Below, one piece after another: positions 1 through 64,000 of a stretch of 64,000 bases of DNA. Numbering within the stretch: the first letter of the stretch is position 1; each line of letters begins with the position of its first letter. The position numbers and the translations under genes were made by a program. The notes below the pieces were generated by a model. That model saw nothing but the letters and a program-made list of their open reading frames with translations. It searched no databases and was not told the origin of the DNA. The DNA comes from Pyramidobacter porci. GTDB lineage: Bacteria; Synergistota; Synergistia; Synergistales; Dethiosulfovibrionaceae. The DNA lies in assembly GCF_009695745.1 (NCBI RefSeq), contig NZ_VUNH01000001.1:62001-126000 (forward strand), read 5' to 3'.

Positions 1-921
1 TTGCGCCGGGCTCAGGGAATTTTGCTGTCCTCGGAGACGCTCAAGCTGGTGGATCGTTCCGAGGAGATCAAAGAACGTCTGCCCAAACTGTATCAGAGGA
101 TCGAAGAATACAAGAACAAGCGTATCGGCGCGCCGCAGAAGTCCTACAATCCGTTTGTGAAGACGGTGAAGGACTGCGACGAGACGATCGCCGAGGCCGA
201 GAAGGACGTCAAGCGTCTGCGCGGCGAGCTGGCGCAGATCCGCGATGCGATCACGGCGGAGCTGCGCGGCTGGGGACTGAAGCTGACGGACGCGCAGGCC
301 GACGTGCTGTTCTCGTCGGTGGTCGGCGACAGCCTGCTGCGCAACGCCGTGATCTTCGAGAACGTCAAAGGCGTCACGGCGCAGCTGACGCAGCTTATGG
401 CGCAGAACAAAGACGACACGTCCATCGCCCGCAAATATTATGGCATGTACGTGACGCTGATCGACGTGTTGCTGGACACGCAGCACGGATTCGTGAACAA
501 GATCGACGGCGAATGGCGGCCGCAGGTGAAGAAGATTTCCGAAGGCGCTGCCGCCAGCCTGAAGGAAGCCCGTGCGGCGCTGAACCGCAGCGACTTCTCG
601 GCGGATCAGAAGGCGATCTTCCGCAGCAACGCGGCCTCCAACGAAATGACGGTGAAAGCGGCCGAACAGTATCTGAAACTGCTGGACAACCAGAAGACAA
701 GCGTGCAGAACTGCATCCGCAGCATCGAACGCGACCGCGAGGTGGCGGCCAATACCTACGCGACGGTGCAGCACATCAGCGACATGAACGCGGTGATCCA
801 GTCGGGCATGCAGCTGTTCGACATGCTGGCGGCGATGCAGCTGCCGGAGCTTCAGGCTTTCGACAGCTCGGGCGTGCGCCGCGAGTTCGACGAGATCACG
901 CGCCGCCTGCAGCAAAAATAG
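1..921 (+). CDS. Helical protein of unknown function, probably 5'-truncated
   Basis: The reading frame is open from base 1 (a TTG that I do not trust as a start) to a TAG at 919-921, so the gene probably begins outside the window. The visible 306 residues are almost entirely charged helix with heptad-like spacing (E/K/R-rich stretches near residues 20-90 and 190-260), suggesting coiled coils. I see no signal peptide, membrane segment or catalytic motif, and I do not recognise the family. A hairpin terminator follows 10 bases after the stop. The next genes are on the other strand, so they give no functional hint. Confidence 0.75.
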   Translation: MRRAQGILLSSETLKLVDRSEEIKERLPKLYQRIEEYKNKRIGAPQKSYNPFVKTVKDCDETIAEAEKDVKRLRGELAQIRDAITAELRGWGLKLTDAQADVLFSSVVGDSLLRNAVIFENVKGVTAQLTQLMAQNKDDTSIARKYYGMYVTLIDVLLDTQHGFVNKIDGEWRPQVKKISEGAAASLKEARAALNRSDFSADQKAIFRSNAASNEMTVKAAEQYLKLLDNQKTSVQNCIRSIERDREVAANTYATVQHISDMNAVIQSGMQLFDMLAAMQLPELQAFDSSGVRREFDEITRRLQQK

Positions 922-931
922 CTTCGCAGAG

Positions 932-976
932 AAAACGGGGCCGGTTCCCATCAGGGGGAGTCCGGTCCCGTTTTTT
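932..976. terminator. Bidirectional terminator between convergent genes
   Basis: A stem of about 11 bp (934-944 pairing with 962-972, one G-U) is preceded by AAAA and followed by TTTTTT. It sits between the stop codons of the flanking convergent genes. Confidence 0.8.
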
Positions 977-982
977 GTGCGG

Positions 983-1450
983 TCATTGTTTTTCGGCGAT
1001 CTTTTTCCAACGCTGGTTCAGCTCGTTGCCGATCGCGAGATAATCGGTCTCTTTTTGCTGAAGCTCTTCGAGGTCCTTTTTGTAGCGCTCTTTCCAATAC
1101 CGAGACCGTTTGTCCGCCTGGGCGGCGGTCATGGAACCGCAGAATTCAATGAAGAAGGTCATGGCGGTCTGCAGGCTGCGCAGATAGGGGCGCATGGTCA
1201 TGAAGAACTCGTGCAGCGGATCTCCGGCCTCGAGCTTGAGTTCGCGCACTTCGTCAAGCATGGACTGCGCCTCTGTTCTCAGCGCGCCGGCTTTCGCCGC
1301 CGCCGCCGCGGGATCGACGCGCTTCAACCCCAGCGCTTTCAGAAACGAGAATTTGAAGATGCTGTTCTGCACCTCGATGTAGCCGCGCACCACAGCGTTT
1401 ACACGCTGTCCGAAGATGACGGCGTTTTCTTTTGTCAGCGCGAAGGACAC
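983..1450 (-). CDS. Hypothetical protein, 155 aa
   Basis: This is the last gene of a minus-strand operon. It starts with GTG two bases after the stop of the preceding gene, so expression is probably coupled. The protein is mostly alpha-helical, with an alanine-rich stretch near residues 48-56 and a charged C-terminal helix with many K/E/W residues. There is no signal peptide, no clear membrane span and no motif I recognise. The ribosome-binding site is weak (GGGAAG), which fits translational coupling. It may work with the membrane-anchored protein just upstream, but that rests only on adjacency. Confidence 0.65.
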   Translation of the reverse strand: MSFALTKENAVIFGQRVNAVVRGYIEVQNSIFKFSFLKALGLKRVDPAAAAAKAGALRTEAQSMLDEVRELKLEAGDPLHEFFMTMRPYLRSLQTAMTFFIEFCGSMTAAQADKRSRYWKERYKKDLEELQQKETDYLAIGNELNQRWKKIAEKQ

Positions 1451-1452
1451 GG

Positions 1453-1875
1453 CTACTTCCCGCTTTCCGCCAGGGAGACGATGAAGTCCGTCAGCTGCGC
1501 TTCCAGCGTCTCGTAAGCGGTCCGGGCGCCCGGGGACAGCTGCGTGGAATGCGGCGGCATGGCGAGCAGCTCTTTTTTCAGGTTCTCGACGTTGGCGCCG
1601 ATTTTTTCCGTCAGGATGGCAACGGCCCGCTCATGGCCGCTGGCAGCGGCTTGCTCGCGTCCCTTTTCAACGAGCGCCTGGCCGAGGGAGACGGACCTCA
1701 TCACCGAAGCGGCCAACGATTTGTCCAGCCGCGAGACGCTCTTGAGCAGGTCGCGCCCGGGATTGGAGACGAGATAGGGAGAGAGGGCGAACACGCCGCA
1801 GAGCAGCAGGGCTATCGAAACGAGGAATCGCTTTTTTCTGAGATCGAGTTTCACGTTCAGCACGCTCCTTTTCAT
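1453..1875 (-). CDS. Membrane-anchored hypothetical protein, 140 aa
   Basis: A short basic N-terminus (residues 1-17) is followed by one hydrophobic segment at about residues 18-36, then a soluble, mostly helical domain of about 100 residues. This looks like a single-pass inner-membrane protein with its domain in the periplasm. There is no lipobox. The ATG lies 15 bases after the stop of the ProRS-like gene and 2 bases before the next gene, so it belongs to the same operon. The family is not recognised. The opposite-strand frames here are shadows. Confidence 0.7.
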   Translation of the reverse strand: MKRSVLNVKLDLRKKRFLVSIALLLCGVFALSPYLVSNPGRDLLKSVSRLDKSLAASVMRSVSLGQALVEKGREQAAASGHERAVAILTEKIGANVENLKKELLAMPPHSTQLSPGARTAYETLEAQLTDFIVSLAESGK

Positions 1876-1890
1876 GACGCTTTCATTGTA

Positions 1891-3423
1891 TCACGTCCGG
1901 AACGGACGGCGCTCCGTGGCCGAAAAAGTTTCCTGCTGCGCGGCAAACTGTGCGGGCGAGAGCGTTTCGGTGCGGCCGTTTCGCGTTACGTCGAACAGCC
2001 AGCCGCCTTCGCCCTTTTTGAGGCAGACGGTCTGCGGCGCGCGGATCGCCGCGGCCTCGGCCTGGCGATTTTCGAACGCGCCGCTGCGGTCGTCGCCGAC
2101 GACGCGGAATCCGGAGCTTTCGAGCGCGTCGATCAGCGGCGCGAGCGCGTCCGGCGTTTTGTCGCCTTCCCAGTAAACGTAGACGTCGAACGGGGCGATC
2201 TTGTCGGGCCAGCGTTCGGCGTATTCGCTCACGGCCGAAAGCAGCGCCGTCAGGTCGATCTCGGCGCTCCACGCGGGGACGCGGGTTTTTCCGGAACCGT
2301 TGAAAAAGGTCAGCGACGGTTCGGCAAGGCAGGCCGGGTCCACGGGGCGGAAGACGGCGACGGAGCGCAGTTCGCTCTTTTTCAGCGCCGCGCCGCAATT
2401 GGGGCAACGGTCGCCCGCCTGGAGCAGCGTCACGTCGGCGACGAAATCGGTCTTGAAATCGCGGCCCCAGCAGGCCCCCATTTTATGAAAGCCGGGCTTG
2501 TTGGCGCCGACGACGGCGTTTTTGACGCCGACGGCGCTGGAATCGGCAAGCAGCGTCACCGGGGCGGGCAGCCCCACGGGGCCCATATAGCCGGCCGAAT
2601 CGCCCATGACGGCGGCCAGTTCGGCCGGTTCGGCGGGGCGGACGGACGCGCCCTGGAACGCGGCGCGGACTTTTTCCAGACAGACGTGGCGGTCGGCGCG
2701 CAGGATCACGGCGGCCAGGCCGCGCCCCTCGACGGCGTAGAACATGCACTTGACGACCTGCGACGGCGCGATCTTGAGATATCCGCACAGTTTCTCGACG
2801 GTGGAGCAGTCCGGCGTGGCCACTTCGCGCAGCTCTTCCGGCGCGGCGTCCGACGCCTCTTCGCCGAAGCGGCAGGGGCTGTCGAAGGCGGCCGTCCAGC
2901 CGCAGTCGGGACAGGCCAGCCCTTCTTCGCCGCGGAGCGGCGCTTCGGAACGGCACAACAGATCGACGCGATGCCCCGCGGGCGTCAGACGATCGACGCG
3001 GCGCACGCGAGCCCCCAGCGAGCAGACGGCGCTGCCGACGGTGCGCAGCGCGTCGTTGGCCATTTCGAGCGAGGCTTCGAAATCGCCGTGCAGTCCCAGC
3101 AGGCGGAGTTTGTCTCCGCGGCGCTCGGCGAAGAGCACCGGCAGGTCGCCGGCGCGTTTGATCAGGCGCACGGCGGCGTCGAGGGCGCCGCGGGCGGAAG
3201 CGCCGCAGTCGAGGCGCTGCGGGCGGAAGGCCTCGAGTCTGCGAAGCAGAAAGTCCTCGGCGCGCTGGAAGAGGATCCTCCCCTCCGGCAGCAGGATCAG
3301 CGTTTCGTCGTTGGGGTTCCAGAGGCCGTAACCGCCCTGCGCGATTTTGGCCAGGCCGGGATCGCGCAGTTTCGAGGAGCGCCCGCTCGAGACGGGCATC
3401 AGCAGTTCGCTCATCCATTTCAT
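1891..3423 (-). CDS. ProRS-like protein with intact-looking editing domain but no catalytic motifs
   Basis: The 510 residues align end to end with bacterial prolyl-tRNA synthetase (usually about 570). The N-terminal part is shortened and lacks the motif-2 region. In place of motif 3 (GxYGIGxxR in true ProRS) there is an unrelated stretch near residues 383-395. The YbaK/INS editing domain (about 195-330) looks preserved: K225, G281 and H313 match the spacing of residues that known ProRS editing domains need. CPxC pairs occur at 171-174 and 340-343. I infer a paralogue that cannot charge tRNA but might clear misacylated Ala-tRNA(Pro) or bind tRNA. It is the second gene of the xth operon, with GGGAGA 8 bases before the ATG. 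A degenerating housekeeping copy is less likely, because the frame is intact. Confidence 0.72.
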   Translation of the reverse strand: MKWMSELLMPVSSGRSSKLRDPGLAKIAQGGYGLWNPNDETLILLPEGRILFQRAEDFLLRRLEAFRPQRLDCGASARGALDAAVRLIKRAGDLPVLFAERRGDKLRLLGLHGDFEASLEMANDALRTVGSAVCSLGARVRRVDRLTPAGHRVDLLCRSEAPLRGEEGLACPDCGWTAAFDSPCRFGEEASDAAPEELREVATPDCSTVEKLCGYLKIAPSQVVKCMFYAVEGRGLAAVILRADRHVCLEKVRAAFQGASVRPAEPAELAAVMGDSAGYMGPVGLPAPVTLLADSSAVGVKNAVVGANKPGFHKMGACWGRDFKTDFVADVTLLQAGDRCPNCGAALKKSELRSVAVFRPVDPACLAEPSLTFFNGSGKTRVPAWSAEIDLTALLSAVSEYAERWPDKIAPFDVYVYWEGDKTPDALAPLIDALESSGFRVVGDDRSGAFENRQAEAAAIRAPQTVCLKKGEGGWLFDVTRNGRTETLSPAQFAAQQETFSATERRPFRT

Positions 3424-3439
3424 GGCGTTCTCCCTGCCC

Positions 3440-4210
3440 TCAGTCGGCGAAATCGGCCAGCATGGGCGTGTGGTCCGAGGGCTTTTCCCAGCCGCGCGGC
3501 TCCGCGTCGATCCAGCAGGCCAGGCTTTGTTTCGCCAGCGAGGGGGTGGCGAGCATGTGGTCGATGCGCCAGCCGATGCGGCGTTCCAGCGCGTTTTTGA
3601 CGCGGTAATCGAAAAACGAGTACAGCTCCTCGCCGGGGTGGTGGACGCGCAGCAGATCGATGACCAGCGGCGCGCAGAGCTGCGCGAAGAGATCGCGCAG
3701 CTCCTTGACGAAGCAGACGTGTTCCTTTTTGTTGGCGGGATTGGTCACGTCCAGCTCGGTCGGGGCCACGTTGAGGTCGCCGGTCCAGAGCAGCTTTTCG
3801 TCCTTGCGCGCGGCGATCAGGGCGGCGGTGCGGCGCAGGAATTCCTTTTTGGCCTCGTAGTCGGGGTGGGTGATCTCCTTGCCCTGCGGCACGTAGGTAT
3901 CGAGGATCCAGATGTCGCCGAAGCGCGCGGCGATCAGGCGCGTGTCCCAGAGCGGCGACGCGCCGTCGGCGAAGCCGTGGATCACTTCGTCAGGCTCTTG
4001 TTTCGAGAGGATGGCGACGCCGTTGTAGGATTTCTCGCCGCGGAAGGCGGCGCGGTAGCCGAGTTTTTCCACGTCGGCGAGGGGGAACTCCTGATCCTGC
4101 ACTTTCGTCTCCTGCAGGGCCAGCACGTCCACGCCCGCGCCGGGCAGCCAGCGTTCGAGGATCGGCAGGCGGCTGCGCAGCGAATTTACGTTAAAAGTAG
4201 CGACTCTCAT
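3440..4210 (-). CDS. xth: Exodeoxyribonuclease III (AP endonuclease)
   Basis: A 256-residue exonuclease III. Seen: FNVNSLR at 6-12 (metal-binding N7), LQETK with catalytic E34, the TYVPQG segment, WTGDLNVAP (catalytic D and N) and C-terminal SDHTPM (catalytic histidine). These are the EEP-family active-site residues. The enzyme cleaves DNA 5' of abasic sites and has 3' exonuclease activity in base-excision repair. A longer frame upstream is open, but the start used here has GGAGG 7 bases before the ATG and begins exactly at the conserved MRVATFN. It leads a minus-strand operon with the ProRS-like gene 16 bases downstream. Confidence 0.95.
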   Translation of the reverse strand: MRVATFNVNSLRSRLPILERWLPGAGVDVLALQETKVQDQEFPLADVEKLGYRAAFRGEKSYNGVAILSKQEPDEVIHGFADGASPLWDTRLIAARFGDIWILDTYVPQGKEITHPDYEAKKEFLRRTAALIAARKDEKLLWTGDLNVAPTELDVTNPANKKEHVCFVKELRDLFAQLCAPLVIDLLRVHHPGEELYSFFDYRVKNALERRIGWRIDHMLATPSLAKQSLACWIDAEPRGWEKPSDHTPMLADFAD

Positions 4211-4305
4211 GACACGACCTCCGCAAAAATGTGTGTGCTGAAAAAACGCGCGGCGGAACGCGCCGCCGCCGAAAAACGACTCAAGTCTTTTTTTTCGCGC
4301 GGTTT

Positions 4306-4317
4306 CGATTATAATCG
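4306..4317. promoter_or_regulatory. Palindromic -10 box shared by divergent genes
   Basis: The 12-base palindrome CGATTATAATCG contains TATAAT on both strands and lies between the divergent xth operon and the hypothetical gene at 4356. I see no convincing -35 box on either strand, so the promoter call is tentative. Confidence 0.4.
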
Positions 4318-4355
4318 TTGAAGCAACGTCGAACTTCGCGGAAAACAGGGCTTGT

Positions 4356-5012
4356 TTGTTCCTCATTATACCCGATAGGGCGGTGAAAAGAGTGATTCGT
4401 CCCGAATTTTTCGAGCGGCGCGACCTGACGCCGCTACAGCGCAGCTTCCTGGAATTTCTCAAGGCGTTCCTTTTCATGGTGGAGAGCGCGGCCGGTTCCT
4501 TCGAGGAAAACCAGCCCTCCAATTCGCTGCAGACGGCCCATCAGGCCGAAGTGCTCGACGAACTGGCGCTGAACTGTCTCGATCGCTGCGAGCCGCGCGA
4601 TCGCCGTTCCGTCAGGGAAACGCTGGAGATGGTCGCTTTGATGCGGCGCAGTGCGGCGGCGCTGAAGAAACTCTGCACGGCCGCCGCGGCGCCGCTGACC
4701 GGCCTGGATGAGAGCCGCGCCTTTCTTGGCTCGCTGTGCCGCTGCGTGGCCGATCGGATCGACTGGTCCCACAAGCGCCAGCTGCTCGGCTCCCAGCACC
4801 GCGGCGCCGAAGAAGAGGATCTGGAACTGTCGCTGTCGGAGCTGCCTTCCACGCTGGCGGGCGAGCGGCGCATCGAACGCGTGGAGGCGCTGCTCGATTT
4901 CCGCGACGCGCTGCTGGCGGCGCGGGAACTCTTCGAGGCGGTCGGCGACATCCGCCGCACGACCGACGAGCTGTTTCCGGTCAACGAGGAAAAGTACTGG
5001 CGCAGAAGCTGA
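4356..5012 (+). CDS. Hypothetical helical protein, about 210-218 aa
   Basis: A soluble, cysteine-containing, largely helical protein with no signal peptide or membrane span and no motif I recognise. The longest frame starts at TTG 4356. A GTG at 4383, nine codons in, is equally possible because neither has a strong ribosome-binding site. It is transcribed divergently from the xth operon, apparently as a single gene, and followed by a complex hairpin. Composition is GC-rich like the neighbouring housekeeping genes, so it is probably native. Confidence 0.6.
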   Translation: MFLIIPDRAVKRVIRPEFFERRDLTPLQRSFLEFLKAFLFMVESAAGSFEENQPSNSLQTAHQAEVLDELALNCLDRCEPRDRRSVRETLEMVALMRRSAAALKKLCTAAAAPLTGLDESRAFLGSLCRCVADRIDWSHKRQLLGSQHRGAEEEDLELSLSELPSTLAGERRIERVEALLDFRDALLAARELFEAVGDIRRTTDELFPVNEEKYWRRS

Positions 5013-5037
5013 GTCCGCGTCAAAGAAAATACATAAT

Positions 5038-5102
5038 AAAAAACGGCGGAGACCGAGCATCCGTTTTTCATCGGTTCTCTTGCTGCTTATATGCCGTTTT
5101 TT
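5038..5102. terminator. Nested hairpin with A and T tracts
   Basis: AAAAAACGGC (5038-5047) pairs perfectly with GCCGTTTTTT (5093-5102). A smaller imperfect stem (about 5050-5056 with 5071-5079) lies inside. The outer arms give a U-tract on either strand. It is probably the terminator of the gene ending at 5012, but the 45-base interior is larger than usual. Confidence 0.55.
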
Positions 5103-5200
5103 ATGAGAAACGCCTTTTCGTGGACTGAGAGTCCTGTGTGGTTATGGTTATGCATCGAGTCCTGGCGGCCAAGAAAGCGACAGCATAAGGAGCAAAGGAA

Positions 5201-5950
5201 ATGGGCGGAGACTATGTGAATCTGACAGTCGGCAACCTTGACGCGGAGCACGTGTGCTGCGCAATTGCGGATAAGAAATATCAGGGCGGCGTGGCAGCCA
5301 AAAAACAATGGCTTAAGGAACGTATCCGGGAAGGGCATGTCTTTCGTAAACTCAATGAACGGGGAAAGGTGTTTATCGAGTACGCGCCCTTGGAATCATC
5401 ATGGGTTCCCGTGTGCGGCGAAAACTATATATATGTCTATTGCCTGTGGGTGGCCGGCTCATTCAAAGGCAAAGGGCACGCGCGGGATCTCATCGAGTAC
5501 TGCATCGCTGACGCAAAGGAAAAGGGGAGATCCGGCGTATGCGCTCTGAGCTCAAAAAAGAAGAAGCCCTTTTTGTCCGAAAAAAAATTCCTGCTCAAGT
5601 ATGGTTTCGAGGTAGCGGATACCGCCGGAGATGATTACGAGCTGTTGGCTTTGTCGTTTGACGGGCGGAAACCCCGCTTTTCTGAAAGTGCGAAAGCGAT
5701 GAGGACCAACGACAGAGCGCTGACAATCTACTATGGGGTGCAGTGTCCGTATATTCCGAACTGCGTTGAGCAAGTGCGGATGTATTGTGATAAGAACCGC
5801 ATCCCGCTGAATTTGGTCGCAGTCGACACTTTGGAAAAAGCCAAAAGAGTCCCATGTATTTTCAATAACTATGCGGTTTTTTACAACGGCGCTTTTCAAA
5901 CGACACATTTATTGAACGAAACGTTTTTGAAGAAGATGCTCCATTTATAG
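5201..5950 (+). CDS. GNAT-family N-acetyltransferase, YoaP type
   Basis: The 249 residues hold an N-terminal GNAT acetyltransferase domain (about 1-150, acetyl-CoA loop near FKGKGHA at about 90) and a C-terminal domain resembling the YoaP extension (about 170-249; YYGVQCPYIP and a thioredoxin-like pattern). It would transfer an acetyl group from acetyl-CoA to an unknown amine; a peptide or drug substrate is possible. A good AAGGAG precedes the ATG. The gene is visibly lower in GC and richer in lysine and tyrosine codons than its neighbours, and it sits alone between hairpins. This suggests acquisition by transfer, commonly seen for this family among Firmicutes. Confidence 0.82.
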   Translation: MGGDYVNLTVGNLDAEHVCCAIADKKYQGGVAAKKQWLKERIREGHVFRKLNERGKVFIEYAPLESSWVPVCGENYIYVYCLWVAGSFKGKGHARDLIEYCIADAKEKGRSGVCALSSKKKKPFLSEKKFLLKYGFEVADTAGDDYELLALSFDGRKPRFSESAKAMRTNDRALTIYYGVQCPYIPNCVEQVRMYCDKNRIPLNLVAVDTLEKAKRVPCIFNNYAVFYNGAFQTTHLLNETFLKKMLHL

Positions 5951-6015
5951 GCGGGCGACTTCTCGGTACAGTTAAAGCTGACCGTCTTCACGGGCGGTAT
6001 CGGGATTTAGGAACT

Positions 6016-6035
6016 GTTCCGCGTGGAACGTTTTT
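6016..6035 (+). terminator. Terminator of the acetyltransferase gene
   Basis: GTTCC-GCGT-GGAAC (6016-6029) is followed by GTTTTT. It lies 66 bases after the stop. The stem is short, so it is probably a modest terminator. Confidence 0.6.
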
Positions 6036-6065
6036 GGGAACGAGCGGCGGAGCGCTGCCGCGGCA

Positions 6066-7298
6066 TTATTTCCTTTCGAGCACCAGCCGGGCGAGCGCTT
6101 CGGCCAAGCGCTCGTTCACCCACCGACCGCGCGCCTGCGGCGGCAGATCGGCGGGGAACGCCAGACGGGCGCGTTCTTTGTCGAGGACGGCGGCGTATTG
6201 GTCGTAACGCCGCAGAAAGTCGGGCAGCGCGCCGTGATCGGCGCGAATCACGGCGGCGACTTCCGCCGCGTCGAAACCGCCGCGCCGCATCTCCCCGATG
6301 ACCGCCACGATAGCGCCGAGGCGGCGCAGGCGGGGGAGCCGCATGTGATTGGCGATCATAAAGCGGGCGAAACGATACCACGGTCGCGGCAGCGTCATGC
6401 GGCCGTTGAACCGTTCCAGCGCGGCCAGCCCCCGTTCCTCGTGGCCGACGTGGTGCGGCCACTTCTCCCGCGGCGTCAGCCCTTTGCCGAGGTCGTGGAC
6501 GAGGGCGGCGAAGCGCGTCGCCTCTTTCGGCGTCAGCGCGGCCGTGCGGCGCAGGACCGCCATCGTGTGCGCGAAGGCGTCGAGCCCGCGGTGGGAGAGC
6601 GCCGGCTGCTGCACGCCGATCAGCGCCGCCAGCTCGGGAAAAACGGCGTCGAGAATCCCGGCGTCGCGCAGCGCGGTGAAAAAAAGTTCCGGCCGCGGGG
6701 AAGCGAGCGCCTTGCGCATCTCGGCGAAAACGCGCTCGGCCGGTTCCCGCGCCAGTTCGCCGCGGCAGGCGGACATCAGTTCGACCGTGCCGGGGGCGAT
6801 GGAAAATCCAAGCTGGGCGGCCTGACGGGCGGCGCGCAGCGCGCGGACGGGATCGTCGCGGAAATGTTCCGACGTGGCGCGGATGATTTTGTTCTCGATG
6901 TCACCGCGCCCGCCGAACGGGTCGACCAGCTCGCCGCCGGGCAGGCGGACGGCCATGCTGTTCATGCGCGTGTCGCGGCGGTACAGGTCTTCTTCGATGG
7001 TCGTATCGGGGCTGAAGCGCGCTTCGAAACCGCGATAGCCCGTCCCGGCCTTGCGCTCGGTGCGCGCCAGCGCCACTTCGCTGAGTCGGCCGCCGACTTC
7101 CAGCAGGTAAACGGGAAACTGCCGCCCCACGGAGCGGACTTGGAATTCGCGCTCGAGCGTTTGCGCGTTGAGGCCGCAGACGACATAATCCTTGTCCTCG
7201 GACGGGCGTCCGATGAGGCGGTCGCGCACCCAGCCGCCGACCACGTAGAGCTGGCCGCCGAGCGCAGCGACGCGCCCGGCGAATTCGCTTTCATTCAT
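6066..7298 (-). CDS. cca: CCA-adding tRNA nucleotidyltransferase with HD domain
   Basis: A 410-residue class II nucleotidyltransferase of the Escherichia coli layout (412 aa there). Seen: GGWVRD at 21-26, the metal-binding DxD at D35/D37 (EDKDYVV), an RRDTRMNSMA segment, a conserved DDPVRALRAARQAAQLGF helix region, and an HD phosphohydrolase motif (HDLGKG) near residue 255. The enzyme builds or repairs the 3' CCA end of tRNAs; in E. coli the HD domain adds phosphatase and phosphodiesterase activity. It is a single minus-strand gene, divergent from the binding-protein gene at 7459. Confidence 0.94.
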   Translation of the reverse strand: MNESEFAGRVAALGGQLYVVGGWVRDRLIGRPSEDKDYVVCGLNAQTLEREFQVRSVGRQFPVYLLEVGGRLSEVALARTERKAGTGYRGFEARFSPDTTIEEDLYRRDTRMNSMAVRLPGGELVDPFGGRGDIENKIIRATSEHFRDDPVRALRAARQAAQLGFSIAPGTVELMSACRGELAREPAERVFAEMRKALASPRPELFFTALRDAGILDAVFPELAALIGVQQPALSHRGLDAFAHTMAVLRRTAALTPKEATRFAALVHDLGKGLTPREKWPHHVGHEERGLAALERFNGRMTLPRPWYRFARFMIANHMRLPRLRRLGAIVAVIGEMRRGGFDAAEVAAVIRADHGALPDFLRRYDQYAAVLDKERARLAFPADLPPQARGRWVNERLAEALARLVLERK

Positions 7299-7366
7299 GC
7301 ACAGTCACCTCGTTTCTGCGGAGAAATCGAATTGCCGAAAACAATAAACTATTTTTTAATTCAAAC

Positions 7367-7395
7367 TTGACAGATGAACTGAATAGTAATAATAT
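7367..7395 (+). promoter_or_regulatory. Strong sigma-70 promoter for the amino-acid-binding protein
   Basis: TTGACA (7367-7372), a 17-base spacer and TATAAT-like TAATAT (7390-7395), in an AT-rich stretch 63 bases before the start codon. This is one of the best promoters in the window. Confidence 0.85.
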
Positions 7396-7458
7396 ACGTC
7401 GCAAGGACGAAACCGGTCCGTAAAAAATCCGCACATCATTTCAGGAGGTCGTTTTAAA

Positions 7459-8208
7459 ATGTTCAAACGCATCGCCGCACTTTCCGCTCTGTTTGCTTTG
7501 GCCGCAAGCGCCGCTTTCGCGGCTTCGGCCCTGGACAAGGACACGCTGGTCGCCGCGACCGAAAGCACCTACCCTCCCTACGAGTCGCGCAACGAAAAGG
7601 GCGAGCTGGTCGGCTTCGACATCGAGCTGACCGAGACGGTCGCCAAAAAACTGGGAAAAAAGGTCGAATGGCTCGACATGCCCTTCGATTCGCTGATCCC
7701 GGCGCTGATGTCGGGCAAGGTCGATCTGGTCGCCGCCGGCATGTCGGCGACGCCGGAGCGCGCCAAGCGCGTCAACTTCTCGGCGCCGTACGAGATCTCT
7801 TTCAGCGCTTTCGTCACGGGAGTCGAGAATCCTCCCAAGGACACTGACGAGCTGGCCGGCAAGGTCGTGGCGGTGCAGATCGGCACGGTGCAGGAAAATT
7901 TCGCGCGCAGCCTCGGCAACGTGGAAGTGAAAACGTTCCAGAAATTCGACGACTGCGTGCGCGAGGTCGTGCTCGGCCGCGCCGCCGCGACGCTGATGGA
8001 CATCCCCGTGGCGAAGCAGTACGTGCAGGCCAAGGATTTTGCCGGCAAGGTCACGGTCGCGTTCAACAAACAGATCACCGGCGCCGACAAGGCCATCGCC
8101 ATGCCCAAGCAGGACGAAGCGCTGACCGCCGCGGTCAACGGCGTCATCGAGGAAATGGACAAGAGCGGCGAGCTGGCGGCTCTGCGCGATAAGTGGTTCA
8201 AAGAGTAA
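7459..8208 (+). CDS. Polar amino-acid ABC transporter substrate-binding protein (orphan)
   Basis: A 249-residue family-3 periplasmic solute-binding protein. The signal peptide is about residues 1-21 (basic start, hydrophobic core, AFA cleavage). The mature part shows the family pattern: TYPPYE, GFDIELTETVAKKLG, FDSLIPALMSGKVDLVAAGMS and a C-terminal DKWF. It should capture an amino acid in the periplasm for an inner-membrane permease. No permease or ATPase lies beside it, so the partner must be elsewhere or shared. GGAGG precedes the ATG, and the gene has its own strong promoter and terminator, consistent with high expression. Confidence 0.92.
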   Translation: MFKRIAALSALFALAASAAFAASALDKDTLVAATESTYPPYESRNEKGELVGFDIELTETVAKKLGKKVEWLDMPFDSLIPALMSGKVDLVAAGMSATPERAKRVNFSAPYEISFSAFVTGVENPPKDTDELAGKVVAVQIGTVQENFARSLGNVEVKTFQKFDDCVREVVLGRAAATLMDIPVAKQYVQAKDFAGKVTVAFNKQITGADKAIAMPKQDEALTAAVNGVIEEMDKSGELAALRDKWFKE

Positions 8209-8230
8209 CGCTCATCGATCCTTTGAGAAA

Positions 8231-8267
8231 AAGCCCCTGAAACGGCCTGTGCCGGATTCAGGGGCTT
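8231..8267. terminator. Bidirectional terminator
   Basis: AAGCCCCTGAA (8231-8241) pairs perfectly with TTCAGGGGCTT (8257-8267), with A-rich and T-rich flanks. It separates the convergent binding-protein and ankyrin genes. Confidence 0.85.
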
Positions 8268-8294
8268 GTTTGTCGTCGCGGCGCTCGGGGAAGG

Positions 8295-11200
8295 TTAATT
8301 CGTCTTGATCGGCGACGGCGGGACGGAGTTGGCCAGCACGGACTGCTTGGGCTGGCGGTGAGATTCTTCCACGGATCTGAGCGCGTTTTTTTGGATGATC
8401 TCCAATTTTTTCAGCTCGGCGGCGTGGCTGGCGTCTTTCTGAGCCAGCAGGGCAACGAGGCGCTTTTCATACTCCTGCTTGAGCGCGGCGATCAGTTCCT
8501 CGCCGCTGCGGGCGGCGGCGTTCCGAACCTGTTCGATTTCCGAGGCGCGCCGCGCCGCCAGCTCCCGTTCGCGCTCCGCCAGCCGCCGCGCAAAGTCGAC
8601 GCGCAGCGCGGCCATGTCCTGTTCCTTCTGCTGCTCCGCGCGGGCCAGCGCGCTTTTCAGGCTAAGCTCGGCCCGCGCGGCGGCTTGTTCCATCTCCTGG
8701 CGGTGTTTGGCGTTGAGAACGTCCCTGGAAGTGTCGAACTCGATCTGCTGCTGCGTTTGCTGTTCCTTGAGCATCTTGTCGTAGCGGAGTTCCGCCTGAC
8801 GAAGCGATTGGGCGTAGGCCGTTTCGAGAAGCCGGCTGGCTTCCTGCCGACCCTGCTCGATGCCGGCTTTGGTCGCCGCGGCCTTTTCTTCCGCGGCCGC
8901 GCGCTTTTGAGCTTCGGCGGCGGCCATGGCCGCGTTCAGCGCTTCGCAGCTCTGGAACTGGGCGGCGTCGAAAGCGCGCCGCAGGGCGGAGACTTTTTCG
9001 TTCAGTTCGTCGCCATGGTCCTTCTTGAGTCGATTCAGCTCGTCGGTGTACTGGGCTTCCAATTTGGAAGCGGCGTCGAACATTTCCTGACGATGAACGG
9101 TCTCCAGACGGGCTTTTTCGATCTCGAACGCGGCTTTGAGCTGAGTGTCCTGCGCCGCCAGCTTCTTGTCCAGCTCGGCGTGGAGCTGTTTCTCCCGGCT
9201 GTCCAGACGGGCCTGAACTTCAGCCAGATCCCGGGCGGACTTTTCTTTCTGCGAGTTCAGCTCGGCTTCCAGAGCGGCGGAGATTTCGCGTTCCTTCCGC
9301 AGGCTGGCGTTCAGCACGGCCAGCGTCTCGTTGAACTGCTTCTTCAGGGCGGAGTTCTCCTGCAGGGCAGCTTCCATTTTCTCGTGGAGTTCTTCGTCTT
9401 TCTGGCGGCTTAACTCCGAGATTTTGGCCTCGTGGGCTTCTTCGAGGCGCTTCTGCTGCTCGATCAGTTCCATGGCGTGCCGACTCCGTTCCTGAAGGAG
9501 CGTGTGCCGCTGTCGTTCTTCCAGGGCGGCAACGGCTTCCCGAATTTCCGCGTTAAGCTTCTGTTCGTTTTGCTGCGTAACTTCCTGCAGCTCTCTGGCA
9601 TGCCGATTCTTGAGCTCGGTCAACTGCTGTTCGTATTTCAGGGCGTTTTCTTCAAGCAGACGAGCCTGACGGGATTTCAGGTCGATAACTTCCTGTCGGT
9701 GCTGAGACAGGGCCACGCTTTGATATTGAACGGCCTGGCGGCTCTTTTCCTCGCCGGCACGGATTTGGGCATTCAATTGCTCCACTTCATTTTTGTGAGC
9801 TTCCTCGAGATGGGACTTGACCGTCGCCAAATTGTTCTCCGCCTCGGCGCGTTCTTTGCCGAAATTGGCTTCGGCGGCCGCTTTTTCTTCGGCCAGCTGA
9901 TCCGATCGCGCTTCGGCGGCCTGCAGGCGAGCAACGAGCGCGTCGATTTCGCCTTTCTGCTTTTGGAAGTTCAGCGTGTTTTCTTCAACCAGTTTGAGGT
10001 TTTTCTGCATTTCGCTCTGCCATAGCGCCGTCAGCGTGTCGATGTTCCCGCGGTTCAGCTCCAGATCTTTTCGCTGGCTGGCTTGGAGTGCCGTCAGATT
10101 ATCGGTGAGCCGGCGGATCAGGGCGTTCTGCTGTGCCGTTTGTTCGTGGCTGGCCTGAAGCTGTTTTTCGGCGTTTTGGGCCGTCTGCGTTGCGAGGTCG
10201 GCTTTTTTCCGCAGTTCGGCAGTGGCTGTCGTGAGGCGAAGGATCTCGTGCTGGTCAGCGGCCATTTTTTTATAGAGCGGCGCGACCCGCGGATCGTCCG
10301 CGGCGCCGCCGGCGCTTTTCTGGCGCTCGGCGCCGATCTGGATGCCGCGTTCTTCCGCTTCGTTCACGCTTGCGGCAATGGAGGCAAGCAGCTGCAGATC
10401 CTCGGTGGCGAACGCCGGATTGGCCTGGGCGTAATCGAGGGCGGTCTTGCCGTCGACGTCGCGGTAATCGACGCGGGCTCCGTGCGCGAGAAGCGCGGAA
10501 AGGACGTTCGGGTTGCCGTTCGCCGAAGCGGCCAGGATCAGCGCGGTGCGGCCGCGGCCATCGCGGGCGTTTTCGCGGGCGCCCCACTTCATGAGAACGC
10601 CGACGACGTCGGGATGTGCGTTGTACTGCGCGGCCCACATCAGCGGCGTCAGGCCGTCGACGGGAGCGTTCGGATCGGTGCGCGCTTCGAGGTAGAGGCC
10701 GACGCGCCGGGCCGTACCGCGGCGGCAGAGTTGGGCGAAGCGTTCCGGTCCCATGGGCGCGGGGGCATTCTTTTGCCGCGTACGCTCTTTGAGCGTGACC
10801 AGCTGTTCGGGAGCGTATTTTCTGCTGTTTTCTATGTAGCTCCAGGCCGTCTTTTTGTTGGCTCCGGTCACGGTCGGATCGGCGCCTTCGTCAAGCAGCG
10901 TGATCAGAACTTCGAAGGCGTTGCCGGCCCGCGCGGCCAGCATGAACGGTGTGGCGCCGGAGTTATCCGCGGCGGCAAGATCGGCGCCGAGATCGATCAG
11001 CGCCGCCGTGATCTCGGGATGGGGATTGCGCGCCGCGGCGAAGCTGAGCGGCGTCCAGCCGCGGGAGCCGCGTTCCTGCAGCTCGGCTCCGGCCGCGACC
11101 AGGGCGACGATAATCTCGGGATTGTCGCTGTCCTGGGCGGCGACCGCCAGGGCGCGCAGGTTGTCTTTGTTGGCGGCGTTGACGTCGCTTCCGGCGTTGA

Positions 11201-11453
11201 CGAGCAGTTTGATTTTGTCGGGATCGGCGGCCTTGCCTTTGGCCTGAGCGGCCATCATCAGCGGCGTGTTGCCTTTGGCGTCGGCTTTGCCGACGGAGAT
11301 CCCTTCGTCTTTTAGAGCTGCGGCGACCTGCAGCGCGTCGCCGTTGAGGCAGAGGTCCATGAACTCCTTCTGCGAAAGTCCCCACGCGGGGGTACAGAAA
11401 CAGACGGCGGCGAACGCGAAAAACGCCGAGAACTTGCTTTTGAGCAGAGTCAT
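8295..11453 (-). CDS. Exported ankyrin-repeat / long coiled-coil protein, 1052 aa
   Basis: An N-terminal signal peptide (about 1-25, cleavage near PAWG) is followed by seven or eight ankyrin repeats in two groups (about 57-205 and 260-360; TPLMMAA, TPLSFAA, TPLMWAA and TALILAA cores). Then comes a coiled coil of roughly 600 residues (about 400-1020) very rich in E, K, Q and A. The C-terminus is short, with two prolines, and lacks a membrane anchor. It would lie in the periplasm or be exported. Ankyrin repeats bind proteins and the coiled coil may span or brace the envelope, but no substrate can be named. AAGGAGG lies 13 bases before the ATG, longer than normal. It is a single gene. Confidence 0.85.
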   Translation of the reverse strand: MTLLKSKFSAFFAFAAVCFCTPAWGLSQKEFMDLCLNGDALQVAAALKDEGISVGKADAKGNTPLMMAAQAKGKAADPDKIKLLVNAGSDVNAANKDNLRALAVAAQDSDNPEIIVALVAAGAELQERGSRGWTPLSFAAARNPHPEITAALIDLGADLAAADNSGATPFMLAARAGNAFEVLITLLDEGADPTVTGANKKTAWSYIENSRKYAPEQLVTLKERTRQKNAPAPMGPERFAQLCRRGTARRVGLYLEARTDPNAPVDGLTPLMWAAQYNAHPDVVGVLMKWGARENARDGRGRTALILAASANGNPNVLSALLAHGARVDYRDVDGKTALDYAQANPAFATEDLQLLASIAASVNEAEERGIQIGAERQKSAGGAADDPRVAPLYKKMAADQHEILRLTTATAELRKKADLATQTAQNAEKQLQASHEQTAQQNALIRRLTDNLTALQASQRKDLELNRGNIDTLTALWQSEMQKNLKLVEENTLNFQKQKGEIDALVARLQAAEARSDQLAEEKAAAEANFGKERAEAENNLATVKSHLEEAHKNEVEQLNAQIRAGEEKSRQAVQYQSVALSQHRQEVIDLKSRQARLLEENALKYEQQLTELKNRHARELQEVTQQNEQKLNAEIREAVAALEERQRHTLLQERSRHAMELIEQQKRLEEAHEAKISELSRQKDEELHEKMEAALQENSALKKQFNETLAVLNASLRKEREISAALEAELNSQKEKSARDLAEVQARLDSREKQLHAELDKKLAAQDTQLKAAFEIEKARLETVHRQEMFDAASKLEAQYTDELNRLKKDHGDELNEKVSALRRAFDAAQFQSCEALNAAMAAAEAQKRAAAEEKAAATKAGIEQGRQEASRLLETAYAQSLRQAELRYDKMLKEQQTQQQIEFDTSRDVLNAKHRQEMEQAAARAELSLKSALARAEQQKEQDMAALRVDFARRLAERERELAARRASEIEQVRNAAARSGEELIAALKQEYEKRLVALLAQKDASHAAELKKLEIIQKNALRSVEESHRQPKQSVLANSVPPSPIKTN

Positions 11454-11611
11454 GATTTCTGGAAAGCCTCCTTGAAATTTGCCTTGAGAGAATTTTCATG
11501 TAGAATTGAGACACCCGTCCCCGTTGGCGTCGGGCGTGTTGTCTTTTTCCGCTGCAGGGCGGCAAAATAAAGGCGGACGTTGACGAGCGAAGACGATACT
11601 TTACATAAATC

Positions 11612-11645
11612 AACTTCATAATAGTACTATACTTTGCATGAAGTT
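11612..11645. promoter_or_regulatory. Inverted repeat around a -10 box, candidate operator
   Basis: AACTTCAT (11612-11619) and ATGAAGTT (11638-11645) are perfect inverted repeats 18 bases apart. Between them lie a second palindrome, ATAGTACTAT (11621-11630), and TATACT (11628-11633), a plausible -10 box for the PucR-type gene. The layout fits autoregulation or control by another dimeric repressor. Confidence 0.5.
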
Positions 11646-11679
11646 CGCAAGTTCAAAATGCATAAGGAGATCTTGAGCG

Positions 11680-13290
11680 ATGACGACAACTGTGCGAGAA
11701 ACGTTGGCCCTTGAATCTTTCAAAGGATTTCATGTGCTGGCGGGATTTGGCGGGCTTGACCGGGAAATTTCCACCACGACTTTTATCGAAGCCCCCGATT
11801 CGTGGAAATGGATCCGCGGCGGCGAGTGCGTGCTTACGCTGGCCTACGCGTTTCAGACGGAGGAACAGCTGCTCGCGCTCGTCCGCGAACTGATCGAGCG
11901 TCAGGCCACCTGCATTGGCATCAAGACCGAACGCTACATCAAACAGGTTCCCCAGTCGGTGCTCGATTTGGCCGACCAGCACAAATTCCCCATCATCGAC
12001 ATCCCCATTTCCGTCCCCTTTGCCGCCATCATTCATCCGGTGCAGTCGCTGATCATTCACGATCAGGCGCGTCTGCTCAAATACTCCGAAAAAGTTCGCC
12101 ACACCTTTTTCGGCCTCAGCGTGCGGGCGGCGGAGATTGAGGAGATCATGCAGGTGCTCTGCGAATTCACGCACGTGGATCTGGCCTTCATGGATCTCGC
12201 GACGGACAGGAAATACATTTTCTCCGATTCGCCCCAGCTGCCGGCGGCGTTGGGTACGCTTCCGCTCAAGGACGTGCTGAATCTTTATCCCCACGAGGAC
12301 GTGATGCTCAACGGCCGGCTTCTGGGACACCTCATTTTCGACGCCGACGCCGAAAAGCTCAAAGACCGCTGGTCGGAGATCCCGATCAACCAGGCCAAAG
12401 GCGCGCTGCTGCTGTACTTTCAGCGCCGCGAAGCTCAGCATCAGGTGGAATCGCGTTATCGCAACGAATTCGTGCAGGATCTGATCACCCGCAACATCCG
12501 CATGGAGCAGGAGGCGTGGAACCGCGCCAAAAGCTTCAACTGGAATCTCGAAGGCCCCCAGCGCGTGGTCATCGTCGACATCGACAACTACAAGAGCTGC
12601 CTGACCCGCGCCATTTCCGGCGGCCAGGGCGTGAACGCCATCGAAAACAGCAAGTCGCGCATCTACGCGATCGCCCGATCGTTCCTGGCGCGTCTTAACG
12701 GCGGAAAATATCCCTACGCAGAGATGAGCGACTCGATTGTCTTTATCTTTCCTTCGGGCGACGAAAACGGGGGAGGATTCTTTAACGACCTGCTGCGGCG
12801 CACTCTGGTCGATATGATGAAGGTAATCCAGACCGAAACCGGTTTTACGGTGACAGTCGGCGTGGGCGATCCGTGCAACAACGTCTTCGACTGTCCCGAA
12901 AGCTACCGTCAGGCCCAGCAGGGACTTGAACTTCTGCGTCTCAGCACGGGCGGCAACGTCATCGCATCGTGGTCGGAAATGGGAGTCTATAAACTGCTGC
13001 ATGGCGTGGCCGGAACTTCCGAGGGCCGCAGCTTCATGGAGCGCTATCTGGGGCCGCTCCTGAACGATGAACGGCCTGCCGGCGCCACGCTGCTGGATAC
13101 GCTTCAGACGACGGTGAGCTGCAATTGGAACTTGAAAGATGCGGCCATGGCGATGGACGTTCACTATAACACGCTCAAGTACCGTTGGCGGAAGATCTGC
13201 GATCTCCTCGGCATCGATCCGTCCAAAAGCGGCGACCGACTCAACGTGATGATCGCATTGAAGCTGTACCGCATGCACAAAAACGCGTAA
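11680..13290 (+). CDS. PucR/CdaR-family transcriptional regulator
   Basis: The 536 residues have the PucR layout: an N-terminal PucR sensing domain (about 1-125; GGECVLTLAYAF, IKTERYI), a central GGDEF-like CdaR region (about 270-420) and a C-terminal PucR-type helix-turn-helix (about 475-525; NWNLKDAAMAMDVHYNTLKYR). Known members sense metabolites and control purine, sugar-acid or amino-acid catabolism. It precedes the DUF5058/M20 peptidase cluster in the same orientation, which I take as its likely target. An AAGGAG lies upstream of the ATG, and an inverted repeat sits in its own promoter. The 570-residue frame on the other strand is a shadow. Confidence 0.88.
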   Translation: MTTTVRETLALESFKGFHVLAGFGGLDREISTTTFIEAPDSWKWIRGGECVLTLAYAFQTEEQLLALVRELIERQATCIGIKTERYIKQVPQSVLDLADQHKFPIIDIPISVPFAAIIHPVQSLIIHDQARLLKYSEKVRHTFFGLSVRAAEIEEIMQVLCEFTHVDLAFMDLATDRKYIFSDSPQLPAALGTLPLKDVLNLYPHEDVMLNGRLLGHLIFDADAEKLKDRWSEIPINQAKGALLLYFQRREAQHQVESRYRNEFVQDLITRNIRMEQEAWNRAKSFNWNLEGPQRVVIVDIDNYKSCLTRAISGGQGVNAIENSKSRIYAIARSFLARLNGGKYPYAEMSDSIVFIFPSGDENGGGFFNDLLRRTLVDMMKVIQTETGFTVTVGVGDPCNNVFDCPESYRQAQQGLELLRLSTGGNVIASWSEMGVYKLLHGVAGTSEGRSFMERYLGPLLNDERPAGATLLDTLQTTVSCNWNLKDAAMAMDVHYNTLKYRWRKICDLLGIDPSKSGDRLNVMIALKLYRMHKNA

Positions 13291-13362
13291 CGGAAACAGC
13301 CGATCCTCATGGCCGTATGATGGTAAAATGTCGGCGCAGTATTGTCTCTTGAATACAAAACA

Positions 13363-13402
13363 AGCCACGGGAGCATGAAAATAGTCTCTCGTGGCTATTT
13401 TT
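13363..13402 (+). terminator. Terminator after the PucR-type gene
   Basis: AGCCACGGGAG pairs with CTCTCGTGGCT (one G-U), ending near 13396, and is followed by ATTTTTAT. It separates the regulator from the transporter genes transcriptionally. Confidence 0.75.
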
Positions 13403-13501
13403 ATCGACGTTAATTTGTTGTAATTCGAAAAATCGATATAAAAAAAAGAACTCAGATCGACGTTATGAAAAAATCTCCTTGTTTTTTGTCTTTTAAGAAC
13501 A

Positions 13502-13530
13502 TTGATGTTTGTGAAAGAAATATTTATGAT
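13502..13530 (+). promoter_or_regulatory. Promoter of the DUF5058/M20 operon
   Basis: TTGATG (13502-13507), 17-base spacer, TATGAT (13525-13530). It lies about 120 bases before the first gene of the operon. Confidence 0.55.
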
Positions 13531-13650
13531 AGAAACGACGTCGGCGGTGAGCGCTGAAGGAGAAAAGCTGACGTGAGGCTTTATCGAAAAAGGCCGGAAC
13601 GTTGTTCCGGTTCATTTTATGGCGATCATTTTCGAGGAGGTACGGTTTTC

Positions 13651-14370
13651 ATGGAGTCTTTGCAGGAAGTTATGAGAATTGGCAACCAGCCCATGGTCTG
13701 GGCTCTCTGCGCCGTCACCGTCGTGGTGTCGCTGGTCCAGTCGCTGCTGTTCACCCGTCTGGCCAAGAGGACGGCCCGCGAAGCGCAGATCAATCCGGAA
13801 ATCACCAAGACGGCGTTCCGCGTCGGACTGATCTCGGCGATCGGTCCCGCCATCGGCGTCTTCATCGTCATGGTCGGGCTGATGGCGACGATCGGTTCGC
13901 CCATGGCCTGGCTGCGCCTGTCCATCATCGGCGCGGCCCCCACCGAGCTGACGGCGGCCACTTTGGCGGCCGAAGCGGCCGGCAGCGGCCTGGGCAAGGA
14001 GAATTTCACGCTTCAGGTCATGGCCGTGACCTGGTTCGCGATGGCCCTGAACGGCTGCGGTTGGCTCCTTGTCAGCGGGCTTTTCGCTCCCTATCTGGAA
14101 AAACTCCGTGAAAAAATGGGCGGCGGCGACACGAAATGGCTGGCCGCGATCGGCGGCGCGGCCTCTCTGGGCGTCTTCGGCTATCTGTGCAGCAACGAGA
14201 TCCGCCGCGGCACGGGCAACATGCTCGCCGCGCTGACCGGAGCTGTGGCGATGGTCTTCCTGGTTAAGTGCGTCGTGCCGAAGCATCCCAAGCTCACCGA
14301 ATACGCGCTCGGCATCGCCATGCTTTTCGGCATGGCCTGCGCCGTGATCCACGACGTCGTCATGATGTAA
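13651..14370 (+). CDS. DUF5058-family multi-pass membrane protein
   Basis: A 239-residue inner-membrane protein with five or six hydrophobic spans. It shows the pattern I associate with DUF5058: start MESLQEVMRIGN, an IGPAIGVFIVMVGLMATIG span, and WLRLSIIGAAPTELTAA. The longer frame upstream is rejected because GAGGAGG lies 11 bases before the ATG at 13651. The molecular role is unestablished; I infer a transporter subunit because it is followed by a second membrane protein and a cytoplasmic M20 peptidase, which suggests uptake of an amidated or peptidic substrate that is then hydrolysed. Confidence 0.82.
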   Translation: MESLQEVMRIGNQPMVWALCAVTVVVSLVQSLLFTRLAKRTAREAQINPEITKTAFRVGLISAIGPAIGVFIVMVGLMATIGSPMAWLRLSIIGAAPTELTAATLAAEAAGSGLGKENFTLQVMAVTWFAMALNGCGWLLVSGLFAPYLEKLREKMGGGDTKWLAAIGGAASLGVFGYLCSNEIRRGTGNMLAALTGAVAMVFLVKCVVPKHPKLTEYALGIAMLFGMACAVIHDVVMM

Positions 14371-14397
14371 CCAGGATGGATGAAGGAGGCTTTTTCT

Positions 14398-15054
14398 ATG
14401 GATCTGAACGCTCAGTGGAAAAAAGGTTGTATCCGTATCGGCACGCCGACGAATCTTCTCGCCGCGGCCACGAGTTTTTTGCCCGTTTTGTGGCTGTGCA
14501 GCGCGTATAACTGCTGGCCCAGCCTCGACGTGGTGCTGAAGGCCTGGGGGCTTGTGGCCGCGTCCTTCGGTGCGTTCTATTTCGTCGAGCCGATTTCCTA
14601 TTATTCCGTGATCGGCCTTTCCGGGTCGTATCTCGTGTTCCTTTCCGGCAACATTGGCAACATGCGCGTGCCCTGCGCGGCGCAGGCCCTCGACGCCACG
14701 CACACCGAACCCGGCACGCTTCAGGCCGAAGTGGTCTCGACACTGGGTATCTGCGGCTCCATCGTCACCAATCTGATCGCCGTCCTCCTGGCCGCGTTCA
14801 TCGGCGCGTCCGTCGTTGCCGCGCTGCCCAAGGTCGTTTCCGACGCTTTCGTCAAGTACGCGGCCGGCGCGATTTTCGGCGGCACTTTCGGCAACTTCGC
14901 GATCAAATATCCCAAGATTGCCGTTTTCGGCCTCGCCATCCCTCTGGCGCTGATCTACTTCGCCAAAACTCCGGCCTACGTTACCATCCCCGCGGCGGTC
15001 TTCGGCTGCATCGCCATCGCCCGCGCGTTCTACGTGATGGAGAAGAAAGCCTGA
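14398..15054 (+). CDS. Multi-pass membrane protein, partner of the DUF5058 protein
   Basis: The 218 residues have about six hydrophobic segments and glycine-rich turns (GLSGSYLVFLSGNIGNMRVP, AAGAIFGGTFGNFAIKYPK). The start at 14398 is chosen because AAGGAGG lies 7 bases before it; an in-frame ATG at 14380 overlaps that ribosome-binding site. It follows the DUF5058 gene by 27 bases, so the two are probably co-expressed and may form one transport complex. I do not recognise a named family beyond this pairing. The only polar regions are the termini and one loop. Confidence 0.75.
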   Translation: MDLNAQWKKGCIRIGTPTNLLAAATSFLPVLWLCSAYNCWPSLDVVLKAWGLVAASFGAFYFVEPISYYSVIGLSGSYLVFLSGNIGNMRVPCAAQALDATHTEPGTLQAEVVSTLGICGSIVTNLIAVLLAAFIGASVVAALPKVVSDAFVKYAAGAIFGGTFGNFAIKYPKIAVFGLAIPLALIYFAKTPAYVTIPAAVFGCIAIARAFYVMEKKA

Positions 15055-15177
15055 TTTACCGAAACTGTCCAAAAAAGGTGGATTTCGAACCTCTGTATCG
15101 AGTCAGGGCGGGGACGGGCCGTCTTTCGCCCTCTCTTTTATCACGTGTATGTCATGGACTGAAAGGAGCTCTTGAAT

Positions 15178-16362
15178 ATGTGGGAGAAATGCCAATCGCT
15201 TCAAAACGATCTCGTGGCGCTGAGGCGCCGGTTCCATCAGATCCCCGAGCTGGGCGAGGATCTTCCCGAAACTCAGGCGCTGCTGTGCGCGGAACTTGAC
15301 AAGATGGGGATCCCTTACAAGAGGAACACGCTCGATTCCGGAGTCGTCGCTCTGATCGAAGGCGGCAAGTCCGGCAAAGTCGTGGCCCTGCGCGCCGATA
15401 TGGACGGGCTGCCCATCGCGGAAGCGACGGGGCTGCCCTTCGCTTCCCGGCACGAGGGGCGGATGCACGCCTGCGGCCACGACACGCACATCACGATGCT
15501 TCTCGGCGCCGCCAAAGTTCTGAACGAGAACAAAGCCGACCTGAAGGGGACGGTCAAGCTGATCTTCCAGACGGCCGAAGAGACCTGCACCGGCTCCCAG
15601 ATCATGCTCAAGGAAGGCGTGATGGAGAATCCCCACGTCGACGCCGTGTTCGGCATGCATATCGGCACCATCATCGACCCCAGTATCGCCGCGGGGACGG
15701 TGATCGTAACGCCCGGCTGCTGCATGGCGTCGTACGATCATTTCGTACTGCGCGTGACGGGCAAGGGCTGCCACGGATCGACGCCCGAGAAAGGCGTTGA
15801 CCCGATCGTCGTCGCGTCCAACATCGTGCTGGCTCTGGAGGAGATCGTCGCCCGCGAGGTGCCTTCCACCAAGGCGGCGGTCGTTACCATCGGCCGGATC
15901 CACGGAGGCATCGCCTACAACGCCATTCCCGGCGAGGTGGAGATCGAGGGGACGACGCGTGCGCTCGAAGAAGACGTGCGTCAGTATCTTGGCAAACGCA
16001 TCGGCGAGATCGCCGCAGGCATCGCCAAATCCTACCGCGCCGAGTGCGCGTACGAGATGATCTGGGGCGCGCCCCCCGTGGTGAACGACGAAGAAATGGC
16101 GAAACTGGCGGCCGGCGCCGCGGCCAAAGTGCTGGGCGAAAGCGGCGTGATCACCTCCATTCCCGCGCCGAACATGGGCGGCGAGGATTTCGCGTTCTAT
16201 CTCAGGGAACGTCCCGGCGCTTTCATGTTCCTGTCCTCGTCGAACCACGAAAAGCACACCGACGGCCCGCATCACAACCCTCATTTCGACGTTGACGAAG
16301 ACGTGTTCTGGAAAGGTTCGGCGGTCTTCGTTTCCATCGTCGAAGATTATCTCGGCAAATAA
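15178..16362 (+). CDS. M20D-family amidohydrolase / metallopeptidase
   Basis: A 394-residue zinc-dependent M20 enzyme. Seen: the metal-binding HACGHD (about residue 100), ALRADMDGLPI, the catalytic glutamate in TAEET, a dimerisation-domain HGSTPEKGVD stretch and the late GGEDFAFYL metal ligand. Relatives hydrolyse N-acyl amino acids, indole-acetyl conjugates or dipeptides. ATG 15178 is preferred over TTG 15172 because AAGGAG then sits 9 bases away. It lies 123 bases after the membrane-protein pair and probably acts in the cytoplasm on what they import; the substrate is unknown. Confidence 0.93.
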   Translation: MWEKCQSLQNDLVALRRRFHQIPELGEDLPETQALLCAELDKMGIPYKRNTLDSGVVALIEGGKSGKVVALRADMDGLPIAEATGLPFASRHEGRMHACGHDTHITMLLGAAKVLNENKADLKGTVKLIFQTAEETCTGSQIMLKEGVMENPHVDAVFGMHIGTIIDPSIAAGTVIVTPGCCMASYDHFVLRVTGKGCHGSTPEKGVDPIVVASNIVLALEEIVAREVPSTKAAVVTIGRIHGGIAYNAIPGEVEIEGTTRALEEDVRQYLGKRIGEIAAGIAKSYRAECAYEMIWGAPPVVNDEEMAKLAAGAAAKVLGESGVITSIPAPNMGGEDFAFYLRERPGAFMFLSSSNHEKHTDGPHHNPHFDVDEDVFWKGSAVFVSIVEDYLGK

Positions 16363-16377
16363 GACGGCCGCCCGGCG

Positions 16378-16641
16378 ATGCAAAGCAAAGGCCTGTACTA
16401 CACGCTGCTCTACGTCGGCGTCTTGATCGTTTTTTATTATCTCTTCATCCTGATCCCGGGAAAGAAACGGAAGCGCGCGCACGACGAGATGCAGCAGTGC
16501 GTGAAATCCGGCGACCGCGTCGTGACCATCGGCGGCGTCAAGGGAACGGTAGTCGAGGCCGGCGAGGAAACTCTGGTCATTGAAACGGGCGGCAGCCGCA
16601 TCGAAATCCTTCGCGGCGCCGTGCAGATGGTCTGCAAATAA
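16378..16641 (+). CDS. yajC: YajC, preprotein translocase accessory subunit
   Basis: An 87-residue protein of YajC layout: one N-terminal membrane span (about 8-26, ending FILIPGKKR), then a small beta domain with the conserved SGDRVVTIGGVKGTV pattern at about 43-57. YajC associates with the SecDF accessory complex of the Sec translocon in the inner membrane. It begins 15 bases after the M20 gene with a weak ribosome-binding site and ends at a strong terminator. No secD or secF lies next to it, unlike the usual yajC-secD-secF order. Confidence 0.9.
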   Translation: MQSKGLYYTLLYVGVLIVFYYLFILIPGKKRKRAHDEMQQCVKSGDRVVTIGGVKGTVVEAGEETLVIETGGSRIEILRGAVQMVCK

Positions 16642-16692
16642 TTTTTAACGCTCCCGGGGGCGTACTGCCCTACGTCGTCGGGAACAAGGAGA

Positions 16693-16724
16693 GGGAGCTT
16701 GCGAGGAGGCGCAAGCTCCCTTTT
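16693..16724 (+). terminator. Terminator after yajC
   Basis: GGGAGCTTGCG (16693-16703) pairs perfectly with CGCAAGCTCCC (16710-16720), followed by TTTT. Confidence 0.85.
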
Positions 16725-16740
16725 GTACGCTTTTGTTTGG

Positions 16741-16768
16741 TTGACAACTTTATGGGGCTGTGTATAAT
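16741..16768 (+). promoter_or_regulatory. Consensus promoter of the metK transcript
   Basis: TTGACA (16741-16746), 16-base spacer and TATAAT (16763-16768): both hexamers match consensus exactly. Transcription would begin just before the riboswitch. Confidence 0.92.
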
Positions 16769-16780
16769 GAATCGGTAAAA

Positions 16781-16950
16781 CTCTTATCGCGAGTGGCTGA
16801 GGGACTGGCCCGACGACGCCCGGCAACCTGCCCGTAAGGGAGTGTGGTGCCAAAACCAGAGACCGGCTTTTGCGATCGAGCCGGATCGGATGATGAGAGG
16901 AGCATACTCGGCGGCTTGTGAGTCTCTCCTCGTGGAGAGGCTCTTTTTTT
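16781..16950 (+). promoter_or_regulatory. SAM-I riboswitch (S-box leader) with terminator
   Basis: The S-box core is visible: CTTATC at the start, GGCTGAGGGACTGGCCC, GACGCCCGGCAACC and GGTGCCAAAACCAG. These are the P1/P2, kink-turn and SAM-pocket elements of the class. The expression platform is a stem at 16920-16943 followed by seven T. By established mechanism, SAM binding favours the terminator and shuts off metK. It lies between a consensus promoter and metK, so it closes a feedback loop on SAM synthesis. Confidence 0.96.
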
Positions 16951-17005
16951 ATCTCGAGAAAGACACGTGACGGCATAACCATTCCACTTTAACGGAGGTA
17001 CTGTA

Positions 17006-18190
17006 ATGGCGGAAAAAATCCTTATTTCTTCGGAATCGGTGACCGAAGGCCACCCCGACAAACTGGCCGATCAGATTTCCGACGGCGTGCTCGACGCGAT
17101 TCTCGCGCAGGACCCGATGAGCCGTGTAGCCTGCGAAACGCTGGTTGCCACCGGGGCGATCATCGTCGCCGGCGAAATCACCACGAAGGCCTACGTAGAT
17201 ATTCCCGGCATCGCCCGCAAAGCCGTGCTCGACGTGGGCTATAACCGCGCCAAATTCGGCTTTGACGGCGAAACCTGCGCCGTGTTCACCCAGATCGACG
17301 AGCAGTCCGGCGACATCGCCATGGGCGTTGACAAAGCCATGGAGATCCGCGAGTCGGAGATGGACGACGACCAGATTGACCGCGTCGGCGCCGGCGATCA
17401 AGGCATGATGATCGGCTACGCGACCGACGAGACGCCGGAATTCCTGCCCATGCCTTTTGCCTTGGCGCAACGCCTGGCCCGCCGCCTTGCGGCCGTGCGC
17501 AAGGATGGGACGTTGAACTGCCTGCGTCCCGACGGCAAGACCCAGGTCACGCTCGAATACCGCGACGGCGTTGCCGTCGCGGCTGACACGATTGTGGTGT
17601 CATCGCAGCACAGTCCTATGGTTTCGCTGGAGGAACTGCGCGACCTGATTATCCGAAACGTCATCGAACCGGTTATGCCCAAAGAATTGATGAAGAATCC
17701 TCGCATCCTCGTGAATCCTACGGGACGTTTTGTCCTCGGGGGACCGATGGCCGACACGGGACTGACGGGACGCAAGATCATCGTCGACACGTACGGCGGC
17801 ATGGTGCCTCACGGCGGCGGCGCTTTCTCCGGCAAAGACCCGACCAAGGTGGACCGTTCGGGCGCCTACATGGCTCGCTACGCGGCCAAGAATGTCGTCG
17901 CGGCCGGGCTGGCCAGGCGTTGTCAGATCCAGGTGGCTTACGCCATCGGCGTGGCTCGCCCCGTTTCGGTGCACGTGGAGACGTTCGGCACTTCCCAACT
18001 CAGCGAGGAACAGCTGACCGAGCTGATGCGCGCCAACTTCGATTTTCGTCCCGCGGCGATCATCCGCGATCTCGAGCTGCGCACGCCGCAATATCGCCGT
18101 TTGGCCGCTTACGGGCACATGGGGCGTATCGACCTCGAACCTCTTCCCCGCTGGGAGAAGCTTGATCGCGTCGACGCTCTGCGACGCTGA
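17006..18190 (+). CDS. metK: S-adenosylmethionine synthetase
   Basis: A 394-residue MetK of normal length. Seen: [16 protein letters not shown] near the N-terminus (ATP and Mg binding), [12 protein letters not shown] in the centre and [16 protein letters not shown] (phosphate-binding loop). It makes SAM from methionine and ATP in the cytoplasm. The ATG follows a GGAGG at normal spacing. It is the only gene of the transcript, controlled by the SAM-I riboswitch and ended by a long inverted repeat. Confidence 0.97.
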
Positions 18191-18198
18191 CGGAAAAG

Positions 18199-18238
18199 GC
18201 AGGCAGGCCTTCGCAAAATTTTGCGAGGGCCTGCCTGC
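18199..18238 (+). terminator. Long inverted repeat after metK
   Basis: A near-perfect 40-base palindrome: GCAGGCAGGCC at its left end pairs with GGCCTGCCTGC at its right end, and GCAAAA/TTTTGC forms the centre. It lacks a downstream T-tract, so it may protect the 3' end or terminate weakly. Confidence 0.6.
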
Positions 18239-18263
18239 GGTCTGGAGATGCCATGCGGAAAAG

Positions 18264-18293
18264 TTGTTCTTTGGGGTTGAATGCTGGTATAAT
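18264..18293 (+). promoter_or_regulatory. Promoter of the small membrane-protein gene
   Basis: TTGTTC (18264-18269), 18-base spacer, consensus TATAAT (18288-18293), about 65 bases before the start codon at 18359. Confidence 0.65.
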
Positions 18294-18358
18294 TTTTACG
18301 GTCGGAGCAAAGACGTTTTCATGTGCCGTTTGAGAAAAACTTTAATGAGGTGAGATCG

Positions 18359-18748
18359 ATGATCAAACGCTTGTTCGAGTGTCTGGCGCTGGGAATCCTG
18401 GCGGTGCTGGGCCTGGCGAAATTGAGGGGGAAAAAGGTCAATCCTCTGGCGCTGCGTGTGCTGCTGGGCATTCTTTGTCTCATGGCGATCTTCGTGGATT
18501 CCTCGCTGGTTCTTCTTTACGCGGGAACGTGGCTGCTGTTTTTGCTGGCGGGAGACGTGGGAAGAAGATTCAACGTCAATCTGAGCCTTTTTGTGCCCGC
18601 GGGGGCGGAAAACGGCAATGCGTCTTTTGAAGCGGAGGAAAATTCCGCGCTGATCCAGCCTGTTGAAGATATGACGACGGGATCCTTAAAGTTGGCTTTC
18701 TTGAAGAAGCCGCTCTCTCTTCTTGTCAAACGGAAGGGTAAAAAATAG
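18359..18748 (+). CDS. Small membrane protein of unknown function, 129 aa
   Basis: Two hydrophobic segments (about residues 6-20 and 32-60) are separated by a basic loop (KLRGKK). A polar tail of about 65 residues ends in a K/R-rich stretch. This predicts an inner-membrane protein with a cytoplasmic tail. The ATG at 18359 has GAGGTGAG in front; the earlier in-frame ATG at 18323 has no ribosome-binding site. It has its own promoter and terminator and is not in an operon. I do not recognise the family. Confidence 0.7.
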   Translation: MIKRLFECLALGILAVLGLAKLRGKKVNPLALRVLLGILCLMAIFVDSSLVLLYAGTWLLFLLAGDVGRRFNVNLSLFVPAGAENGNASFEAEENSALIQPVEDMTTGSLKLAFLKKPLSLLVKRKGKK

Positions 18749-18811
18749 ATGATCTCTGCGGAGCCTCTTTTCCCGCCTCGCACGAGCTGGAGGGGAGAGA
18801 GGCTCCTCTGA

Positions 18812-18858
18812 TTGCAAAACGAAAACCACCGGCACTGCCGGTGGTTTTCGTTTTGCAA
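18812..18858. terminator. 47-base near-perfect hairpin, bidirectional terminator
   Basis: Positions 18812-18834 are perfectly complementary to 18836-18858 (23 bp). The GC core CCACCGGC/GCCGGTGG is flanked by AAAACGAAAA and TTTTCGTTTT, giving a U-rich tail on either strand between convergent genes. Confidence 0.85.
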
Positions 18859-18897
18859 AAAAATAAGGCCGTTCGTTGGGGAACGGCCCGATATTTC

Positions 18898-19068
18898 TTA
18901 CAGGGAGATTGCTTCAACGGGGCAAGCGCTGACGCAGGAACCGCACTCCACGCACTTGCTCTCATCGATTTTGGACTTGCCATCCTCAAGAGTGATTGCC
19001 TCCACGGGGCAAGCACCCTCGCACGCACCACAGCCGACGCAGGTGTCGACGTTAACCTTAGCAGCCAT
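18898..19068 (-). CDS. 2[4Fe-4S] ferredoxin
   Basis: A 56-residue clostridial-type ferredoxin with two CxxCxxCxxxCP cluster motifs (CVGCGACEGACP and CVECGSCVSACP). It carries low-potential electrons between oxidoreductases in the cytoplasm, as expected in an anaerobic amino-acid fermenter. The ATG at 19068 has GGAGG 8 bases in front; the longer in-frame extension would swallow that site and is rejected. It is probably transcribed alone from the promoter at 19105-19133. Confidence 0.95.
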   Translation of the reverse strand: MAAKVNVDTCVGCGACEGACPVEAITLEDGKSKIDESKCVECGSCVSACPVEAISL

Positions 19069-19104
19069 TCTATTGCACCTCCTTCGCTTTTTGTCATTGA
19101 CCAA

Positions 19105-19133
19105 AGTTTACAATAAGTCTTTGACATGCGCAA
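19105..19133 (-). promoter_or_regulatory. Candidate promoter of the ferredoxin gene
   Basis: On the minus strand, TTGCGC (19133-19128), 17-base spacer and TAAACT (19110-19105), 37 bases before the start codon. Confidence 0.5.
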
Positions 19134-19174
19134 GAGTTAGCTTTTGTGTCAAGTGGAGTGCGCCTAAAAAGGGG

Positions 19175-20167
19175 TCATTCCGGTTTGGGATCGCGAGTCA
19201 GCAGATTCTGCAAAGCGTCTTTAAGATCGAGGCGACCGTAAAGGACTTCATGGACTGCGGAAGAGATCGGCATTTCGACGGAGAACTTTTCCGAGAGTTT
19301 CTTGACGGCCTTCACGGTATAAGCGCCTTCGGCCACCTGGCCAAGTGCGGCTGCGGCCTCGTTCAGCGTCATTCCGCGGCCGATCATCTCGCCAAGACGA
19401 AAGTTGCGCGAGTGGCGGCTGTAAGCTGTGACCATCAGATCGCCTATGCCGGCGAGGCCGGAAAAAGTCTGAGGACGGCCGCCCAGCGCGACTCCCAGAC
19501 GGGTAATCTCCGAAAGACCGCGCGTGACCATCGCCGCCGTGGCGTTGTCGCCTATCTCCAAACTGTGAAGGAGTCCCGAAGCGATGGCGACGACGTTTTT
19601 AACGGCGCCGCCGACTTCCACTCCGGTTACGTCAGGATTCGTATAAACGCGGAATGTCTCTCTGTTGAGGAGCTTTTGCCACAGCGTCGCGGATTCCCGA
19701 TTCCGCGAAGCGGAAACGAGCGCCATCGGCAAGTTGCGTATCACCTCTTCCGCGTGGCTGGGCCCCGAAAGGGCCGTGTAGGCCGCTCCCGGGAAAAATT
19801 CCTCCATCAGCTGGCTTATGAGCTTTAACGAACTTATTTCAACGCCTTTGGCCGCATTGGCGATTTCGACGTGTGACGTATAAAAAGGAACGAGCTTTTC
19901 CAGCGTCGCGCGCAGGAACTGCGTGGGGGTGACAAAAAGCCAGTAATCGGAGAACTCTGCCGCTTCCTGCAGCGCGTGTGCGGCATGAACCAGCGGAGAA
20001 AGCTGGAAATCCTGGAGATAAGAAGGATTGTAGCCGTTTGCGTTGATGGCGCGCGCTTCTTCTTCGACAAAACACCAGAGGCACACCTCATGACCGCTGC
20101 GGGCAAGGCTCTGCGCCAGCGCAGTTCCCCATGTGCCGTTTCCCCAAACTGTGACTTTGCTGTTCAC
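19175..20167 (-). CDS. gpsA: Glycerol-3-phosphate dehydrogenase [NAD(P)+]
   Basis: A 330-residue GpsA. Seen: the nucleotide-binding GNGTWGTALA (about 9-18), ANAAKGVE, SGPSHAEEV and GGAVKNVVAIASG with the catalytic lysine, then the GLAGIGDLMVT stretch. It reduces dihydroxyacetone phosphate to sn-glycerol-3-phosphate for phospholipid synthesis. The start is GTG, with AAAGGAG 8 bases in front, 16 bases after the typA stop, so the two form an operon. The small C-terminal tail (DPKPE) is normal. Confidence 0.95.
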   Translation of the reverse strand: MNSKVTVWGNGTWGTALAQSLARSGHEVCLWCFVEEEARAINANGYNPSYLQDFQLSPLVHAAHALQEAAEFSDYWLFVTPTQFLRATLEKLVPFYTSHVEIANAAKGVEISSLKLISQLMEEFFPGAAYTALSGPSHAEEVIRNLPMALVSASRNRESATLWQKLLNRETFRVYTNPDVTGVEVGGAVKNVVAIASGLLHSLEIGDNATAAMVTRGLSEITRLGVALGGRPQTFSGLAGIGDLMVTAYSRHSRNFRLGEMIGRGMTLNEAAAALGQVAEGAYTVKAVKKLSEKFSVEMPISSAVHEVLYGRLDLKDALQNLLTRDPKPE

Positions 20168-20183
20168 CTGAATCGCTCCTTTA

Positions 20184-22058
20184 TCAAATTTCGTTCTTGA
20201 TCTTTTCAGCCTTCTTGCGTTCGGTCATATCGAGAATCGTCTTGCGGATGCGCACTTCCTTGGGCGTGGCCTCCACGAGCTCATCGTCTGCGATCCACTC
20301 CAGCGCCCGATCCAGAATGACTGTGCGGGGAACGTCGAGGTGGATCCCCATTTCCTTGGTCGACGAGCGGTAGTTCGTCTGAGCTTTTCTCTTGGTGGGA
20401 TTGCAGGGAATGTCATTGGGGCGGGAATGCTCGCCGATCACTTCGCCGGCGTAAACTTCCGTGCCGGGACTGATGAAGAGCACCCCGCGCTCCTGAAGGT
20501 TCTCCAGCTGATAGCTCGTCGCAGTTCCCGTGTCCATGCTGACCATCGAGCCTCGGTTGCGGCTGACGACTTCGCCGCGCCACAGGTCGTAGCCGCGGAA
20601 ACGCGAAGACATGATGCCGAGGCCGCGCGTGTCCGTCAGGAACGTGTTGCGGTACCCCAGCAGCCCGCGGGTGGGAATGTCGAATTCCATGCGGACGATT
20701 CCCGTGGAAAGGTTGTTCATGCTGACCATTTCGGCCTTGCGCCCCGCCAGTTTCTCGATGACTACGCCCTGATACGTTTCGGGAACGTCGACGATCAGCT
20801 GTTCGATCGGCTCGAGAAGATGCCCCGACTCGTCGGTCTTGGTGATGACTTCGGGGCGGGAAACGCACAGTTCCGAGCCTTCGCGGATCATCTGTTCCAC
20901 CAGAATGGCCATCTGCAGCTCGCCGCGTCCGGAAACCTTCAGGCCGTCGGGGCGTCCCAGGTCTTCGACCCTCAAGGCGACGTTCGTCTGGCACTCGCGC
21001 TCGAGCCGGGCTTTGAGCTGCCGCAGCGTCAGCGGCGTGCCGTCGCGTCCGGCAAAGGGGCTGTTGTTGACGAGGAAGAACATGGAAACCGTCGGCTCTT
21101 CGATGTCGAGCGGGTGGAGCGTTTCGCCGTTCAGCGCTTCGGAGGCCATCGTATCGCCGATGCTGATCGACTTGGGACCGGAAAGCCAGACGATATCGCC
21201 GGCGAAAACTTCGTCGACTTCGACGCGCTCAAGACCGCGCGTGACCCAGAGATGAACGGCTTTCTCCTGATTGGAGGAAACCGTCTCCCAGCCTTTTTTG
21301 CGGTCGTTTTCGTCGATCCATTTGGTGCGGCTGTGAACGAACGTGTCGTTTTTATGCAGCGTTCCCGCGACGACGCGGCCGCAGGCGATCTGTCCGACGT
21401 AATCGTTCCAGGCCAGCGTGCTGACCTGCATGAGGAATGGCTTGTCGGCGGTGGCGGGAGGCGGCGGAACCCTGTCGACGATGGTCTGGAACAAGGCGTC
21501 CATCTCTTCATGGGCATCCTTTTCGAGGTCGCGCACCAGCCAACCGGCCAGCCCCGAGCCGTAAAGCACGGGAAAATCGGCCTGTTCGTCCGTGGCGCCG
21601 AGTTCGAGAAACAGATCGAAAGTCTTTTCAAGCGCCTGATAAGGCGTCGCCGCCGGACGATCGACCTTGTTGACGACGACGATCGGTTTCAGCCCCATGG
21701 CCAGCGCGCGGGAAAGGACGTAACGCGTCTGAGGCATGGGGCCTTCGTTGGCGTCGACCAGAAGGAGAACGCTGTCGACCATCGAAAGGACGCGCTCTAC
21801 CTCGCCGGAAAAATCGGCGTGCCCGGGAGTGTCGATGATGTTGATCAGGTATCCGTTCCATTCGACGGTACAATGTTTGGACGTAATCGTGATGCCGCGC
21901 TCGCGTTCGAGTTCGCCGCTGTCCATGACGCGCTCCGCGATCTGGGCGTTTTCGCGGAACGTGTGGGCGCCGCGGAAAATGGAGTCGATCAGCGTGGTCT
22001 TGCCGTGGTCGATGTGAGCCACGATCGCGAGATTTCGAATTTTGTCTACTGAATACAT
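20184..22058 (-). CDS. typA: TypA/BipA ribosome-associated GTPase
   Basis: The 624 residues have the translational-GTPase layout. Seen: G1 [10 protein letters not shown] (14-23), a RERGITI switch, DTPGHADF and NKVDRP, then domains II, III, V and the BipA C-terminal region. The family binds the 70S ribosome, assists 50S assembly and supports growth under cold or stress. AAGGAG lies 8 bases before the ATG, and a good minus-strand promoter is at 22115-22143. gpsA follows in the same transcript. Confidence 0.96.
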
Positions 22059-22114
22059 AAGAATGCTCCTTAACTTTGCCGGATCGCTGCTGGAAGATGC
22101 CTTTCAAAAAAGAA

Positions 22115-22143
22115 ATAATACAGCAGATTCCTCTAAAGTACAA
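22115..22143 (-). promoter_or_regulatory. Promoter of typA-gpsA
   Basis: On the minus strand, TTGTAC (22143-22138), 17-base spacer, TATTAT (22120-22115), about 57 bases before the typA start. Confidence 0.7.
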
Positions 22144-22158
22144 GTTAGGGCTTCCGGC

Positions 22159-22200
22159 AAAAATCACAGAGGAACGCAGATGATGCTCTGCATTCCTCTG
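22159..22200 (-). terminator. Terminator of the small membrane-protein gene
   Basis: CAGAGGAACGCAGA (22167-22180) pairs with TCTGCATTCCTCTG (22187-22200) with one mismatch. On the minus strand it is followed by GTGATTTTTG. Confidence 0.75.
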
Positions 22201-22209
22201 TCACTCGGC

Positions 22210-22380
22210 TTAGCGAAATTCGGTCATGATGTAGTAAAGCACGATGAGCAGGGAGAAACCGCAGACGAAGTCGAACGCGGCTTTCCCCGGGCGGCCGGCG
22301 CGCCGAAAGGAAAAACCCAGCCAGAAAAATGCCAGGGCACAGAGACAAAGGATCAACGGCGCTATCGCAGAAGTGAACAT
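22210..22380 (-). CDS. Small two-span membrane protein, 56 aa
   Basis: This short gene is easy to miss. The frame reads MFTSAIAPLILCLCALAFFW at the start, a basic loop (SFRRAGRPGK), then a second hydrophobic stretch (FDFVCGFSLLIVLYYIM) and ends EFR. GGAG lies 9 bases before the ATG at 22380; another in-frame ATG at 22386 would be too close to it. A terminator hairpin lies 10 bases after the stop. It follows the exported protein gene by 17 bases, so they are probably co-transcribed. Function unknown. Confidence 0.72.
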   Translation of the reverse strand: MFTSAIAPLILCLCALAFFWLGFSFRRAGRPGKAAFDFVCGFSLLIVLYYIMTEFR

Positions 22381-22397
22381 GTGCATGGTCTCCTTTT

Positions 22398-22982
22398 CTA
22401 AAAGCCGGACGGAGAATGGGAAACTTCGTTTTGAGGCGCGAGGAGTTCGTAGAATTCGTTTTTCCCGTGGCGTGCCGGTGCAGTTTCGTCGTTATTCTCC
22501 GCGAGCTTTTTCTTTTTATCCAGCTTTATCGAAATCCCCAGGCTGACGCCGCCGTGGGCAGGGCGGATTCTCGCGCTTTCGGCTTCGATTCCCAAAAGGC
22601 CGAGCGGTGCCTGTACGGCATTCAAAGTCGCTTCGTCGAGGTCCGTTATCGTCTTGCCGGCGCCCTCGACAAATTTTTGGATCCCTGGGGAAAACTTTAT
22701 CCCGCTCTGCTGATCCTTGTCCTCAAGAAATTCGTGAGACGTCTCTTCGCGCACAAATCCCGTCTCGACTTTGCCGTGGGCGTTGCCGACCCCCTTAAAG
22801 CGAGGAAGCTGCGCAGGCTCCGGAGAAGAGCGATGATGGTTCTGAGCCGTCGCTGCCGGAACAGACGGGATCGTTGTGGCCGTGACGCTGTTGTCCGGAA
22901 CGGCGAGTGCCGCGGAGAATGACGCGCAGACGAGGAAAAATACGCCGGCTGCGAAAAAGGATTTTCGTGCCGTGAAAGCCAA
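22398..22982 (-). CDS. Exported hypothetical protein, about 194 aa
   Basis: A signal peptide (about 1-27, hydrophobic FFAAGVFFLVCASF core, cleavage after ALA) is followed by a proline- and serine-rich linker and a small domain. The C-terminal half has a GGVSLGISIKLDKKKK segment that could be an amphipathic beta strand. GTG 22991 lies inside the GGAGG ribosome-binding site, so I place the start at TTG 22982, 7 bases after it. I do not recognise the family; it is probably a periplasmic or surface protein co-transcribed with the small membrane protein. Confidence 0.65.
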   Translation of the reverse strand: MAFTARKSFFAAGVFFLVCASFSAALAVPDNSVTATTIPSVPAATAQNHHRSSPEPAQLPRFKGVGNAHGKVETGFVREETSHEFLEDKDQQSGIKFSPGIQKFVEGAGKTITDLDEATLNAVQAPLGLLGIEAESARIRPAHGGVSLGISIKLDKKKKLAENNDETAPARHGKNEFYELLAPQNEVSHSPSGF

Positions 22983-23041
22983 AAGGATCACCTCCTGATA
23001 CTCGAAAGCTCCTGTTCGGTTCAGTCAATTTTAGCATAAAG

Positions 23042-23069
23042 AAAAGCCGACGGCACGCCGTCGGCTTTT
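23042..23069. terminator. Bidirectional terminator overlapping a stop codon
   Basis: AAAAGCCGACGGC (23042-23054) pairs perfectly with GCCGTCGGCTTTT (23057-23069). On the minus strand it begins inside the stop codon of the DUF1846 gene. Confidence 0.85.
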
Positions 23070-24585
23070 ACTCGTCGAAAAGACTTTTGCTCGAAAAAGA
23101 CGGATCACTCGTGAGATTCATGCCCAGTTTGCGGAAGCCGCTCTCGTCGCCAGGCGTCGGGATGTGCGAGAGGTGACATTCCCGGTTCCTCAGATGACGC
23201 AGCTGTTCCACCGCGGCGGCGGCGGCAGGGTTGGAAGTGGCGCTGATGCTGAGGGCAAGCAGAGTTTCCTCAAGGTCAAGGGCCAGTTTGTTCTCGCCGA
23301 AAATCTCTTTCTTGAAATACGAAAGGGACTGGAGGATGTTGTGCGGCAGCAAGTCGATATCGTCGGGAATGTGAGCGAGGATTTTGGCTGCGTTCAGCAC
23401 GGCGCTGGAAGAAGAATGGAGCAGCGGAGAGTTCTTTCCCGTTACGATCGTGCCGTCGGCAAGTTCGATGGCCGCTCCGGTAAAGATGCCGCCGTCGCCT
23501 TTGCCGCGCGCCTGGCCTTCTTTGACAGCTTCCCGCGCCGGAATCACCACGCGGCGGTATTCGGGCAGAAGATCCAGCTCTTTCATGATCAGACTGATGC
23601 GCTGGAGACAGTTTTTGTCCGCCTGCCCGAGCGCGACCTCGCAGGAGGTGCGGAAATAGCGGCGAATGATCTCCTGACAGGAGGCTTCGCGCACGGCGCC
23701 GTCGTCGACGATCCCCCAGGCGATCCGGTTGACGCCCATGTCCGTGGGCGACCTGTACCCGGCGTCGCCGCCGGTAATGCGGCAGAGGATCCGCTGGAGG
23801 ATGGGGAAGGCTTCCAGATCGCGATTGTAATTCACGGTCTTTCGGTCGTAGGTCTCGAGATGAAAATGGTCGATCAGATTCACGTCGCCGAGGTCGGCGG
23901 TCGCCGCCTCATAGGCCAGATTCAGCGGATGCTTGAGCGGCAGGTTCCAGACGGGGAAGCTCTCGTATTTCGAATAGCCAGAATGGATGCCCCGCTTGTA
24001 ATCGTGATAGATCTGCGAAAGGCACGTCGCCAGTTTGCCGCTGCCGGGGCCCGGCGCGGTAACCACGACGATCGGTTTGGTAGTGGGGATGTAGTCGTTG
24101 CGCCCGTACCCGTCTTCGCTGACGATGGTGTCCACGTCGGTGGGGTAGCCTTTGGTGGCGTAGTGAGTATAAACGGCGATGCCGCGGTTCTCGAGGCGTC
24201 GGCGAAAATTCTGGACGGTGGGCTGGCCTTCGAAACGGGTGATGACCACTCCGGCCACGCGCAGGCCGCGCTGCGTGAACTCGTCGATCAGACGGAGAAC
24301 TTCGGAATCGTACGTGGTGCCGAAGTCGGCGCGGATCTTTTTGCGCTCGACGTCTCCCGAGTAGAGGCAGATGATGACTTCCGCCTCGTCGCGGAAACTC
24401 TCCAGCAGGCGCATCTTCACGTTGGGATCGAAGCCGGGAAGGCAGCGCGCCGCGTGATAGTCGAAAATAAGCTTGCCGCCGAACTCGAGGTAAAGCTTTT
24501 GCCCGTTGTGCCCGACCCGTTCCGCGATGGCCGCGGTTTGCTCCTTCAGGTATTTTTCGTTGTCGAAGCCGATTTGAGAAGCCAT
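23068..24585 (-). CDS. DUF1846-family protein
   Basis: A 505-residue soluble protein of the DUF1846 family (about 500 aa). Seen: start MASQIGFDNEKYLKEQTAAI, the GGKLIFDYHAARCLPGFDP block, VVVTAPGPGSGKLATCLSQ (P-loop-like), an SPTDMGVN stretch and a long helical C-terminus. The family is widespread in anaerobes; its biochemical role is not settled as far as I know. The ATG at 24585 is chosen because it matches the family start and avoids overlapping the YchJ-like gene that ends at 24594. The ribosome-binding site is weak, suggesting coupling. Confidence 0.88.
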   Translation of the reverse strand: MASQIGFDNEKYLKEQTAAIAERVGHNGQKLYLEFGGKLIFDYHAARCLPGFDPNVKMRLLESFRDEAEVIICLYSGDVERKKIRADFGTTYDSEVLRLIDEFTQRGLRVAGVVITRFEGQPTVQNFRRRLENRGIAVYTHYATKGYPTDVDTIVSEDGYGRNDYIPTTKPIVVVTAPGPGSGKLATCLSQIYHDYKRGIHSGYSKYESFPVWNLPLKHPLNLAYEAATADLGDVNLIDHFHLETYDRKTVNYNRDLEAFPILQRILCRITGGDAGYRSPTDMGVNRIAWGIVDDGAVREASCQEIIRRYFRTSCEVALGQADKNCLQRISLIMKELDLLPEYRRVVIPAREAVKEGQARGKGDGGIFTGAAIELADGTIVTGKNSPLLHSSSSAVLNAAKILAHIPDDIDLLPHNILQSLSYFKKEIFGENKLALDLEETLLALSISATSNPAAAAAVEQLRHLRNRECHLSHIPTPGDESGFRKLGMNLTSDPSFSSKSLFDE

Positions 24586-24593
24586 GGAAAGAC

Positions 24594-25085
24594 CTAACGA
24601 TTTTTGCCGCAGCAGAACTTGTATTTCTTTCCGCTTCCGCAGGGGCAAGGATCGTTTCGTCCCACTTTCGGGGCCGAACGGACGTACGTTTCGGGGACGA
24701 TCTGACCGTCCACGAAGAACCAGTTCCCGTTGATCTTCTTGAAGTACGATTTCTCGTGGTGGTTTATTTTTTTGCCCTCAAGTTCGAAGCTGGCCACGAA
24801 TTCGACGACGCCGTCGTCATCGTCCGGACCGCCGCCGATCGTGCTGAGGATCTCTATGCCGAGCCAGCGCGCCGAACGTGACCATTCTTCGGTCGCTTCC
24901 TTGCTGACGTTCTCCCGTGTTTCCGGATCATGGCTGGAAATGATAAAGTCGACGTCGCCGGTCGTGTAGGCCACGTAGCGGGCCTTCATCAGTTCTACGG
25001 CAGTTTGGGCACGGCGGCTGCCTTTGATGATGAGGCGGCAGCATTCTTCCAATTCACGGTTCGAACCACAAGGGCAAAGGGACAT
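24594..25085 (-). CDS. YchJ-like protein with SEC-C motifs at both ends
   Basis: The 163 residues are a UPF0225/YchJ-type protein. A SEC-C zinc motif lies at each end ([13 protein letters not shown] at 4-16 and [13 protein letters not shown] near the C-terminus), with an NTF2-like alpha+beta domain between (about 25-135). The same zinc motif ends SecA, where it binds SecB and the ribosome; in YchJ proteins the role is unproven. GAAAGGAG precedes the ATG. It is the first gene of a pair with the DUF1846 gene 8 bases downstream. Confidence 0.9.
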
Positions 25086-25227
25086 GATGGAGCTCCTTTC
25101 AGAAAATGCAGAAGATTGGCCGGAGGAGGCAAAAGTCTGCTCCGGCTGAACATTGTCTCATTATAGCACTTCTTCAGCGAAAGACGTGGGCTGCGAACTC
25201 GACCGCGCATAAATCGGCAGAGCTGCC

Positions 25228-25255
25228 TTGCGCAATCCGGGAGGACTGTTACAAT
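25228..25255 (+). promoter_or_regulatory. Candidate promoter of the Nudix gene
   Basis: TTGCGC (25228-25233), 16-base spacer, TACAAT (25250-25255), 47 bases before the start codon. Confidence 0.5.
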
Positions 25256-25302
25256 AAAAATAACGGCGGAAAACCCACCGTGAGAAAGCGAGGAATGATG
25301 CC

Positions 25303-25689
25303 ATGATCGACGTGGCGGCTGCCATTATCTGCGACGATAAAGGGAAAATTTTGATTTGCCAGCGGCAGGGCGGCGGAAACTGCGCCGATCGTTGGGAATT
25401 TCCCGGCGGCAAGCGCGAGCCCGGGGAATCCATGGAAGAATGTCTGATTCGCGAATGCCGCGAAGAGCTGGGCATCTGCCTCGAGCTGGACGGGCTTTAT
25501 GCCGATCTGAGCTACGCTTATCCGGACGGGACGATCCATTTCAATTTTTTCAAGGCCCGGATTCAGAGCGGAACGGCGGCGATGAACGTGCATCAGAAAA
25601 TATGCTGGGTCGCGCCGGAGCGGCTGTTGGATTTCGACTTCTGCCCGGCCGACGAAGGGATCGTTCGCCACCTGGCGGCGGGACGATAG
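25303..25689 (+). CDS. Nudix hydrolase, MutT-like
   Basis: A 128-residue protein with a complete Nudix box: GGKREPGESMEECL followed by IRECREELGI (about residues 37-60), matching Gx5Ex7REUxEExGU. The N-terminal VAAAIICDDKGKILICQR is typical of MutT. It probably hydrolyses oxidised dGTP (8-oxo-dGTP) or another nucleoside diphosphate derivative, sanitising the nucleotide pool. It is a single plus-strand gene convergent with the M20 pair; GAGGA lies 9 bases before the ATG. Confidence 0.9.
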   Translation: MIDVAAAIICDDKGKILICQRQGGGNCADRWEFPGGKREPGESMEECLIRECREELGICLELDGLYADLSYAYPDGTIHFNFFKARIQSGTAAMNVHQKICWVAPERLLDFDFCPADEGIVRHLAAGR

Positions 25690-25701
25690 CATGATTACGA
25701 C

Positions 25702-25741
25702 GAAAGCGGGGAATTTGCGGCGAAGCGGACTCCCCGCTTTC
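25702..25741. terminator. Hairpin between convergent Nudix and M20 genes
   Basis: GAAAGCGGGGA (25702-25712) pairs perfectly with TCCCCGCTTTC (25731-25741). The U-tract is poor on both strands, so termination strength is uncertain. Confidence 0.5.
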
Positions 25742-25757
25742 TGCCGTTTCGCGTTCA

Positions 25758-27044
25758 TTATCTTCCGGAAAGGCGCCTGATAGCGCCGCAGAGAACCTCG
25801 TAGCCGATGGGCAGGCAGGCCTCGTCGAAATCGAAATGGTCGTTGTGGTGCCCGGCGGCGATGGTCGCTCCCAGGCCGACGTACGTGGCTTGGCCGCCGC
25901 GATCCTGCACGCGCTTCATCATCCAGCAGGCGTCGTCGCTCCCAGACATCAGCTGTTTGGGGAAGACTTTCGTCACGCCTTCGACCTCGCGGGCCGCGTC
26001 GCAGATGACGTCGACGATCTTCCGATCGCTGTCGGCGGTGTTCGCCTCGCCGCGTTTGCAGATCTCCACCTTGCAGTCGTACATGGCGGCGGCCCCCTGG
26101 ATAACCTGAACGGCGCGGTCGTACACATATTTGAGAATGTCGTCGGTCGCGCCCCGCGTCTCGATTTTCATGGCTGCCCTGGGGGGCACGACGTTGCGCC
26201 CTTCGCCGGCCTGAAGCACGCCGACGTTGATGCGCGTCGGCCCGTCGTGATGCGGGGCGATGGCGTGGAGGTTCAGCGCGGCCGAAGCGGCCGCCAGCAG
26301 CGCGTTTTTCCCCTGATTGGGTTCGCCGCCGGCGTGAGCGCCCTTGCCGGTGAAATCGACGTCGATCTTGGTGGTGCAGAGGAAGCCGTAGGTGCCGCCG
26401 TACACGGTCCCCGTCGGTACGCCGAGGCCGAGATGGAGCGCGATGAACCAGTCCACGTCGTCCAGCAGGCCGGCCTGCGTCATCGCGTAGCCGCCGCGCA
26501 CGCCTTCTTCCGCCGGCTGAAAGAGAAAACGGATCTTGCCTTTGAAGGAGTCTTTGTGTTCGGCGACGTATTCGGCCACCGCCAGGCCGATCGCGGTGTG
26601 CCCGTCGTGGCCGCAGGCGTGCATCCAGCCCTTGTTGACGGAGCGGAATCCTTCCCTGGCGGGAAGGTGCCCTTCGTCCGCGGCCTCGTCGGTATCCACG
26701 CAGTCGATGTCGAAGCGCATGGCGACGACGGGACCTTCGCGCCCCATGTCCAGCTCGGCGGAAAGCCCCGTGGTGCCGTTCGTCCGTTTTACCCATGCGG
26801 GCTCGGCCCCCTGATCGACGGCGCGCCGCATCTGCGCTTCGACATCGATCGTCCGTCCCATGGCCGTCTCCGGTCTGATGAAATCCCCTCCGAATCTCAA
26901 GGCATAGCCAAGCCGGTCCATGATCTGGGCGACTTTGGCCGTGGTGCGGAACTCTGTCCAGCCGGTCTCGGGATAACGGTGGAAGTCGCGGCGGCGTTCG
27001 ATCATTTTCTGAATGCGGTTGCTTTCGGTCGTCGTGCGGGTCAT
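25758..27044 (-). CDS. M20 amidohydrolase, AbgA-like
   Basis: A 428-residue M20 enzyme close in layout to the A subunit of p-aminobenzoyl-glutamate hydrolase: start MTRTTTESNRIQKM, RRDFHRYPETGWTEFRT, MHACGHDGHTAIGLAVA, FQPAEEGVRGGYAM, GKGAHAGGEPNQGKNAL and AAGHHNDHFDF. It removes an amide-linked group using two metal ions in the cytoplasm; the true substrate could be folate breakdown products or acylated amino acids. Its ATG overlaps the TGA of the upstream M20 gene (ATGA), so translation is coupled. An AbgB-like second subunit is not present under that name; the coupled gene may play the part. Confidence 0.9.
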   Translation of the reverse strand: MTRTTTESNRIQKMIERRRDFHRYPETGWTEFRTTAKVAQIMDRLGYALRFGGDFIRPETAMGRTIDVEAQMRRAVDQGAEPAWVKRTNGTTGLSAELDMGREGPVVAMRFDIDCVDTDEAADEGHLPAREGFRSVNKGWMHACGHDGHTAIGLAVAEYVAEHKDSFKGKIRFLFQPAEEGVRGGYAMTQAGLLDDVDWFIALHLGLGVPTGTVYGGTYGFLCTTKIDVDFTGKGAHAGGEPNQGKNALLAAASAALNLHAIAPHHDGPTRINVGVLQAGEGRNVVPPRAAMKIETRGATDDILKYVYDRAVQVIQGAAAMYDCKVEICKRGEANTADSDRKIVDVICDAAREVEGVTKVFPKQLMSGSDDACWMMKRVQDRGGQATYVGLGATIAAGHHNDHFDFDEACLPIGYEVLCGAIRRLSGR

Positions 27045-28258
27045 TTTTTGAGTCCTTTCAGGTCGGATTCGAGAAGTTTCAGCGCCATCGACGCGAGGTA
27101 CTGAATCCCCCAGGGGAAGCACGCGGGGTCGGGAAGGAACCGGTCGTTGTGGAGCGCCGGCATGTCTTCGGGCTTGACGCCGTCAGGACGGCAGCCGAGC
27201 CAGGCGAAAGCGGCCGGGACTTTCAGCGTATAGAACGAAAAATCCTCGCCGGTCGGCGGCACGGGAAGATCGGGCAGCACGCCCTTTTCGCCCAGAACGT
27301 CGCGGATCACCTCTCGGCCGATGCTCACGAGCCGTTCGTGGTTCATCGTCGCCGGGAATCCTCTCTGATAATCGATCTCGGCCGTGCAGCCATATGCGGC
27401 GGCCGTGTTGGCGACCGCACGCTCGATCCACTGCGGCAGCTTTTTGTGATCCGCCTCGTCGAAGCTGCGCACCGTGCCGTCGAGGTCGACGCGGTCGGGG
27501 ACGATGTTGTAGCGGTCGCCGCCTTTGATGGTGCCGATGGTGATGACCGCGGTATTGCGGGGACACAGGTTTCGTGAAATAATAGGCTGAAGCGCCATGA
27601 CGACGGCCGAGGCCGCCACGATGGCGTCGACGCCCCGGTCGGGCATCGATCCGTGACTGGCGACGCCTCGGATCGTGGCGCGAAGGTGATCGGAAGAAGC
27701 GGACACCGCGCCCGCCTGCAGCCCGATCGTTCCCGTTGCCAGCGTCGGCCAGACGTGAAGACCGATGATCGCGTCGACGTGAGGATTTTCGAGCGCGCCG
27801 TCGCGGATCATTCCCGGCGCGCCGCCGGTTGGCGTCATCTCCTCCGAGGGCTGGAAGATGAACTTCAGCGAGCCGGCGAGCTGTTCCTTTATCTCGCAGA
27901 GCACGTGGACGGCACCCAGCAGGATCGCCGTGTGGGCGTCGTGCCCGCAGGCGTGCATCACCCCAGGAACTTGCGAGGAGAAGGGGCAGCCCGTGTTCTC
28001 CTGGATGCTCAGCGCGTCCATGTCGGCGCGCAGCGCGATGCACGGCCCGGGCCGCGCGCCCTTTAGGAGCGCGACGACGCCGTGACCGCCGACGTTCGGA
28101 CGAATCTCGTCCAGCGGCAGGCCCTTCAAAATATCGTACACGAAAGCCGCGGTTTTCTCTTCGTGGTAGCTGAGTTCAGGATAAGCGTGGAGATGGCGGT
28201 AAAACGTCATGTAACGTTCGCGGTATTTCTCTTCGAGTTCTCTGACGAGCTGGTTCAC
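27041..28258 (-). CDS. M20 amidohydrolase
   Basis: A 405-residue M20D-type enzyme. Seen: FYRHLHAYPELSYHEEKTA, ALRADMDALSI, MHACGHDAHTAILLGA, the catalytic FQPSEE, GVASHGSMPDRGVDA and PPTGEDFSFYTL. It should hydrolyse N-acyl amino acids or related amides. The start is GTG at 28258, with GGAGG 9 bases in front; the longer frame upstream runs through non-homologous sequence and is rejected. It is first in a two-gene operon with the AbgA-like gene, by a 4-base overlap, and is divergent from tmk. Confidence 0.9.
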   Translation of the reverse strand: MNQLVRELEEKYRERYMTFYRHLHAYPELSYHEEKTAAFVYDILKGLPLDEIRPNVGGHGVVALLKGARPGPCIALRADMDALSIQENTGCPFSSQVPGVMHACGHDAHTAILLGAVHVLCEIKEQLAGSLKFIFQPSEEMTPTGGAPGMIRDGALENPHVDAIIGLHVWPTLATGTIGLQAGAVSASSDHLRATIRGVASHGSMPDRGVDAIVAASAVVMALQPIISRNLCPRNTAVITIGTIKGGDRYNIVPDRVDLDGTVRSFDEADHKKLPQWIERAVANTAAAYGCTAEIDYQRGFPATMNHERLVSIGREVIRDVLGEKGVLPDLPVPPTGEDFSFYTLKVPAAFAWLGCRPDGVKPEDMPALHNDRFLPDPACFPWGIQYLASMALKLLESDLKGLKK

Positions 28259-28370
28259 CGTAGATCGCCTCCAAATGGATTGATTCGTGTAAAATGTTCG
28301 TGGCTTATAGTATAACTTTAGAAGCGCACGCATTCCAGTAAAAATTTCATTCTGGTGGAGTGAGGCATAA

Positions 28371-28976
28371 ATGTTCATCACGATAGAAGGGATCGACGGC
28401 TCCGGCAAGTCGACGCAGGCCAGGCGTCTCGCGGCGCGTTTGAGGCGCGAGGGCAAAAAAGTGACGGAGACGCATGAACCGGGAGACTGGGCGCACGGGG
28501 ATATTCTGCGCGCTCTTCTGCTGAACGGGCGGCTCCGGCATCCGCTGACCGAGATCATGCTTTTTGTGGCCGACCGGTGCGAACACGTCGCGCAGGTCAT
28601 TCAACCCGCGCTGGATCAAGGGGAATGGGTCGTTTGCGACCGCTATAACGACTCCACCCGGGCCTACCAGTGTTGGGGACGCGGACTGGAAGAAGACATG
28701 CTGGAGAGCCTGATAAAGTGGTGCGGGATTCCGGAGCCGGATCTGACCGTCTGGCTCGACCTCCCGGTGGAAGAAGCGAGGAAGAGGATGTCGGGGCGCG
28801 GCGAAAGCGATAGGATCGAAAGCGAAGACTTGAAGTTCCATCGGGCCGTCGCCCGCGGATTCAGGAAATTGGCCGAAAGGAACGCTTCGAGATTTTTCAG
28901 AGTCGACGCCCGGGCGGGCGAGGATGAGATCGAAGAAGCGGTCTTCTCCGAATTGAAAAGGCGTTGCGTCAGATGA
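28371..28976 (+). CDS. tmk: Thymidylate kinase
   Basis: A 201-residue dTMP kinase. Seen: P-loop EGIDGSGKSTQ (6-16), the HEPGDWAHG segment, DRYNDSTRAYQ (the DRY motif) and the lid GRGESDRIESE. It phosphorylates dTMP to dTDP. The P-loop position and total length are normal. It opens a plus-strand housekeeping operon and its TGA overlaps the holB start as ATGA, so the two are translationally coupled. A possible -10 box (TATAAC, 28311-28316) lies upstream, without a good -35. Confidence 0.95.
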   Translation: MFITIEGIDGSGKSTQARRLAARLRREGKKVTETHEPGDWAHGDILRALLLNGRLRHPLTEIMLFVADRCEHVAQVIQPALDQGEWVVCDRYNDSTRAYQCWGRGLEEDMLESLIKWCGIPEPDLTVWLDLPVEEARKRMSGRGESDRIESEDLKFHRAVARGFRKLAERNASRFFRVDARAGEDEIEEAVFSELKRRCVR

Positions 28977-29788
28977 GTCAGAGCGAAGTTTTTTGGCAGA
29001 GTGACGTTCATTGGCGCGATTTGCTGGAATTTATCGCTCGGGGATCGATCCCCGGTTCGATCGGCATCGAGATCCGTCTGCCCTGGCAGCGGGAAGTCAT
29101 GCTCTCGCTGGCTCGCCGCATCCTGTGCGAATCAGGTTCCGCCTGCGGCCGGTGCCCGTCGTGCCGGGCCTGGGTTGACATTGAACATCCCGACCTGTTG
29201 GTGGCCGGAGAACCGGATGCGCCAGCGCCCATCGACGAATGCCGCGCGAAAAGCGCCGACCTGTCGCTTTCTCCCGTCGTCGCGCCGGTGCGACTTCTGG
29301 TGTTTTACGCCCCCGAAAAGATGAGCCCGGGAGCTGTGAACAGTCTGCTCAAGATCACCGAAGAACCGCCGTCCAAAGGACGTCTTCTGTATATGATGGA
29401 CCGCGGCACTATTCTTTCTACTTTGCGAAGTCGTCTGTGGATGTTGTCATTCTCCGTGGAAGAAAAAATCGAACCTTTGACGCCTCCGGCTTCTCAGTCC
29501 GAATGGCTGCGCTGGTTGAAAGACAACGAGAAAAACGACGGACAGAAATGGTACGCCATGGCGCATGGCTATGCGTCGTGGCTCTGCAAAAACGGGGAGC
29601 TGAAGCGCGCCGGCATGCTGCGTCAGCTTGCCGAGACGGCGCTCGCCACCCACCTGTCCGCGGCGATGTGGACAGATCTTTTGTTTCTTCTGTTGAGAGA
29701 GGAGTATCCCTTTGAGCATGTATTTGACGATTTTCGGCAAACCGCGTTACCTGGGGCTGATCGTTGCCGAAAACAACATTCGTTTTGA
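28973..29788 (+). CDS. holB: DNA polymerase III delta-prime subunit-like protein
   Basis: The 271 residues match the clamp-loader delta-prime family. Seen: a zinc-finger pattern (CESGSACGRCPSC at about 48-60), the family-typical NSLLKITEEPP, and a TILSTLRSR sensor/arginine-finger-like SRC-region equivalent. The Walker A loop is absent (RLPWQREVM where GxxGxGK is expected). Delta-prime does not need ATP binding in several bacteria, so it can still be functional. It is shorter than usual (about 330), lacking part of the C-terminal collar. It lies in a tmk-holB-ricT order known from Firmicutes. The ATG overlaps the tmk stop. Confidence 0.85.
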   Translation: MSQSEVFWQSDVHWRDLLEFIARGSIPGSIGIEIRLPWQREVMLSLARRILCESGSACGRCPSCRAWVDIEHPDLLVAGEPDAPAPIDECRAKSADLSLSPVVAPVRLLVFYAPEKMSPGAVNSLLKITEEPPSKGRLLYMMDRGTILSTLRSRLWMLSFSVEEKIEPLTPPASQSEWLRWLKDNEKNDGQKWYAMAHGYASWLCKNGELKRAGMLRQLAETALATHLSAAMWTDLLFLLLREEYPFEHVFDDFRQTALPGADRCRKQHSF

Positions 29789-31178
29789 AAAAGGAGAGCA
29801 GCTGCTCGTAGAAAGTTCGCGGGGGACGGAGATCGCCGTCGTCGCCGGAGAGATCACTGAACGCCAGGAAGCTCTTTACCGGGCCATAGACAACCGTCAG
29901 GAAGGGCAGTCGGGCAACGATTCCGGGCTTCAGAACGTAACCTTTCTGCACAAGGCCGAGACGGAAGATCTGGAGAAAGAAAGGAACAACCGCGGCGAAG
30001 AAGAGCGCGTTCTTGTCGCCGCCAGACAGGTATTGAGTCGTCATGATCTCGACATGAAACTGGTCGACGTGGAATACATGAATGACCGCAAAAAGCTGTT
30101 CCTGTATTTCACTTCCGAGCAGCGCGTCGATTTTCGCGCTTACGTCCGGGATCTGGCCCGAGAATTCCGTACGCGCATCGAGCTGCGGCAAATCGGCGTC
30201 AGAGACGAGTCCAAAGTGGTCAAAGGGATCGGCGCCTGCGGCCGCGTCTGTTGCTGCAGCTACTGGCTCCATCGTTTTATGCCGATCGGCATTAAAATGG
30301 TCAAGGAACAGAATCTGGCTCTTAATCCGACCAAAATCTCCGGGCTGTGCGGACGGCTTATGTGCTGCATGAGCTTTGAACAGAACACGTACCATGAATT
30401 GTGGAAGGGATTGCCGTCCCACGGAGCCAAGATCAAAACGGAACAGGGAACGTGGATCTTGACGGGCGTCGATCTGACGACGCGGACCTGCAGCATTCAC
30501 GGGCCGGAGGGGAACGTCAACATTCCCGTGACGATGTATCAGCAGTTCAAGGAAACGCTGCTTGCCGGCAAAACGTGGAGCAACGATGAACACGGCCTTG
30601 ACGAGAGAGGGCAGCCGTTGATGGCGTTTGATGGAGAAGCCCCGCTTGTTGGCGAGGAGCGCGGCTGTTTCAGATGTGACGGCTGTTGTCAGTACAGCGG
30701 AACGAAAAGAATGTCGGGCGATTGCGACGAAACGCGGGTGACGGTTGCAAGCGTTGCTGACGCAACAGCGGGCAATGAGAAAGGCACTGCAGAATATGCA
30801 GAAGCACGCCGCCGGCATCGCCGGAAGAACACCCGCGTTTTTGCAGCAGGGGGCAAGGCAGACTCTAGGAACAAAGAGGAGCCAATTGGGGAGCAGAAGA
30901 AAGCGGGGCAGAAAAATATTCTCCAGAGGGACAAGGCAAAAACTCCCTCAAGATCGTCCGGCTCCAAAAATCAGAAGCGCAGAGACGAGCAGGGGACCGA
31001 CGCGCAGCAGTCCCAGATCTCTGGAAGCATGGAGGCGGCGGTGTCGGCAGAGCAGCGCCGCTCGGGAGCGTGGGGGCAGCGGACCTCCGGTCATGGATTT
31101 CATCGCCCGAGCTCCAGGAAAAGATCTGTCTCTGAACCATCTTCGCGGGCAGATTCTTCTGAGGAGGGGAAACTCTAG
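29712..31178 (+). CDS. ricT: PSP1-domain protein, RicT/YaaT-like, with long basic tail
   Basis: The PSP1 domain (about 1-285) carries the conserved cysteines GACGRVCCCSYW and SGLCGRLMCCMSFE. In Bacillus, RicT forms a complex with RicA and RicF that carries [4Fe-4S] clusters and supports RNase Y activity; neither partner is visible here. The protein is 488 residues against about 275 for Bacillus. The extra 200 residues are low-complexity, K/R/S/Q-rich and probably disordered, with an added cysteine cluster (FRCDGCC near 318-325). The TTG start at 29712 sits 7 bases after GAGAGGAG; an ATG two codons on is possible. It overlaps holB by 77 bases. Confidence 0.85.
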   Translation: MSMYLTIFGKPRYLGLIVAENNIRFEKGEQLLVESSRGTEIAVVAGEITERQEALYRAIDNRQEGQSGNDSGLQNVTFLHKAETEDLEKERNNRGEEERVLVAARQVLSRHDLDMKLVDVEYMNDRKKLFLYFTSEQRVDFRAYVRDLAREFRTRIELRQIGVRDESKVVKGIGACGRVCCCSYWLHRFMPIGIKMVKEQNLALNPTKISGLCGRLMCCMSFEQNTYHELWKGLPSHGAKIKTEQGTWILTGVDLTTRTCSIHGPEGNVNIPVTMYQQFKETLLAGKTWSNDEHGLDERGQPLMAFDGEAPLVGEERGCFRCDGCCQYSGTKRMSGDCDETRVTVASVADATAGNEKGTAEYAEARRRHRRKNTRVFAAGGKADSRNKEEPIGEQKKAGQKNILQRDKAKTPSRSSGSKNQKRRDEQGTDAQQSQISGSMEAAVSAEQRRSGAWGQRTSGHGFHRPSSRKRSVSEPSSRADSSEEGKL

Positions 31179-31181
31179 CCC

Positions 31182-32111
31182 ATGTCCTTTTTCGACACGT
31201 TGAAAGAGAAACTCAACGGCGTTCGTCATCGCTGGAGCGCCAATATAACGCGGCTCTTCGGCGGCACGATCGACGAAAACTTTTGGCTGGAGCTTGAAGA
31301 TGTGCTGATCGCCGGCGACGTGGGGCTGGAGACGACGGAAACTTTCCTTGACGAAATGCGAGCGTATCATGCGCGACGCCGCTGCGATGGAAAAGAGCTG
31401 CTCCGACATTTCAAGGGCGAACTGATGAAACGTCTCAACGAAGTCCCATGCATGGGGGCGCCCCTGCAAAGCGGCGAAAATGGTCTCTCGGTCATTTTGA
31501 TGGTCGGCGTGAACGGCAGCGGAAAAACGACCACGACGGGAAAGCTGGCCTGGCTTTACAAAAAGTCGGGCAAAAAAGTCATCGTCGCCGCCGCGGACAC
31601 CTTTCGGGCCGCGGCGATAGAGCAGCTGCAGGTCTGGGGCGAAAAAAGCGGGATCCGCGTGATCGCGCAGAAGCAGGGCGGCGATTCGGCCGCGGTCGTC
31701 TTCGACGCGCTCTCGGCAGCGCGGTCTTCCGAGGCGGATGTCCTGATCGTGGATACCGCGGGAAGGCTTCAGTCCAAGCACAATCTTATGGAAGAACTGG
31801 GAAAGATCTATCGGGTGATCAAGCGTGAAGTCGGGAAAGAGCACGTGGAAAGCATCATCGTGCTCGATTCGGTCATCGGTCAGAACGCTTTCCGGCAAGC
31901 GGAAGTCTTCAACGAAGTGGCGCCGCTGACCGGCGTCGTTCTCGCCAAGTACGACAACACGGCCAAAGGCGGGATCGTCTTGTCGATCGCCGACAAGCTC
32001 GGTCTGCCCATTCGTTACATCGGTCTTGGCGAAGCGCCGGAAGACCTGAAACTTTTCAACGCCGAAGAATTCGTGGAAGCTCTTTTCGGAGAAACGGCGC
32101 CGGAAAATTAA
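31182..32111 (+). CDS. ftsY: Signal recognition particle receptor FtsY
   Basis: A 309-residue SRP GTPase. Seen: N domain (about 1-90), G1 GVNGSGKTTTTGKLA, DTFRAAA, DTAGRLQ and KYDNTAKGG, plus the C-terminal GLGEAPEDLKLF helix motif. It docks SRP-ribosome complexes at the inner membrane for co-translational insertion. The acidic A domain of E. coli FtsY is absent, as in many short FtsY proteins. It starts 3 bases after ricT ends and is 21 bases before purB. Confidence 0.95.
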   Translation: MSFFDTLKEKLNGVRHRWSANITRLFGGTIDENFWLELEDVLIAGDVGLETTETFLDEMRAYHARRRCDGKELLRHFKGELMKRLNEVPCMGAPLQSGENGLSVILMVGVNGSGKTTTTGKLAWLYKKSGKKVIVAAADTFRAAAIEQLQVWGEKSGIRVIAQKQGGDSAAVVFDALSAARSSEADVLIVDTAGRLQSKHNLMEELGKIYRVIKREVGKEHVESIIVLDSVIGQNAFRQAEVFNEVAPLTGVVLAKYDNTAKGGIVLSIADKLGLPIRYIGLGEAPEDLKLFNAEEFVEALFGETAPEN

Positions 32112-32132
32112 CTTATTGGAGGCTCGTATAGC

Positions 32133-33425
32133 ATGATCCCACGGTATGAGACGAAAGAAATGAAAGAAATCTGGTCTCTCGAGAACCAGTATCGGAGCTG
32201 GGAAATCGTAGAACTGGCCGTTTGCCACGCCTGGGCGAAAGACGGCGTCATCCCGGCCGAGGCGATGGAGAAAATCGACGCGCGCAGCGGCTTCGACGCC
32301 GACGAGATCCTGAAGATCGAGGCCGAAGTCCAGCACGACATGATCGCTTTCGACACGAACATGGCCGACCATGTGGGGCCGGAAGGCCGTTACATCCATC
32401 TCGGCCTGACCAGCAGCGACGTGGAAGACACGGCGAGCGCCCTTCGCCTGCGGCAGTCGCTGGACGTCGTGATAGGCGAGCTCGACGTTTTCATGAAAGA
32501 CGTGTTCGAACAGGCGGAGAAATACAAATACACGCCTGCCGTTGGGCGCAGCCACGGCGTTCACGCCGAGCCGATCACTTTCGGCCTGAAAATATTGAAC
32601 TGGTATTCGGAACTGCTGCGGGACCGCAAACGCCTCGAGAACGCCAGAGAGGAAATTTCTTGCGGAAAGATTTCCGGCGCCGTCGGCACCTACGCCCATT
32701 GTCCGCCCCATATCGAGGCTTCCGTCTGCGCCGAACTGGGGCTGAAGCCGGATCTCGTTTCGACGCAGATCATCCAGAGAGACCGGCACGCCGTCGTCAT
32801 GTTCGCTCTGGCCAGTCTCGGCGCTGCGATGGAACGGATCGCCACCGAGATCCGACACCTGCAGCGCACGGAAGTGCGCGAGGCGCTCGAGCCGTTTGGC
32901 AAGAAACAAAAAGGTTCGTCGGCGATGCCTCACAAGCGCAACCCCATCCAATGCGAAAAAATCTGCGGCATGGCGCGCATGCTGCGCTCCTTTACGGTCG
33001 TGGCGCAGGAAAACGTCGCCCTCTGGCACGAACGCGACATCAGCCATTCCAGCACCGAGCGGATCATCTGGCCCGACGCCTTTCATCTGGCCCATTACAT
33101 GCTGAAAACGCTCGGGCGCGTCGTCCGCGGTCTTGACGTGTCGCCGCAGCGTCTGCAGGAGAACCTCGAGCTGACCGGCGGGCTCGTGTACAGCCAGCGC
33201 GTGCTTCTTCAGCTGGTGGAGAAGTTCAACATGCGCCGCGAAGACGCCTATCTGGCCGTGCAGCGCAACGCCATGAAGACATGGAACGGCGAAGGGCATT
33301 TTCTGGATCTGTTGGCCGGCGACGAACTGATCAAGGGGAGAATTGATCGAACGGAACTGGCGCAGCTTTTTACAAACGAGTATTACTTCCGTTTTGTCGA
33401 CGAGATTTTTGCTCGTTTTGAATAG
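32133..33425 (+). CDS. purB: Adenylosuccinate lyase
   Basis: A 430-residue member of the fumarase/aspartase superfamily with the signature GSSAMPHKRNP at about residue 261, the LGLTSSDVEDTASALRL block and the GRSHGVHAEPITFG active-site segment. It removes fumarate from SAICAR and adenylosuccinate in purine synthesis. Length and motifs are normal. It is within the plus-strand housekeeping operon, between ftsY and glpX, with GGAGG 11 bases before the ATG. Confidence 0.96.
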   Translation: MIPRYETKEMKEIWSLENQYRSWEIVELAVCHAWAKDGVIPAEAMEKIDARSGFDADEILKIEAEVQHDMIAFDTNMADHVGPEGRYIHLGLTSSDVEDTASALRLRQSLDVVIGELDVFMKDVFEQAEKYKYTPAVGRSHGVHAEPITFGLKILNWYSELLRDRKRLENAREEISCGKISGAVGTYAHCPPHIEASVCAELGLKPDLVSTQIIQRDRHAVVMFALASLGAAMERIATEIRHLQRTEVREALEPFGKKQKGSSAMPHKRNPIQCEKICGMARMLRSFTVVAQENVALWHERDISHSSTERIIWPDAFHLAHYMLKTLGRVVRGLDVSPQRLQENLELTGGLVYSQRVLLQLVEKFNMRREDAYLAVQRNAMKTWNGEGHFLDLLAGDELIKGRIDRTELAQLFTNEYYFRFVDEIFARFE

Positions 33426-33458
33426 TTCCAACGATATCATTTCAAGGAGGGGTCTGTA

Positions 33459-34466
33459 GTGAAAAGTCTGTTTGGCAACGCTCGTCTGCCCGATCGAAAT
33501 TTAGCGCTTGAGTTCTGCCGCGGCACGGAAGCCGCCGCGATGTCGGCCGGGCGTCTGATGGGGCGCGGCGACAAAAACGCCGCCGACGGCGCGGCCGTCA
33601 ACGCAATGCGTTACATGCTCAATACCGTTGATATGGATGGCATTGTGGTGATCGGAGAAGGTGAAAAAGACGAAGCGCCGATGCTGTTCAACGGCGAACA
33701 CCTCGGCACCGGCAAGAACGCCGAAGTGGACATCGCGGTGGACCCCATCGACGGAACGCGTTTGACGGCGCTCGGCATCAGCGGCGCGATCAGCGTCGTC
33801 GCCGGCGCGCCGCGCGGCACGATGTTCAATCCCGAGACCGTTTTTTACATGAACAAACTGGTCGTCGGTCCCGAGGCGAAAGACGTCATCGACATCGAAG
33901 CCCCGGTGGCGGAAAATATCCGCCGCGTCGCGGAAGCCCGCAAAAAGGCCATGGGCGACATCACGGTCGTCGTGCTGGACCGTCCCCGTCATGAGAAACT
34001 CATTGGAGAGATCCGCGCCGCCGGCGCCCGCATCAAGCTCATCACCGACGGCGATATCGCCGGAGCGCTGCTGACCTGCAAGCTGGAGCGCGGCGCCGAC
34101 ATGCTGATGGGCATCGGCGGCACCCCCGAGGCCGTCATCACGGCCTGCGCCATCAAGGCCATGGGCGGCAACATGCAGGGCAAACTTTGGGCCCGCAACG
34201 ACGAGGAGCGTCAGAAGGCGCTTGCTGTTGGGATGGATTTCGATAAAGTGCTGACGATCGACGATCTGGTTTGCAGCGACGACGTGTTCTTTGCCGCCAC
34301 CGGCATTACGGACGGCGACTTTTTGAAGGGCGTTCGCTATGAAGGCGAACGGATTTATACGAGTTCCCTCGTGATGCGCGCCAAAAGCGGAACGGTCCGT
34401 TACATCGACGCGGTGCACAGCCTCTATAAGCTTGATAAAATTGCCGGCATCGATTACAAAGCATGA
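33459..34466 (+). CDS. glpX: Fructose-1,6-bisphosphatase, class II
   Basis: A 335-residue GlpX. Seen: ALEFCRGTEAAAM near the start, GEGEKDEAPML, the metal-binding DPIDGTRLTA and GIGGTPEAVITACA. It hydrolyses fructose-1,6-bisphosphate to fructose-6-phosphate in gluconeogenesis, which fits growth on amino acids. The start is GTG with AAGGAGG in front. It is the last gene before a strong terminator. Confidence 0.96.
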   Translation: MKSLFGNARLPDRNLALEFCRGTEAAAMSAGRLMGRGDKNAADGAAVNAMRYMLNTVDMDGIVVIGEGEKDEAPMLFNGEHLGTGKNAEVDIAVDPIDGTRLTALGISGAISVVAGAPRGTMFNPETVFYMNKLVVGPEAKDVIDIEAPVAENIRRVAEARKKAMGDITVVVLDRPRHEKLIGEIRAAGARIKLITDGDIAGALLTCKLERGADMLMGIGGTPEAVITACAIKAMGGNMQGKLWARNDEERQKALAVGMDFDKVLTIDDLVCSDDVFFAATGITDGDFLKGVRYEGERIYTSSLVMRAKSGTVRYIDAVHSLYKLDKIAGIDYKA

Positions 34467-34482
34467 TCGGTCTTCTTGAAAT

Positions 34483-34528
34483 GAGGCCGCCTCAAGAAAC
34501 AATTGAGGCGGCCTCTGTGCTATTTTTT
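34483..34528 (+). terminator. Terminator of the tmk-glpX operon
   Basis: GAGGCCGCCTCAA (34483-34495) pairs perfectly with TTGAGGCGGCCTC (34503-34515), then TTTTTT at 34523-34528. Confidence 0.9.
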
Positions 34529-34810
34529 GATGAATTCTATCCAGCGCTAAAGCGCTGCATATGAGCGGAGCGAAGTGGCATCATTTGCCTTTAAAGGCAG
34601 TTCTGGGGTTTTGAGACAGTCTCGTGCCTTGGAGCTTAAAAGAAGCTTTGCCTTTTAACGAAAAACTACGATGAAAAATTTATTCCTCAGGCATCGTGGT
34701 ATAATCATGAAAATTGTTCTTATTAAAAGGCTGAAATTGATTCTGTGTGTTCTCTGGCGGCGGAGTTTGCTCCGGCGCCTTGTAGTTTTGCTGAAGAGAG
34801 AGTGGTGTGA
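34529..34810. other. Intergenic region before nif3, about 280 bases
   Basis: AT-richer than its flanks. It holds a perfect hairpin CAGCGCT-AA-AGCGCTG (near 34543-34558), the palindrome TGCCTTTAAAGGCA (near 34587-34600), a consensus TATAAT at 34700-34705 without a clear -35, and an imperfect hairpin (34756-34779) in the leader of nif3. The palindromes could be operators or decayed repeats. A 47-codon frame (34671-34814) is discussed under rejected items. Confidence 0.5.
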
Positions 34811-35629
34811 ATGAGCGCGTTGAACGTGCGGGAGTTGATCCCGCTGATCGATGATCTGGCTCCCTTCGAACTTGCGGAGCGTTGGGACCATTGCGGCCTG
34901 CGGCTCGGCAGATATGACGCGCCCGTCGGCGAGATCGCCGTGGCGCTGGATTCTTCCGCGGAGGCCGTCGGGCAGGCGGCGCGCCTCGGTTGCGGGCTTT
35001 TGATCACTCATCATCCGCTGCTGTTCGCGCCGCAGGAAAATATGATCTGCGACCGTTGCGATCCGAAGACCGTCGAAGCCGCGTTTCAAAACGACGTCTG
35101 CCTTATCGCCTGTCATACGAATTTCGACAGCGCCCGCGGCGGCGTGAACGAAAGACTGGCGCAGCTGGCCGGACTCAAAGACGCGAGGCCGCTCGAACCT
35201 CCGGCGACGGAGCGCGGTTTTGGCATGGGGGCAGTCGGTTCCGTCTTTTCCGCCCCGGCCTGTGAAATCGCCCGTGAAATTGCGAGGAAATGGGATCTGT
35301 CCGGCTATCGCCTCTATGACAGCGGTTCGGCTGTGGATCGCGTCGCTTTGTGCGGCGGTTCGGGCGGCGATCTTTGGAAGAGGCTGGAACGGACCGATTC
35401 CGTGCTTTACGCGACGGCCGACCTTCGGTATCATGAGTGCATGGAAGCCGTCGACGCCGGCCTGAGCGTGATGCTTTGCGATCATGGCGAGATGGAAAAT
35501 CCGCCGCTGTCGTATTTTTCGAAAGCTTTGGCGCAGAAGACGGGCTTGCCGGTCCATTTCCTTGATCTGATCGGTCCCAAACGCCGCCGGGAACGCTGGT
35601 GCAGCGTCGAGCGCCATGTTTCAGCTTGA
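34811..35629 (+). CDS. Nif3-like dinuclear metal-centre protein
   Basis: A 272-residue NIF3/YbgI-type protein. Seen: WDHCGLRLG (about 25-33), THHPLLF (metal ligands H-H), ACHTNFDSARGG and a late C-terminal block with ADLRYHE. The family forms toroidal hexamers with two metal ions per subunit. Roles proposed for relatives include GTP cyclohydrolase-like activity, but the true function is unsettled. It is the short form without the extra middle domain of Bacillus YqfO. It overlaps scpA by 14 bases and opens the long operon to der. Confidence 0.9.
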   Translation: MSALNVRELIPLIDDLAPFELAERWDHCGLRLGRYDAPVGEIAVALDSSAEAVGQAARLGCGLLITHHPLLFAPQENMICDRCDPKTVEAAFQNDVCLIACHTNFDSARGGVNERLAQLAGLKDARPLEPPATERGFGMGAVGSVFSAPACEIAREIARKWDLSGYRLYDSGSAVDRVALCGGSGGDLWKRLERTDSVLYATADLRYHECMEAVDAGLSVMLCDHGEMENPPLSYFSKALAQKTGLPVHFLDLIGPKRRRERWCSVERHVSA

Positions 35630-36359
35630 AATCGAGGGGTTCTCCGGTCCGCTCGATCTGCTCTGCCATATGATCGATCAGGGGCAGATCGAGGCTGCGC
35701 GGGTCAGCGTCGCCGAGGTTATCTCCATATACGGCGCCTATCTGGCCCGAAGCGGCGGCCTGCCGATCGCTTCGATTGCCGAATTCATAGCGCAGGCGGC
35801 GCATTTGGTGCGGCAAAAAGCTTCGTCTTTGCTGCCGCGCTACGAGCCTTGCGAAGACGACGGTGAAATCGCCGTACTGGACGATGACGAAGATGTCGAA
35901 AGTCTGTTGGAGCGTTATCGTCCTTACCGCGAGGCGGTCTCGCGGCTGGTCGGGCTGAAGGAAAAAGCCGACCGGCGCCGTTTTCGCAAAGGGGAGGCGC
36001 TCGATCCGTTTTTCGATCTCGGCGATCTTTATTCGCTCTCTCTGCAGTGGCTCGAACTGCTCAATCGTCGTCGGAGCGCAAGTCTCGAGCTGCTCGACGA
36101 AGACGACTGGGACGACGGCGGGGTGCCGGCGCAGATCCCCGACGAAGTGCAGGTGGAAAATCGCATGGAGCGCGTGCTCGAGCGCCTGACTGCCTTTTCG
36201 GAAGGGCTGTCGCTGCGTTCCCTGCTGAAAGAAGAGCCGGGACGCGGCGCGCTGGTGGTGACTCTGCTGGCGCTGCTGGAGCTGTCGCGGAGGAATTTTG
36301 TGACGCTGGTGCAGAAGGAGCTGTTTGGCGATGTCTTCATCACGGCAAGAAGAGCCTGA
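35616..36359 (+). CDS. scpA: Segregation and condensation protein A
   Basis: A 247-residue kleisin. Seen: N-terminal FSGPLDLLCHMIDQGQIEAARVS (split by the family pattern GPLDLL), an acidic linker (DDDEDVESLLERY) and a C-terminal winged-helix block (SLRSLLKEEPG, LLALLELSRRN). It bridges the Smc dimer for chromosome condensation and segregation. The start lies within the last 14 bases of nif3 and lacks a strong ribosome-binding site, so coupling is likely. It overlaps scpB by 29 bases. Confidence 0.94.
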   Translation: MFQLEIEGFSGPLDLLCHMIDQGQIEAARVSVAEVISIYGAYLARSGGLPIASIAEFIAQAAHLVRQKASSLLPRYEPCEDDGEIAVLDDDEDVESLLERYRPYREAVSRLVGLKEKADRRRFRKGEALDPFFDLGDLYSLSLQWLELLNRRRSASLELLDEDDWDDGGVPAQIPDEVQVENRMERVLERLTAFSEGLSLRSLLKEEPGRGALVVTLLALLELSRRNFVTLVQKELFGDVFITARRA

Positions 36360-36966
36360 AAATCTTCTGCTGCGGCAGATCGAAGCGATCCTCTTCGTCG
36401 CGTCCGACGGCGCTTCCGTGTCGGAGATTTCGCTGGCGACGGGCCGGCCGGCGGCCTCGGTGCGCAAGGCGTTGACTCAGTTGAGCGAAAGTTACGCCCT
36501 TTCGCACGGTCTGGAAGTCGTCGAACTCGGCGGGAAATGGTTCATGACGACCGCCGACGATCTGAGCGAAACCATGGATAAATTTCGCGCCGCCGACGAG
36601 AGCGAACGCGTCAGGCTGACGCGGGCGTCTCTTGAGACTCTGGCGGTGATCGCTTACAGCCAGCCGGTGACCCGTTCCGAGATTGAGGCGATTCGCGGCG
36701 TGCGCTGCGACCGCGTCATCGACACGCTGCTCGGGTACGGACTGGCGCGCATTGCCGGACGGCGGAAAAGCACCGGTTCGCCTCTTCTGTACCGCACGAC
36801 GACGAAATTCCTGGAGATCTTCGGGCTGGGGGCCATCTCCGATTTGCCGACGATCGACGAACTCGAAGAGCTGAAGCGGCACCGTCCGGAAACGGAAAAT
36901 CCTTCTGCGGGACTGGCAACGGTTCCGGAAACGGAAAGCGAGGCCGCCGAGGATGAGGCTGAATAA
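36331..36966 (+). CDS. scpB: Segregation and condensation protein B
   Basis: The 211 residues contain two winged-helix domains (about 10-90 and 95-175). Seen: IEAILFVASDGASVSEI, LSETMDKFR, LETLAVIAYSQPVTRSEIEAIRG and YRTTTKFLEIFGL. It works with ScpA and Smc in the condensin complex. ATG 36331 is chosen over TTG 36325 because AAGGAG is then 10 bases away. The gene overlaps scpA upstream and rluB downstream by 14 bases. The C-terminal tail is acidic and disordered. Confidence 0.94.
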   Translation: MSSSRQEEPENLLLRQIEAILFVASDGASVSEISLATGRPAASVRKALTQLSESYALSHGLEVVELGGKWFMTTADDLSETMDKFRAADESERVRLTRASLETLAVIAYSQPVTRSEIEAIRGVRCDRVIDTLLGYGLARIAGRRKSTGSPLLYRTTTKFLEIFGLGAISDLPTIDELEELKRHRPETENPSAGLATVPETESEAAEDEAE

Positions 36967-37669
36967 ATATCTGGCCCTCTGCGGAGTCGGCTCGCGACGC
37001 AAGGTCGAAGGGTTCATCTTCGCCGGACGCGTCGTTTGCGGAGGCTATCAGGTCACCGAGCCGGGCTACGACGTTCCCGACGGGGAGATCGTCACGGTCG
37101 ACGACGTAGAAGTCCGTCCGGAGAGAAAAATCTACATGGTCATCCATAAGCCGCGCGGCTATATCTGCGCCGTGAGCGACCGCAGTTATCCCGTGATCCT
37201 CGATCTGCTGCCGCGCGAGTACGACTATTACCGTCTGTTTCCCATCGGGCGTCTGGATCTGCAGAGCGAAGGGCTTTTGATGCTGACGAACGACGGGGAT
37301 TTCTCGCAGGAGATGATCCACCCCCGCGCGGGGATCACGAAAGAATATGAAGTTTTGCTCGACCGCGTGCCGGACGAACGGGAAATACGGCAGCTCCGGG
37401 AAGGAACGATTTTCGAAGGGAAAAGGCTCCATCCCGTCGGCGTCGATTTTTTGCGACGGGAGCCGGAGGGGCGGTGGCTGCGCTTCGTCCTGAACGAAGG
37501 TGTCAAGCGCGAGATACGTCTTATCGCCGAGAGCGCCGGGCTGAAAGTCCAGGTGCTGTTTCGCCGCCGGATCGGCCGTATGGAACTGCGACATTTGAAA
37601 AGCGGCTGCGCCCGTGAGTACAGCGCAGATCAGCTGCGCCGCATGATCCGGCACGGCGGCGCCGTATAG
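36953..37669 (+). CDS. rluB: Ribosomal large-subunit pseudouridine synthase, RsuA/RluB family
   Basis: A 238-residue enzyme. An S4 RNA-binding domain (about 1-60; RLNKYLALCGVGSRRKVE) is followed by the catalytic domain with GRLDLQSEGLLMLTNDG, whose Asp near residue 100 is the catalytic residue of the family. It isomerises a uridine in 23S (or 16S) rRNA; the exact target cannot be told. It lies in the classical scpA-scpB-rluB order and overlaps scpB by 14 bases. Confidence 0.93.
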   Translation: MRLNKYLALCGVGSRRKVEGFIFAGRVVCGGYQVTEPGYDVPDGEIVTVDDVEVRPERKIYMVIHKPRGYICAVSDRSYPVILDLLPREYDYYRLFPIGRLDLQSEGLLMLTNDGDFSQEMIHPRAGITKEYEVLLDRVPDEREIRQLREGTIFEGKRLHPVGVDFLRREPEGRWLRFVLNEGVKREIRLIAESAGLKVQVLFRRRIGRMELRHLKSGCAREYSADQLRRMIRHGGAV

Positions 37670-37695
37670 AGCGGATGTTTAAGGAGGAAGCGACA

Positions 37696-38361
37696 GTGAA
37701 CTGGACGGGAGTTATCGCCATCGACGGCCCTGCGGGCGCCGGCAAAAGCACCGTAGCCAAGCTTGTGGCCTCGAAACTGGGCATCAGTTATCTTGACACG
37801 GGAGCGCTCTATCGGGCGCTGGCTTATTACCTCGACAGCCTTTCGATCCCCGCGCAGGAGAGCCCGGAACTTAGAAAGGCCCTTTTCGACGTAACGGTGG
37901 AGATCCGCGCTTCCTCCGTTTTTCTCAACGGCACGGACGTTTCTTCCTTGATCCGTACGCCGGCGGTCGACAGGATCGCCTCGCTTTATTCCGCGCTGCC
38001 CTCGGTGCGCGAAAAACTGCTGATGCTTCAGCGCGATCAGGCTCTCAAAGGCGGTCTGGTGGCCGACGGGCGCGATATGGGCACCGTGGTTTTTCCGTAT
38101 GCGCCGGTCAAGGTGTTTTTGACGGCTCAGGCTGAAGTGCGCGCACAGCGCCGTTATGACGAACTGGCGTCCCGCGGTGTGAAGGTCGATTATCGGAAAC
38201 TGCTCGATGAGATTCTCCAGCGGGACGAAGCCGACGCCAAGCGAAGCATCGCGCCGCTGAAGCAGGCGCCCGGCGCCGTGCTGCTTGACTCGTCCTCGAT
38301 GAACGCCGAACAGGTGGCGGACGCGATCGCCGATATCGCGCGGGCGGTGTGCCATGTTTAG
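37696..38361 (+). CDS. cmk: Cytidylate kinase
   Basis: A 221-residue (d)CMP kinase. Seen: P-loop IDGPAGAGKSTVAK, SYLDTGALYRALAYY, the DGRDMGTVVFP block and a DEADAKRSIAPLKQA lid. It phosphorylates CMP and dCMP. The start is GTG at 37696, 8 bases after AAGGAGG; an ATG at 37675 overlaps that site and is rejected. It overlaps plsC by 8 bases, the cmk-plsC order known in many Firmicutes. Confidence 0.95.
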   Translation: MNWTGVIAIDGPAGAGKSTVAKLVASKLGISYLDTGALYRALAYYLDSLSIPAQESPELRKALFDVTVEIRASSVFLNGTDVSSLIRTPAVDRIASLYSALPSVREKLLMLQRDQALKGGLVADGRDMGTVVFPYAPVKVFLTAQAEVRAQRRYDELASRGVKVDYRKLLDEILQRDEADAKRSIAPLKQAPGAVLLDSSSMNAEQVADAIADIARAVCHV

Positions 38362-38992
38362 AGCGTTCCTGTACTGGCTTGCCAAACACCTTTGTTTTGC
38401 TGTTTTGAAAATTCACAACGGCTTGAAAGTGACCGGGAGAGAGCTTGTGCCCAACGACCGCCCCGTGATCGTCGCCGCGAATCATGTCAGCAACCTCGAT
38501 CCCGTCGTGGTAGGATGCGTGTTCCCGGGGCGGCTCCGTCCGCTCGGCAAGGAAGAGCTTTTTCAGATCAACCCGTTTTTCACCTGGCTCATGAACAATC
38601 TCGGCGTGATCTCCGTCAGCCGGACGACGGAAAAAGCCGCCGCGCTGGCGTTGAAAAAATTCCTTTCCCTGCTGAAAAACGGCGAAAGCCTGATGATTTT
38701 TCCCGAAGGGGCGCGGTCGTTCGACGGCCGCCTCAAGCCGCTTGAAGGAGGCGTCGCCGTGCTGGCGACCAGCGTAGACGCCCCCGTGATCCCGCTGTAT
38801 ATCGAAGGGACTTATGAGGCCATGCCCGTAGGTTCCTCCAAAATCAAGCGCAGTCCCATTACGGCGCATTTTGGCCCCCCCATCATGCCGCTCCCCAAGG
38901 AACGGCGGGGCTCGTTGAAAGAGGAGCGTGAACGGATACGAGTCACTCTTCAGAACGAACTGGAACGTATGGAAAAGGAGAGCATTGGCTAA
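38354..38992 (+). CDS. plsC: 1-acyl-sn-glycerol-3-phosphate acyltransferase
   Basis: A 212-residue membrane-associated acyltransferase. Seen: an N-terminal hydrophobic segment, NHVSNLDP (the HX4D catalytic motif) and FPEGARS (substrate-binding motif), with GVISVSRT between. It makes phosphatidic acid from lysophosphatidic acid at the inner membrane. It starts inside the last 8 bases of cmk. Its stop is followed by the abnormal hflX start. Confidence 0.93.
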   Translation: MFRAFLYWLAKHLCFAVLKIHNGLKVTGRELVPNDRPVIVAANHVSNLDPVVVGCVFPGRLRPLGKEELFQINPFFTWLMNNLGVISVSRTTEKAAALALKKFLSLLKNGESLMIFPEGARSFDGRLKPLEGGVAVLATSVDAPVIPLYIEGTYEAMPVGSSKIKRSPITAHFGPPIMPLPKERRGSLKEERERIRVTLQNELERMEKESIG

Positions 38993-39042
38993 CGTCGCTG
39001 CCTCCGGATTTCAAAAACCGTACGGCGGCTTGCCGCCGCGCG

Positions 39043-40119
39043 GTGATCACCGGCCTGGAACTGCCGCTGCGCGACGATCTGGATCTGCTTCTGGAAGAAC
39101 TGCGCCTGCTGTTGGCGAACATCGACGTGGAAGTCGTCGCCGTTTCTACGCAGAAAAAAGACCGCCCCGACCCTGCCTTTCTGCTGGGAGCCGGCAAAGT
39201 GGACGAGCTGAAAATCTTGGCTCATGCCTCGGAAGCCGATCTGATCGTCTGCAACGACTTGCTGACGCCGATCCAACTCAGCAACATGCGGCGGAAGACC
39301 GACTGCGAGGTGTGGGACCGGGCGCTGGTCATCATGAAGATCTTCGAGCGCCGCGCCGCGACCGCCGAGGCCAAACTGCAGGTGGATCTGGCGCGGTGCC
39401 GTTACGAAATGCCTCACATTCGCGGCTTGGGAAAGCAGATGTCGAACGCCGGAGCCGGAATCGGCACGCGCGGCCCCGGCGAAACCGAGTTCGAACGGCA
39501 CCGCCGCAAGCTGCAGGCCCGCATCGTCGAAGCTTCGCGCAAACTGGAGGAGATGAAAAAGCGCCGCCAGGGGCAGCGGAAGCAGCGCCGCCGCAGCGGC
39601 ATTCCCACGGTGGCTCTGGTAGGCTACACGAACAGCGGCAAGACCACGCTGCTGAAGCGTCTCAGCGGCGACAAAAAACTTTACGCCGCCGATCAGCTCT
39701 TCGCGACGCTGGACACGGCGGTCCGTTCGGTTCGTCTGCCGTCGGGGAAAAACATCCTCATGGCCGATACCGTGGGATTCATCCGCGAACTTCCGCCGGA
39801 ATTGATCGCGGCCTTTCGGACGACTCTGGAAGAAGCCTGTCAGGCGGATATGCTTCTTGTGGTGCTCGACGCCAACGATCCCGATCTGACGGCGACGTAC
39901 GACGTGATCCAGCAGACTCTTGACGAGATCGGCGCGGCTGCGCTCCCAAGGGCCGTGGTGCTGAACAAGGTCGATCGGTCGGGGCTCTTTCGGGTCGATC
40001 GGATCAAAGCGCAGCTGAGGCGTGACGGACTGCCGGTATGCGCTTTGAGCGCGCTGACGGGCGAAGGCGTCGAAAACCTGTGGGGAGTTTTCGATTGGCT
40101 TGCCGTGCGCCGCAGCTGA
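39043..40119 (+). CDS. hflX: GTPase HflX, N-terminus apparently frameshifted
   Basis: At least 358 residues: an HflX N-terminal domain, a coiled linker, RGPGETEFE, then the GTPase domain (G1 GYTNSGKTTL, DTVGF, NKVD). HflX binds 50S subunits and splits stalled ribosomes under stress. The only usable start in frame is GTG 39043, yet homologous-looking residues (FKNRTAACRRA, then VITGLEL) continue upstream in the same frame without a start codon. A TTG at 38985 with AGGAG just before it is one base out of frame; deleting one G of the GG at 39006-39007 would join the two. I infer a one-base frameshift (real or sequencing error). The true gene probably begins at 38985. Confidence 0.88.
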   Translation: MITGLELPLRDDLDLLLEELRLLLANIDVEVVAVSTQKKDRPDPAFLLGAGKVDELKILAHASEADLIVCNDLLTPIQLSNMRRKTDCEVWDRALVIMKIFERRAATAEAKLQVDLARCRYEMPHIRGLGKQMSNAGAGIGTRGPGETEFERHRRKLQARIVEASRKLEEMKKRRQGQRKQRRRSGIPTVALVGYTNSGKTTLLKRLSGDKKLYAADQLFATLDTAVRSVRLPSGKNILMADTVGFIRELPPELIAAFRTTLEEACQADMLLVVLDANDPDLTATYDVIQQTLDEIGAAALPRAVVLNKVDRSGLFRVDRIKAQLRRDGLPVCALSALTGEGVENLWGVFDWLAVRRS

Positions 40120-40135
40120 GGAAAGGAGAAAATAA

Positions 40136-41017
40136 ATGCTTTACAGCATGACAGGTTTTCATCGCGTCAGGAAAGATTCTCCATGGGGAACCCTTGCCGT
40201 GGAACTTTCCAGCGTCAATTCCCGCTATCTGGAAATCGCCGTGCGCGCCGACCGGGAACTTTCGAGTTTTGAACCGCTGATCCAAAACGCCCTGCGCAGC
40301 CGTCTGGCGCGCGGCAAAGTCGTGGCGCGCGCGGAGATCAGATGGGCGCCGGCGCTGATGCGCGAACGCCTGAACGGCGACGTCCTGCGGGACTATTACC
40401 GGGAGATCCAGGAACTGCAGGGCGAACTCGGCGGGCCGGTGCCCGCGGTGACAAGTCTGCTTTGTCTGCCCGGCGTCACCGAGTCCTCTTCCCTGATGGA
40501 CAAAACCTCCGGCGAAGTCCAGCCGGCGTTGTTCGAACTGCTGGATCAGTGCGCGGACGGCCTGATAAAAATGCGCGGGGCCGAAGGCGAGGCGCTTGAG
40601 CGCGACATCATGCAGAATCTCGAAGAGTACGACGGCCTTCTGGAGAAAATCGCCGCTCGGTGGCAGAGCATCTCGCCGCAGTTTTTCGACGACTATCGCG
40701 CCAAAATCACGAAAACGATCGCGCAGCTCGGCTATGAGGCGGACCCGGCTCGTTTGGCCCAGGAACTCGTGGTCCTGGCGGATAAGTGGGACATCTCCGA
40801 AGAATTGACCCGTTCGTCGAGCCACACGTCCCAGTTCCGCACGCTTTTGAAAAACGGCGGACCGGTGGGACGCAAGCTGGACTTTCTGGTGCAGGAAATG
40901 AACCGGGAAATCAACACGATGGGCTCCAAATCGGCCAGCACCGAGCTTCGCTGGCTTGTGGTGGACGGCAAGACGCTGCTCGAACGTATCCGCGAGCAGA
41001 TCCAGAACGTGGAGTAG
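40136..41017 (+). CDS. yicC: YicC-family endoribonuclease
   Basis: The 293 residues match YicC: start MLYSMTGFHR, SVNSRYLEIAVRADREL, and a C-terminal DUF1732 block (GRKLDFLVQEMNREINTMGSK). Work in E. coli links YicC to RNA cleavage and small-RNA decay. The gene follows hflX by 16 bases with GAAAGGAG in front and precedes remA-gmk, a common yicC-remA-gmk-rpoZ-priA order. Length is normal. Confidence 0.94.
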   Translation: MLYSMTGFHRVRKDSPWGTLAVELSSVNSRYLEIAVRADRELSSFEPLIQNALRSRLARGKVVARAEIRWAPALMRERLNGDVLRDYYREIQELQGELGGPVPAVTSLLCLPGVTESSSLMDKTSGEVQPALFELLDQCADGLIKMRGAEGEALERDIMQNLEEYDGLLEKIAARWQSISPQFFDDYRAKITKTIAQLGYEADPARLAQELVVLADKWDISEELTRSSSHTSQFRTLLKNGGPVGRKLDFLVQEMNREINTMGSKSASTELRWLVVDGKTLLERIREQIQNVE

Positions 41018-41020
41018 GCC

Positions 41021-41284
41021 ATGGCGCGAACGCTTGTGCATGTCGGGTTCGGCAATATGATCGTGGCCGAACGGATCGTGGCGATCATCCAACCCGCGTC
41101 TTCTCCCGTCAAAAGGCTCAAGGAAGAGGCACGCGCGGCCGGCCGTCTGATCGACGCCACGAAAGGGCGCAAAACAAGGGCGATCATCGTGACGGACAGC
41201 AATCACGTTCTGCTTTCGGCCATTCAGCCGGAAACCATCGTCAATCGTATTTCAGAAGGGGACAGCGCCGATGACGAAGAATAG
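41021..41284 (+). CDS. remA: RemA-like DNA-binding regulator (DUF370)
   Basis: An 87-residue DUF370 protein. Seen: [17 protein letters not shown] and [28 protein letters not shown] in its length (split here by helix/strand pattern). In Bacillus RemA forms rings that bind DNA repeats and activates biofilm-matrix and osmoprotection genes; in other bacteria the gene is kept next to gmk without known targets. It starts 3 bases after yicC and overlaps gmk by 14 bases. Confidence 0.9.
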
Positions 41285-41846
41285 GAAGGGAACGCTGTTC
41301 GTCCTTTCCGGACCCAGCGGCGCCGGAAAAGGCACGATCCGCGCCAGAGTTTTCGAGGCGCTTGATGGATTGAGCTATTCCGTTTCCTGTACCACCCGTG
41401 CTCCGCGCGACGGAGAACGGGACGGCGTAGACTATCGTTTCGTCACGCCGGAAGATTTTGCGGCGCATATCGCGGCGGGAGACTTCCTCGAATGGGCCGA
41501 CGTGCATCGCCACCGCTACGGGACTTTGAAAAGCGATGTGGAAAAGGTCTTGAACGAAGGCAAGGACATGTTTCTGGAGATCGACGTGCAGGGAGCGCTT
41601 CAAGTCAAGAAAAAGATGCCCGAAGCCGTAACGCTTTTCGTTGTGCCGCCGTCCATCGAAGTCCTTGAAAAGCGTCTCAGAGGGCGGCATACCGAAGGCG
41701 AAGCCGAGCTGCGGCTTCGCCTTCGGAACGCCGTTGAAGAAATGAAACAGCGGGACCGCTACGATTTCGTGGTGGTCAACGATTCCCTGGACGAAGCGGT
41801 GGACCGCGTGTGCCGCTTCGTGGAGCAGCGCCGTCAGGCTCTTTGA
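41271..41846 (+). CDS. gmk: Guanylate kinase
   Basis: A 191-residue GMP kinase. Seen: P-loop [41 protein letters not shown] and [16 protein letters not shown]. It phosphorylates GMP and dGMP. The start lies inside the remA 3' end, so translation is coupled. rpoZ follows after 11 bases. Length is slightly below the E. coli enzyme (207) but all motifs are present. Confidence 0.96.
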
Positions 41847-41857
41847 GGAGAGGTAAA

Positions 41858-42190
41858 ATGAATTTTCATAATCTGGATAAGATAATGGACAACGTAAACG
41901 TGCACAACAAGTACCTTCTCACGGCGATCATCGCGCAGAGGGCGCGCCAGATCAGCGAAGTGAAGGGAGTCAACGGGATCCTTGAGAAGCATCCCGGCGA
42001 AAAGGCCATCGCTTTGGCGCTGTGCGACATGGAGGATGGAAACGTCAGCGTGCAGCTGCAGGCCGAAACGATCCCCGACGCCATCGAGAACGAGCTGGAG
42101 TCGGAAGCGGCGTTCGAGGAGGAACAGAAGAAGCTGGAACGCGCCGCGGAGAAAAAAAGTTCCGGATCTGCGGACGGTCGTCGGAAATAA
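41858..42190 (+). CDS. rpoZ: RNA polymerase omega subunit
   Basis: A 110-residue omega-type protein: NLDKIMDNVNVHNKYLLTAIIAQRARQI is the conserved helix region (split at residues 4-31), followed by an acidic, E-rich tail. Omega assists RNA polymerase assembly and binds ppGpp in proteobacteria. GAGGAGAGG precedes the ATG at 41858; an earlier in-frame TTG inside gmk is rejected. The gmk-rpoZ order is classical. Confidence 0.9.
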   Translation: MNFHNLDKIMDNVNVHNKYLLTAIIAQRARQISEVKGVNGILEKHPGEKAIALALCDMEDGNVSVQLQAETIPDAIENELESEAAFEEEQKKLERAAEKKSSGSADGRRK

Positions 42191-42211
42191 AAGCGGTCTC
42201 GGGCTCGGAGC

Positions 42212-43999
42212 ATGTTTCAACTGCAGGTTTTGATCCCCGGGCCATGGTGGCATGAACTGACGTATCTGACGGACTGCGACGTGCCACCCGGTGCGCGCGT
42301 GCTCGTTCCGATGGGGCAGGGCGTCCGCGTCGGCCTTGCGGCGGGAAGGACGCAATCCGCGGCGTCGATCCCGCTGAAAAACGTTCTGCGGATCCTCGAC
42401 GCTCAGCCGGTGCTGAACCGTTCGTATCTGCAGGCCGTACATGAAATCGCCCGGGCCTTTTTGTGTTCGCCGTCGGAAATCCTGCGGCTGCTGGTACCGG
42501 CGTCATTTTGGCGAAGAGAAGCTTTTGCGCCGTACGGAGAGAGCGGAAAAATCCCGTTCTCGTTTGAATTCTGTTATCGCTATGACGATGAAGAGCGCTG
42601 GCGCTTCTATCGCGAAAAAATCCTCGCCTGCCGCCGTGGCGCGCTGGCGCTCTTTCCGGAACGGGAACAGGCGCAAAGATTTTATAAAAGCTTGCTCGGG
42701 GCGGTCCCAAAGGAACGCCTGATCCCGTGGCCGGCGTCGGGCGCTCAGGCGGCGACCAAGAGCTGGCGCCAGGCGCTGTCCCGCGACGACATCGTGATCA
42801 TCGGCGGTCCGGGCGCGGCGGCTGCGCCGCTTGCCACGCCGGGACTGTTCATCGTCGACGAAGAAGCGAATCCATCCTGGCGCAGCAAAAAACGCCCGTC
42901 GTTCTCGCTGAGGAGCTTTGCCGCGGCCCGCGCCCGCGCCGCCGGCGGCTGCCTGGTCGTGGGCGGGAGGGTACCGTCGTCGCGAGTGTTCAAAAACTTT
43001 CACCCGGCCGAGCGGAAAACGCCGGCGCGGTCCGTCGTGCGCATCCTTGACTTTCACGGCGCTTCGCAGCTTCCGTTCAGGGGGATGCAGTTCCCGCTGC
43101 CTCTTGCCGACGTGCTTGTGACGGAAACGCTGCGGCATGCGGCCGACAAGCGCGTCGTCTTCTGGCTTTTGGACCGGCGCGGCGTGAGCGGCGAGCTGCA
43201 GTGCGCCGATTGCGGCCGGGCGGTGCAGTGTCCGCGCTGCGGCGCCGCCATGGCTTTTGAACGGGACGAGATGCGCTGTCCGCTCTGCGGCGCCAAGGCG
43301 AACGTGCCTGGAGTCTGCCCGCAGTGCGGCGGGCGGATGTTCCAGGGCACCTCTCCCGGTCTGGAAGCGCTTCAGCCGATGGCGCAGAATCTTTTGGGTG
43401 ACAGCCCCGTGTGCCTCTGGCACGCTGAAAACCCCTCGAACCTGACCGAAGGGCGCCGCCGGCTTGCCGAACTGAAGCAAAAAGGCGGACTTTTGCTCGG
43501 CTCGCGGCGGGCCTTGAGTCTGCTCGATCAGATACATCCGGCGCTGATCGCGTGGCTGGACGCTGACGCGGAAGCGCGCCAGCCCGATTATGCGTCACAC
43601 TTCTCAGCGTTTTCCATGTTCGAGGAATCCCTGTGGCGAGGACGGGAAGCGCGCACGGTCATGTTTCAGACGCGCCGCCCCGGGCAGTCGGTCCTCAAAT
43701 CTCTTCAGGCCGGCTGGAGCTATTTCTGGCGGGAAGAACTGGCGGAAAGAAGCGCCTTCTCTTTTCCCCCTTGTTCGCACATGGTCAAAATGGAACTGCC
43801 GAAAGGCTGGAAGGAGAAGGACGACTTTGTCTTCGGACTTGACGAAGCCGGTTTTACGACCATGCAGTCCGATGCGGCCGGCGCGGCGCTGACCGTCTTT
43901 ACCGCGCGCATGGCGCCGTTGCGGCGTTATCTTGAAAAATATTTCACCATCCGGAATTCCCGCCGAGGTTTTCCCAGCGTCAAAGTGTGCTCGGACTGA
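42212..43999 (+). CDS. priA: PriA-like primosomal protein without helicase motifs
   Basis: The 595 residues (usual 730) align with PriA: N-terminal 3'-DNA-binding domain (about 1-100) and the zinc-binding region CADCGRAVQCPRCG ... CPLCGAK ... CPQCGG (about 330-375). The helicase lobes have decayed: no Walker A (GxTGSGKT absent), DEEAN instead of DEEH, GGRVPSSR instead of GSATPS, and no GRAGR arginine-finger motif. The frame is intact, so the protein is probably used for replisome loading without unwinding. ATPase-dead PriA is known from actinobacteria. It follows rpoZ in the usual order and precedes der by 32 bases. Confidence 0.88.
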   Translation: MFQLQVLIPGPWWHELTYLTDCDVPPGARVLVPMGQGVRVGLAAGRTQSAASIPLKNVLRILDAQPVLNRSYLQAVHEIARAFLCSPSEILRLLVPASFWRREAFAPYGESGKIPFSFEFCYRYDDEERWRFYREKILACRRGALALFPEREQAQRFYKSLLGAVPKERLIPWPASGAQAATKSWRQALSRDDIVIIGGPGAAAAPLATPGLFIVDEEANPSWRSKKRPSFSLRSFAAARARAAGGCLVVGGRVPSSRVFKNFHPAERKTPARSVVRILDFHGASQLPFRGMQFPLPLADVLVTETLRHAADKRVVFWLLDRRGVSGELQCADCGRAVQCPRCGAAMAFERDEMRCPLCGAKANVPGVCPQCGGRMFQGTSPGLEALQPMAQNLLGDSPVCLWHAENPSNLTEGRRRLAELKQKGGLLLGSRRALSLLDQIHPALIAWLDADAEARQPDYASHFSAFSMFEESLWRGREARTVMFQTRRPGQSVLKSLQAGWSYFWREELAERSAFSFPPCSHMVKMELPKGWKEKDDFVFGLDEAGFTTMQSDAAGAALTVFTARMAPLRRYLEKYFTIRNSRRGFPSVKVCSD

Positions 44000-44031
44000 C
44001 GGGAATTCCGCTCACATGAAGGAGTTATGCA

Positions 44032-45363
44032 ATGGCAATAGTGTCGATCGTCGGACGTCCCAACGTAGGGAAGTCATCGCTGTTCAACAGGATTATCGGC
44101 GAACGCCGGGCTATCGTCGACGATATGCCCGGCGTTACGCGCGACCGTTTGTATGGCTGCGTGCAGTGGAAGGATAAAAGTTTTTATGTGGTCGATACGG
44201 GCGGCCTGCTGCTGAAAGACAAAGACCCGATCATGGAGGGCATGAAGGATCAGATATTCCAGGCCATCGAGGAAAGCGACGTCGTGATCTTCCTGGTCGA
44301 CGGCAGCCAGGGAGTCACCTGGATGGACGAAGACGTGGCGCAGGTGCTCCGCTCTCATTCTTCGATGGTCGTTCTCGCAGTCAATAAAATAGACGACTTC
44401 AGCCACGAGGACGACGTCGTCGAAGCCTACTCGCTTGGTTTCGAGAGAGTCGTCGGCGTCAGCGCTCTCCATGACCGCGGCGTTGACGAGCTTCTGGATC
44501 AGGTCGTGCAGACCTTGGGTGATAAAGAGGATACGCAGCGCCCGGAGGAAGGCGTCGTCAGCGTGGCGCTCGTCGGCCGCCCCAACGTGGGCAAGTCGAG
44601 CATTCTCAACGCGCTGACGGGCAGCCAGCGTTCCCTGGTCAGCGACATCCCGGGAACGACCCGCGATTCGATCGACGCCGTGATCGAGTATAAGGGCGAA
44701 CGGTTCCGCATCGTCGATACGGCCGGGCTGCGCCGCAAAAGCCGGGTTAAGGACGATATCGAGTTCTATTCCACAGTGCGGACCATGGATGCGGTCGATC
44801 AGTGCGACGTGGCCATCTTCGTGATGGACGCGCGGGAATTGGCGACGGAACAGGATCAGCGTCTGGTGGGGGAGATCCTCGCCCGCGGCAAGGGCGTCGT
44901 CCTCGTGGTCAACAAATGGGATCTGCTGCCCAACACGCCGGAGACCGGCGACGAAGTGAACAGGAAGCTCCGCGAGGAGTTCCGCTTCGTCAGCCATGCG
45001 CCGGTGCTTTTCACTTCGGCAGTTTCCGGCCGCCGCCTGCATCGGCTGCTTGATCTGGTCAGCCAGGTGCGCAAGCGCCGCCAGTCCAGATTCAGCACGA
45101 CAATATTGAACCGCATCATCCGCGACATGCTGGCTTTTGACCGTCTGCCGACAGACGGCACGGGACGCCGGCTGCGGATCTATTACTGCACGCAGAGCGC
45201 CGCGGTGCCGCCGACATTCGTCTTCTTCGTCAACGATCCTTCAATCGTGACGAAGAACTTTGAAAACCACCTGTCAAGAAAAATTCGCGAAGCGGGAGAT
45301 TTTGATGGCGTTCCGCTGCGCCTTTTTTGGCGTTCCAGCCATGGAAATAACGAAAAGGCTTGA
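44032..45363 (+). CDS. der: Ribosome-assembly GTPase Der (EngA)
   Basis: A 443-residue protein with two GTPase domains in tandem: GRPNVGKSSLFN near residue 8 and GRPNVGKSSILN near 183, each followed by DTGG/DTAG and NKxD motifs, then a C-terminal KH-like domain (about 355-440). It acts in 50S subunit assembly. It is the last gene of the nif3-der block; a terminator follows 28 bases after the stop. AAGGAG lies upstream of the ATG. Confidence 0.96.
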   Translation: MAIVSIVGRPNVGKSSLFNRIIGERRAIVDDMPGVTRDRLYGCVQWKDKSFYVVDTGGLLLKDKDPIMEGMKDQIFQAIEESDVVIFLVDGSQGVTWMDEDVAQVLRSHSSMVVLAVNKIDDFSHEDDVVEAYSLGFERVVGVSALHDRGVDELLDQVVQTLGDKEDTQRPEEGVVSVALVGRPNVGKSSILNALTGSQRSLVSDIPGTTRDSIDAVIEYKGERFRIVDTAGLRRKSRVKDDIEFYSTVRTMDAVDQCDVAIFVMDARELATEQDQRLVGEILARGKGVVLVVNKWDLLPNTPETGDEVNRKLREEFRFVSHAPVLFTSAVSGRRLHRLLDLVSQVRKRRQSRFSTTILNRIIRDMLAFDRLPTDGTGRRLRIYYCTQSAAVPPTFVFFVNDPSIVTKNFENHLSRKIREAGDFDGVPLRLFWRSSHGNNEKA

Positions 45364-45389
45364 CCTTTCAGTGACATTGCGTTTAGAAT
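45360..45389 (+). promoter_or_regulatory. Candidate promoter of the HU gene, overlapping the end of der
   Basis: TTGACC (45360-45365), 18-base spacer, TAGAAT (45384-45389). Transcription would start near 45396, inside the left arm of the der terminator. Confidence 0.5.
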
Positions 45390-45391
45390 AA

Positions 45392-45418
45392 GGGCGCCTC
45401 ATTATGAGGTGCCCTTTT
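45392..45418 (+). terminator. Terminator of the nif3-der operon
   Basis: GGGCGCCTCAT (45392-45402) pairs with ATGAGGTGCCC (45404-45414), one G-U pair, then TTTT. Confidence 0.75.
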
Positions 45419-45461
45419 CATGCAGGCTTTTCGTATCGATAATTTAAGGAGGCAGAGAAAA

Positions 45462-45737
45462 ATGACAAAGAACGATCTGATCAATGAAGTTGCTGCAAAT
45501 GCCGGTATGAGCAAGAAGGCTGCGGGCGAAGCGATTTCGGCTACTTTTGCTGCGATCGAGAAGGCCCTTGCCAAGGGAGACAGGGTTCAGCTGGTTGGTT
45601 TTGGCACATTTGAAGTCCGCAGACGTGCCGCCCGCGTGGGGCGTAATCCTCAGGACCCCAAGAAGACGATCCAGATTCCCGCCAAGAAAGTTCCTGTTTT
45701 CCGTGCCGGCAAGGGACTCAAGGAGCAGGTCAACTAG
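45462..45737 (+). CDS. hup: HU-family DNA-binding protein
   Basis: A 91-residue histone-like protein: MTKNDLINEVAANAGMSKKA, GFGTFEVRRRAAR, then the DNA-binding arm GRNPQDPKKTIQIPA with its intercalating proline and a KVPVFRAGKGLKE end. It binds DNA as a dimer and bends it. The ATG at 45462 is 9 bases after AAGGAGG; a longer in-frame extension is rejected. It is a single gene with its own terminator. Confidence 0.96.
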   Translation: MTKNDLINEVAANAGMSKKAAGEAISATFAAIEKALAKGDRVQLVGFGTFEVRRRAARVGRNPQDPKKTIQIPAKKVPVFRAGKGLKEQVN

Positions 45738-45778
45738 TTTTTCGCAATTCCGGAAACGGCGTGCATGAGTTCTTTAAA

Positions 45779-45810
45779 GAAAGGCGCTCAGTAAAAACTG
45801 AGCGCCTTTC
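45779..45810 (+). terminator. Terminator of the HU gene
   Basis: GAAAGGCGCTCAG (45779-45791) pairs perfectly with CTGAGCGCCTTTC (45798-45810). The U-tract is inside the stem end. Confidence 0.8.
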
Positions 45811-46171
45811 TGCGTGAGCGTCCGGCGTTTGGGCCGCGTGCGGAGCATGGCGGATTTTTTCTTTCTTGCATTGCATTAAATTTGAAATACCTGTTATTTT
45901 CAATTGCATTGTGTATTTATTATCTTAATATTTGACGAAAAGTCTTGGATAAACCGGCGTAAGGTCTCGACTCCGGAAGGGGACGTAACTTGAGTATCTT
46001 CCCATGCTACATTATTATAAATCTTAGCAGTAAATTCAATGTTTAGTTTTCGTTTTTTTACAACGGACTCGTGATTGACGGTATTCTTTTCCTCGTGTAA
46101 GCTTTTTCTATGCAAGTAAGAAAAGCTGAATTTCTTCTTGCTAAAATTTATGTATGCGGAGGGGATAAGTA
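45811..46171. other. AT-rich intergenic region before the DUF3798 gene, 361 bases
   Basis: From about 45850 the base composition drops sharply in GC against the surroundings. It contains the candidate promoter at 46075-46103 and, near 45950-46000, a GC-richer patch (CCGGCG ... CTCCGGAAGGGG) that could fold, possibly a regulatory RNA leader. An open frame on the minus strand (45900-46115, TTG start, AT-rich codons) is not convincing. I see no recognised riboswitch class. Confidence 0.5.
46075..46103 (+). promoter_or_regulatory. Candidate promoter of the DUF3798 transport operon
   Basis: TTGACG (46075-46080), 17-base spacer, TAAGCT (46098-46103), about 68 bases before the start codon. Confidence 0.5.
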
Positions 46172-47383
46172 ATGAAAAAGTTTGTTGTTGGTCTGCTGAC
46201 CGCGGCGTTGTTTGCGGGAGCTGTTTCTGCGATGGCGGCGGAACCCGCGAAGTTCCATATCGGCGTGTGCACGGGCACGGTTTCTCAGTCCGAGGACGAT
46301 CTTCGCGGCGCGGAAGAGCTGATCAAACGCTATGGCGATGTCGCCAACGGCGGCATGATCAAGCACATCACCTACCCCGACAACTTCATGACCGAGCAGG
46401 AAACGACGATCTCCCAGATCGCTTCGTTTGCCGACGATCCGCTGATGAAGGCCGTCATCGTCAACCAGGCTATCCCGGGGACGACCGAGGCCTTCCGCCG
46501 CATTCGCGAAGCCCGGCCCGACATCCTGCTGTTTGCCGGCGAGAACCATGAGGACCCCGGCGTTATCGCGCCTTCGGGGGATCTTATCATTCACTCCGAC
46601 AGCATTGCCCGCGGCTATCTGATCATCCTCGCCGCTCACAAGCTGGGCTGCACCGATTTCGTCCATATTTCCTTCCCCCGTCACATGAGCTATGAGCTCA
46701 TGTCTCGCCGCGCCAAGATCATGGAAGCCACGTGCAACGATCTGGGCATGAAATATCACTTCGAGAGCGCTCCCGATCCCACCAGCGACGTCGGCGTGGC
46801 CGGCGCGCAGCAGTTCATCCTTGAGCACGTTCCTCAGTGGCTCGACAAGTATGGCCCCAACACCGCTTTCTTCTGCACCAACGACGCCGAAACCGAACCT
46901 CTGCTGAAGAGGATCGCCGAGAGCAAGGGGTTCTTCATCGAAGCCGATCTTCCTTCGCCTCTGATGGGCTACCCCGGCGCGCTGGGCGTCGAGCTTTCCG
47001 ACGTGGCGGGCGATTTCCCCGCGATCCTGAAACGCGTTGAAGACGCCGTTGTCGCCAAGGGCGGCGCCGGACGTATGGGCACTTGGGCATATTCCTACGG
47101 CTTCACGACTACGTTCGCGCTGGGCGAGTATGCCAAGAGCTGCATCGAGAAGGACGTTTCCCCGAAGAATTTCCGCCGCAACTTCAAGCGCGAAGACCTT
47201 CTTGCCGCATATAACGGCGCTACGCCGGGCGCAAAGTGGAACGGCACCGTTTACATGGATGCCAACACGGGACTCGAGCTGAAGAACAACATCCTCGTCT
47301 ATCAGGATACCTACATCTTTGGCAAGGGCTACCTCAACATGACCGACGAAGTCGTTCCTGAAAAATATCTGCAGCTGAAATAG
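46172..47383 (+). CDS. DUF3798-family periplasmic binding protein
   Basis: The 403 residues begin with a signal peptide (about 1-22, cleavage after AMA). The mature part has the periplasmic-binding-protein-like pattern of DUF3798: FHIGVCTGTVSQSEDD, YPDNFMTEQET, AVIVNQAIPGT and SPLMGYPGALGVE. It resembles family-1 sugar/nucleoside binding proteins. It is followed by an ABC ATPase and two permeases of the ribose/nucleoside type, so it is probably their ligand receptor; the ligand is unknown. A GGAGG lies 8 bases before the ATG. A terminator-like hairpin after it may set its level above that of the transporter. Confidence 0.88.
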   Translation: MKKFVVGLLTAALFAGAVSAMAAEPAKFHIGVCTGTVSQSEDDLRGAEELIKRYGDVANGGMIKHITYPDNFMTEQETTISQIASFADDPLMKAVIVNQAIPGTTEAFRRIREARPDILLFAGENHEDPGVIAPSGDLIIHSDSIARGYLIILAAHKLGCTDFVHISFPRHMSYELMSRRAKIMEATCNDLGMKYHFESAPDPTSDVGVAGAQQFILEHVPQWLDKYGPNTAFFCTNDAETEPLLKRIAESKGFFIEADLPSPLMGYPGALGVELSDVAGDFPAILKRVEDAVVAKGGAGRMGTWAYSYGFTTTFALGEYAKSCIEKDVSPKNFRRNFKREDLLAAYNGATPGAKWNGTVYMDANTGLELKNNILVYQDTYIFGKGYLNMTDEVVPEKYLQLK

Positions 47384-47404
47384 CAAAACTTTATGCGGCA
47401 AAAA

Positions 47405-47447
47405 CGGAGCGGGGGGAGTAATTTCGACCTCCCCCGCTCTGTTTTTT
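47405..47447 (+). terminator. Hairpin after the DUF3798 gene, likely attenuator
   Basis: A G-rich arm (47405-47418) pairs with ACCTCCCCCGCTCTG (47427-47441), followed by six T. It stands between the binding-protein gene and its transporter genes. Confidence 0.75.
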
Positions 47448-47615
47448 AAGCGTTCGTTGCGAGAGGCGGCCTAAAATTCTGAAAATATACGGCAGCAATC
47501 ACTGCTTTAAAAGGGAACATACTCTGACGCTGATGAATGTGGCGTCGGAAGAATGCAATAAATCAAATTCTGACCGCTTAAGCGGCGTTTTATCCAGTAA
47601 AGGAGGTACTCGTCC

Positions 47616-49214
47616 ATGGGAGGAGAACCTTTGCTTCGTGTGGAACAAATAGGCAAAGCCTATTTTGGGAATCGAGTTCTTAAGAATATTTCGTTCAGCC
47701 TGGGCAAGGGGCGGATCCTTGGTCTGGTCGGGGAGAACGGCGCGGGAAAGTCGACGCTGATGAACATTCTGTTCGGCATGAATGTGATCGCCGAGACGGG
47801 AGGCTACGAGGGGAAGTTTTACATCAGCGGCAAGGAAGCTGATTTCCGCAGCCCGAACGATGCGCTGGAGGCCGGCATCGGCATGGTCCATCAGGAATTT
47901 TCGCTGATTCCTGGCTTTTCGGTCACGGAGAATATCGTTCTCAATCGCGAGTCTCTCGTTTACAATCCTCTGGTTGAAGCTTTCGGCGATCGCCTGAAGA
48001 CGCTGAACCGCGCCGACATGAAACTCCGCGCCGAAGAGGCGATCAAAAAGCTGAATTTCTCGCTCGACGGCGAGACGCTTATTTCCGAACTTCCCGTCGG
48101 GCATAAAGAGTTCACCGAAATCGCCCGCGAGATCGACAAGAGCAAAACGCAGCTTCTGGTTCTCGACGAACCCACGGCCGTCTTGACCGAGAGCGAAGCG
48201 GAGATCCTGCTTGATTCGATGCGCCGTCTGGCCAAAAACGGCATCGCGATCATTTTCATCTCGCACCGCCTGCGCGAGGTCATGGAAGTCTGCGACGACA
48301 TCGTCGTTCTGCGCGACGGAGAAGTGGTGCTGACGACGGAGCCGTCGAAAACGACCGTGCGCGAGATCGCCAGCAGCATGGTGGGACGCAACATTGAAAA
48401 GGCGGCTCAGGGCGATGCGGAGGAGCGCAAGTTCGGGCGGGAAATCCTGAAGGTCCGCAATCTATGGGTCGATATGCCCGGTGAAACGGTGCGCGATGTC
48501 AATCTCGACATCAAGGAAGGCGAAATCTTTGGTATCGGCGGTCTGGCCGGACAGGGAAAACTTGGCATCTCGAACGGCATTATGGGGCTTTATGCGTCTG
48601 GAGGAGCGGTGGAATTCGACAGCAAGGCCGTACAGCTGAACGACCCAACCTCGCCCTTGTCGATGGGAATCTCCTCGGTTTCCGAGGATCGCCGCGGCGT
48701 CGGTTTGCTGCTCGACGAATCGATCGCGTGGAATATCATCTTTACGTCATTGCAGAATCAGAAACGTTTTCTCAAGCCGTCGTGCGGCGGTCTGGTCAAG
48801 GTTCGCGACGACAACGCTATTTTGGAATGCGCCAGAAAGTACATTCAGGAGCTGGAGATCAAGTGCGTCAGCCCGAAACAGCGCGTGCGCGAGCTCTCCG
48901 GCGGAAATCAGCAGAAGATCTGTCTGGCCAAAGCTTTCGAGACGCATCCGAGACTGCTTTTCGTTTCGGAACCGACGCGCGGCATCGACGTCGGCGCGAA
49001 AAAAGTCGTGCTCGATACGTTGAAGAGGTACAACCGCGAACTCGGCATGACCATCGTGATGATCTCTTCCGAACTGGAAGAGCTGCGTTCGATCTGCGAC
49101 CGCATCGCGATCATCGACAAGGGAACGGTCGTCGGCATCAAGCCCGCTTCCGCTTCCTCGGAGGAGTTCGGCTATCTGATGCTTGGTACCAGCGAGGAGG
49201 CTGCGAATCAATGA
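47616..49214 (+). CDS. Sugar-type ABC transporter ATPase with two nucleotide-binding domains
   Basis: A 532-residue RbsA/MglA-type ATPase. Domain 1 (about 5-255): Walker A GENGAGKST, Walker B LLVLDEPTAV, H-loop SHR; its signature is unusual (ELPVGHKEF instead of LSxGxxQ). Domain 2 (about 270-520): Walker A GLAGQGKLG lacks the Ser/Thr, Walker B reads FVSEPTRG (Asp replaced by Ser), but the signature LSGGNQQK is intact. One composite ATP site should be canonical and the other degenerate. It energises the two permeases. It follows a small palindrome (CCGCTTAAGCGG) and GGAGG, and its stop overlaps the next start (ATGA). Confidence 0.93.
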   Translation: MGGEPLLRVEQIGKAYFGNRVLKNISFSLGKGRILGLVGENGAGKSTLMNILFGMNVIAETGGYEGKFYISGKEADFRSPNDALEAGIGMVHQEFSLIPGFSVTENIVLNRESLVYNPLVEAFGDRLKTLNRADMKLRAEEAIKKLNFSLDGETLISELPVGHKEFTEIAREIDKSKTQLLVLDEPTAVLTESEAEILLDSMRRLAKNGIAIIFISHRLREVMEVCDDIVVLRDGEVVLTTEPSKTTVREIASSMVGRNIEKAAQGDAEERKFGREILKVRNLWVDMPGETVRDVNLDIKEGEIFGIGGLAGQGKLGISNGIMGLYASGGAVEFDSKAVQLNDPTSPLSMGISSVSEDRRGVGLLLDESIAWNIIFTSLQNQKRFLKPSCGGLVKVRDDNAILECARKYIQELEIKCVSPKQRVRELSGGNQQKICLAKAFETHPRLLFVSEPTRGIDVGAKKVVLDTLKRYNRELGMTIVMISSELEELRSICDRIAIIDKGTVVGIKPASASSEEFGYLMLGTSEEAANQ

Positions 49215-50254
49215 AAGACATCAAGAATTTTATCGAGGATGTTGGCTGGCCGCGAATCCTCATCGCGTTATTCCTGCTCTCGTTATTTGTGCTTGCCCCG
49301 TTTGTCGGCGTCCGTCTTGACGCGTCGATCAACGACACTTTGGTGCGTTTTGGCATGAACGGCGTCATGGTGCTGGCCATGGTGCCGATGGTCCAGTCGG
49401 GCTGCGGCCTCAACTTCGGTCTGCCACTCGGCATCATCGCCGGACTGCTTGGTGCCGTGACGAGCGTCGAGCTCGAAGTCACCGGACTGCCGGGCATCCT
49501 CACCGCCATGCTGATCGCCACGCCCATCGCCATTGTGCTGGGATGGTGCTACGGGCTTCTGCTCAACAAGGTCAAAGGCAGCGAGATGATGATCGCCACC
49601 TACGTGGGCTTTTCGTCCGTCGCTTTGATGTGCATCATGTGGCTGGTATTGCCTTACAAGAGCCCGAACATGGTCTGGGGCTATGCCGGCAAGGGACTGC
49701 GCACGACCATCTCCATCGAAGCTTTCTGGCAGAACGCCATCAGCGGCATCGGCGCGTTTCGCATCAACGAGTTCTTGGCGTTTCCCACGGGAATGTTTCT
49801 CTTCTTCCTGCTGCTGTGCTGCGTGATGTCCCTTTTTATGCGGACCCGCACCGGAACGGCCATGACCATCGTCGGTTCCAATCCCGATTATGCCCGCGCC
49901 AGCGGCGTGAACATCGACAAGATGCGCACGCTGTCGGTCATCCTTTCTACGTGGCTGGGCGCGATCGGCATCATCATGTACGAACAGTGCTTCGGTTTCG
50001 TTCAGCTTTATATGGGGCCTTTTTACATGGCGTTTCCAGCTGTGGCCGCGATCCTGATCGGCGGCGCCTCCGTGAAAAAAGCCAACATCGTCAACGTGAT
50101 CGTCGGAACGATCCTGTTCCAGGGGATTCTGACGATGACGCCGTCGGTTATCAACAGCATGATCCAGACCGATATGTCTGAAGTCATTCGTATCATTGTG
50201 TCGAATGGCATGATCCTGTACGCTCTGACTCGTGTGACGAAGGTGAGATCCTGA
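49211..50254 (+). CDS. ABC transporter permease, ribose/nucleoside type (first)
   Basis: A 347-residue BPD_transp_2-type permease with about nine hydrophobic spans. Family pattern: GCGLNFGLPLGIIAGLLGA, GLLLNKVKGSEMMIATYVGFSS, MTIVGSNPDYARASGVN and a VAAILIGGASVKKA end. The start ATG 49211 overlaps the ATPase stop; the much longer frame upstream is only an open shadow of the ATPase gene. It ends in TGATG with the second permease, so the two are coupled and probably form a heterodimeric channel. Confidence 0.92.
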   Translation: MKDIKNFIEDVGWPRILIALFLLSLFVLAPFVGVRLDASINDTLVRFGMNGVMVLAMVPMVQSGCGLNFGLPLGIIAGLLGAVTSVELEVTGLPGILTAMLIATPIAIVLGWCYGLLLNKVKGSEMMIATYVGFSSVALMCIMWLVLPYKSPNMVWGYAGKGLRTTISIEAFWQNAISGIGAFRINEFLAFPTGMFLFFLLLCCVMSLFMRTRTGTAMTIVGSNPDYARASGVNIDKMRTLSVILSTWLGAIGIIMYEQCFGFVQLYMGPFYMAFPAVAAILIGGASVKKANIVNVIVGTILFQGILTMTPSVINSMIQTDMSEVIRIIVSNGMILYALTRVTKVRS

Positions 50255-51366
50255 TGAACAATACGAATAAATTCAAGATGTTCCTGATCAGGAACGCGGT
50301 GCCCATTGTCTTTCTCGTCGTGAGCGCGATTGCAATTCCCATTTCTCGGTTTTCGCTCGACTATCTGGTTCAGGAGATGCTGATCCGCCTGTCGCGCAAC
50401 TCGTTCCTCGTCCTTTCGCTGCTCGTCCCCATTATGGCGGGAATGGGGCTGAACTTCGGCATGGTCCTGGGGGCTATGGCGGGGCAGCTCGGGCTGATCT
50501 TCGTCAGCGACTGGAACGTTGTCGGCCTGAACGGCATGGTGCTCGCCGCGGTCATCGCCACGCCGCTGGCGATCTTTTTCGGCTGGATCTGCGGCGTTGT
50601 CCTGAACAAGGCCCGCGGCCGCGAGATGGTCACTTCCTATATTCTGGGATTTTTCATGAACGGCGTTTACCAGCTGGCGGTTTTGTACGGATTTGGCAGC
50701 ATCGTGCCGATTACGAACACGAAACTCGTGCTGTCGAGAGGATACGGAATCAGAAACACGATCAACCTCGACAGCATTCGCCGTTGTCTTGACGACTTGA
50801 TTCCGCTTGAAATCTTTGGAATTCAGATTCCCGTCGCAACGTTTATCGTCATTGGCCTCTTCTGCCTGTTTATCGTTTGGTTCCGCAAGACCAAACTGGG
50901 GCAGGACATGCGCGCGACCGGACAGGACATGGGCGTGGCCGATTCGGCGGGCATTCCCGTGCTGCGCACCCGCGTCATTTCCATTGTGATCTCGACGGTG
51001 CTGGCCTGCTACGGGCAGATTATTTTCCTGCAAAACGTCGGGACGATGAACACCTACAACAGTCACGAACAGGCCGGCGTGTTCGCCATCGCCTCGCTGC
51101 TGGTCGGCGGCGCGAGCGTCAGCCGCGCTTCCATCTTGAACGTTTTCGTCGGCGTGATCCTGTTCCATCTGATGTTCGTCGTGTCGCCGATGGCCGGCAA
51201 ATATCTGACCGGCGACGCTCAGATCGGCGAATTTTTCCGCGTCTTTGTGTCGTACGGCATCATTTCGCTGGCGCTGGTGCTTCACGCCTGGAGACGGCAC
51301 GCCGATCGCGAAATTGCCCGCGCGCAGTTCCGCGGTCAGAATGCGGACGGAGGCACGAAAAAATGA
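50254..51366 (+). CDS. ABC transporter permease, ribose/nucleoside type (second)
   Basis: A 370-residue permease paralogous to the preceding gene: AGMGLNFGMVLGAMAGQLGL, VLNKARGREMVTSYILGFF, RATGQDMGVADSAGIPV and LLVGGASVSRA. About eight or nine spans are visible. It starts within TGATG of the first permease and ends in ATGA with the next small gene, a fully coupled operon. It should form the channel with its partner; the substrate is probably a sugar, nucleoside or similar ligand. Confidence 0.92.
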   Translation: MNNTNKFKMFLIRNAVPIVFLVVSAIAIPISRFSLDYLVQEMLIRLSRNSFLVLSLLVPIMAGMGLNFGMVLGAMAGQLGLIFVSDWNVVGLNGMVLAAVIATPLAIFFGWICGVVLNKARGREMVTSYILGFFMNGVYQLAVLYGFGSIVPITNTKLVLSRGYGIRNTINLDSIRRCLDDLIPLEIFGIQIPVATFIVIGLFCLFIVWFRKTKLGQDMRATGQDMGVADSAGIPVLRTRVISIVISTVLACYGQIIFLQNVGTMNTYNSHEQAGVFAIASLLVGGASVSRASILNVFVGVILFHLMFVVSPMAGKYLTGDAQIGEFFRVFVSYGIISLALVLHAWRRHADREIARAQFRGQNADGGTKK

Positions 51367-51749
51367 AGATGAAAAGAGTCCTTGTGAATCTCGCGATAAT
51401 TTTTGTTTTTGCGGCGCTTGGCTGGTACTGCTACGACCATGGCAAGGCTTACGACTTCATCGTCGAAAACGTCGCCTGCCAGGATGAGGGGCAGACCGTC
51501 GGGGCGATGGAGGCCGTTCAGATCTCCATCGATTCCGGAGAAGGAAAGATCCTTTATGCCGACGACCGCGACCAGGCCGTCGCGATCGGCAGCGGCACGC
51601 ACAGAGCCAGAATCGATGTCCTCGATATGAACGACAAACCGATCGAAGGGCAGAGCCGGGTTTTCGCTTTCAAGCTGTCAGCGCTTGGAAAAAAGCCCGT
51701 TCTGAACGTTCCCTTTGCGTACAGGCACGGCAGTCCCGCCGCGAAATAA
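51363..51749 (+). CDS. Small membrane-anchored protein of the transporter operon, 128 aa
   Basis: The N-terminus has one hydrophobic segment (about 7-23; VLVNLAIIFVFAALGWY), followed by a small beta-rich domain (about 35-125) with an E/D-rich face and a conserved-looking FKLSALGKKP stretch. It may correspond to the family catalogued as DUF6672; that name is from memory and unchecked. Its ATG overlaps the permease stop, so it is translated with the transporter and is probably an accessory periplasmic subunit. No terminator is obvious; rpsD follows from its own promoter. Confidence 0.75.
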   Translation: MKMKRVLVNLAIIFVFAALGWYCYDHGKAYDFIVENVACQDEGQTVGAMEAVQISIDSGEGKILYADDRDQAVAIGSGTHRARIDVLDMNDKPIEGQSRVFAFKLSALGKKPVLNVPFAYRHGSPAAK

Positions 51750-51822
51750 CGAATCTGTCGAGGAATAAAGGGCGCGCGTCGCGTTTTTCATAGATAAAAT
51801 ACTGAAAAAACTCGCTTCTCTC

Positions 51823-51851
51823 TTGACAGAAACTGATCTTTGAAGTAAGTT
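51823..51851 (+). promoter_or_regulatory. Promoter of rpsD
   Basis: TTGACA (51823-51828), 17-base spacer, TAAGTT (51846-51851), about 60 bases before the start codon. Confidence 0.7.
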
Positions 51852-51913
51852 TTACAGGCTGCTGGAAAGAAATATCCGTCCAATTTCTTTTGTGCGAAGG
51901 AGTAACATGATCA

Positions 51914-52534
51914 ATGTCCAAGAATGTCAACAGAAAGGTCACTCCCAAGGGAAAGATTGTTCGCCGTCTTGGCGCCAACGTATTCGGCAACCCCAAGTAC
52001 GATAAGCTGCTGGGCAAGAAGGCCACGCCTCCCGGAGGAGCGCCCCGTCGTCGTGCGAAGCAGTCCATTTATGGGCTTCAGCTTCAGGAGAAGCAGAAGA
52101 TTCGTCTTGCCTACGGTGTGAGCGAGAAACAGCTTCGCGCCGTTTACGTCGCCGCCAAGAAGATGGATGGCGTTACCGGCAGCAACATGCTGATTCTGCT
52201 CGAGAGCCGCTTCGACAACGTGGTCTATCGCCTCGGCTACTGCGTCACCCGTCCTCAGGCCCGTCAGCTTGTTCGTCACGGTCATTTCCTCGTGAACGGC
52301 CGCAAGGTCGATATGCCCGGCGTGCGTCTCAATCCCGGCGACGTCGTCACCGTTCGCGAGAACAGCGCCGAGATGGTGGTTCTCAAGCAGAACCTCGAAG
52401 CGGCGGCAGCGGTTTCCAAGCCCGCGTGGCTGACTCTCGAAGGCGGCAAGGGAACGATCGTTCGTCTGCCCGAACGGGCGGATATCCCCAACATCGCCGA
52501 CGAGCAGGTCGTCGTCGAGTTCTACTCCAAGTAA
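51914..52534 (+). CDS. rpsD: 30S ribosomal protein S4
   Basis: The 206 residues match S4: RLGANVFGNPKYDKL, YGLQLQEKQKIRLAYGVSEKQLR, then the S4 RNA-binding domain (LESRFDNVVYRLGY, ARQLVRHGHFLVNG) and a LPERADIPN end. It nucleates 30S assembly on 16S rRNA. The gene stands alone, away from the alpha operon, with its own promoter and terminator. AAGGAG is 12 bases from this ATG, while an out-of-frame ATG (51907) lies between, an unusual layout. The N-terminus lacks the zinc cysteines of some S4 proteins. Confidence 0.96.
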   Translation: MSKNVNRKVTPKGKIVRRLGANVFGNPKYDKLLGKKATPPGGAPRRRAKQSIYGLQLQEKQKIRLAYGVSEKQLRAVYVAAKKMDGVTGSNMLILLESRFDNVVYRLGYCVTRPQARQLVRHGHFLVNGRKVDMPGVRLNPGDVVTVRENSAEMVVLKQNLEAAAAVSKPAWLTLEGGKGTIVRLPERADIPNIADEQVVVEFYSK

Positions 52535-52552
52535 AAAAGCTTCGTGTTTTTG

Positions 52553-52577
52553 GCCCGTCCGGGAGGACGGGCTTTTT
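52553..52577 (+). terminator. Terminator of rpsD
   Basis: GCCCGTCC-GGGA-GGACGGGC (52553-52572) followed by TTTTT. Confidence 0.92.
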
Positions 52578-52699
52578 CTATTTTTCCCGCAGAAAACGAA
52601 ACGGCACGTGTCGTGGAGAAAATCCTCGACGTCGGCTGTTTTTTCAGCTAAAATACATCTATCGGCACAGAATATTTTTACTCTCTGGAGGCTGCGATC

Positions 52700-53449
52700 A
52701 TGACTTATAAGATAATTCTCCTGCGTCACGGCGAGAGTCAATGGAACAGAGAAAATCGTTTCACCGGCTGGACCGACGTGCCGCTGTCGGAGAAAGGAAT
52801 CGAAGAAGCGCGTTCCGCCGGGCAGCTCATGAGGGAAGAGGGCTTTGTGTTCGACAAAGCTTACACGTCCTGCCTCAAGCGCGCCATCAAGACGCTGTGG
52901 CTCGCCCTGGAAGAACTTGACCAGATGTGGATCCCCGTCGTCAAAGACTGGCGTTTGAATGAACGCCATTACGGCGCTCTGCAGGGATACAACAAGGCCG
53001 AAATGGCCGAAAAAGCGGGCGAAGCCCAGGTGAAACTGTGGCGCCGCAGCTACGACGTGCCGCCGCCCCCCCTGACGCGCGACGATCCTCGGTATCCCGG
53101 CAACGACCCACGGTACGTGAATCTGAGCCCGGCCGAACTGCCCACGACCGAATGTCTGAAAGACACCGTCGCCCGCGTGCTGCCCTACTGGAACGAGGTG
53201 ATCTGTCCGGAGATCGCGGCAGGGCGACGGCTGATCGTCGCGGCGCACGGCAACAGCCTCAGGGCGCTGGTCAAATACCTTGACGGCATCGGCGACGAGG
53301 AGATCGTCGGGCTCAACATCCCCACGGGGATCCCTCTGCTTTACGAGCTGGACGAAAATCTGCGCCCCGTTTCGCATCGTTACCTCGGCGATCCCGAAGC
53401 CGCGAAGGCCGCGGCGGAAGCCGTTGCCAATCAGGCCCGAAGAAAGTAA
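52700..53449 (+). CDS. gpmA: 2,3-bisphosphoglycerate-dependent phosphoglycerate mutase
   Basis: A 249-residue mutase. Seen: [10 protein letters not shown] (phospho-accepting His), [24 protein letters not shown] and [14 protein letters not shown] (second catalytic His). It interconverts 3- and 2-phosphoglycerate in glycolysis and gluconeogenesis. A GGAGG precedes the ATG. It is a single gene between two terminators. Length and motifs match the E. coli enzyme. Confidence 0.96.
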
Positions 53450-53464
53450 TCTGACGGCGCACGA

Positions 53465-53493
53465 GGACCGGAGGCAGTTTCCGGTCCTTTTTT
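53465..53493 (+). terminator. Terminator of gpmA
   Basis: GGACCGGA (53465-53472) pairs with TCCGGTCC (53480-53487), followed by TTTTTT. Confidence 0.88.
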
Positions 53494-53548
53494 GCGGCGC
53501 GCCACGTGAAGCGGCCTTTTCATGGCGGCTGCGAAGAGAGGAGAATTC

Positions 53549-54427
53549 ATGCAGAATTTTTACTGGTACGTGATTTGCGCTCTCAAAGCGATTTTTTGCC
53601 GACTGCCGCACAAAACGGCGGTCCGGTTGGGCGACTTGTTGGGAAGGGTCATGTGGCTGGTCTGCAAAAGCAGAGTCGACAAGGCGGAAGTGCGCTGCGT
53701 GCGCGCGCTGGGCGTCGGCGTCACACCGGCGCGTCGGATCGTCCTCGCCTCTTACCGCAATATCGGCAGGGCTGTGGCGGAAACGCTGCGCCTTCCCAAG
53801 ATCGCGGCGACTGTCGAACGATATGTCGCTTTGCAGGGCGAAGAAAACCTTCGTCAGGCGCTTGCCCGCGGCCGCGGCGTCATCCTCCTGCTGGGACATC
53901 TCGACAACTGGGAGATCGCCAACATCTGCGTGTCGAAAAAATATCCGCTCAACGTCGTCGCGGCGAATCAGCGTGATCAGCGCATCACCGACCTGCTCAT
54001 GAAGCTTCGTTCATTGGCCGGTTCGCGGAACGTGCAGAAAGGGCAGGGGTTGAAAGGCGCGATCCGCTGCTTGCGAAACGGCGAAGTGCTGTGCGTTCTT
54101 CACGATCAGGATGCCAAGGAACGGGGGCTTGTCGTCCCCTTCCTGGGGCTGCCGGCCAGCACGCCGACGGGCGTGGCCAAACTGGCCGCGAAGTTCGGCG
54201 CGGCCGTGGTGCCGACGCACATCGTACGGGAACCCGACGGCTTTACCCATCGGGTGATTTTCGAGACGGCGCTCGCGGAGCTCTCCGGAGCCGTGTTCGG
54301 CGAAAACGAAGAAAGCTGTCTGAAAATGTGCAACGACCGCATCAGCTCCTGGATCCGCGAGCGTCCCGGACAATGGCTGTTGTGGCTTTATCCGCGCTGG
54401 GCCAGCACGGTGCCGGGGGATCGCTGA
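53549..54427 (+). CDS. Lipid A biosynthesis (LpxL/HtrB-type) acyltransferase
   Basis: A 292-residue membrane-anchored acyltransferase of the LpxL/LpxM family. Seen: N-terminal helix around YWYVICALKAIF, SYRNIGRAVAETLRLPK, the catalytic GHLDNWE (HX4E), DQDAKERGLVVPFLG and WLLWLYPRW near the end. It would add a secondary acyl chain to lipid A or a related glycolipid, implying an outer membrane. ATG 53549 has AGAGAGGAG in front; an earlier in-frame ATG is rejected. It is followed after one base by a YqgF-like gene. Confidence 0.9.
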   Translation: MQNFYWYVICALKAIFCRLPHKTAVRLGDLLGRVMWLVCKSRVDKAEVRCVRALGVGVTPARRIVLASYRNIGRAVAETLRLPKIAATVERYVALQGEENLRQALARGRGVILLLGHLDNWEIANICVSKKYPLNVVAANQRDQRITDLLMKLRSLAGSRNVQKGQGLKGAIRCLRNGEVLCVLHDQDAKERGLVVPFLGLPASTPTGVAKLAAKFGAAVVPTHIVREPDGFTHRVIFETALAELSGAVFGENEESCLKMCNDRISSWIRERPGQWLLWLYPRWASTVPGDR

Positions 54428-54428
54428 A

Positions 54429-54866
54429 ATGTATTTGGGCATCGATCCGGGACGGCAGAAATTCGGCTGGGCGCTTGGCGACGCTGAAGGCACGCTTGTG
54501 GCGTCGGGGATCGTGCCGGCGGAAAGGCTTGAGGATTTCGTCCTGAAAGCCGCTCGCTTCTGCAAAGGCTGCGAAGAATGGCTGCTCGAGGGAAAACTTC
54601 CCGAAGGCGGAAAGATCGCCAAAGTCTTCTGCGGCGACGGCACCGGCCACGCACGCTTTGTGCGGGAACTGGCGCGCCATTTTGAAGTGGCGCTTGTCGA
54701 AGAACTGAACACGACGCTGGAAGCGCGTAGTCTGTACTGGGACATGCATCCGCCGCGGGGGCTGAAACGGCTCGTGCCGCTCTCGCTGCTGATGCCGCCG
54801 CGCTGCCTCGACGATCTGGCGGCGTTCTGCATCCTGCGTCGGGCGCTTGCCGCCGACGCCGACTGA
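54429..54866 (+). CDS. RNase H-like fold protein, YqgF/RuvX-like
   Basis: A 145-residue protein with YqgF-type acidic residues: YLGIDPGRQKFGWAL (first Asp, residue 6), VEELNTTLEAR (Glu near 98) and CLDDLAAFCIL (Asp near 129). YqgF/RuvX proteins process the 5' end of pre-16S rRNA or resemble Holliday-junction resolvases. The sequence between motifs is unlike standard RuvX, so it may be a divergent paralogue. It starts one base after the acyltransferase stop and precedes the ClC gene by 19 bases. Confidence 0.75.
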   Translation: MYLGIDPGRQKFGWALGDAEGTLVASGIVPAERLEDFVLKAARFCKGCEEWLLEGKLPEGGKIAKVFCGDGTGHARFVRELARHFEVALVEELNTTLEARSLYWDMHPPRGLKRLVPLSLLMPPRCLDDLAAFCILRRALAADAD

Positions 54867-54885
54867 ATCAAACGGAGGACTAAGA

Positions 54886-56250
54886 TTGAAGAAGGACAAT
54901 AGAGGCATCCGCGTTTTTCTGGAAGAGTTCGTTCTATGTTACGCCGTGATCAAATGGACGGCGTTGGCCGTGCTGTCGGGTCTTGTCGTCGGCGGCGCGG
55001 TCAGCCTGTTCGTCGAGTTGCTCGAGTTCTCCATCGGCGTTGCGGGAAAACTGACGGGGATCTGGCATTACGCCATCCTGCCGCTGGGATTGACCGCCAG
55101 CACCCTGATGGTCCATTATCTGGCGCCGGACGCCAGCGGTCACGGCACCGAAAAAGTCGTCGAGGCCGTTCACGAGCGGGCCGGGCAGATCGACGTCAAA
55201 GTCGTGCCGGTCAAAATGATCACCACGATCGTTACCGTCGCCGCCGGCGGCTCGGCGGGCAAGGAAGGCCCGGCTACGCAGATCGCCGCCGGGCTGACTT
55301 CGACGCTGGCCAGGCTGCTGAAGTTCAACGATCTGGATAAAAAGAAGCTCGTCGTCTGCGGCGTTTCCGCCGGTTTTGCCGCCGTTTTCGGCACGCCGGT
55401 GGCCGGCGCGGTCTTCGCGCTCGAAGTCCTGTACATCGGCCAAATCTTTTACGACGTGCTCTTCGCCTCGTTCCTGAGCGGCGTCGTCGCCTGGCGCACA
55501 GCGCTGCTGCTGGGACTGAAATATTCGTTCTTCCCCGTGGCGGAGCATCTGCCGCTCTTTTCGCCGCAGAACTTCCTTTGGACCTTAGCTGCCGGCGTCT
55601 TCTTTGGCCTTGTTTCCCTGTGCTTCATCGAGATCATGAACTTCTCCGAGAAATGGTTCCATGACCTGAAAACGCCGCTGACCGTCAAGGCCCTGATCGG
55701 TTCGGCGCTGATCCTGATTTTGACCTGGTGCGTCGGCGATTCTTATTTCGGACTCAGCGAAGCGGGCATGGTCTCCGTGCTTCATGGCGGCCGCGTCTCC
55801 CCGTGGGCGTGGCTCTGGAAGATCCTCATGACCGTGCTGACGCTCTCCTGCGGCGGCAGCGGCGGCGTCGTGACGCCGATCTTCTTCATCGGCGCGTCGG
55901 CTGGCGCGGCCTTTGCCTCGTTCTTCGGGCTGAACACGATCGCCTACGCTTCTTGGGGTTTGGTCGGCGTTCTCGCGGGCAGCGCCAACGCGCCGTTGGC
56001 TTCCACGATCATGGCCGTCGAACTGCTAGGCGGCCAGGCAGCGCCGTTTGCCGCGGTCGTCAGCGTCACCGCGTTCATGATCGTCGGGCATCGCAGCGTC
56101 TATCCCAGCCAGCTCCTGCAGCGTTCCAAATCCTCTCTGCTCGACGTTCCCGAGAGGGGACGGCGCATCGATCGAAACCTGACCGTCCCCGTGCCGGAAC
56201 GTTCGCCCGTGCTGGGGCATTTGTCCCTGCGCATGAAACGCAAAAAATAA
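54886..56250 (+). CDS. ClC-family chloride channel / H+-Cl- antiporter
   Basis: A 454-residue multi-pass protein with ClC motifs: GGSAGKEGP (about residue 125), a glycine-rich GVSAGFAAVFGTPVAGAVF segment and GGSGGVVTPIFFIGA (about 325). These line the anion pathway. The residue matching the gating glutamate is present in GKEGP. No CBS domains follow. The start is TTG at 54886, 8 bases after GGAGG; the longer ATG frame overlaps the previous gene and is rejected. It probably serves acid or osmotic homeostasis. Confidence 0.93.
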   Translation: MKKDNRGIRVFLEEFVLCYAVIKWTALAVLSGLVVGGAVSLFVELLEFSIGVAGKLTGIWHYAILPLGLTASTLMVHYLAPDASGHGTEKVVEAVHERAGQIDVKVVPVKMITTIVTVAAGGSAGKEGPATQIAAGLTSTLARLLKFNDLDKKKLVVCGVSAGFAAVFGTPVAGAVFALEVLYIGQIFYDVLFASFLSGVVAWRTALLLGLKYSFFPVAEHLPLFSPQNFLWTLAAGVFFGLVSLCFIEIMNFSEKWFHDLKTPLTVKALIGSALILILTWCVGDSYFGLSEAGMVSVLHGGRVSPWAWLWKILMTVLTLSCGGSGGVVTPIFFIGASAGAAFASFFGLNTIAYASWGLVGVLAGSANAPLASTIMAVELLGGQAAPFAAVVSVTAFMIVGHRSVYPSQLLQRSKSSLLDVPERGRRIDRNLTVPVPERSPVLGHLSLRMKRKK

Positions 56251-56272
56251 GGCCGGAGTATGGCGGCTGTTG

Positions 56273-56319
56273 AAAAAGCGCCGGACGTTCCTCGAGGCAG
56301 GAACATCCGGCGCTTTTTT
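56273..56319 (+). terminator. Terminator after the ClC gene
   Basis: AAAAAGCGCCGGA-C-GTTCC (56273-56291) pairs with GGAAC-A-TCCGGCGC, followed by TTTTTT. A long stem with one internal mismatch. Confidence 0.9.
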
Positions 56320-56495
56320 CGTTGATGTTGATTTTCAATGAATACCTTTCCTCCCGCCTTTTAGAAATCGAAGAAGCGCAATGATTTGCAATGGCGCTTT
56401 CGGCCGGGAGTTTTCATGACCATTGGATATACGCTTAAGAAGTGCTTAAAATATGTCATAATACTCCTTGAGGAATCATCCTCCCGGAGGTCAGC

Positions 56496-57826
56496 ATGAG
56501 TTTCCGAGTCAAACTGATGAAAAACAAGGACAGACTTTACGCGGCCATCGTCGAGGAGACTTACAATCCTTTCATCAAACGCAATTGCGGAAAAACGATC
56601 CGCACCTACGGCGACCTCAACAAACGCCGCCTCACAGAGCCGGACATCGACGCAAGGATTCAGGCGGATCTCGCTGAGTTGAAGGCAAACGCGGATCTTG
56701 CAGGACGGCTCAAAGCGCAGACGCTCAAGGAGCGGGCGGCTGTCTTCGAATCAAACAATAAACCGGACTGCGCGGGCATTTATAACTACGGCATCGCCCT
56801 TTACCGCAGATTATGGGAACGCCTTGGTCTGGACGTCTGGTTCAAACAGTATCGGCGCAATCACCGACTCAAGTTCGACTTCGACCTTGCCGCGTTCTTC
56901 CTCGCCGCCATGCGTATTCTGGCGCCCTGTTCAAAAAAACGGACGCACGAATACAGCGGGAATTTCGTTTTCGACTTCTCTTCCCTCACCCAGGCGGACC
57001 TTTATGAAACCCTCGGACTCCTGAGCAGGGGCAAGGATGTCCTGATACGTAACGTCAACAGGGGATCGCGGAGATTTACGAGCGAACGATGACCGTCGCG
57101 CTTTACGACTGCACCACGTTTTACTTCGAGAGTTTCGATTCCGACGGACTTCGCGCGCGCGGGATGTCCAAGGAGAAGGTAACATGTCGGAAATCAAGAC
57201 CATGCTGCAGGTCGTCCGAAAGCACAAGGCGGATTCCGGACTGAAGAACGTCACGGTCATCGCGGATCGCGGACTCAACTGCAAGCTTAACCTGCAGCAC
57301 CTTGCGGAAGAGGGCTTTGATTACATCGCGGCCCAGAGCGTCAGTCGGCTGAAAAAGGATGTGAAGGAGCGGGTTCTTTCCGAGGAGAACTGGGAACACA
57401 GCGAACGGTATCACGAGGACGTGTTCAGGATGAAGCGTCTGGACGCCGGAACACATCCGCGGGCACTTCCTCGTCTGTTACCTTGCGATGGTTCTGGAGC
57501 GTCTTTCCTGTCACCTCATCCGCATGAAGGGCATCGGGAACATCTCGCCTCGCAAGCTCATTGAACTCATGCGCCAGCAGAACGTCACTGTCTTGACCGG
57601 CAGAGCCAGGAGCACGCCCATTGGCCTTCGTCTGGGACACGACGGCAGCTCGCCGGAGAGAAAGAACGCGGACATCGCGTCGGCCGTCGCCGTGATGCAG
57701 ATCTTTGGAATCGACCCTGTCAATATGATGGAAGCCTATCCTGATCTCAAGTACAAACTGGCTTGTCGACTGCCTTTTGCTGCACGGGAGGCGACAGCAG
57801 GGATTATCCGTAGATCTCGCGGTTGA
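56496..57826 (+). pseudogene. Decayed IS1634-type transposase
   Basis: Fragments of one DDE transposase lie in successive frames. 56496-57092 holds the N-terminal part (helical, ending GKDVLIRNVNRGSRRFT). 57089-57181 holds MTVALYDCTTFYFESF with the first catalytic Asp. 57184-57564 holds VTVIADRGLNCKLNLQHLAE with the second Asp. 57488-57826 holds the C-terminal block (VLERLSCHLIRMKG). A stretch of about 60-100 residues normally between the first and second Asp (the LLVD...FPGN region) is missing, and at least two frameshifts occur (about 57090 and 57440). The element cannot transpose by itself. I could not find its terminal inverted repeats, so the borders are unknown. Confidence 0.85.
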
Positions 57827-57917
57827 AAATAATCGCGCTCACTCTTGATGCTGCTTGAGCTTGGCTTCGGTTTCCTTGGAAAAGTCGGGAAAAAAATGAA
57901 AGCGGCGTAACGAAAAA

Positions 57918-57953
57918 GGCACGGCGATCAGTTTATTGATCGCCGTGCCTTTT
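57918..57953. terminator. Bidirectional terminator before the iron-type ABC operon end
   Basis: GGCACGGCGATCA (57918-57930) pairs perfectly with TGATCGCCGTGCC (57937-57949), with TTTT after it and AAAAA before it. It ends the minus-strand ABC operon. Confidence 0.9.
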
Positions 57954-57986
57954 CCGTTGGAACGTTTGATGCCGCCGTTTTGCGGA

Positions 57987-59084
57987 TTACTGACGGGGGG
58001 TGGCGATGATCACGGCGCCGCGGGGATCGAACGAGGCCTGGGCGCTGGCGCCGCCGGCGCGGATCTGGGTGCCGGGCAGGAAAGGAACGGACAGGCTCAG
58101 GACGGAGCGCGGATCGCCGATCGCCAGCTCGGCGTGATAGTCGAGACGATCGCCCTCGAAGAGGCAGCGCAAGACGCGGATCGGCAGGCTGTTCTCCTGG
58201 CCGTCGAGGCTGAGGTTTTCGGGGCGCACGATCAGCAGGGCATCCTTTCCGACCTGCGGCGGGTTCTGTTTGCCGAGTCGCGCTCTGACCTTGCAGCCCG
58301 CGACCTCGAAGACGCCCATGTCGCCTTCGGCCGCGGCGAGGACGCCGGGAATCAGGTTGGCCTGGCCGATGAAATCGGCGACGAAGGGGGACGCGGGATC
58401 GGCGTAAATGTCCATAGGCGTGCCAACCTGCTCGATGCGGCCGTGGTTCATGACCATGATGCGGTCCGACATGGTCAGGGCTTCCTTCTGGTCGTGGGTA
58501 ACGTAGAGGCAGGTCAGCCCCAGCTCCTGCTGAATGCGGCGGATCTCCGCGCGCATGTGGATCCGCAGTTTGGCGTCGAGGTTGGAAAGCGGCTCGTCCA
58601 TCAGCAGCAGCTTGGGGCGCAGCACGAGTACGCGCGCCAGTGCCACGCGCTGCTGTTCGCCGCCTGAGAGCTGGTTAGGGTAGCGGTCTTCCGCCTTTTC
58701 CAGCCCCACGAGCGCCAGCCCTTCGCGTACTTTTTGGGCGATCTCGGCGCGGCCGAGTCCGCGGACTTTGAGCCCGTAGGCGACGTTCTCGAAGATCTTC
58801 ATGTGCGGGAACAGCGCGTAGTTCTGGAAGACGAAGCCGATGTTGCGCTCGTTGGCCGGCATGGTGGTGATGTCCGCGTCGCCCATGAGGATCCGCCCCG
58901 AGGTGGGCATCTCGAAGCCGGCGACCATGCGCAGCGTCGTGGTCTTGCCGCAGCCGGACGGTCCGAGAAAGGTCAGAAACTCTCCCGTGGTGACCGAAAG
59001 ATCGACGTTCTGGACGGCGTGAAATTTCTCTCCGTCCTTCATGAAAACTTTATTGATATCGTTCAGAGTCAGTGAAACGGACAT
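57987..59084 (-). CDS. Iron(III)-type ABC transporter ATP-binding protein
   Basis: A 365-residue single-domain ABC ATPase of the FbpC/PotA group. Seen: Walker A GPSGCGKTT, Q-loop FVFQNYALFPHM, signature LSGGEQQR, Walker B LLLMDEPLSNLD, H-loop THDQ, then a C-terminal TOBE-like regulatory domain (about 240-365). It powers import with the two-domain permease. Its ATG overlaps the permease stop (ATGA), so the two are coupled. It is the last gene before a strong terminator. Ligand could be iron(III), a polyamine or phosphonate. Confidence 0.92.
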   Translation of the reverse strand: MSVSLTLNDINKVFMKDGEKFHAVQNVDLSVTTGEFLTFLGPSGCGKTTTLRMVAGFEMPTSGRILMGDADITTMPANERNIGFVFQNYALFPHMKIFENVAYGLKVRGLGRAEIAQKVREGLALVGLEKAEDRYPNQLSGGEQQRVALARVLVLRPKLLLMDEPLSNLDAKLRIHMRAEIRRIQQELGLTCLYVTHDQKEALTMSDRIMVMNHGRIEQVGTPMDIYADPASPFVADFIGQANLIPGVLAAAEGDMGVFEVAGCKVRARLGKQNPPQVGKDALLIVRPENLSLDGQENSLPIRVLRCLFEGDRLDYHAELAIGDPRSVLSLSVPFLPGTQIRAGGASAQASFDPRGAVIIATPRQ

Positions 59085-60769
59085 CAGCGAATTCCTCCTC
59101 CCGCATTGCCGGTGCGGCACAGAAGCCGGGCCAGAAGCGCCATCACGCCGCTGGCGATGAAAACAAGGACGATCAGCACAATCGAAAAAGCGCAGGCCTG
59201 CGCGAACTGAAGCTCGGTCATGCACTCGAGAATACGCGTCGTGATCAGGCTCCAGCGCACGGAGACCAGGAAGATGGTGGCGCTGATCGCCGTCATGGAG
59301 TGGATGAACAGATAGCGCATGCCCGCCAGGATGGCGGGGAGCACCAGCGGCAGCGTCACCTTGCGGAATGTCCGCGCCGGGGAAGCGCCCAGACTTGCCG
59401 AAGCCTCTTCGATGGACGGGTCGATCTGCTGCAGCGAGGCGATGACGTTGCGGATGCCGGCGGAGGAGTAGCGGAACACGTAAGAGGCGACGAGGATCGA
59501 AACCGTGCCCGTCAGCACCAGCGGCTTATCGTTGAAGGCGATCACGTAGGCGATGCCGACCACTGTGCCTGGCAGCGCGAAGTTGAGCAGCGAAACCGTC
59601 TCCAGCGTCTTATGCCCTTTGACTTTCAGACGTTCTGTGGCGTAGCCGACCAGAACGGCGAGCAGGCCGCCCAGCGGCGTGCCGAGACAGGCGATGATCA
59701 GCGTGTCCTTGATGGCCTTGCGCCCGAAGTTGAACACGTAGGCGTAATTTTCGCCCGTCAGCGCGTTGTTGATGCCCCAGACTTTGACGACCGAGCCCCA
59801 GAAAATCAGCGCGTAGATGTACACGACGAAAACCATCACGAACGCGATCAGGCCGATGATGCAGGCCGTGGGGAACGCCCCGGGGCCTTTCACGCTGCTG
59901 CGGCCGCCGGCCTTGCCCGAGATGGTCACGAAACTTTTTTTGCTCAGCCAGCAGTACTGGATCGCGTACACGATGAGCGCGGGCACCAGCAGCACGAAGG
60001 AGAGCGCCGCGCCGCCCTTGAGGTCGTACATGCCCGTGATCTGCAGATACGCCTGCGTCGGCAGCACGGGAAACGCGTGCCCGGCCAGGACCAGCGGCGT
60101 GGCGAAGTCCGCCAGCGAGCAGGCAAAGACGAGCAGAAAGGCGTTCGCCAGCCCCGGAGCCGAGAGCGGCAGCGTTACCGTGCGAAAGACCCGCAGCGGC
60201 GAAGCTCCCATCGAATAGGCCGCGTCCTCCAGATTGGAATCGATGCGGCTGAGGATCGTCGTCAGCGTCATGAACGCGACGGGGTAGAACGTGAGCGTTT
60301 CCGAGAGGAACGTGCCCCAGAAGCCGTAGAAGTTGAAGTTTTCAAGCCCCAGCAGCTTGAGCAGAAGGCCGTTCGGCCCCAGCGAGAGCGTCAGGGCGAT
60401 GCTGCTGGTAAACGGCGGCGAGATCAGCGGCAGCATGGAAATGCCGGAAAGGAGGAATTTGAACCAGCCTGGCAGAGAAAGGCGCGTCACCGCGTAGGCG
60501 AAAACAAAACCCAAGACCGTGCCGGAAACCGCCACGCAGCCGCCCAGCAGCAGGCTGTTGATCAACGCCTGCCGGTCGTACCAGTTGGTGATGACCGGCG
60601 CAATATTGGCAAGGGTGAATCTGCCGTCGACCCAGAACGCGATCCACAGCAGACGGAGGGCCGGGTAAATTACGAAAATCCCCAGAGCGAGCCAGAGCAT
60701 GGCGACGACGGCCCGAGTGGCGGGATCCCGCCGGGAGCGAGTAGAAAGACTGTGTGTCAAAATTTTCAC
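59084..60769 (-). CDS. Iron(III)-type ABC transporter permease, fused double domain
   Basis: A 561-residue permease with about twelve membrane spans in two homologous halves. Each half has an EAA loop (EDAAYSMGASPLRVFRTVTL at about 184-203 and EEASASLGASPARTFRKVTL at about 455-474). This is the FbpB layout, in which one polypeptide forms both halves of the channel. It works with the upstream binding protein and the downstream ATPase. The start ATG lies 63 bases after the attenuator. A C-terminal glycine-rich tail overlaps the ATPase start. Confidence 0.93.
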   Translation of the reverse strand: MKILTHSLSTRSRRDPATRAVVAMLWLALGIFVIYPALRLLWIAFWVDGRFTLANIAPVITNWYDRQALINSLLLGGCVAVSGTVLGFVFAYAVTRLSLPGWFKFLLSGISMLPLISPPFTSSIALTLSLGPNGLLLKLLGLENFNFYGFWGTFLSETLTFYPVAFMTLTTILSRIDSNLEDAAYSMGASPLRVFRTVTLPLSAPGLANAFLLVFACSLADFATPLVLAGHAFPVLPTQAYLQITGMYDLKGGAALSFVLLVPALIVYAIQYCWLSKKSFVTISGKAGGRSSVKGPGAFPTACIIGLIAFVMVFVVYIYALIFWGSVVKVWGINNALTGENYAYVFNFGRKAIKDTLIIACLGTPLGGLLAVLVGYATERLKVKGHKTLETVSLLNFALPGTVVGIAYVIAFNDKPLVLTGTVSILVASYVFRYSSAGIRNVIASLQQIDPSIEEASASLGASPARTFRKVTLPLVLPAILAGMRYLFIHSMTAISATIFLVSVRWSLITTRILECMTELQFAQACAFSIVLIVLVFIASGVMALLARLLCRTGNAGGGIR

Positions 60770-60832
60770 CTGCTTCAGTCGAAAAGGCGCGCGCAGACGG
60801 CGCCGGATTCCTCGGCGGCCTGTCGGAGCGTC

Positions 60833-60858
60833 AAAAAAAAGGGCCCCGCGAGGAGCCC
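60833..60858 (-). terminator. Attenuator between binding protein and permease
   Basis: On the minus strand GGGCTCC-TCGC-GGGGCCC (60858-60841) is followed by eight T (60840-60833). It lies 17 bases after the binding-protein stop, and would make the binding protein in excess of the permease. Confidence 0.75.
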
Positions 60859-60874
60859 CGATAAATTGGCAGCG

Positions 60875-61864
60875 CTATTTGATGACTTCGTTCTTCCAGC
60901 GCTCCACGAACTCGTCGCGCTTGGCTCCCTTCCAGGCCACGTCGGTCTCGACAAGGTTGATCGCGTTCAGATCGAGCAGAGGATTGTCGGTTGTGACGTC
61001 GGTGCGGGTGGGGACGTAGTTGATCTTGTTGGCGACGATGAAATCGGCGAAGCTCTTGCTGACCATCCAGTCGGCGAACTTCTTGGCGTCTTCCAGATTC
61101 TTGGCCCCGTGCACGACGCCGCAGCCCTCGATGCCGTAGGACACGCCGTCCTTGGGATAGCTGACTACCACGGGGTAGCCTTGCTGCTGGATGTCGAGCG
61201 CGTCGACGATGTAGAAAATGCCGGAAGCGCACTGGCCGGTCGCGATCGGCATGGCGCCGCCCGCGCCGCTCTTCGTGTACATCTGGATGTTGGCGTGCAG
61301 CTTCTTCTGATACTTGAAAGCTTCGTCTTCGCCCATGATCTTCACCAGCGAGAAAATGCGTTCCGTCGCCGTGCCGGACGTGCGGGCGTCGGCCATCTGC
61401 AGACCGTTCTTGTATCTGGGGTCGAGCAGATCGTTCCAGGTCGCGGGAGCCTGCATCTTGTTCTTCTTGAGGAAATCCTCGTTCGTCAGGAAGCACAGCG
61501 GGATGATGCCGATGCCCGTCCAGTAGCCGTCCGCACTGCGGAACTTGGCCGGGATGGCCTCGACGCCCTTGGGAGAGTATTTCTCGAAGACGCCCTGCGC
61601 GACGATGGCTTCATAGGTATCGGCGGGGCCGCCGATCAGCACGTCGACCTGGGGATTGTTCTTTTCGGCCTCGAGACGCGTCTTGGCTTCGCCGGAAGAC
61701 AGGCGCAGGAAGTTGACGTGGATCCCCGTCTCCTGCTCGAACGCCTGAGTCACCTTCGAAACGTACTTTTCCGGCATGATCGAGTAGGCGTTGATCTCCG
61801 CCGCGCGTGCGGGCAAAGCCGTCAAGCCCAGCAACAGAACGAGTGCAGCAAATTTTTTCATCAT
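60875..61864 (-). CDS. Iron(III)-type ABC transporter substrate-binding protein
   Basis: A 329-residue family-1/FbpA-type binding protein. The signal peptide is about 1-21 (LVLLLGLTALPARA). The mature part has the pattern INAYSIMPEKYVSKVTQAFEQETG, VDVLIGGPADTYEAI and a DWMVSKSFADFIV region. It captures ligand for the permease and ATPase downstream. Tyrosines near residue 190-210 could bind Fe(III), but the match to known ferric-binding proteins is not certain. AAGGA precedes two adjacent ATGs; the first is used. Its own promoter is at 61918-61946. Confidence 0.92.
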   Translation of the reverse strand: MMKKFAALVLLLGLTALPARAAEINAYSIMPEKYVSKVTQAFEQETGIHVNFLRLSSGEAKTRLEAEKNNPQVDVLIGGPADTYEAIVAQGVFEKYSPKGVEAIPAKFRSADGYWTGIGIIPLCFLTNEDFLKKNKMQAPATWNDLLDPRYKNGLQMADARTSGTATERIFSLVKIMGEDEAFKYQKKLHANIQMYTKSGAGGAMPIATGQCASGIFYIVDALDIQQQGYPVVVSYPKDGVSYGIEGCGVVHGAKNLEDAKKFADWMVSKSFADFIVANKINYVPTRTDVTTDNPLLDLNAINLVETDVAWKGAKRDEFVERWKNEVIK

Positions 61865-61917
61865 CGAAACATCCTTTCCGAAAATAATTGAGATGAGACG
61901 CCAGATGGAACGTAAAC

Positions 61918-61946
61918 ATTATAGCGCAGATAGTCAGTGATTCCAA
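61918..61946 (-). promoter_or_regulatory. Promoter of the iron-type ABC operon
   Basis: On the minus strand TTGGAA (61946-61941), 17-base spacer, TATAAT (61923-61918), about 54 bases before the start codon. No Fur-box palindrome is clear. Confidence 0.85.
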
Positions 61947-62023
61947 GATAGTTTCGACAGATAATCGTTCGTCGGCGCGGTTGCAATTTTCACCTTTGTG
62001 AGCGAAAATCCTGTATGGGCAAC

Positions 62024-62037
62024 GCGCCCATGGGCGC
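62024..62037. promoter_or_regulatory. 14-base perfect palindrome upstream of the NMT1-like gene
   Basis: GCGCCCATGGGCGC is a perfect palindrome 10 bases upstream of the -35 box at 62047. It is a candidate operator between divergent transport genes. Confidence 0.4.
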
Positions 62038-62046
62038 AGTCGAAAT

Positions 62047-62075
62047 TTGTGTAATCACACAGTTTAAATTATATT
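62047..62075 (+). promoter_or_regulatory. Promoter of the orphan NMT1/TauA-like binding protein
   Basis: TTGTGT (62047-62052), 17-base spacer, TATATT (62070-62075), 18 bases before the ATG. AAGGAGG follows directly. Confidence 0.7.
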
Positions 62076-62093
62076 TTTTAAGGAGGAGTTTTC

Positions 62094-63056
62094 ATGAAAT
62101 TGTTTTCTGCGGCAAAACGTCTTGCGTTCATCGGGATCTGTTTGTCGGCGCTGGATGTCGGCGGCTTGGGGACGGGCGGTTGGGCCCGCACGGTCGAGTC
62201 GATGAACTTCACCTACGTGCAGTCGCCGCTGAACGTGCCTTCCATCGTCGAGAAAGCGCGGGGCAGCTTCGCCTCTTATTTTAAGGAACTCGGCCTGCCG
62301 GTCGGCTACGCCAATCTGACCGCCGGGCCGCAGCAAACGGCGGCGCTCGCTTCCGGCGATCTGCAGATCCTCAACGCCGTCGGCGGCACCTCGATCATCC
62401 TTGCGGCGGCCAACGGCGCCGACGTCAAGATCATCAGCATGTACAGCCGTTCGCCCAAGGCGTTCATGCTCTTTTCCAACGACGCGGCCATCGATTCGCC
62501 GGCGGCGCTGAAGGGCAAGACCGTCGCCGGGCCGAAAGGCACCAATCTTCATGAGCTGCTGGTCGCGTACCTCAAAACCGGCGGCCTGACCATCGACGAC
62601 GTCAAATTCGTCAACATGGGCATCCCCGCGGCGCTGGCCGCCCTCGAAGGCGGCACGATCGACGCGGCGCTGCAGGCCGGCCCCAGCGCCTACAACTGCA
62701 TGAAGTCGGGCAAGCACCTGATCACGAACGGCGACGGACTGGTCGCGGCGCTCATCGCCACGGCGACCAGCCAGAAATTCTACGACGAGAACAAGGAATT
62801 GGTCGAAACGTTCGAGAGAGCGCAGCGTTCGGTGCTGCAGTTCATCGCCGAAAATCACGACGAAGCCATGAAGATGACGGCCGAGGCTACCGGCCTGAGC
62901 GTGGAAGCAGTGGAGGAAATGTTCCCCATGTACGATTTTTCCATGGACGTCTCCGAGAAAGACGTCGAAGATTTGAAGAAAACGGAACAGTTCCTGCTCG
63001 ACAACGGCATGATCGACAAAGAAATCGACGTGAAGACGCTCTTTTTGAAGCGCTGA
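62094..63056 (+). CDS. NMT1/TauA-like ABC substrate-binding protein (orphan)
   Basis: A 320-residue periplasmic binding protein with a signal peptide (about 1-31, ending GWA). Seen: LGLPVGYANLTAGPQQTAAL, LQILNAVGGTSIILAAANG, VAGPKGTNLHELL and GTIDAALQAGPSAYN, the pattern of nitrate/taurine/thiamine-precursor binding proteins. No cognate permease or ATPase is adjacent. It has its own promoter, strong ribosome-binding site and terminator. The ligand cannot be named; aliphatic sulfonates and pyrimidine precursors are the known choices for relatives. Confidence 0.88.
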   Translation: MKLFSAAKRLAFIGICLSALDVGGLGTGGWARTVESMNFTYVQSPLNVPSIVEKARGSFASYFKELGLPVGYANLTAGPQQTAALASGDLQILNAVGGTSIILAAANGADVKIISMYSRSPKAFMLFSNDAAIDSPAALKGKTVAGPKGTNLHELLVAYLKTGGLTIDDVKFVNMGIPAALAALEGGTIDAALQAGPSAYNCMKSGKHLITNGDGLVAALIATATSQKFYDENKELVETFERAQRSVLQFIAENHDEAMKMTAEATGLSVEAVEEMFPMYDFSMDVSEKDVEDLKKTEQFLLDNGMIDKEIDVKTLFLKR

Positions 63057-63070
63057 GGCAATTATGAACA

Positions 63071-63108
63071 ACAAAAAAAGGACTGCTTTTCAGCAGTCCT
63101 TTTTTTGT
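63071..63108. terminator. Bidirectional terminator
   Basis: ACAAAAAAAGGACTGC (63071-63086) pairs perfectly with GCAGTCCTTTTTTTGT (63093-63108). It serves both the plus-strand binding-protein gene and the minus-strand glutamate dehydrogenase. Confidence 0.92.
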
Positions 63109-63143
63109 TGCTCTGAATCACAACGACGGCGGAACGGCGAAAC

Positions 63144-64000
63144 CTAGAGATACACTCCGCGCATTTCCGTGGCGTCGGCGACACGCTTGATGGCGGCGAG
63201 GAACGCCGCGCGGCGCATCTTCACGTTGTGCTCCTGGGCGTAATCCCAGACCTTCTTGAAATTGTCCTTCATGATGCTCAGCAGACGGTTGTTGTAGTCC
63301 TCTTCGGACCAGAAGAAACCGCCGAGATCCTGGCACCACTCGAAGTAGGAGCCGATCACGCCGCCGGAATTGGCGAGGAAATCGGGAACGACGAGAATGC
63401 CTCTCTGATCGAGGATCTTGTCGCCTTCGGGCGTGGTGGGGCCGTTCGCGCCTTCGACGATGTACTTGGCCTTGATGTCGCCGGCGTTCTTCTCGGTGAT
63501 GACGCCTTCCAGCGCGCAGGGCAGGAAGATGTCGCAGTCGCACGTCTGGATGGAATCGATCATCTTGACGCCGGGTTCCTTGTCGAGACCGGTGAGGAGC
63601 TTCTTGGGGTTGGAGGCGATCAGTTTGAACGCCTTGGCGATGTCGATGCCGTTCTCACTGTAGTAAACGCCGGTGATGTCGCTGATAGCGACAACTTTGG
63701 CGCCGGCTTCGGCAAGCGTCTTGGCAGCGAAGGAGCCGACGTTGCCAAATCCCATCACGGCGCACTTCATGCCCTTGATGTCCTTGCCGAGGGCCTTCAT
63801 GAATTCGATGGCGCAGGTAGCGACGCCGAGGCCGGTGGCCGCGTTGCGCCCCTTGGAACCCCAGAGCGGAATGGGCTTGCCGGTGAAGATCGCGGGCTCG
63901 AGACGGCCGCGCATACGGCTGATGGTGTCCATGAACCAGGTCATGACCTGACCGTTGGTGTTCACGTCGGGAGCGGGAACGTCCGTCCAAGCGCCGACGA
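63144..64000 (-). CDS. gdhA: Glutamate dehydrogenase, 5' end outside the window
   Basis: The frame is open to the window edge, giving the last 285 or so residues of a protein that is usually about 420. Seen: AWTDVPAPDVNTN, AATGLGVATCAIEF, the dinucleotide fold VMGFGNVGSFAAKTLAEAG, LPCALEGVITEKNA, IVEGANGPTTPEGD and LANSGGVIGSYFEWCQ. It interconverts glutamate and 2-oxoglutarate with NAD(P)H. In an amino-acid fermenter the oxidative direction is likely. The substrate lysine lies in the missing part. Confidence 0.95.
   Translation of the reverse strand, partial: VGAWTDVPAPDVNTNGQVMTWFMDTISRMRGRLEPAIFTGKPIPLWGSKGRNAATGLGVATCAIEFMKALGKDIKGMKCAVMGFGNVGSFAAKTLAEAGAKVVAISDITGVYYSENGIDIAKAFKLIASNPKKLLTGLDKEPGVKMIDSIQTCDCDIFLPCALEGVITEKNAGDIKAKYIVEGANGPTTPEGDKILDQRGILVVPDFLANSGGVIGSYFEWCQDLGGFFWSEEDYNNRLLSIMKDNFKKVWDYAQEHNVKMRRAAFLAAIKRVADATEMRGVYL

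Follow-up and report, generated by a model that had tools for sequence, protein, structure and literature searches.

A putatively exported ankyrin protein with a predicted long helical rod in Pyramidobacter

Pyramidobacter (Synergistota, Dethiosulfovibrionaceae) is a host-associated genus; the species described first is from the human mouth. It encodes a 1052-residue, 113-kDa protein (here the ankyrin-rod protein) in which a putative signal peptide is followed by a predicted ankyrin solenoid and about 640 residues of predicted helix. Exported ankyrin proteins of this family are common in the phylum, and the ankyrin-rod protein elaborates on them at the level of the genus. The working proposal, which is given a probability of about 0.45, is that it is a soluble, Sec-exported, periplasmic ankyrin scaffold oligomerised through its coil. 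Discussion of bacterial ankyrin proteins has centered mostly on effectors made by intracellular pathogens; in this case many such proteins are exported by an anaerobic phylum, one genus of which has equipped two of them with rods.

The gene and its neighbors

The gene occupies positions 8295 to 11453 of the window (the whole 64,000-nucleotide stretch of DNA analyzed) on the minus strand, with its ATG at 11453-11451 and its stop codon at 8297-8295. The open reading frame given in the preliminary description is real and its coordinates are exact. A ribosome-binding site, AAGGAGG (11467-11473, minus strand), lies 13 bases upstream of the ATG, and an intrinsic terminator (8228-8266, minus strand; stem of -25.2 kcal/mol with a T tail) follows about 29 bases past the stop. 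The terminator sits between the gene and a convergent plus-strand gene for an amino-acid-type solute-binding protein (SBP_bac_3; 7459-8208), while a gene for a PucR-family regulator (11680-13290, plus strand) is divergent on the other side. Both neighbors are conserved at the locus, and the flanks are alike in the Pyramidobacter genomes G111, C12-8, and G113: a CCA-type nucleotidyltransferase and the solute-binding protein on one side, and the PucR regulator, a DUF5058 protein, and an M20 peptidase on the other. The solute-binding protein and the PucR regulator point to no envelope system, and no secretion genes occur among the neighbors examined. Between the PucR regulator and the M20 peptidase, window positions 13573-15054 encode the DUF5058 protein and then a membrane-like protein of 224 residues that matches nothing in Pfam; this block is kept across the genus and resembles a substrate transporter operon.

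Export and the search for an anchor

On inspection, the first 25 residues (11379-11453, minus strand) form a signal peptide of the signal peptidase I type that starts basic, continues with a hydrophobic core, and closes with the cleavage site A-W-G; it reads MTLLKSKFSAFFAFAAVCFCTPAWG up to the cleavage site and LSQKEF beyond it. The orthologues have PPAWA before LSQKEF, and a paralogue in the same genome has GGVSA before MTQKEF. The A/V-x-A/G cleavage site thus holds a constant position directly before the ankyrin cap. That the site is kept in sequences so divergent is the chief argument for export and strongly suggests that the protein leaves the cytoplasm by way of a cleavable Sec signal peptide, as the preliminary description had proposed.

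The search for an anchor in the membrane or the wall found none. Lipoprotein anchoring is ruled out, as neither cysteine of the signal peptide has a lipobox. Pfam detects ankyrins only, with no SLH match at E 0.1 and neither an autotransporter barrel nor any other domain for surface anchoring, and the charged rod and short polar tail run to the C terminus with no outer-membrane barrel, membrane anchor, or anchor motif. Like Omp-alpha of Thermotoga and the OmpM/SlpA proteins, the ankyrin-rod protein is an exported protein of a diderm with a long rod, which here is a predicted amphipathic helical region of irregular 7/11/15 periodicity that may form a coiled coil. It differs from them in having an ankyrin head and in lacking an SLH or barrel match and an outer-membrane anchor. 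As the searches detected neither an anchor nor a domain that binds the wall, a tether of the Omp-alpha/OmpM type is ruled out.

The ankyrin head

The Pfam Ank_2 profile matches the protein at 110 bits (E 6.6e-32; cut-off 27.3). AlphaFold, given ten Synergistales sequences, predicts one row of ten helix pairs over residues 28-380 (pLDDT 89.9, pTM 0.81), the final helix extending to residue 380. The first half (residues 28-226; 10776-11372, minus strand) comprises six pairs and opens with the cap QKEFMDLCLNG; the second (residues 236-380; 10314-10748, minus strand) comprises four pairs and opens with a second cap-like motif, PERFAQLCRRG. It is this second cap-like pair, at residues 236-256, that had led to the description of two groups of ankyrin repeats, in place of which the model predicts a single solenoid. 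Sequence matches in the PDB are to solved ankyrins and designed DARPins. The fold search also returns ankyrins and DARPins but with poor global superposition, so no specific structural relative is claimed. The profile for the Dot/Icm effector AnkG (NCBIfam NF043022) scores 73.4 bits, through the ankyrins only, against a cut-off of 500, and this assignment was rejected; ankyrins are common to both proteins, and the ankyrin-rod protein has a Sec-type signal peptide.

Exported ankyrin proteins are known from other bacteria. Bd3460 of Bdellovibrio is a periplasmic protein that blocks DD-endopeptidases (PMC4686830) and, like the ankyrin-rod protein, consists of a signal peptide and an ankyrin solenoid; however, it is only 23 kDa and has no rod. 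AnkB of Pseudomonas aeruginosa and RARP-1 of Rickettsia parkeri are, as summarized in PMC9553169, further exported ankyrin proteins reported in the periplasm. The Bd3460 precedent, together with the existence of Imm-Ank, a class of immunity proteins (PMC3482391), suggests a protein whose head blocks an exported toxin or one of the cell's own envelope enzymes while the coil merely multimerises it. This is improbable, as no toxin or cell-wall peptidase gene adjoins the ankyrin-rod gene among its conserved neighbors and inhibition has no need of a rod of some 640 residues and conserved length. Membership in the Imm-Ank polymorphic toxin immunity class was rejected on the same absence of an adjoining toxin gene, the conserved neighbors being the solute-binding protein and the PucR regulator.

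The helical rod

A linker predicted with low confidence (residues 381-395; 10269-10313, minus strand) leads from the head to the helical rod (residues 396-1031; 8361-10268, minus strand), which ends in a proline-containing tail with no predicted structure (residues 1032-1052; 8298-8360, minus strand). Linker and tail are both fast evolving, and proline is absent from residue 392 to residue 1035. The full-length AlphaFold model was built from seven sequences and has a pTM of 0.39, so it was used for helix content alone. It predicts helices at residues 391-524, 535-656, and 663-1031, interrupted near 525-535 and 657-662 and weak over 813-860; the low-confidence zones lie near 519-537, 650-680, and 813-860. 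The rod alone has no match in a sequence search of the PDB.

Straight or right-handed coiled coils have periods of 11/3 and 15/4. The hydrophobic autocorrelation of the whole rod peaks at lags of 11 and 15 residues (z of 5.4 each) and then at 26, 37, and 41. At lag 7 it reaches a z of only 1.2, and a canonical heptad coiled coil through the rod was therefore rejected. The 11- and 15-residue repeats start at about residue 536, while a heptad-like period near 3.5 is confined to roughly residues 424-535. In the rod of the G111 orthologue (85% identical), the peaks at 11, 15, and 26 recur. A COILS-type score in a 28-residue window (with weights calibrated only on shuffles, and hence relative) gives P > 0.5 for 436 rod residues in seven runs with register shifts; on the same relative scale the coil half scores 1.42 against 1.32 +/- 0.02 in its own shuffles. 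Pairs of K and E at i/i+4 are enriched (40 against 18 +/- 4), and the rod may be partly of the single alpha-helix (SAH) kind, but a coil is preferred because a hydrophobic seam is present. In a test for internal duplication, the best self-match within the rod scored 79 against 69 +/- 6 in shuffles of 26-residue blocks.

The architecture put forward in the preliminary description, in which a long helical rod carries a head for binding, is supported. Of the 600-residue coiled coil it described, the great length stands, at about 640 predicted helical residues, but the periodicity is a mixture of 7, 11, and 15 residues and the predicted breaks make a continuous coiled coil doubtful in part.

Repeats of 11 residues also occur in apolipoproteins and alpha-synuclein, where they lie on the membrane surface. 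The 11-residue periodicity of the rod would suit a lipid-binding amphipathic helix of this kind, but its low mean hydrophobicity (0.08) and low moment (0.26), its net charge of -11, and the strong 15-residue lag, which better suits coiled-coil packing, make such a role very improbable.

Orthologues and selection

The gene is found at the same locus in three other Pyramidobacter species and is missing there from a fifth, G114, in which the PucR-M20 block is present and glutamine-synthetase-like and transporter-like genes (named by inspection) take its place. The orthologue of Pyramidobacter sp. C12-8, which is 86% identical, is the sole match in the named genome collection. In comparison with the orthologue at 85% identity, the gene has a dN/dS of 0.28 overall, 0.20-0.27 in the ankyrins, and 0.17-0.39 in segments of the rod; values for the linker and tail are above 1 and come from few sites. 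By this sequence comparison the gene is under selection. It encodes a protein that evolves faster than its close neighbors (85% against 95-98% identity).

The ankyrin solenoid is the most conserved part (90-92% identity) while the rod drifts more (76-88%). The length of the rod in codons is constant among the four species, except for an 8-base deletion in C12-8. Constant length with drifting sequence is the pattern described for coiled-coil spacers (PMC5082667). The C12-8 deletion (locus L021) falls at codon ~657, near locus base 9970, and the frameshift is predicted to remove the distal rod, so that the full rod may be dispensable there. The deletion is seen in one assembly and may be real; its position coincides with a predicted helix break. 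In the G113 orthologue a single-base gap interrupts an A-run in the ankyrins and another does so in the linker; both are read as sequencing errors.

Rod length and place in the envelope

If straight, the rod would measure 95 nm (639 residues at 0.1485 nm), about twice the 50-nm rod with which Omp-alpha spans the Thermotoga periplasm (PMC5082667). A straight rod of this length is too long to stand upright across an ordinary periplasm, and it would have to lie flat, fold back, kink, or reach outside; no figure for the width of the Pyramidobacter periplasm was found in the literature searched. The earlier suggestion that the rod could reach across much of the periplasm understated its length. How the Synergistota envelope accommodates a rod that would, if straight, exceed the width of the periplasm is a direct question of physics.

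From these features we infer a periplasmic, oligomeric scaffold that binds partners. Sec export would deliver the soluble protein into the envelope, where the N-terminal solenoid of ten helix pairs would bind one or more envelope proteins. The long helices of several copies would self-associate, probably side by side in the parallel sense, to give a rod between stiff and semi-flexible, and the ankyrin heads displayed together could cluster their partners or hold them at a set distance. As the protein has no anchor of its own that could be found and is too long to stand upright, the rod would most likely run along the periplasm or fold back at its breaks. The scaffold proposal draws on the signal peptide, which is kept in the orthologues, the paralogue, and many ankyrin proteins of the phylum; on a solenoid that is both well predicted and best conserved; on a rod that keeps its length while its sequence drifts, as coiled-coil spacers do; on the amphipathic 11/15 periodicity conserved in an orthologue; on a paralogue whose coil differs in length although its head is the same; and on Bd3460, RARP-1, and AnkB, which work in the periplasm (the latter two as summarized in PMC9553169). 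The lack of an anchor, the uninformative neighbors, the C12-8 frameshift, and the absence of the gene from the locus in one relative count against it.

Folding back could also take place within one chain. The breaks at 525-535 and 657-662 and the weak stretch at 813-860 divide the rod into roughly periplasmic lengths, and three to four helical segments of ~120-180 residues (18-27 nm each) could pack as antiparallel hairpins into a compact stalk of about periplasmic width. This arrangement is unlikely, as the breaks are of low confidence and lack proline in a model that is itself of modest confidence.

The unexplained length of the rod keeps alive a reading in which the protein crosses the outer membrane and acts outside, on the surface or released, with the head binding proteins of the host or of neighboring microbes and the rod providing reach. 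A 95-nm rod that does not fit upright in the periplasm, a host-associated genus, and a lineage-specific protein that evolves faster than its neighbors are all consistent with this, and RARP-1 of Rickettsia typhi is reported (PMC9553169) to leave the cell via Sec-TolC. However, in the same source R. parkeri RARP-1 remains periplasmic, and with no autotransporter barrel or surface-anchoring domain found by Pfam and no secretion genes among the examined neighbors, an external site of action, though a serious rival, is less probable than a periplasmic one.

The paralogue and the Synergistales ankyrin family

The search of the genome for paralogues that the preliminary description had suggested yielded one, in which the same head carries a coil that is shorter. 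This protein of 561 residues (G000 contig 12, 35665-37206; loci L023 and L064) resembles the ankyrin-rod protein in signal peptide position and ankyrin layout at 38% identity. Its coil is alanine-rich and ~176 residues long; in G113 the coil has ~258 residues and contains 2.3 tandem copies of a unit of 82 residues, and coil length varies between species by such copies. While the heads of the two paralogues are plainly homologous, the coil-to-coil match scores 128 against 112 +/- 10. As the coils are not demonstrably related, each rod may have been acquired or remodeled on its own. The paralogue has a conserved C terminus, LGGLLxLLRRA, which might serve it as a short amphipathic anchor. A further reading, which is a long shot, takes the two paralogues as spacers of two sizes in an extended, intermediate-filament-like filament or mesh in or on the envelope, built of right-handed (11/15-residue) coiled-coil rods of at most 95 nm bearing ankyrin heads.

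The ankyrin part of the ankyrin-rod protein has matches in 105 of 183 Synergistales genomes. Among 79 distinct ankyrin reading frames from fetched loci, which were picked by similarity to the ankyrin-rod protein and so do not amount to a census, 40 carry a signal peptide by a crude pattern, and only the ankyrin-rod gene and its paralogue encode a substantial coil. Members of this exported family (cap xxEFxxLCxxG) share the signal peptide type, cap, and repeats and are 32-42% identical over the ankyrin domain; those sampled outside Pyramidobacter have no long coil. The combination of domains had been called unusual for a free-living bacterium, a view that does not hold for a host-associated genus in an order where ankyrin proteins are common and many have signal peptides. 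The same head with rods of 0, ~176, ~258, and ~640 residues provides a natural experiment on what exported ankyrins bind and why reach or clustering is selected. No paper on Synergistales ankyrin proteins was found in the literature searched, and the single paper found in which Pyramidobacter and ankyrin are both named deals with an ankyrin gene of humans.

Six more ankyrin-repeat loci, several with signal peptides, lie on contigs 2, 3, 10, and 12 of the same genome. In another genome (G107, contig 52), a row of ankyrin genes includes one (L069, locus positions 2150-4726) that joins the ankyrins to an N-terminal region containing a tandem pair of ~110-residue repeats; these begin DPEVRFAYLAGIAKEA and DDKGARFAYLVGMAMVATVDGSIDPKEKK and are TerB-like by eye.

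Follow-up and report, generated by a model that had tools for sequence, protein, structure and literature searches.

The genome of Pyramidobacter porci contains, in the 64,000-nucleotide stretch of contig NZ_VUNH01000001.1 analysed here (the window), a regulator gene, two genes for small membrane proteins and a gene for an amidohydrolase of the M20 family, which raises the question of what the two membrane proteins do beside the enzyme. The first belongs to the DUF5058 family, for which no paper was found in the literature searched, and the second is designated MP2. Judged from sequence, and with a probability of roughly 0.6, the pair is predicted to be an unnamed two-subunit importer of small amide-linked carboxylates, with a cytoplasmic hydrolase that is swapped among lineages. 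The module is carried by many gut, oral and rumen anaerobes living on amino acids and also occurs in haloarchaea; little is known of how such anaerobes and haloarchaea acquire amino acids in conjugated form. Should the pair be a carrier, the adjacent hydrolase would reveal the bond in its cargo, and the cargo of many 'hypothetical' carriers would become directly testable.

The genes of the module are listed in Table 1. The series of PucR, DUF5058, second membrane protein and M20 that had been read from the letters in an earlier note was borne out by the open reading frames and by Pfam and NCBIfam, the four genes lying in line on the same strand. Antisense reading frames overlapping them in the list of open reading frames were left out as genes. 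The DUF5058 gene is taken to start at the ATG at 13651, while the mechanical reading frame begins at 13573, and an alternative start of the M20 gene is the ATG at 15178. The gaps amount to 9 nt between DUF5058 and MP2, 117 nt between MP2 and M20, and 15 nt between M20 and the YajC-like gene. This arrangement is not due to chance, since the same one was found in a sample of 122 pair clusters.

Table 1. Genes of the module, in positions of the window
Feature	Positions	Strand	Basis
PucR-type regulator (PucR + GGDEF_2 + HTH_30)	11680..13290	+	ORF of 536 aa, Pfam
DUF5058 membrane protein, putative transporter subunit 1	13651..14370	+	PF16481, 223 bits; 239 aa
MP2, second membrane protein, putative transporter subunit 2	14380..15054	+	224 aa, beside DUF5058
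M20D amidohydrolase, presumed cytoplasmic	15172..16362	+	396 aa; M20 + M20_dimer, TIGR01891
YajC-like small membrane protein, module copy	16378..16641	+	PF02699, 70.5 bits

The sample consisted of 157 loci, which were reduced to 123 clusters at 90% MP2 identity; the contig of one of these (L136) lacks MP2, and three are truncated by contig ends. Before counting, L001-L004 and L056-L076 were removed because they either duplicated larger stretches or contained M20 only, whereas L182 was added later and stands outside the count. In the survey of Synergistota, 61 of the 80 places over the cut-off were examined (60 and the window). The survey of Bacillota yielded 33 places, namely 32 newly taken and L007, with four more from another search; a further sample mostly repeating the genomes of this survey was left out of the counts. 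Among Pseudomonadota, one of 299 genomes exceeded the cut-off, and this was the centre genome itself. Genes were called as longest open reading frames by a heuristic, so that some starts and small genes are wrong.

In all 122 non-redundant clusters holding MP2, DUF5058 adjoins it, with the order DUF5058-MP2 in 121 and the reverse order in one, and with a median gap of 14 nt in the sampled clusters. DUF5058 and MP2 thus act as a single unit, an obligate pair, which is present in Synergistota, Bacillota, Pseudomonadota, Actinomycetota and haloarchaea and occurs four times in the genome of the window. The DUF5058 protein of the window covers positions 1-222 of the 222 of PF16481 with 223.2 bits (gathering cut-off 28.2). 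For MP2 of the window, no match was obtained in Pfam at E values up to 10, nor in NCBIfam, and homology between the two proteins was not detectable by hhalign (probability 1.3). DUF5058 contains several hydrophobic segments and the conserved residues N12, Q30, R89 and E99; in MP2, the residues E70, Y84, N91, N94, R96 and S127 are conserved. The conserved charged and polar residues of both proteins are located within or beside membrane segments.

The enzyme of the window exceeds the cut-off of TIGR01891 'amidohydrolase' (338.7 bits, cut-off 153.75), and over its length it aligns with YxeP (1ysj, 2e-75) and with ILL2 (1xmb). It exceeds no equivalog cut-off of NCBIfam, with 365.5 bits for CpsA (cut-off 500) and 296.3 for DoeB2 (cut-off 550). 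Enzymes of the M20D type are marked by the motifs HACGHD and GGEDF and by a catalytic pair of glutamates, and the stretches mhacghd, qtaee, fgmh, ggedfa and hhnp of the window's protein match those of 1ysj and 1xmb with small differences. By eye, no signal peptide was seen in its N-terminus.

The partners of the pair were counted in the 88 assessable clusters from the DUF5058 family surveys and plasmid searches. An M20 gene lies beside the pair in 63 of them, and in 17 its place is taken by another amide or peptide hydrolase (amidase, amidohydrolase, M42, M19, M81, C45, isochorismatase or ATC hydrolase), by labels assigned by hand from Pfam results and a list compiled after the neighbours had been inspected. 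Three clusters have a non-hydrolase or uncertain enzyme (CapA, Far, Grd) in this position, and five have no enzyme partner. The earlier note had tied the membrane pair to M20. Across genomes, the unit of membrane pair and hydrolase was upheld, but the tie to M20 itself held only in part: 25 of the 88 clusters lack M20, and since 17 of these 25 have another hydrolase, the rule is 'pair plus amide hydrolase' and not 'pair plus M20'. Within the window's own genome, the four pairs already stand beside three classes, namely M20 in the window, two M20 genes at L097, Amidohydro_3 at L098 and Amidase at L099. On the tree of the pair, M20 shows 17 label changes, of which 12 are forced by starred branches, and the M20 enzymes partnering the pair do not form one clade. 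The partner hydrolase is exchanged between lineages, while the family of the putative carrier stays fixed. When MP2 was compared with its partner M20 in a mirror tree, rho was 0.543 (permutation maximum 0.271) and the nearest neighbours agreed in 45 of 90 cases, but this comparison is given little weight because it is confounded by shared descent.

When the first downstream gene on the same strand was considered, such a hydrolase was identified in 98 of 109 cases, compared to 5 of 665 for control genes more than three positions away. This linkage would be left unexplained if the pair were a channel for an ion or small molecule, for example, ammonium, protons or potassium, which balances amino acid fermentation. 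The small size of the subunits and the presence of TRIC cation channel genes in the neighbourhood of the pair in four of the six haloarchaeal records are in line with such a channel; matches to K2P channel structures are weak (Z up to 5.5) and within the stated noise of the tool, and we regard the channel as the least probable of the explanations considered.

Gene neighbourhood alone would give the same signal for import of a substrate, export of a product, or anchoring of an enzyme to the membrane. The pair might be no transporter, but a membrane anchor or regulator of the hydrolase, or a sensor of its substrate. The constant adjacency of the hydrolase and the YajC-like small protein in one clade agree with this, as does the fact that a known carrier fold was not found. 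Here, AlphaFold2 models from alignments of 47 and 50 rows reached pLDDT values of 68.8 for DUF5058 and 58.8 for MP2, with the lowest confidence at the most conserved stretches (62-94 of DUF5058 and 69-93 of MP2). With these weak models, the best E values in Foldseek were 2.1 for DUF5058 and 3.2 for MP2, and Z scores in VIA were at most 5.5, a lack of match which is no proof of a new fold. Profile searches of PDB sequences gave a single match for MP2 (E 1.8) and none for DUF5058. However, the partner enzymes come from at least eight unrelated families, for which a common docking surface is hardly likely, and the location of the conserved charged and polar residues within or beside membrane segments also speaks against an anchor or sensor. 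We therefore consider this explanation very improbable.

As the preferred reading, DUF5058 and MP2 would form the two subunits of one membrane carrier importing small amide-linked carboxylates, such as N-acyl amino acids, dipeptides and similar amides, and the neighbouring hydrolase, M20D in the window, would cleave the amide bond inside the cell to yield an amino acid for fermentation. The combination of a fixed carrier family with a swapped hydrolase implies that the substrate would differ from copy to copy. Secondary transport or facilitation is assumed, since neither an ATPase nor a solute-binding protein, the marks of ABC or TRAP importers, was identified in the window's operon by the list of open reading frames and Pfam; a nearby solute-binding protein (7459-8208) is cut off from it by a gene of 1052 aa on the opposite strand (8295-11453). 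Of the import-and-hydrolyse system proposed in the earlier note, the linkage to a hydrolase gene is supported by co-occurrence, and import is predicted with no carrier fold recognised.

A comparable system is AbgT with AbgA/AbgB, in which p-aminobenzoyl-glutamate is taken up and then hydrolysed by an M20D enzyme. Here, too, a carrier lies beside an M20D amidohydrolase and import is followed by amide cleavage, but AbgT is one large protein (PF03806), whereas the pair consists of two proteins of about 230 aa with an exchanged hydrolase. PF03806 was matched neither by the two membrane proteins (E up to 10) nor by 50 MP2 members (0.05). In L187, L193 and L194 of the window's genome, a DcuC/YfcC-type carrier (DcuC, PF03606) adjoins M20 in the same operon slot; it is a single large carrier, and no similarity to the pair was found. 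In E. coli, YjiG and YjiH, which both carry Gate domains, adjoin the isoaspartyl dipeptidase IadA, so that two neighbouring membrane proteins stand beside an amide or peptide hydrolase of the amidohydrolase superfamily. In contrast, no Gate domain was matched in DUF5058 or MP2 by Pfam. Among pair-less M20 loci of the window's genome, four of 12 have DcuC or an ABC peptide-binding protein directly adjacent on the same strand, which favours a transport role for the pair in this slot.

The linkage to a hydrolase is compatible with either direction of transport. The pair might export or exchange the product of the hydrolase, an amino acid or acyl acid, or be an antiporter of substrate and product; FarA of the far operon has been proposed as an antiporter (PMC10838667), and most operons seen contain no other carrier. 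Uptake of the substrate would then require another carrier, none of which is conserved beside the pair, and the products differ widely across the hydrolase classes, so that export or exchange appears unlikely. Import remains the preferred direction.

With regard to the cargo of such an importer, the pair and M20 on haloarchaeal plasmids lie near gcv, glyA, lpdA or lipA in five of six records, and this neighbourhood of glycine-cleavage or associated genes makes a glycine-releasing amide one lead. As a general cargo it was demoted to this status, since gcv is near the pair in haloarchaea only and the link outside them is thin, with genes for Grd/Far-type reductases no farther than 4 kb from the pair in four clusters (L032, L111, L114 and L170). 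A glycine riboswitch was found neither in the window part, where the only riboswitch is one for SAM before metK, nor in eight loci examined, which gave only a SECIS. At L111, the pair comes after FarE, identified by NF053623 (694 bits, cut-off 675), and after a homologue of FarB. This resembles farACEB of Cloacibacillus, for which the MFS protein FarA is the carrier (PMC10838667); in L111, by contrast, no further carrier was present among the called genes beside FarE, FarB and the pair, and the downstream pair is the sole carrier candidate. Fluoroacetate was rejected as a general cargo, because the far link is a single locus.

PucR, which the earlier note had counted as part of the module, does not belong to its core: of the 93 M20 clusters, 31 have it at a distance of up to 4.2 kb from the pair, and of the 21 clusters with another enzyme, none does. 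In the window, PucR is probably an activator, which would sense the compound or its product and switch the operon on. A palindrome upstream of DUF5058 (13592-13612) was rejected as an element, since it is conserved at neither L005 nor L006.

The module extends further than described before, the YajC-like gene downstream of M20 having been overlooked. Its product exceeds the cut-offs of PF02699 (28.2, gathering) and TIGR00739 (62 bits, cut-off 44.2). Of the 28 rows in the clade of the window, 18 have the gene immediately downstream of M20, an order seen in none of the other clusters, and the protein may be a clade-specific accessory subunit of the carrier. That the pair represents two-subunit carriers of Bacteria and Archaea feeding amide-linked amino acids to an exchangeable hydrolase, with a YajC duplicate as the third subunit in one clade, is a proposal to which we give an even chance. 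If it is true, the recruited duplicate implies a role for YajC-family proteins outside the Sec machinery. The second YajC offers a way to test YajC-like functions other than aiding SecDF. Like the SecDF-associated YajC, the module copy is a small membrane protein of PF02699, but it is a second copy tied to an M20 gene. The genome of the window encodes two YajC proteins, of which the one outside the module scores higher, and module copies reach 62-73 bits with PF02699, compared to 90-101 bits for the other genomic copies.

For the window, a check of open reading frames and Pfam matches revealed that the PucR, DUF5058, second membrane protein (MP2) and M20 genes, proposed in the earlier note as one module, form a real module with correctly placed genes. 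To these, a fifth, YajC-like gene is added, which starts 15 nt after the M20 gene. The genome is Pyramidobacter-like and consists of 2.5 Mb in 22 contigs; its nearest named relative is Pyramidobacter sp. C12-8, with 98% identity in MP2. ORFs resembling, by eye, the ankyrin type of the upstream border were also seen near M20 genes in the comparison loci L186 and L191.

Features of the window and of three comparison loci
Feature	Stretch	Position	Strand	Remark
Protein of 1052 aa, ankyrin-looking and coiled-coil	window	8295-11453	-	upstream border; divergent; signal-like start
PucR	window	11680-13290	+	
DUF5058	window	13651-14370	+	
MP2	window	14380-15054	+	
M20D amidohydrolase	window	15172-16362	+	
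YajC-like	window	16378-16641	+	
Sigma-70 consensus	window	16741-16768		12/12 positions; ahead of SAM riboswitch/metK
SAM riboswitch	window	16781-16899		downstream border; ahead of metK; 65.2 bits
FarE, FarB homologue, then pair	L111	6431-9067		FarE above NCBIfam cut-off; FarB homologue with in-frame TGA
MP2 ahead of DUF5058	L114	9071-10506	-	
Protein of 388 aa	L192	2885-4051		directly ahead of M20

DUF5058 belongs to a Pfam family without described function (PF16481), and among 5.39 million papers searched none was found under either name. MP2 gave no matches in Pfam, NCBIfam or PDB sequences and is annotated as "hypothetical protein" in plasmid records. DUF5058 lies immediately ahead of MP2 in 121 of 122 non-redundant MP2-holding loci, with a median gap of 14 nt, and immediately behind it in one, L114, where genes for component C of glycine reductase lie on one side of the pair and two for sodium:alanine symporters on the other. 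The DUF5058 family is patchily distributed, being present in 53 of 149 Synergistota genomes, 31 of 398 Bacillota genomes drawn (above the cut-off), one of 299 Pseudomonadota genomes (the centre genome itself) and none of 14 control genomes. Plasmid copies were identified in haloarchaea, Paracoccus, Vibrio and Arthrobacter relatives, with both proteins present in all 12 plasmid records.

Among close relatives retrieved with MP2, an M20 gene was identified in 39 of 40 clusters (loci grouped at 90% MP2 identity). Since this sample is biased, the linkage was estimated from surveys of the DUF5058 family and searches of plasmids, which gave 91 clusters, 88 of them assessable after three cut by contig ends were set aside. 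An M20 partner, on the same strand and within 1.6 kb of the pair, was present in 63 of the 88, another amide or peptide hydrolase in 17 (by Pfam Amidase, Amidohydro_1/3, M42, M19, M81/MlrC, ATC hydrolase, C45-type acyltransferase family or isochorismatase), another enzyme in three (CapA-like, Far, Grd) and no enzyme partner in five. As a control inside the same stretches, 98 of 109 nearest same-strand genes downstream and 20 of 68 upstream belonged to a listed hydrolase family, against 5 of 665 genes more than three positions off, a contrast somewhat flattered for the non-M20 classes because the list was drawn from the neighbours. For M20 alone, the values were 81 of 109 next downstream versus 4 of 665; with 16 M20 genes across 2.5 Mb, a rough calculation puts the chance of an M20 gene equally near a random same-strand place at about 1%.

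The best reading is the import followed by hydrolysis that the earlier note proposed, with its restriction to M20 widened: putative import via the pair, then cleavage by an exchangeable neighbouring hydrolase. Pairs without M20, which that note would have taken as evidence against its idea if common, do occur in part, but mostly adjoin other amide hydrolases. A tree built from the concatenated pair by a quick method, with some long branches, requires 17 changes of the M20 label, at least 12 of these forced by well-supported branches. The M20 partners, too, are not one clade among M20s (7 changes, 4 forced; 90 linked and 15 unlinked sequences). The putative carrier family has therefore acquired different hydrolase partners on several occasions. 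The exchange is visible at once in the window's genome: of its four pairs (MP2 being seen in L002, L003 and L004 besides the window), that of the window adjoins M20 and that of L097 two M20, while an Amidohydro_3 enzyme neighbours the L098 pair and an Amidase the L099 pair.

Several observations favour a carrier. Both pair proteins contain several hydrophobic segments, and charged or polar residues that hardly vary lie within or close to these segments (DUF5058: R89 99%, E99 97%; MP2: E70 91%, N91 94%, S127 97%). M20 genes of the window's genome that lack the pair sit in operons of the same kind, with known carriers: among 12 such loci, a DcuC-type carrier directly adjoins M20 in L187, L193 and L194 and lies one gene off in L191, and an ABC peptide-binding protein directly adjoins it in L189. 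The L192 protein, which has some nine membrane segments and lacks a Pfam match, is a further unnamed carrier candidate; in the remaining loci, the heuristic gene calls contained no same-strand carrier. An aminotransferase-fold enzyme was also seen near carrier and M20 in L193 (by Pfam) and L194 (PatB C-S lyase-like by eye), gene sets which look like mercapturate breakdown. In L116, the pair has a PatB C-S lyase on one side and an M19 dipeptidase on the other, as would be expected for uptake of cysteinyl-glycine conjugates. In the farACEB operon, according to PMC10838667, the carrier is the MFS protein FarA, whereas in L111 the pair follows instead. DcuC with M20 represents a known carrier and hydrolase arrangement like that of the pair. 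Such modules are already known as a kind, as for AbgT, so that the novelty would rest in the carrier family.

Within the window's clade, 18 of 28 rows have the YajC-like gene directly behind M20; no other cluster does. Of 16 genomes searched (handles G098 and G462 being the same assembly by coordinates), 14 contain two yajC copies, another contains a single copy, and the last, a draft of 82% completeness, has none; module copies scored 62-73 bits versus 90-101 for the others. Linkage, copy number and score split together point to a dedicated duplicate. PucR is an optional regulator: among M20 clusters, 31 of 93 have its gene no farther than 4.2 kb from the pair, versus none of 21 with other enzymes.

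The window's M20D amidohydrolase falls under every equivalog cut-off. In haloarchaea, pair and M20 are located near gcv, glyA, lpdA or lipA in five of six records; in Halalkalicoccus, none of these was identified within 5 kb. Outside haloarchaea, Grd/Far-type genes are present within 4 kb of the pair in L032, L111, L114 and L170. These are hints of glycine-releasing amides as cargo in those clades, too thin to be extended to the window copy. Four of the six haloarchaeal records (L140, L144, L181 and L182) also have TRIC cation channel genes near the pair, in divergent orientation.
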